Assembly: GCA_946405645.1 (NCBI GenBank)
Contig: CAMJHW010000019.1
Location: forward strand, 1 to 16,119
Source: an uncultured Bacteroidales bacterium
GTDB lineage: Bacteria > Bacteroidota > Bacteroidia > Bacteroidales > UBA932
Length of the DNA: 16,119 nt
Direction: 5' to 3'
Shown here: in pieces, positions 1 to 16,119 of the stretch
Layout: each line of letters starts with the position of its first letter
Numbering within the stretch: the first letter of the stretch is position 1
Translations under genes and position numbers: made by a program
Notes under the pieces: generated by a model
The model's input: the letters and a program-made list of their open reading frames with translations, nothing else
Told to the model about the DNA's origin: nothing
Databases searched by the model: none

Positions 1-1
1 G

Positions 2-100
2 TAGGCAGCTGCCGTTCTTTGAAGGTCCGACTGGAAATCCAGCCGGACCTTTTTGTGTTCCGTCCCTTCGGCCCGGGACCCTTCGAACGGCAGCTGCCTA
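2..100. repeat. Nested inverted repeat with 16-bp perfect arms
   Basis: Positions 2-17 and 85-100 are perfect reverse complements over 16 bases, and each arm contains the 10-base palindrome GGCAGCTGCC (4-13 and 89-98). Two further hairpins sit between the arms: 22-51, which looks like a terminator, and 62-79 (GTCCC pairing with GGGAC). The whole can fold as a three-way junction. This is read directly from the bases. Whether it is a transcribed structure, a degraded small mobile element, or the 3' end of an upstream unit outside the window cannot be decided here. Confidence 0.75.
22..55 (+). terminator. Rho-independent terminator of an upstream unit
   Basis: Positions 22-34 pair with 39-51 over 13 positions with a single A-C mismatch (30/43) and an AAAT loop. 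The 3' arm runs into T residues (50-54). This is a classical intrinsic terminator on the plus strand, presumably ending a gene that lies left of the window. Confidence 0.8.
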
Positions 101-122
101 TGTTTTCCTACCCCACACCAAA

Positions 123-161
123 CCCCTCCCGTGGGAGGGGAGCAGTCGCTTCGCTCCGACT
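123..161. repeat. Two small adjacent hairpins
   Basis: Positions 123-130 (CCCCTCCC) pair perfectly with 133-140 (GGGAGGGG) around a two-base centre. Immediately after, 144-148 (AGTCG) pairs with 157-161 (CGACT). Neither is followed by a clean T-run, although the polypyrimidine tract begins at once. They may be intergenic palindromes of the REP type; the family is not identified. Confidence 0.55.
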
Positions 162-281
162 CTTCCTTTCTCCTTTCTTCTTCCCTTTTTCCTTCTCCCT
201 TCTCCCTTCTCCCTCCCTTTTTTCCTCATCACTCCTTCCGAGTCCGTTTTCCCTCCTTCCTTTCTTATCCTTTCTTCTCCC
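160..281. other. Polypyrimidine tract
   Basis: The plus strand is almost purely C and T, with an uninterrupted 68-base pyrimidine run at 160-227. Three exact tandem copies of CCTTCTC lie at 191-211. Open frames here give only Ser/Phe/Pro/Leu-rich translations that follow from the composition, so the tract is treated as non-coding. Such tracts can form triplex (H-DNA) structures; that is a general property of the class and is not shown here. Confidence 0.8.
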
Positions 282-414
282 CCGGGCCTGTTTCCGTCGT
301 TTTTAGGCCTGGATGAGTAGTTCTTCCTCCTCCTGGGCCTGATTTTCCTGTTTTCAGGCCAGGCACGGTCGTTCTCCTTCCATCCGGGCCCATTTCTGCC
401 ATTTTCAGTCCCGG
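282..414. repeat. Tandem hairpin array, block 1 (three 51-bp units)
   Basis: Three units repeat at a 51-base period: hairpins of about 31 bases at 282-312, 333-363 and 384-414, separated by 20-base spacers (313-332, 364-383). The first stem pairs 282-289 with 305-312, including one G-T wobble. The second pairs 332-341 with 355-363 with one bulged G. The third keeps CCGGG/CCCGG at its ends. Stems are of the GGGCC type and the loops share a TTTC-G-C-TTTT pattern. No T-run follows the units. Units are diverged, which suggests an old array. Confidence 0.75.
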
Positions 415-457
415 TGAGCTAAGTTTCTCCGTATAGACGGGGTAATTTACTAGCTGT

Positions 458-589
458 CCGTGCGAGTTTCGGCTTTTTTCCCGCACGGATCAGGCAATTC
501 TGTGTAATCGGTGCGAGATTTGGCCATTTTACGCACGGATTAGACGATATTGCGATAACGGTGCGGGAATCGGCCATTTTCTCGCACGG
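458..589. repeat. Tandem hairpin array, block 2 (three 50/51-bp units)
   Basis: The hairpins at 458-488, 509-538 and 559-589 repeat at 51 and 50 bases with 20-base spacers (489-508, 539-558) that are about 60 percent identical to each other. Stems are of the GTGCG/CGCAC type: the first has seven perfect pairs (458-464 with 482-488), and the others have six pairs with one G-G mismatch. Loops carry TTTCGGC-TTTT or TTGGCCATTTT, resembling the loops of block 1 although the stems differ. A partial, poorly folding segment (435-457) joins the two blocks. The spacers are related to each other, unlike CRISPR spacers. Confidence 0.8.
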
Positions 590-617
590 GTGACTGAAGG
601 ATGTGGGGAAAGTGTTA

Positions 618-684
618 CATCCTTCTACTATGGGTCGAAGGATGAGGTAAAAATGGCGTACCCTTCTACCACGGGTCGAAGGGT
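618..684. repeat. Two covarying palindromic repeats
   Basis: Copy 1 pairs 618-625 (CATCCTTC) with 637-644 (GAAGGATG). Copy 2 pairs 660-666 (ACCCTTC) with 678-684 (GAAGGGT). Both enclose an 11-base loop differing at only two positions. The A-T to C-G exchange in the stem is compensated on the other arm. On the minus strand, copy 2 is followed a few bases later by five T residues (654-650), so it might help end the exporter transcript at 818; the spacing is imperfect for an intrinsic terminator. Confidence 0.7.
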
Positions 685-685
685 G

Positions 686-816
686 TGGTGGGGGAAAGCA
701 AGAAGGGGGCAGAGGAGAGGTAGAGAAGCGGAGAAGTTGAGAACGGGAAAAAAGGAGAAAGTAGGAGAGAGAAAGGAAGAAGGGGGAGAAGGGGAGGAAA
801 GGAGGAGCAAGGGAGG
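686..816. other. Polypurine tract
   Basis: The plus strand is nearly all A and G, with an uninterrupted purine run of 45 bases at 763-807. It ends two bases before the stop codon of the exporter gene. Its composition is complementary to the polypyrimidine tract at 160-281, so a transcript spanning the region could in principle pair over long range. No exact long complementarity was found by eye. An open plus-strand frame through this tract and the next gene is rejected as an antisense shadow. Confidence 0.75.
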
Positions 817-817
817 T

Positions 818-1438
818 TTAGGGGGTGACGATGCCCTTGTAGACGAGGATGGCGCCGAAGATGAAGATGGCGATGGCGGCGATGCGGTTGATCAGGAAGA
901 GCAGCTTGAAATTGAAGCGGTCACCGAAGTGGGCGGCAATCCTGGAGAAGCAGTACCAGTAGCAGGCGGAGCCGGCTGCCAGTGCGGCTATGGCGGCGAA
1001 TGGTATCCATCCTGGAGTTCCGCTCATGTCCATCTTGAAGAAGGCGAACAGGGCAAGCATGACGGCCAGGGCGGCGGGGTTGGAGAGCCCCATGGTGAAC
1101 GCCTTGATGAAGTTCTTGGCGGAGTAGGGGCGCTTGCGCCTGCTCTTGGGGATATGACTGCGGAACATGTTGAATCCCACGAACATTACGAAGAGTCCAC
1201 CGACGATTTCTATGACCGAAGTGTGTGCCCGGACGTAGTCCCCGATGGAAGACAGGGCGAACGCGGAAATGATGGCGCACAGGGTATCCACCGCCGTACC
1301 GCCGAGTCCGCAGGAGAAACCGGCCTTGCGGCCGTCGCTGACGGATTTCTGGATGGTGAGCATCATGATGGGTCCGACCGGTATCGCAGCGATGATGCCG
1401 ATCAGGAAACCTTTGAGTATGAAAATCAGATCCGTCAA
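818..1438 (-). CDS. LysE/RhtB-family amino-acid exporter
   Basis: Predicted inner-membrane exporter of 206 residues, a usual length for the LysE/RhtB superfamily, which expels amino acids or related metabolites. The N-terminal helix leads into the family-type segment IPVGPIMMLTIQKSVSDGRK, followed by GLGGTAVDTLCA. Further hydrophobic segments follow, with a basic cytoplasmic stretch (SRRKRP) before GLSNPAALAVMLALFAFF, a family-typical Asn-Pro. The frame is open back to a TTG at 1474, but a promoter -7 box lies at 1462-1469. The TTG at 1438 is therefore chosen; it follows an AAGGA element on the minus strand. The substrate cannot be told from sequence. The gene is divergent from the DUF4861-like gene and ends beside the polypurine tract. 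Confidence 0.87.
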   Translation of the reverse strand: MTDLIFILKGFLIGIIAAIPVGPIMMLTIQKSVSDGRKAGFSCGLGGTAVDTLCAIISAFALSSIGDYVRAHTSVIEIVGGLFVMFVGFNMFRSHIPKSRRKRPYSAKNFIKAFTMGLSNPAALAVMLALFAFFKMDMSGTPGWIPFAAIAALAAGSACYWYCFSRIAAHFGDRFNFKLLFLINRIAAIAIFIFGAILVYKGIVTP

Positions 1439-1461
1439 TGCCTGTCCTTTGAAAGCGGTTG

Positions 1462-1492
1462 CAAAGGTATGCAATAATGTCGGATTATCAAT
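1462..1492 (-). promoter_or_regulatory. Bacteroidetes-type promoter for the exporter gene
   Basis: On the minus strand, TACCTTTG (1469-1462) matches the Bacteroidetes -7 consensus TAnnTTTG. An ATTG (1492-1489) lies 19 bases upstream, close to the -33 TTTG. Transcription would begin near 1456, downstream of the more distal TTG, which supports the shorter start at 1438. Confidence 0.6.
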
Positions 1493-1509
1493 GTTTCCGG
1501 CAGTTTGAT

Positions 1510-1517
1510 TATCTTTG
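1510..1517 (+). promoter_or_regulatory. -7 box for the DUF4861-like gene
   Basis: TATCTTTG matches TAnnTTTG and lies 20 bases before the ATG at 1538, implying a short leader. No good -33 TTTG is seen at the usual distance. It is divergent from the exporter promoter, with about 40 bases between the two -7 boxes. Confidence 0.5.
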
Positions 1518-1537
1518 TGAACACTAGTTGATACAAA

Positions 1538-2395
1538 ATGAGAACAATACGTCAGATAGTGCTCGCGGCCTGCATGCTGGCTTCCCTGGAAGCCGGCGCG
1601 CAGACGGCCCGCAGCCTCTTCATGCGCTCCGATTCCCTGGAGGTCCCCGAGATCGTTTCACCTGAGCCGGTCATCTACAACAAGGTCGGCCACCATGGCC
1701 CTGCGGTGGAGAATTACGCTTCCGCTTTCAGGCTGTATTTCAACAATAGCGGCGCGATAGATGTCTATTCCAAGTCCGGCAAGCAGATGGAGCTTGAAAA
1801 GTATCTATGGTACCCGACCGAAGAGCAGCAGGCCACGGAAGGTGCCGGCTGCGATGAGTACATGGTCGGCAAGACTGTCGGTCTCGGCGGCATAGCCTTG
1901 TGGGACGGGGAAAATGAGGTCAAGCTCGAGGCGGAGCGGCGCACCGGGCGCGTCGGCGCCACGCGCCGCGGCTCCTACGCCGAAATCATCGCCTACGGTG
2001 TCCCGTACATGGGCGAAAAAGTCGATATCGCAATGCGCATCGACGTCAAGGACCGTTCCAGGATTGCCAAGGTGACGGCCTGGGAGTTGAATGGCAGGAA
2101 AGTGCGATTCCTGACAGGCGTCAATTATCACCCCGGCCATACGGTCGGGATGGAGCGGCGCGGCAGGCTCTGGACCTGGGGCACACATCCTGCGGATGTC
2201 TCCCAGGCCCCGATCCCCCTCGGCGCCGCCATTTTCTTCCGCCCCTGCCGTTTCAACGCACCGGAGAAGACCGGCGATATGCTGCGTATCATCTCCAAAC
2301 CCTGCCGCCGCATCAAGACGCGCATACTGGCGGCTTCCACTAAAGAAGAAGAGTTGGGAACGCTGGAAAGATTCAAGGAGTTCGTAGAGAAATAG
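1538..2395 (+). CDS. Secreted DUF4861-like protein
   Basis: A 285-residue protein with an N-terminal signal peptide (hydrophobic core IVLAACMLASLEAG, probable cleavage after AGA or AQT near residue 21), so periplasmic or exported. The body resembles DUF4861 proteins of Bacteroidetes: a segment VENYASAFRLYFNNSGAIDV, then a Trp/Tyr-rich part (EKYLWYP), and YMVGKTVGLGGIALW followed by a beta-rich half. DUF4861 proteins often sit near polysaccharide lyases and unsaturated glucuronyl hydrolases, suggesting a role in uronic-acid glycan use, but no such enzyme lies nearby here. It is shorter than the longer members recalled for the family. The function is not established, and the family call rests on recognition by eye without a search. 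Confidence 0.65.
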   Translation: MRTIRQIVLAACMLASLEAGAQTARSLFMRSDSLEVPEIVSPEPVIYNKVGHHGPAVENYASAFRLYFNNSGAIDVYSKSGKQMELEKYLWYPTEEQQATEGAGCDEYMVGKTVGLGGIALWDGENEVKLEAERRTGRVGATRRGSYAEIIAYGVPYMGEKVDIAMRIDVKDRSRIAKVTAWELNGRKVRFLTGVNYHPGHTVGMERRGRLWTWGTHPADVSQAPIPLGAAIFFRPCRFNAPEKTGDMLRIISKPCRRIKTRILAASTKEEELGTLERFKEFVEK

Positions 2396-2454
2396 CTCAT
2401 CCGTAAAGCGCTTGTGTTGGCGCAGGAAGGCGGCATAATGCACCCGGAATGACA

Positions 2455-2491
2455 AAGGGCCCGGCAGGTCTAAATACCTGGCCGGGCCCTT
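2455..2491. terminator. Bidirectional terminator hairpin between convergent genes
   Basis: Positions 2455-2469 pair with 2476-2491 over 15 base pairs with one bulged G, giving a very GC-rich stem with a six-base loop. It lies between two converging genes that end at 2395 and 2511. The T-run is short in each direction (three T on the minus side), so termination strength is uncertain, but the location and stem fit a shared terminator. Confidence 0.75.
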
Positions 2492-2510
2492 CTCCCAAAA
2501 ACAAGAACGA

Positions 2511-3404
2511 TTATAGTTTTTTCAAGGTTGCTGTACGCGCAATCTCTTTCAGGTCAAGCTTGATGTCTCCGTCGACCTTGTAGCTGCAGGTGGAAGCTCC
2601 TGTACACTGGACTTCAAGCGCCTCCTTGACGTATGTCTTGCACACGCCCGCGCCGGAGAGATGCACTGTCGCCGTTGCGACGGGCATCCTCAGCGCGTCG
2701 ACGCTTCCTGCGCTCGATGCGACGACATCCATCTCGTCGGCCTGTCCCTTAAGGGTGACATTGGCCGTACCGCCCATGTCGAGGTCGACGGTGTCGAAGG
2801 TACCGTCGATCTCAGACACCGCGGTCCCCGCCGACTTGACCGTCAGGTCGTCGGCGTTGGCGGTCATGTCAAGCCGGGAGGTGCCTACGGACTGGATGTT
2901 CACGCTGACAAAGTCTCCGTTGAGATGTACCCTTGAGGCTCCGGAAAGATTCAGCGACGCATTCTTTGCATGTATTTCCATCTGTCTGACCTCACTGGTG
3001 CCGGCCGTAGCCATGGCGAAACTGCCGTCTCCAAGGTCGAAGCTGTCCGCAACGGTAAGTTTGCTCGAACCGTTGAGCGTGACGCTCCTGAGTTCGGGCA
3101 TGGAGATGGTGGCGTTCATCACTCTGTTGTTCAGGATGGTGAGCTTGGTGGGGGCGTTGCGAAGCTCGATGATGATGTCGCCCTTGCTCACCCTGACGTC
3201 GAGGTAGGGCGCAAGGTCGTCGGAAACCTCGACCGATACCTTATAACTGTCTGATTTCTGAACGGTTGCCTTGAAACTGCTGCCCAACTCGACTCCTGTG
3301 AAACCCTTGAGGTCGAAGTCTTTGCTCACCGTCTGCGCCGCAGCGGTGAAGCATCCCAATATGGTGGTCGCCATGACGGCGAATATGATAACGATCCTTT
3401 TCAT
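2511..3404 (-). CDS. Secreted head-GIN (DUF2807) beta-helix protein
   Basis: A 297-residue exported protein. The frame opens at 3458, but the ATG at 3404 is chosen because it starts a clean signal peptide (MKRIVIIFAVMATTILGCFTAAAQT, given here in part: basic KR, hydrophobic core, AAAQ cleavage). The mature part begins with the DUF2807-type pattern (FDLKGFTGVELGSSFKATV). It continues as short Gly/Ser/Thr/Asp-rich beta repeats such as MPELRSVTLNGSSKLTV and LSGASRVHLNG, expected to fold as a right-handed beta-solenoid. A Cys lies in the leader (LGC), but the following residues and the AAAQ site favour ordinary signal cleavage over lipidation. DUF2807 proteins are common in Bacteroidetes; some are annotated as putative adhesins and their role is unsettled. 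It is divergent from atpD. Confidence 0.85.
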   Translation of the reverse strand: MKRIVIIFAVMATTILGCFTAAAQTVSKDFDLKGFTGVELGSSFKATVQKSDSYKVSVEVSDDLAPYLDVRVSKGDIIIELRNAPTKLTILNNRVMNATISMPELRSVTLNGSSKLTVADSFDLGDGSFAMATAGTSEVRQMEIHAKNASLNLSGASRVHLNGDFVSVNIQSVGTSRLDMTANADDLTVKSAGTAVSEIDGTFDTVDLDMGGTANVTLKGQADEMDVVASSAGSVDALRMPVATATVHLSGAGVCKTYVKEALEVQCTGASTCSYKVDGDIKLDLKEIARTATLKKL

Positions 3405-3467
3405 TTCCTGAACTTGTGTTTCTGTATAGCAGACGCAAATTTCGTAAAAATGTTGCAAAAAAGTTGC

Positions 3468-3475
3468 TATATTTG
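3468..3475 (+). promoter_or_regulatory. -7 box of the ATP synthase operon promoter
   Basis: TATATTTG matches TAnnTTTG exactly and lies 23 bases before the atpD ATG. The upstream sequence is AT-rich, but no TTTG stands at the usual 19-21 base spacing. The 94-base gap to the divergent DUF2807 gene must hold both promoters. Confidence 0.6.
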
Positions 3476-3486
3476 CTATCCGTTAA

Positions 3487-5010
<1,524 letters not shown>

Positions 5011-5014
5011 GGAG

Positions 5015-5254
5015 ATGAAACTGGTCGTACTCTCTCCCGAAAGGGAGCTGCTGAACTGTGAGGTCACGGCTGTCGAGGTGCCGGGGGCCGCGGGCCGTTT
5101 CATGGTCTGGCCCGGCCACGCCCCGCTCCTCAGCTCTCTGCAGGAAGGATTCGTCCGCTACGACCCCGTCGACAGCAATGCCCGCGAAAAGCTCCCCATC
5201 AGCGGCGGTTTCGTCGAAATCATCAACGATGAGATAACGGTATGCGTGGGATAA
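5015..5254 (+). CDS. atpC: F1Fo ATP synthase subunit epsilon (short form)
   Basis: Epsilon subunit of the central stalk, which couples gamma to the c-ring. It has only 79 residues, against about 135-140 for E. coli. It holds the N-terminal beta-sandwich (MKLVVLSPERELLNCEVTAVEVPGAAGRF in part, WPGHAPLLSSL, ISGGFVEI) and lacks the C-terminal two-helix domain that inhibits ATP hydrolysis in other bacteria. Short epsilon subunits are usual in Bacteroidetes. The start follows the atpD stop by four bases with GGAG just upstream. The last 13 bases overlap the start of atpB, which suggests translational coupling. Confidence 0.96.
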   Translation: MKLVVLSPERELLNCEVTAVEVPGAAGRFMVWPGHAPLLSSLQEGFVRYDPVDSNAREKLPISGGFVEIINDEITVCVG

Positions 5255-6270
5255 GGTTCATATTGACGGTTCTCTTTATGGCTTTCGCCTCCGTCCCCTT
5301 GGGCGCGGAGGAGCTGGACATGAACGAGTATCTGTTCGGCCACGTAGGAGACTCCTACGAGTGGCACATCACCACCGTCAACGGACATCCCATCAGCATC
5401 TCCCTTCCGGTCATCGTACGCAGCAAGACTTCCGGGTGGCATGTCTTCAGCTCGAAACACCTCGAAGAGGGCGAGCATGAAGGCTTCTATATCTCTTCAA
5501 GTGAGAAATACAATGGCAAGATCGTCGAGCGCGGCCCCTCCGGCGAGGAGGTCAGGCCGCTCGACATTTCCATCACCAAGAACGTCGCAGGACTGATGTT
5601 CAACAGCGCCTTGCTGGTGCTTATCGTGCTTCTTACTGCCAGGTGGTACAAGAAGCACGATGCCCGCGAAGAAGCCCCGAGAGGCTTCGCGGGCGTAATG
5701 GAAATGATGATCACCATGGTCGAGGACGACATCATCAAGGAGTGCATAGGCAAGGAATACAAACGTTATTCGCCGTACTTGCTGACGGCCTTCTTCTTCA
5801 TCTTCGTCAACAACTTGATGGGCATAGTCCCGTTCTTCCCCGGCGGCGCCAACATTACGGGCAACATCGCCGTCACTTTCGTGCTGGCGATGTGCACCTT
5901 CCTCGCCGTGAACCTTTTCGGAAACAAGCATTACTATAAGGATATCTTCTGGCCCGATGTGCCTTTGTTCCTGAAAGTGATCCCGTTGATGCCTCTCATC
6001 GAGATCATCGGCCTGTTCACCAAGCCCTTCAGCCTTATGATACGACTTTTCGCCAACATCCTTGCGGGACATGTCATGCTCCTGGGAGTGGTGGCGGTCG
6101 TGTTCCTTACTGCGAAGCTCGGCTTTGCTATGAATGCGGGCCTGAGCGCGATTTCGGTCTTGTTCGGAGTTTTCCTTGACATCCTGGAGCTGCTCGTGGC
6201 TTTCCTCCAGGCCTATGTGTTTACCATGCTTTCGGCTGTATTCATAGGACTCAGCCGGCAGGGAGATTGA
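5242..6270 (+). CDS. atpB: F1Fo ATP synthase subunit a
   Basis: Membrane stator subunit forming the two half-channels for protons, 342 residues. An N-terminal signal-like segment (residues 5-22, ending GAEE) and a polar region (about 23-112) precede the five or six membrane helices, a layout typical of Bacteroidetes subunit a. Key motifs: the essential stator Arg at 268 in KPFSLMIRLFANILAGH, the Asn-rich NITGN near 204-208, and ELLVAFLQAYVFTML with Gln 323 in the last helices. Its ATG lies inside the end of atpC. No small atpI-like gene lies between atpC and atpB, unlike the arrangement recalled for some Bacteroides. Confidence 0.98.
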   Translation: MRGIRFILTVLFMAFASVPLGAEELDMNEYLFGHVGDSYEWHITTVNGHPISISLPVIVRSKTSGWHVFSSKHLEEGEHEGFYISSSEKYNGKIVERGPSGEEVRPLDISITKNVAGLMFNSALLVLIVLLTARWYKKHDAREEAPRGFAGVMEMMITMVEDDIIKECIGKEYKRYSPYLLTAFFFIFVNNLMGIVPFFPGGANITGNIAVTFVLAMCTFLAVNLFGNKHYYKDIFWPDVPLFLKVIPLMPLIEIIGLFTKPFSLMIRLFANILAGHVMLLGVVAVVFLTAKLGFAMNAGLSAISVLFGVFLDILELLVAFLQAYVFTMLSAVFIGLSRQGD

Positions 6271-6296
6271 TAATGACAACCAAAAAACGATAAGTT

Positions 6297-6551
6297 ATGT
6301 TCCTTTCAATGATTCTTCAGGCAGCCGCAGGTGCTGCATTAGGAAAAGCCGGAGCGGCCATTGGCGCCGCAGTCGCCGCTTTCGCTGCCGCCGTCGGTAT
6401 CGGTATGATCGGTAAGGCATCCCTTGAGGCCGGTGCCCGTCAGCCAGAGCAGGCCGGTCATTACCGTATGACCGCCATCATCATCGGCGCCCTCGTCGAG
6501 GGTGCCTGTCTGTTCGCAATCCTCGTTTGCCTCATCGGTATCAACAACTAA
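6297..6551 (+). CDS. atpE: F1Fo ATP synthase subunit c
   Basis: Ring-forming proteolipid, 84 residues, with two membrane helices joined by the polar loop ARQPEQ (47-52) that contacts gamma and epsilon. The first helix is Gly/Ala-rich (GIGMIG), and the ion-carrying carboxylate is Glu 68 in GALVEGACLF. The residues after it are Gly-Ala where sodium-type c subunits have Ser-Thr, and the TM1 position that carries Gln in sodium types is Ile 35. This suggests proton rather than sodium use, inferred by alignment to the Ilyobacter tartaricus c ring from memory. The 26-base gap to atpB has no strong ribosome-binding site; an internal Met at residue 5 is possible but less likely. Confidence 0.97.
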   Translation: MFLSMILQAAAGAALGKAGAAIGAAVAAFAAAVGIGMIGKASLEAGARQPEQAGHYRMTAIIIGALVEGACLFAILVCLIGINN

Positions 6552-6557
6552 CGCGAC

Positions 6558-7064
6558 ATGTCCCTCGTAACACCCGATTTCGGTCTTCTTGTCTGGATGA
6601 CGCTCATCTTCGCCATCGTGTTCTTCGTGCTGGCGAAATGGGGCTTTCCGGCCATTACCGGAATGGTGGACAAGCGCTCCGACCGTATTGAAGAGAGCAT
6701 AGCCAAGGCCCGTGAGGCCGAGAAGATGCTCTCCGAGATGGAGGCGCGCCACGCTGCGATGATCGAGGAGACCAGGGCTGAGCAGGCCCGCATCCTTAGG
6801 GAAGCCTCCCAGGCCCGCGACGCCATGGTCAGCCAGGCGAAGCAGCAGGCTCAGGACGAGGCCACCAAGCTCCTCGAACATGCCAGGACGCAGATCGCGG
6901 CGGAAAAGGAAAGCGCTCTCAAGGAAATCCGTTGCCAGGTAGCCGCGCTGTCGGTGGACGTGGCGGAGAAGATCCTCAGGGAAAAGCTTTCAGACACTAA
7001 GACACAGATCGACCTCGCTACCCGCATGGTTGACGAGGTGACCAGGAACGACAATCCAAGTTAA
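6558..7064 (+). CDS. atpF: F1Fo ATP synthase subunit b
   Basis: Peripheral-stalk subunit of 168 residues. One membrane helix at about residues 9-28 (LLVWMTLIFAIVFFVLAKW) is followed by a long charged helix rich in Glu, Ala, Arg and Lys (about 36-160). This is the dimerising coiled coil that holds F1 against the membrane and binds delta at its end. The length is typical (about 156-170). The ATG lies six bases after the atpE stop and the gene ends three bases before atpH. Only one b gene is present, so a homodimer is expected. Confidence 0.97.
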   Translation: MSLVTPDFGLLVWMTLIFAIVFFVLAKWGFPAITGMVDKRSDRIEESIAKAREAEKMLSEMEARHAAMIEETRAEQARILREASQARDAMVSQAKQQAQDEATKLLEHARTQIAAEKESALKEIRCQVAALSVDVAEKILREKLSDTKTQIDLATRMVDEVTRNDNPS

Positions 7065-7067
7065 GTC

Positions 7068-7544
7068 ATGAACACGGGCATCATCTCCTCGCGTTACGCC
7101 AAAGCCTTGCTCCGGCTGGTCGATGAGACCGGCAACGGAGATGCCGTGTACGCCCAGGTCCTTCAGATCCTGAAGGAACCGGATTCGATGCCCGGCAGGC
7201 TTGAACCGGAGATTTCCCGTCTGGTTACACTTTTGGTCACGAACAACAGGATCAGCCATGTCAAGTTCATCCTGCATCGTTTCATAGAGATGTACAATGC
7301 CTCCAGGGGCAGGCACGTGGCGATGCTGAAAACGGCCGTGCCTTCACCCGAGCTTGAGAAACGGATCAAGGACCTGCTGCAGGACAAGCTCGGCGGCGAG
7401 ATCATCCTGCATACCGAGACCGATCCTTCCATCATCGGAGGGTTCAGGCTGAACGTCGATGACAGACTGCTGGATGCGAGCGTGTCCAGCCAGCTGGAGG
7501 AGATACGCCGTCAGCTGATAGACAAGAACAGAAGAATAGTTTAG
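7068..7544 (+). CDS. atpH: F1Fo ATP synthase subunit delta
   Basis: Delta subunit linking the top of F1 (alpha N-termini) to the b stalk. It has 158 residues, about 20 shorter than the usual 175-180. The N-terminal helical domain starts with the family-typical [15 protein letters not shown], and the C-terminal part has the [22 protein letters not shown] pattern, close to the conserved (D)xxLIGGxxxxxGDxxxDxS signature of the family. The shortening falls in the middle of the N-terminal helical domain. It sits three bases after atpF and two before atpA. Confidence 0.95.
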
Positions 7545-7546
7545 AA

Positions 7547-9130
<1,584 letters not shown>

Positions 9131-9139
9131 CATTTAACC

Positions 9140-10027
9140 ATGGCATCGCTCAAGGAGACAAAAGGACGCATCGCTTCCGTCAAGAGTACGCTGAAGATCA
9201 CTTCAGCGATGAAGATGGTGGCCTCCGCCAAGCTTCACAAAGCCCAGAACGCCATCGGAAGCATGCTCCCGTATGAGCGCAAGCTCCGCGAGATGCTGCA
9301 GTTGCTGCTCAGCTCCGTAGCTAGTCAGATTGTTCCCTCGGAGCAGAACGCTTCAAGGGATGATGTGCCGGCCGGAAAGGCAAAGCGTGTGGCGATAGTG
9401 GCGATCGCATCCAATTCTTCATTGTGCGGAGGGTTCAACGGCAATGTCTTACGCGAAGTCAAGTCCCGAGTACATTCCTTGGAGGTGGATGGCTGCGAAG
9501 TTGAAGTGATCTCCGTCGGAAAGAAAGTGTCCGATCCTCTGCGCAAGGCGGGATATCCTTCTCCGGATGATTGGAACGAACTTGTCGGCCACCCTTCCTA
9601 TGCGACGGCCGATGCTTTGGCCAAGAAACTGCAGAAGGGCTTCAGTGAAGGGAAATATGACCGTGTCGAACTGATATACAATCATTTCGTATCGACGGGT
9701 ACGCAAAAAGTCACGTGTGATACCTATCTGCCGATGGCGCCACTGTCGGCCGAAGGCGTATCGCGTGAATGGCCGGAAGATCTCATCATCGAGCCTTCGG
9801 CCGAGGAGATGCTCGCGGACCTGCTTCCGCGCGTCCGCTCGCTCCGCATCTATACGGTCATCCTGGACAGCGTCGCAGCCGAACATGCCGCCCGTACCAT
9901 CGCCATGCAAACGGCGACGGACAATGGAGAGAATATTCTTCAGGAACTTACCCTCGAATACAATAAGGGCCGCCAGCAGAAGATCACCAGTGAGATCCTC
10001 GACATCGTCGGCGGCTCCATGCAGTAA
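9140..10027 (+). CDS. atpG: F1Fo ATP synthase subunit gamma
   Basis: Central rotor shaft of F1, 295 residues, a typical length. The N-terminal helix has the family pattern KGRIASVKSTLKITSAMKMVASAKL, and the C-terminal helix ends RTIAMQTATDNGENILQELT with LEYNKGRQQKITSEILDIVGG, the strongly conserved shaft contact (compare NKARQAxITxELxEIVxGA in other gammas). The middle is the more variable Rossmann-like domain. It is the last gene of the operon. Its stop codon (10025-10027) directly touches the stop of the convergent protease, and no intrinsic terminator with a T-run lies after it, so transcripts may run into the antisense of the next gene. Confidence 0.98.
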   Translation: MASLKETKGRIASVKSTLKITSAMKMVASAKLHKAQNAIGSMLPYERKLREMLQLLLSSVASQIVPSEQNASRDDVPAGKAKRVAIVAIASNSSLCGGFNGNVLREVKSRVHSLEVDGCEVEVISVGKKVSDPLRKAGYPSPDDWNELVGHPSYATADALAKKLQKGFSEGKYDRVELIYNHFVSTGTQKVTCDTYLPMAPLSAEGVSREWPEDLIIEPSAEEMLADLLPRVRSLRIYTVILDSVAAEHAARTIAMQTATDNGENILQELTLEYNKGRQQKITSEILDIVGGSMQ

Positions 10028-11506
10028 TTATCTGAGAATGACGTGCGCCCCGTAGGCGGGGCCGCGGTCGCGCGCGATCTCCGGGCCGAGGGCCCGGGCC
10101 GGCGCCGCCGCGCTGCGGCCTGCGGCCGTCGGCGTCGTCTCGCCGCCGCCCAGGCGCGCCAGCACCGCGGCCAGCATTGCCTCCCGCTCGTCACCGAGCT
10201 GATAGGGCTCGACCGGGCTGTCTTCGACTACATAATCCGGCTTGAATCCGTCGGGCATGCAGGGAGTATTGCCGTCCTTGTCGGCGTAGCGGCCTACCAT
10301 CACGTAAATGCCCCATTTTGCGGCATATTGCTTTCCGAGCTTGCGCTGGTCTTCGTCGAGCACCTCGTCATAGTCCTTGTACCAGTCCTTGGCGCTGTAC
10401 ATTATACCGCTGCAGTACTTGCCGTAAGACTGCTGGCCGAAGATCTTGACGTCCATATAGGGCATCAGGCCCACCAGAAGGCTCTCCGAAGCGGACGCGC
10501 TGTCTCCAGTCATTATCGCGTAAAGATGCGAGATGCCGAAATTGGCCCCGGACAGGTCGAGGGTGTAATCTTTCCCGTTGTAATTGTACTTGATATTCTC
10601 GGAGAAGCAGGTGTCATCCTTTCCCCAGGCTTCCGTGAGCGTACTGTTGTACACGACGGTTTCGAATACGCTGCCTGCCTTGACTTCCGCTTCCGGAGCC
10701 AGCATCGATGCAAGGACGGTTTCCGTGACCACGAATCCGCCACCGTTGTAGCGCATGTCAAGTATCAGGCTTTCTATTCCTTCCGAACGGAAATACTTTC
10801 CGGCTTCGATGAGATCCTGGCATGCCGCCAGGGTAAATGAATTGAAGAACAGATATCCGACTTTCTTGCCTCCGACATCGAATACCTTCCGGACGAGGAC
10901 GGGATTCTCGTACATCTCCACTGCGGTCATCTTGTACTCTTTGGAGTTCCTGTCGGTGACGGTGCAGGATTTGGCATTCAGGAAGCTGTCGTACAGCAGG
11001 GAGGAATAATTGTCCCCCGTCATCCCTTTTCCCGCTATCTTCATAATCACGTCTCCACGCTTTAGACCCGCCTTTTCGGCCGGGCTGTCGGGATATACCA
11101 CAGTGATGACCATGCAGACTGCCGTCTGGGACTCGTCATACCAGTACAGTTTGAAGTCCATCCCGTATGTAGTGCTCACTCCGGCAGTGGAGCTTTTCAT
11201 GCTCTCTATGTCTTCGGTCAGCACGGTCCATTTGTCGATATCCTTTCCGGAGGAATCCTTGTAGCGGGCTTTCTTTACCTTTTCGACCGGATCCCCGAAC
11301 ATCTTCCAGTCGGAGAGTTCGGAAGTGATGTCCGCACTCCAAAGGTAATACGTGCTCATCGTGTTGTATGCGAAGAGGTTGATGGCCTGCCGCTGCTCCT
11401 TCTCCTGTTTGGTGAGGTCTGCGGATTCCGGATCCTTGTGGCCGCAACCAATGATGCCCGCCAGAGCGGCGAGCATCAATATGGATTGTTTGAAGTATCT
11501 TTTCAT
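10028..11506 (-). CDS. S41-family (C-terminal processing) peptidase lipoprotein
   Basis: Envelope serine protease of 492 residues. The leader ends in a lipobox IIGC with the lipidated Cys at 21, followed by GHKDPE. A helical segment (30-100) precedes a PDZ-like domain (about 125-200, with DSPAEKAGLKRGDVIMKIAGK, family-typical). The S41 core shows GYLFFNSF, LILDMRYNGGG and the catalytic pair: nucleophile Ser 338 in GDSASASE and base Lys 363 in GQQSYGK, 25 residues apart as in E. coli Tsp (S430/K455). Bacteroidetes hold many such lipoproteins; the substrate is unknown. The last 38 residues (GGGETTPTAAG onwards) are Ala/Arg/Pro-rich low complexity, coded by DNA about 88 percent GC at 10061-10160, unlike the rest of the gene. 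Confidence 0.9.
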   Translation of the reverse strand: MKRYFKQSILMLAALAGIIGCGHKDPESADLTKQEKEQRQAINLFAYNTMSTYYLWSADITSELSDWKMFGDPVEKVKKARYKDSSGKDIDKWTVLTEDIESMKSSTAGVSTTYGMDFKLYWYDESQTAVCMVITVVYPDSPAEKAGLKRGDVIMKIAGKGMTGDNYSSLLYDSFLNAKSCTVTDRNSKEYKMTAVEMYENPVLVRKVFDVGGKKVGYLFFNSFTLAACQDLIEAGKYFRSEGIESLILDMRYNGGGFVVTETVLASMLAPEAEVKAGSVFETVVYNSTLTEAWGKDDTCFSENIKYNYNGKDYTLDLSGANFGISHLYAIMTGDSASASESLLVGLMPYMDVKIFGQQSYGKYCSGIMYSAKDWYKDYDEVLDEDQRKLGKQYAAKWGIYVMVGRYADKDGNTPCMPDGFKPDYVVEDSPVEPYQLGDEREAMLAAVLARLGGGETTPTAAGRSAAAPARALGPEIARDRGPAYGAHVILR

Positions 11507-11520
11507 ATTTGCGCTTTCCG

Positions 11521-11528
11521 CAAATATA
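11521..11528 (-). promoter_or_regulatory. -7 box for the S41 peptidase gene
   Basis: On the minus strand TATATTTG matches TAnnTTTG and lies about 14 bases before the ATG at 11506, so the transcript would be almost leaderless. No clear -33 TTTG is seen at the usual spacing. There is no terminator between aspA and this gene, so read-through from aspA is also possible. Confidence 0.5.
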
Positions 11529-11541
11529 CGAAAAGATTGAA

Positions 11542-12954
11542 TTATTTCAGCAGGGCGTGCGAACCGAGCATAGCGGCGGGATTGAGGGCCTCGTCGAGTT
11601 TCTCCTTGGTCATCAGGCCCTTCTCAAGCACGATGTCATAGACGCTGCGTCCGCTCTCGAGGGCTTCCTTCGCAACCTTGGTGCTGCCCTTGTATCCGAT
11701 GTAGGGGTTGAGGGCGGTAACGATTCCGATGGAGTTCTTGACCATCTCGTAGCAATGGTCGGCGTTGACCGTGATACCCTCGATGCACTTGGTGCGCAGG
11801 GTGTCGATGGCATTGCGCAGCCAGGTCACGCTCTCAAGGATGGACTCGGCAATGACCGGCTCCATAACGTTGAGCTGCAACTGGCCGGCCTCTGCGGCGA
11901 AGGCCACGGTGGTGTCATTGCCTATGACCTTGAAACATACCTGGTTGGTAACCTCCGGAATGACGGGGTTGACCTTTCCGGGCATGATGGACGAGCCGGG
12001 AGCCATGGGAGGAAGGTTGATCTCGTGAAGGCCGCAGCGCGGACCGGAGGCCATGAGACGGAGGTCGTTGCAGATTTTCGACAGCTTGATGGCCAGTCGC
12101 TTGAGAGCAGCCGAGTAGCTTACGTACGCTCCAGTATCAGGCGTAGCCTCGACAAGGTCGGAAGCCTTTACCAGTTCGTCGCCGCAGAACTCGGACATCT
12201 TGCGGGTGCAGAGGTCGGCGAAGCCGGGCACCGCATTCAGGCCGGTGCCGATGGCGGTGCCGCCCATATTGATCTCTCGCAGCAGCACGGCGTTGCGCTC
12301 GAGATTGGCGATCTCCTCTTCGAGGTTGTTGGCAAATGCGTTGAACTCCTGACCGGATGTCATGGGGACTGCATCCTGCAGCTGCGTGCGTCCCATCTTG
12401 ATGAAGTCCTTGAACTCCACGCCTTTGGCGCGGAAAGCCGCGATCAGGGCCTGGAGGCTGGCGACAAGGTGCTTGTTCATCCTGACGAACGTATAACGGA
12501 ATGCCGTAGGATACGCGTCATTGGTGGACTGGGCGCAGTTCACGTGGTCGTTGGGGGAGCAGTACTGGTATTCGCCCTTCTTGTGTCCCATAAGTTCCAG
12601 GGCGCGGTTGGCGATCACTTCGTTGGCATTCATGTTCACCGAAGTACCGGCTCCTCCCTGCATCATATCTACCGGGAACTGATCGTGGAACTTGCCGTCG
12701 ACTATCTCACAGCAGGCTGCTATGATGGCGTTGGCGATGGTCTTGTCCAGGACGCCGAGTTCGGCATTGGCTGCGGCGGCGGCCATCTTGACATACGCGA
12801 TGGAGATCACGTATTCAGGGTAGTCGCACATCCGGGTGGTGGAAATCTTGTAATTGTCGAGCGCCCTCTGCGTCTGTACTCCGTAGTAAGCGTCCGCTGG
12901 CACTTTCAGCTCACCGAGCAGGTCGCTCTCGATCCTGTAGTTCTGTTCTGACAT
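11542..12954 (-). CDS. aspA: Aspartate ammonia-lyase (aspartase)
   Basis: Converts L-aspartate to fumarate and ammonia (EC 4.3.1.1), cytoplasmic homotetramer, 470 residues, as expected. Fumarase/aspartase superfamily motifs: GAGTSVNMNANEV (101-113), CAQSTNDAYPT (140-150), and the flexible signature loop GSSIMPGKVNP (320-330) with the likely base Ser 321 (Bacillus AspB Ser 318) and Lys 327. Other residues match aspartases rather than class II fumarases (VPADAYYGVQTQRALDNY near the N-terminus, MGRTQLQDAVPMT at 187-199). Separation from fumarase C is by family resemblance and is strong. In anaerobic Bacteroidales the fumarate formed can feed fumarate reductase. The start has a promoter upstream and no Shine-Dalgarno of note. 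Confidence 0.95.
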   Translation of the reverse strand: MSEQNYRIESDLLGELKVPADAYYGVQTQRALDNYKISTTRMCDYPEYVISIAYVKMAAAAANAELGVLDKTIANAIIAACCEIVDGKFHDQFPVDMMQGGAGTSVNMNANEVIANRALELMGHKKGEYQYCSPNDHVNCAQSTNDAYPTAFRYTFVRMNKHLVASLQALIAAFRAKGVEFKDFIKMGRTQLQDAVPMTSGQEFNAFANNLEEEIANLERNAVLLREINMGGTAIGTGLNAVPGFADLCTRKMSEFCGDELVKASDLVEATPDTGAYVSYSAALKRLAIKLSKICNDLRLMASGPRCGLHEINLPPMAPGSSIMPGKVNPVIPEVTNQVCFKVIGNDTTVAFAAEAGQLQLNVMEPVIAESILESVTWLRNAIDTLRTKCIEGITVNADHCYEMVKNSIGIVTALNPYIGYKGSTKVAKEALESGRSVYDIVLEKGLMTKEKLDEALNPAAMLGSHALLK

Positions 12955-12990
12955 GGTTATTAAGTTTTAAATGTTATTCAAATAGTTAGG

Positions 12991-13022
12991 TAAAGGTAAG
13001 GAATTAAAACATACAAAACAAA
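12991..13022 (-). promoter_or_regulatory. Promoter of aspA
   Basis: On the minus strand a -33 TTTG (13022-13019) and a -7-like TACCTTTA (12998-12991) are spaced by exactly 20 bases, the Bacteroidetes arrangement, with only the last base off consensus. Transcription would start near 12984, giving a leader of about 30 bases. The -33 element lies inside the T-run of the preceding terminator. Confidence 0.6.
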
Positions 13023-13053
13023 AAACCGGAGAAAATCTCACGATTCCCTCCGG
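13020..13053 (-). terminator. Rho-independent terminator after the SusD gene
   Basis: On the minus strand a 12-pair stem (13053-13042 with 13037-13026) has a GTGA loop and two G-T wobbles, and is followed at once by six T residues (13025-13020). It lies 24 bases after the SusD-like stop codon and separates the SusC/SusD unit from aspA. Confidence 0.85.
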
Positions 13054-13076
13054 AATTATAATTAATCAGCTGACGC

Positions 13077-14645
13077 TTATTCGAGTGAGATCAGCTTGTT
13101 GTAATCGGTCTCCCTCTTGGGGATCTTCCAGGTCCACTTGTTGCCGTCGCCGACATTGATGGTCACTGCGTACGCAGCCTGGAAACTACCGCCTTCAGCC
13201 TTGCTCTTACGGACAATAGGTTCGTTCCAGCGCTTGTAGTCGAACCAGTCGAAACCTTCACCCCAGAGATCGATGCGGCGATACAGCTTGACTTCCGTCA
13301 GCAGGTCGGCGCCGGTCTTGGTGCAGTCATACTCCGGATCAAGGTTCTTGTTGAGTTCCTTGAGCAGTGCCTGTGCAGCGGCATCATTGCCGAGGTGGCA
13401 CTGGGCTTCGGCCTCGGAGAGGATCATCTCGGCGCTGCGGTAAACGTTGAAGCTGCCGCCGCCAGGGGTGAACGTGCACTGGAACTTGAAGCTCATGTAA
13501 GCAAAGATCTGGCTCGTGGAGTACAGCTTGTTGCCATATTCAGCCTTCGCTCTGGCGGCGAAGCTGGAACCGGCTTTGTTGACGGCGCTGCAGGCGGCCC
13601 ACTCTTCGGGAGTAGGCTCCAGCCACATCCTGCGACGGACATCCGTCTCGGGGATCTGGTCGTAGAGTTCCTTGCTGATGGCGAGCGGTCTGCCGCGCTG
13701 CATCGAAGACGAAGCGTTGCTGGCCTGATAAGCGAAGAAGGAGTAGTAGTAAAGGGTCTGGTCCTCAGCCTCATAGACACCCCAGATCCACTCTTTGTTC
13801 TCATCGCTGAAACCACCGTCCACATACTCTTCCGTGGACATCAGGGGATGACCCTTGCGGGCCTCGGGAGCGCAGGCTGCGACGGTAGCCCAGTCCTCGC
13901 GAACGAGGGCTGCACGGGTCTTGACCGCATAGGCGACATTGATGTTCGGTTTGTAGAATTCATCGGAGCCGCGGTCGATACCGCAGGACTTGAAGAGGCT
14001 GATGGCTTCGTCGCAGTCGGCATAGATCTGTGCGTAGCACTCGGCCTGGGTGGAAAGCGGGAGGTCGTACGTGCCTTCGTCAGTGGTTTCGGAACTGAGA
14101 CGGAGGGCGACTCCCTTGGCTGCACCGTTGTTGCTGTCCTGCCAGCGATATGCGTAGAGCTGCATAAGCATAGTGTAGGCGTGTGCACGGAACACGAGGG
14201 CCTGGGCCTTGTAGAACTGGCGTTCTACTTCGGGGCCTTCGGCGTTGTCGACGTTCTCGATGACGAGGTTGGCGTTGCCGATGATCTTATAGTAGTAGTA
14301 CCAGGGATAGATGAGGTACGTAGAGTTGACGCTCTCGTTCATAGTGTGGTTCCAGAGCGAGGCCCAGCCGGCCTGGTCACTACGCTGGAGGTCGTTGCCG
14401 TGGTTGCCGTACCAGGTCTTGATGGTACCTTCTCCGTTCAGTCCCTGTGTGCTCAGGTACTGGCTCGTCATCATCTTGCTGAGGCCGTTGATGGCGAGAG
14501 GGATGTTGGTAGTCGAGGAGAAGATGGTGGCCGGTGAGGTGGAACTCTCAGGAGTGGTCTCCATGTATTCCTTGTCGCAGGCGACAGCAAGAGTGAGGGC
14601 CGCGACTAAAAGTGAGAATCTGATGATATGTTTCATGGCTTTCAT
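13077..14645 (-). CDS. SusD/RagB-like outer-membrane lipoprotein
   Basis: Nutrient-binding lipoprotein of 522 residues that caps the SusC-type transporter on the cell surface. The leader ends LAVAC with lipidated Cys 23, followed by DKEYMETTP, acidic/lysine residues of the kind that direct Bacteroidetes lipoproteins to the surface. The body has a SusD-type N-terminal half with helical repeats (SLWNHTMNESVNSTYLIYPW in part, NANLVIENVDN, KAQALVFRAHAYTMLMQLYAY). The C-terminal part has the conserved YRSAEMILSEAEAQ and LYRRIDLWGEGFDWFDYKRW. An alternative ATG lies at 14636. It follows SusC by 11 bases. The ligand cannot be told; no glycoside hydrolase, lyase or sensor gene lies on the SusD side. 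Confidence 0.95.
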   Translation of the reverse strand: MKAMKHIIRFSLLVAALTLAVACDKEYMETTPESSTSPATIFSSTTNIPLAINGLSKMMTSQYLSTQGLNGEGTIKTWYGNHGNDLQRSDQAGWASLWNHTMNESVNSTYLIYPWYYYYKIIGNANLVIENVDNAEGPEVERQFYKAQALVFRAHAYTMLMQLYAYRWQDSNNGAAKGVALRLSSETTDEGTYDLPLSTQAECYAQIYADCDEAISLFKSCGIDRGSDEFYKPNINVAYAVKTRAALVREDWATVAACAPEARKGHPLMSTEEYVDGGFSDENKEWIWGVYEAEDQTLYYYSFFAYQASNASSSMQRGRPLAISKELYDQIPETDVRRRMWLEPTPEEWAACSAVNKAGSSFAARAKAEYGNKLYSTSQIFAYMSFKFQCTFTPGGGSFNVYRSAEMILSEAEAQCHLGNDAAAQALLKELNKNLDPEYDCTKTGADLLTEVKLYRRIDLWGEGFDWFDYKRWNEPIVRKSKAEGGSFQAAYAVTINVGDGNKWTWKIPKRETDYNKLISLE

Positions 14646-14656
14646 CTCTTATTAAA

Positions 14657-16119
14657 CTAGAATCTGACGTTGATACCTGCGGTAAAGACACGGGCGGTGA
14701 CGAAGGTGTTGGTGCTCGTCACGCCGCCGAAGCTGTACTGAGGGTTGAGACCCTTGCGGGCGGCCTTGGTAAAGAGGTTCTCGCAGGCGGCGGTAAGGGA
14801 AAGACCCTGGATCTGGAGCGGAGTGAGCCAGCGCTTGGGGAGCTCGTAGGTGAGGGCGACGTTCTTCACGACAAGATAGTTGCCTGAGGTCAGCCAACGG
14901 GTCGAAGTGCCGGCGTCATTGGAGATGGTGGGTCCGGACGAACCGCCGTAGGTGCTGAACGTATAGATCATAGGAACACCGTTCGGGTCGATACGGTTGG
15001 GACTGGTCTCGGTCATTCCGGCAGGAACACCGGTCCAACCCTTGAGGTTGTCCTCGTGGACGCTGCTGGGATTGGCGCTTGCGCCCATCTTGGCGGCATA
15101 GATGCCGTCATAGACCTTTGCTCCAAGAGCGTAGGTGAAGAGGGAAGAGAGGGTGAGACCCTTGAAGCTGACGTCAAGTCCGAAGCTGCCGTTGACCTTC
15201 GGGGTAGCGGTGCCGGACCAGTTCTTCTTTCCGTAGGAGCCGGCGTTCCAGACATAAGGGACGCCATTGATCACGGTGTAGTTCTTGGGATCCATCAGGG
15301 AGTGGGCATTGCCCTCTTCATCCTCGGCGGTACCATAGATGATATTGCCGTCGGCTGCGCCGTTGTCAGTGACATAATAGCGCTCGTCATCAAGTTCATA
15401 TACGGAGAGACCGGTCATCTGGTCGACGCCTGCGAACTGGTAGAGCCAGTATGCATAGCGGTCGCCGCCCTCGACGTAGCGCTTGGTTCCGTCGATGATA
15501 CCTTCCTTGCGGTTCTGCTCCGGCAGGGAGAGGATCTTGCTCTTCAGGAAAGTGGCGTTGGCGAAGAAGTTGACCTTCCAGTTGCGGTTGCGGACGATGT
15601 CGATGTTGGTTTCGATCTCGATACCGCGGTTGGACATCGTACCGATGTTCTGGGTGACTGAAGGGTTGGTGCCGGAAGTGGATGTAGGACCGGCGGAGAT
15701 CGGGAGTATTACGCCGAAGAGCAGATCCTTATTGCGACGGTCGAAGTAGTCGACGTTGAGTGTCAACCTGTTGAAGAGGCGGGACTCGATACCGACGCCC
15801 CAGGACTGTCCGGTCTCCCACTTGAGGTCGAGGTTGGGCAGCTGGGAAAGGTAGTAGGCGCCCTTGTTGGCGTTCTGGTTGGAGGTGTAGAGGGCCTGAT
15901 AGCCGTAGAGTCCGGAACCGGAGTCGTTACCCACCTCGCCGAAGTCGGCGCGAAGCTTGAGGCTGTTGACCCAGCTGATGGACTGCATGAAATCTTCCTT
16001 GGAAATCATCCAGTTGGCACCGACGGACCAGAAGTTACCCCAGCGGGCATCCTTGTGGAAACGGGAAGAACCGTCACGACGGAAGGAAGCCTCGAAGTTG
16101 TACTTGTCCTGGTAGTTGT
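14657..16119 (-). CDS. SusC/RagA-like TonB-dependent transporter (partial, C-terminal 486 residues)
   Basis: C-terminal portion of an outer-membrane beta-barrel transporter. The frame is open to the right edge, so the 5' half (signal peptide, carboxypeptidase-like domain, TonB box, plug) lies outside. Seen here are SusC barrel segments: NYQDKYNFEASFRRDGSSRF at the edge, WGNFWSVGANW, LKLRADFGEVGNDSGSGLYG (family-typical after the WVNSLK turn), GIESRLFNRLTLNVDYFDRR, and the C-terminal FVTARVFTAGINVRF ending in the barrel-signal Phe. Full-length relatives are about 1000-1100 residues. It pairs with the SusD gene 11 bases downstream for TonB-driven uptake of glycans or peptides. The internal Met at 16009 is not a start; sequence homology continues upstream of it. 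Confidence 0.96.
   Translation of the reverse strand, partial: NYQDKYNFEASFRRDGSSRFHKDARWGNFWSVGANWMISKEDFMQSISWVNSLKLRADFGEVGNDSGSGLYGYQALYTSNQNANKGAYYLSQLPNLDLKWETGQSWGVGIESRLFNRLTLNVDYFDRRNKDLLFGVILPISAGPTSTSGTNPSVTQNIGTMSNRGIEIETNIDIVRNRNWKVNFFANATFLKSKILSLPEQNRKEGIIDGTKRYVEGGDRYAYWLYQFAGVDQMTGLSVYELDDERYYVTDNGAADGNIIYGTAEDEEGNAHSLMDPKNYTVINGVPYVWNAGSYGKKNWSGTATPKVNGSFGLDVSFKGLTLSSLFTYALGAKVYDGIYAAKMGASANPSSVHEDNLKGWTGVPAGMTETSPNRIDPNGVPMIYTFSTYGGSSGPTISNDAGTSTRWLTSGNYLVVKNVALTYELPKRWLTPLQIQGLSLTAACENLFTKAARKGLNPQYSFGGVTSTNTFVTARVFTAGINVRF

Follow-up and report, generated by a model that had tools for sequence, protein, structure and literature searches.

The two blocks of hairpins in this stretch of Bacteroidales DNA (hereafter the window, meaning the whole 16,119 nucleotides analysed) are, with a probability of about 0.88, arrays of REP elements of a RAYT system. 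According to this explanation, each block would be a series of repetitive extragenic palindromes: a Y1-type HUH transposase (RAYT, TnpA_REP) would recognise these short DNA hairpins in single-stranded DNA, nick them and join them. Such hairpins would spread without carrying a gene, presumably through cutting and strand transfer on hairpin-bearing single strands. No RAYT gene lies within the 16 kb window, and its copies were probably mobilised in trans. Several roles had been proposed for the hairpins in a preliminary description; REP/BIME-like repeats with a RAYT are the one supported, by the sharing of hairpins between the two flanks of RAYT genes, the predicted fold of one RAYT-like protein (L067), the homology of block 2 to the flanks of its gene and the recurrence of the 51-nt spacing.

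By reading, six hairpins can be placed in the window, three at 283-415 (block 1) and three at 457-590 (block 2; Table 1). Their centres lie at about 298, 349 and 400.5 in block 1 and at 473, 524 and 574.5 in block 2. The centre-to-centre spacing is therefore 51 and 51.5 nt in block 1 and 51 and 50.5 nt in block 2, where one unit is short by one base. Between the blocks the centre-to-centre gap is 72.5 nt, so blocks 1 and 2 are not in one register; the spacing described earlier as the same in both holds within the blocks, at about 51 nt, and is not continuous across them. TRF detected both arrays, with a period of 51 at 272-390 and of 50 at 460-589. We scanned for perfect 5-nt arms with loops of 13-18 nt and compared the outcome with 2000 dinucleotide shuffles. 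The scan recovered five of the six hairpins, a number reached by one shuffle; no shuffle had three hairpins sharing an arm, and none had three intervals in the range 49-53 nt. A null made by reversing sequences was rejected as invalid, since reversal leaves a hairpin intact. Folding of 270-700 as DNA, which includes a third array, gave a z of -6.9. The array is real and its regularity is above chance; reading, TRF and the shuffle test thus confirm the six hairpins, two blocks and period of about 51 bases of the preliminary description. The loop pattern that it saw in both blocks is present, but loose. Ungapped unit identity was 0.43-0.65 within blocks and 0.27-0.49 between them, with overlapping ranges. 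A CRISPR array was rejected, as it had been before, since units only 43-65% identical within blocks differ from the near-identical repeats of CRISPR.

Table 1. Features of the window at the 5S rRNA end, in the hairpin arrays and at the neighbouring gene.
Feature	Position	Strand	Basis
5S rRNA last bases and terminator-like hairpin	1..57	+	Reading, comparison with L003/L004
Block 1 hairpin 1, GGGCC-type stem	283..312		Reading and perfect-arm scan
Block 1 hairpin 2, GGGCC-type stem	332..363		Reading and perfect-arm scan
Block 1 hairpin 3, GGGCC-type, imperfect	384..415		Reading; missed by perfect-arm scan
Block 2 hairpin 1, GTGCG stem	457..489		Reading, scan, homology to L067 flanks
Block 2 hairpin 2, GTGCG stem	509..539		Reading, scan, homology to L067 flanks
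Block 2 hairpin 3, GTGCG stem	559..590		Reading, scan, homology to L067 flanks
Third array, period 41, stem CATCCTTC/GAAGGATG	596..688		TRF, reading, similarity to L001 region
LysE-type translocator gene, 3' end toward arrays	818..1474	-	PF01810, E 7.5e-21

Block 2 matched the flanks of the gene L067 with an E-value of 1.2e-8, the next locus reaching 0.038. This gene belongs to a relative, genome G002, where it encodes a 321-aa protein and has GTGCG-stem hairpins on both sides. A RAYT with the same palindrome on either side, the mark of a REP/RAYT system, is thus found for the block 2 type in G002. Copies of the GTGCG hairpin were sought in 80 genomes under stricter filters, with at most 80 candidates scored per genome and intergenic position not part of the scoring. 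In G002 they occupied 21 places on 7 contigs, 15 of them already in the search model. The places beyond the model input were six in G002, one in G004 and a weak one in G062; both hairpins of G003 were model input, and the assembly of G003 has no near L067 orthologue (best 39%). Given the homology to the L067 flanks and the scattered copies in G002, the assignment of block 2 as a REP array of one RAYT lineage, like L067, is well supported at the level of sequence.

The selection argument of the preliminary description, a stem that changes while its pairing is kept, could not be shown inside the GTGCG family. Across 20 units the core stem never varied, which is partly due to a search pattern that required the core, and pairing measures were no better than in shuffles, leaving covariation unsupported. 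Between RAYT lineages the stems do change and still pair, but these hairpins were picked by pairing, so the comparison is not an independent covariation test. The GT[AG]G foot was present in one of 22 GTGCG units, and the family is not canonical in this respect.

The RAYT link of L067 comes from a fold search, not from the PDB sequence search, which returned nothing significant (best E 0.35). The best fold match of the predicted model was the REP-associated tyrosine transposase 4er8, pointing to a Y1/HUH fold. The protein had no Pfam or NCBIfam match at E<=1. Among the 120 L067 homologues listed, none had a precomputed Pfam domain and 14 carried a name from the source, 12 as 'hypothetical protein' and 2 as 'REP element-mobilizing transposase RayT'. 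Related RAYT-like genes were found in 77 of the 149 genomes of the family. As for a RAYT-type gene in the same genomes, which the preliminary description had proposed to look for, all four genomes with a relative of the window's lysE contained one. A Y1_Tnp match above the Pfam cut-off was present in 4/4, partly from another RAYT-like class, and our profile A1 matched 12 RAYT-like genes in G002 and was matched in 3/3 of the others. The set A3 comprised 40 of the 72 proteins passing filters, length (270-335 aa) among them. HxH and the catalytic Tyr were invariant in these 40 members, which had been selected for an [ND]HxH motif and in part for a Y..N[PG] motif as well. The class measures about 280-330 aa, within the length filter; L067 has W157-G158 and Y138-x-x-x-N142. 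A second RAYT-like class (IMFNHVH) was represented by L061, L062, L063 and L066 in G002 and G003, and its flanks read as long imperfect inverted repeats, not short hairpins.

One 7-nt hairpin arm was common to both flanks in 29 of 67 RAYT loci. This first set had both flanks present and excluded three duplicates (L117, L120, L142) and five loci with a fragmentary frame, another class or a poor gene call (L130, L132, L133, L134, L135). Such sharing was seen in 35 of 5402 wrong-partner pairs and in 1 of 247 control ORFs, figures computed on a 74-locus set that included the three duplicates and skipped L123 and L134 at contig ends, with no recomputation after pruning. Among 40 further loci held out, which were drawn from listed entries that had no locus so far, 38 had enough flank on both sides and 18 of these shared an arm; their closeness to the first set was not checked. 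Conversely, no arm was common to both flanks in 38/67 (7 nt) and 20/38 loci, respectively. By a looser measure, at least two hairpins with one 6-nt arm, 50 of 83 loci were positive, this larger set drawing on 39 new loci (gene found in 28) after removal of re-fetched ones. The sharing of arms between loci depended on the identity of the two RAYTs: 12 of 25 pairs at >=60%, 11 of 272 at 45-60% and 10 of 2049 below 45%. Each RAYT lineage is associated with stem sequences of its own.

The spacing of the window recurred in these flanks. In the 83 loci, all 54 intervals shorter than 99 nt between neighbouring same-arm hairpins were 48-53 nt; 16 further intervals were 99-104 nt, near twice that distance, and one was 111-113. 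A spacing of 49-54 was present in 21 loci, any interval in 26 and no measurable spacing in 57. In the 40 held-out loci, 51 of 56 intervals shorter than 99 nt were exactly 51, with three of 52 and two of 70, and nine more were 102-104 nt; here 15 loci had the 49-54 spacing, 18 any interval and 22 none. None of 212 control genes had it, although two control intervals were 102 nt. Intervals inside one array are not independent. The 23 loci with a spacing of about 51 nt had 23 distinct arms, so the distance is kept and the stem sequence is not. Conservation of the loops was weak, with GGC or GCC in 43 of 96 against a shuffled mean of 27 (loops of 11-17 nt searched). In the flanks of L098 and L099, two types of loop tended to take turns along the array, which makes a double unit of 102 nt.

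We suggest that the 51-nt distance may be set by the enzyme itself, through its action on two adjacent hairpins. By another route, the period would be inherited and the stems altered by concerted replacement. A wider proposal, to which we give slightly less than even odds, is that the long RAYTs of Bacteroidales form a large clade, for the most part without annotation, whose proteins act on hairpins in pairs and themselves fix the 51 nt between them. Such an enzyme would read the distance and parts of the loop, the stem would be free to change between lineages, and different REP families could stand in one array with a common period. The open full-text literature on RAYT/REP in Bacteroidetes/Bacteroidales, on spacing and on intergenic hairpin repeats yielded, in the parts available, no mention of a 51-nt rule. 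The choice of hairpins by RAYTs is an open question in the field. Many natural enzyme-repeat pairs with one exact spacing and differing stems make it directly testable whether distance, loop or stem is read by the enzyme, and how new REP families arise, in a clade mostly missed by Pfam (PF01797 matches at E<=0.01 in 5 of 40 members).

Block 1 had no convincing homologue in the RAYT flanks, the best being a 19-nt match to L114 (E 0.010), and its DNA gave weak matches in 5 of 149 genomes. By its spacing and kind it is likely a REP array, and it probably comes from a second RAYT lineage. The RAYT gene L129 of G004 has GGGCC-stem hairpins on both sides, with the GGGCC core, a similar spacing and no BLAST homology to block 1, and G004 holds another array of this kind. 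The likeness is confined to the stem core, which is short and partly self-complementary, and we treat it as a lead only. The two stems are best explained by two RAYT lineages, not by a single family that drifted. That both blocks came from a single RAYT lineage whose REPs changed stem is unlikely, although they share a spacing class and loosely similar loops and homology provides no cognate for block 1. Stems track the RAYT lineage, one genome can hold many RAYT-like genes, as the dozen matches in G002 illustrate, and L129 argues in the same direction, though only through the stem core.

The third array adjoins block 2. Its hairpins consist of CATCCTTC, 11 nt and GAAGGATG, with a GACCnnnGGT-like loop. 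It resembled the 3' region of L001 (E 4.6e-5), which has a similar hairpin in the matching part, and is likely REP-like, judged by kind. In the flanks of L058, a G004 RAYT of another class, CATCCTTCGGG hairpins were read about 42 nt apart. The arrays are bracketed by pyrimidine-rich and purine-rich tracts, at 160-280 and 690-815, which are in part inverted repeats of one another. Relatives of the LysE gene were found in four metagenome-assembled Bacteroidales (69-81% identity), two from yak and sheep omasum; the RUG names of the other two presumably denote rumen genomes. A rumen member of the Bacteroidales is therefore the most likely source of the window. The stretch between lysE and 5S, by reading, differs among these relatives, with GTGCG hairpins in L002 and L003 and CCTTCGG-type hairpins in L001 and L004. 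A 5S rRNA gene comes after the corresponding region in L003 and L004, and the first bases of the window match the 5S end by reading. An inverted repeat, GGCAGCTGCCGTTC / GAACGGCAGCTGCC, lies within 1-105 around the terminator-like hairpin at the 5S end, and similar pieces were read near 5S in L003. Farther on, the ORF list at 3499-10027 reads as ATP synthase genes in the order beta, epsilon, a, c, b, delta, alpha, gamma.

With the 3' end of 5S rRNA on one side and that of lysE on the other, the arrays occupy a gap on which two 3' ends converge. This position, and folding better than shuffles, would suit a selected RNA structure, in which hairpins transcribed at gene 3' ends serve termination or protection of mRNA ends and the transposase link is incidental; such roles have been hypothesised for REPs (PMC3733652, in the part available). 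We consider it improbable. By reading, no T-run follows the hairpins, in agreement with the preliminary description, and the GTGCG family lacks covariation. A known Rfam family was rejected, as window 1-2000 had no covariance-model match at E<=1, 5S included. Terminators were rejected on a scan that was empty in the arrays, though it takes loops of 3-8 only and so is unable to judge these. That RAYT genes have the same hairpin in both flanks also speaks against an RNA role.

Still less probable is that unrelated intergenic hairpins were simply duplicated in tandem, without any transposase, and that the similar loops and spacing are due to drift or chance. The low identity of units within a block is what old duplications would leave, but many genomes have RAYT flanks that repeat the 51-nt distance with different stems, the 212 control genes lack it, and block-2-type hairpins are scattered over G002. 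Finally, a short repeat-bearing protein is scarcely credible: 51 nt equals 17 codons, and on the minus strand 265-486 is an open frame of 73 aa with a 17-residue repeat over block 1, but Pfam, the only source searched for homologues, gave no match, the 50-nt unit of block 2 breaks the frame, and RAYT flanks show the 51-nt spacing with other stems too. Against the REP/RAYT reading itself stand the absence of a RAYT from the 16 kb, the lack of a convincing block 1 homologue in the RAYT flanks, the low copy number (21 places in G002), the missing GT[AG]G foot, the many loci without a shared arm or spacing, the two GTGCG hairpins of G003 in an assembly with no near L067 orthologue, and the lack of a Pfam or NCBIfam match for the L067 protein.

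This RAYT class departs from canonical REPs: the GTAG foot is absent, the RAYTs are long and for the most part escape Pfam, and the hairpins follow a 51-nt ruler. With REP/BIME/REPIN and RAYT systems it shares short palindromes in several stem families, a gene flanked by its own repeat and a fold closest to 4er8. It differs in the absence of the GT[AG]G foot (GTGCG family), the 51-nt spacing across lineages, longer loops (11-17 nt searched), low copy number and a protein of about 280-330 aa. According to the available part of PMC6006769, whose proteins were gathered with the Pfam Y1_Tnp profile, every tnpA_REP has a REP family of its own. In the same part, TnpA_Y1 subclass 2.6 (RAYT group 5) is described from Bacteroidetes, with atypical secondary structures that lack GT[AG]G in its flanks, an absence noted for subclasses 2.6 and 3. 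Our class resembles subclass 2.6 in both host and flanks. That subclass, as described there, has a median of 179 aa and the motifs WQ and YIH[QN]NP, whereas ours is longer (L067, 321 aa) with WG and Y-x-x-x-N, and so falls outside it. With the TIRYT-like subclass 2.1 it shares a long protein with a C-terminal extension; the available part of PMC6006769 reports no REP-like sequences near 2.1 genes, whereas hairpin arrays flank many of ours. Recognition work, as far as the accessible part of PMC8266576 shows, covers three proteobacterial pairs, with loop positions essential for two group 3 RAYTs and not for the E. coli RAYT. The tandem REPs of Pseudomonas fluorescens SBW25 (PMC3116915, in the part available) are likewise ordered at fixed distances. 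There, doublets of 71 and 110 bp and a 72/112 bp alternation are described from one genome, whereas here one 51-nt distance spans many stem families and genomes.
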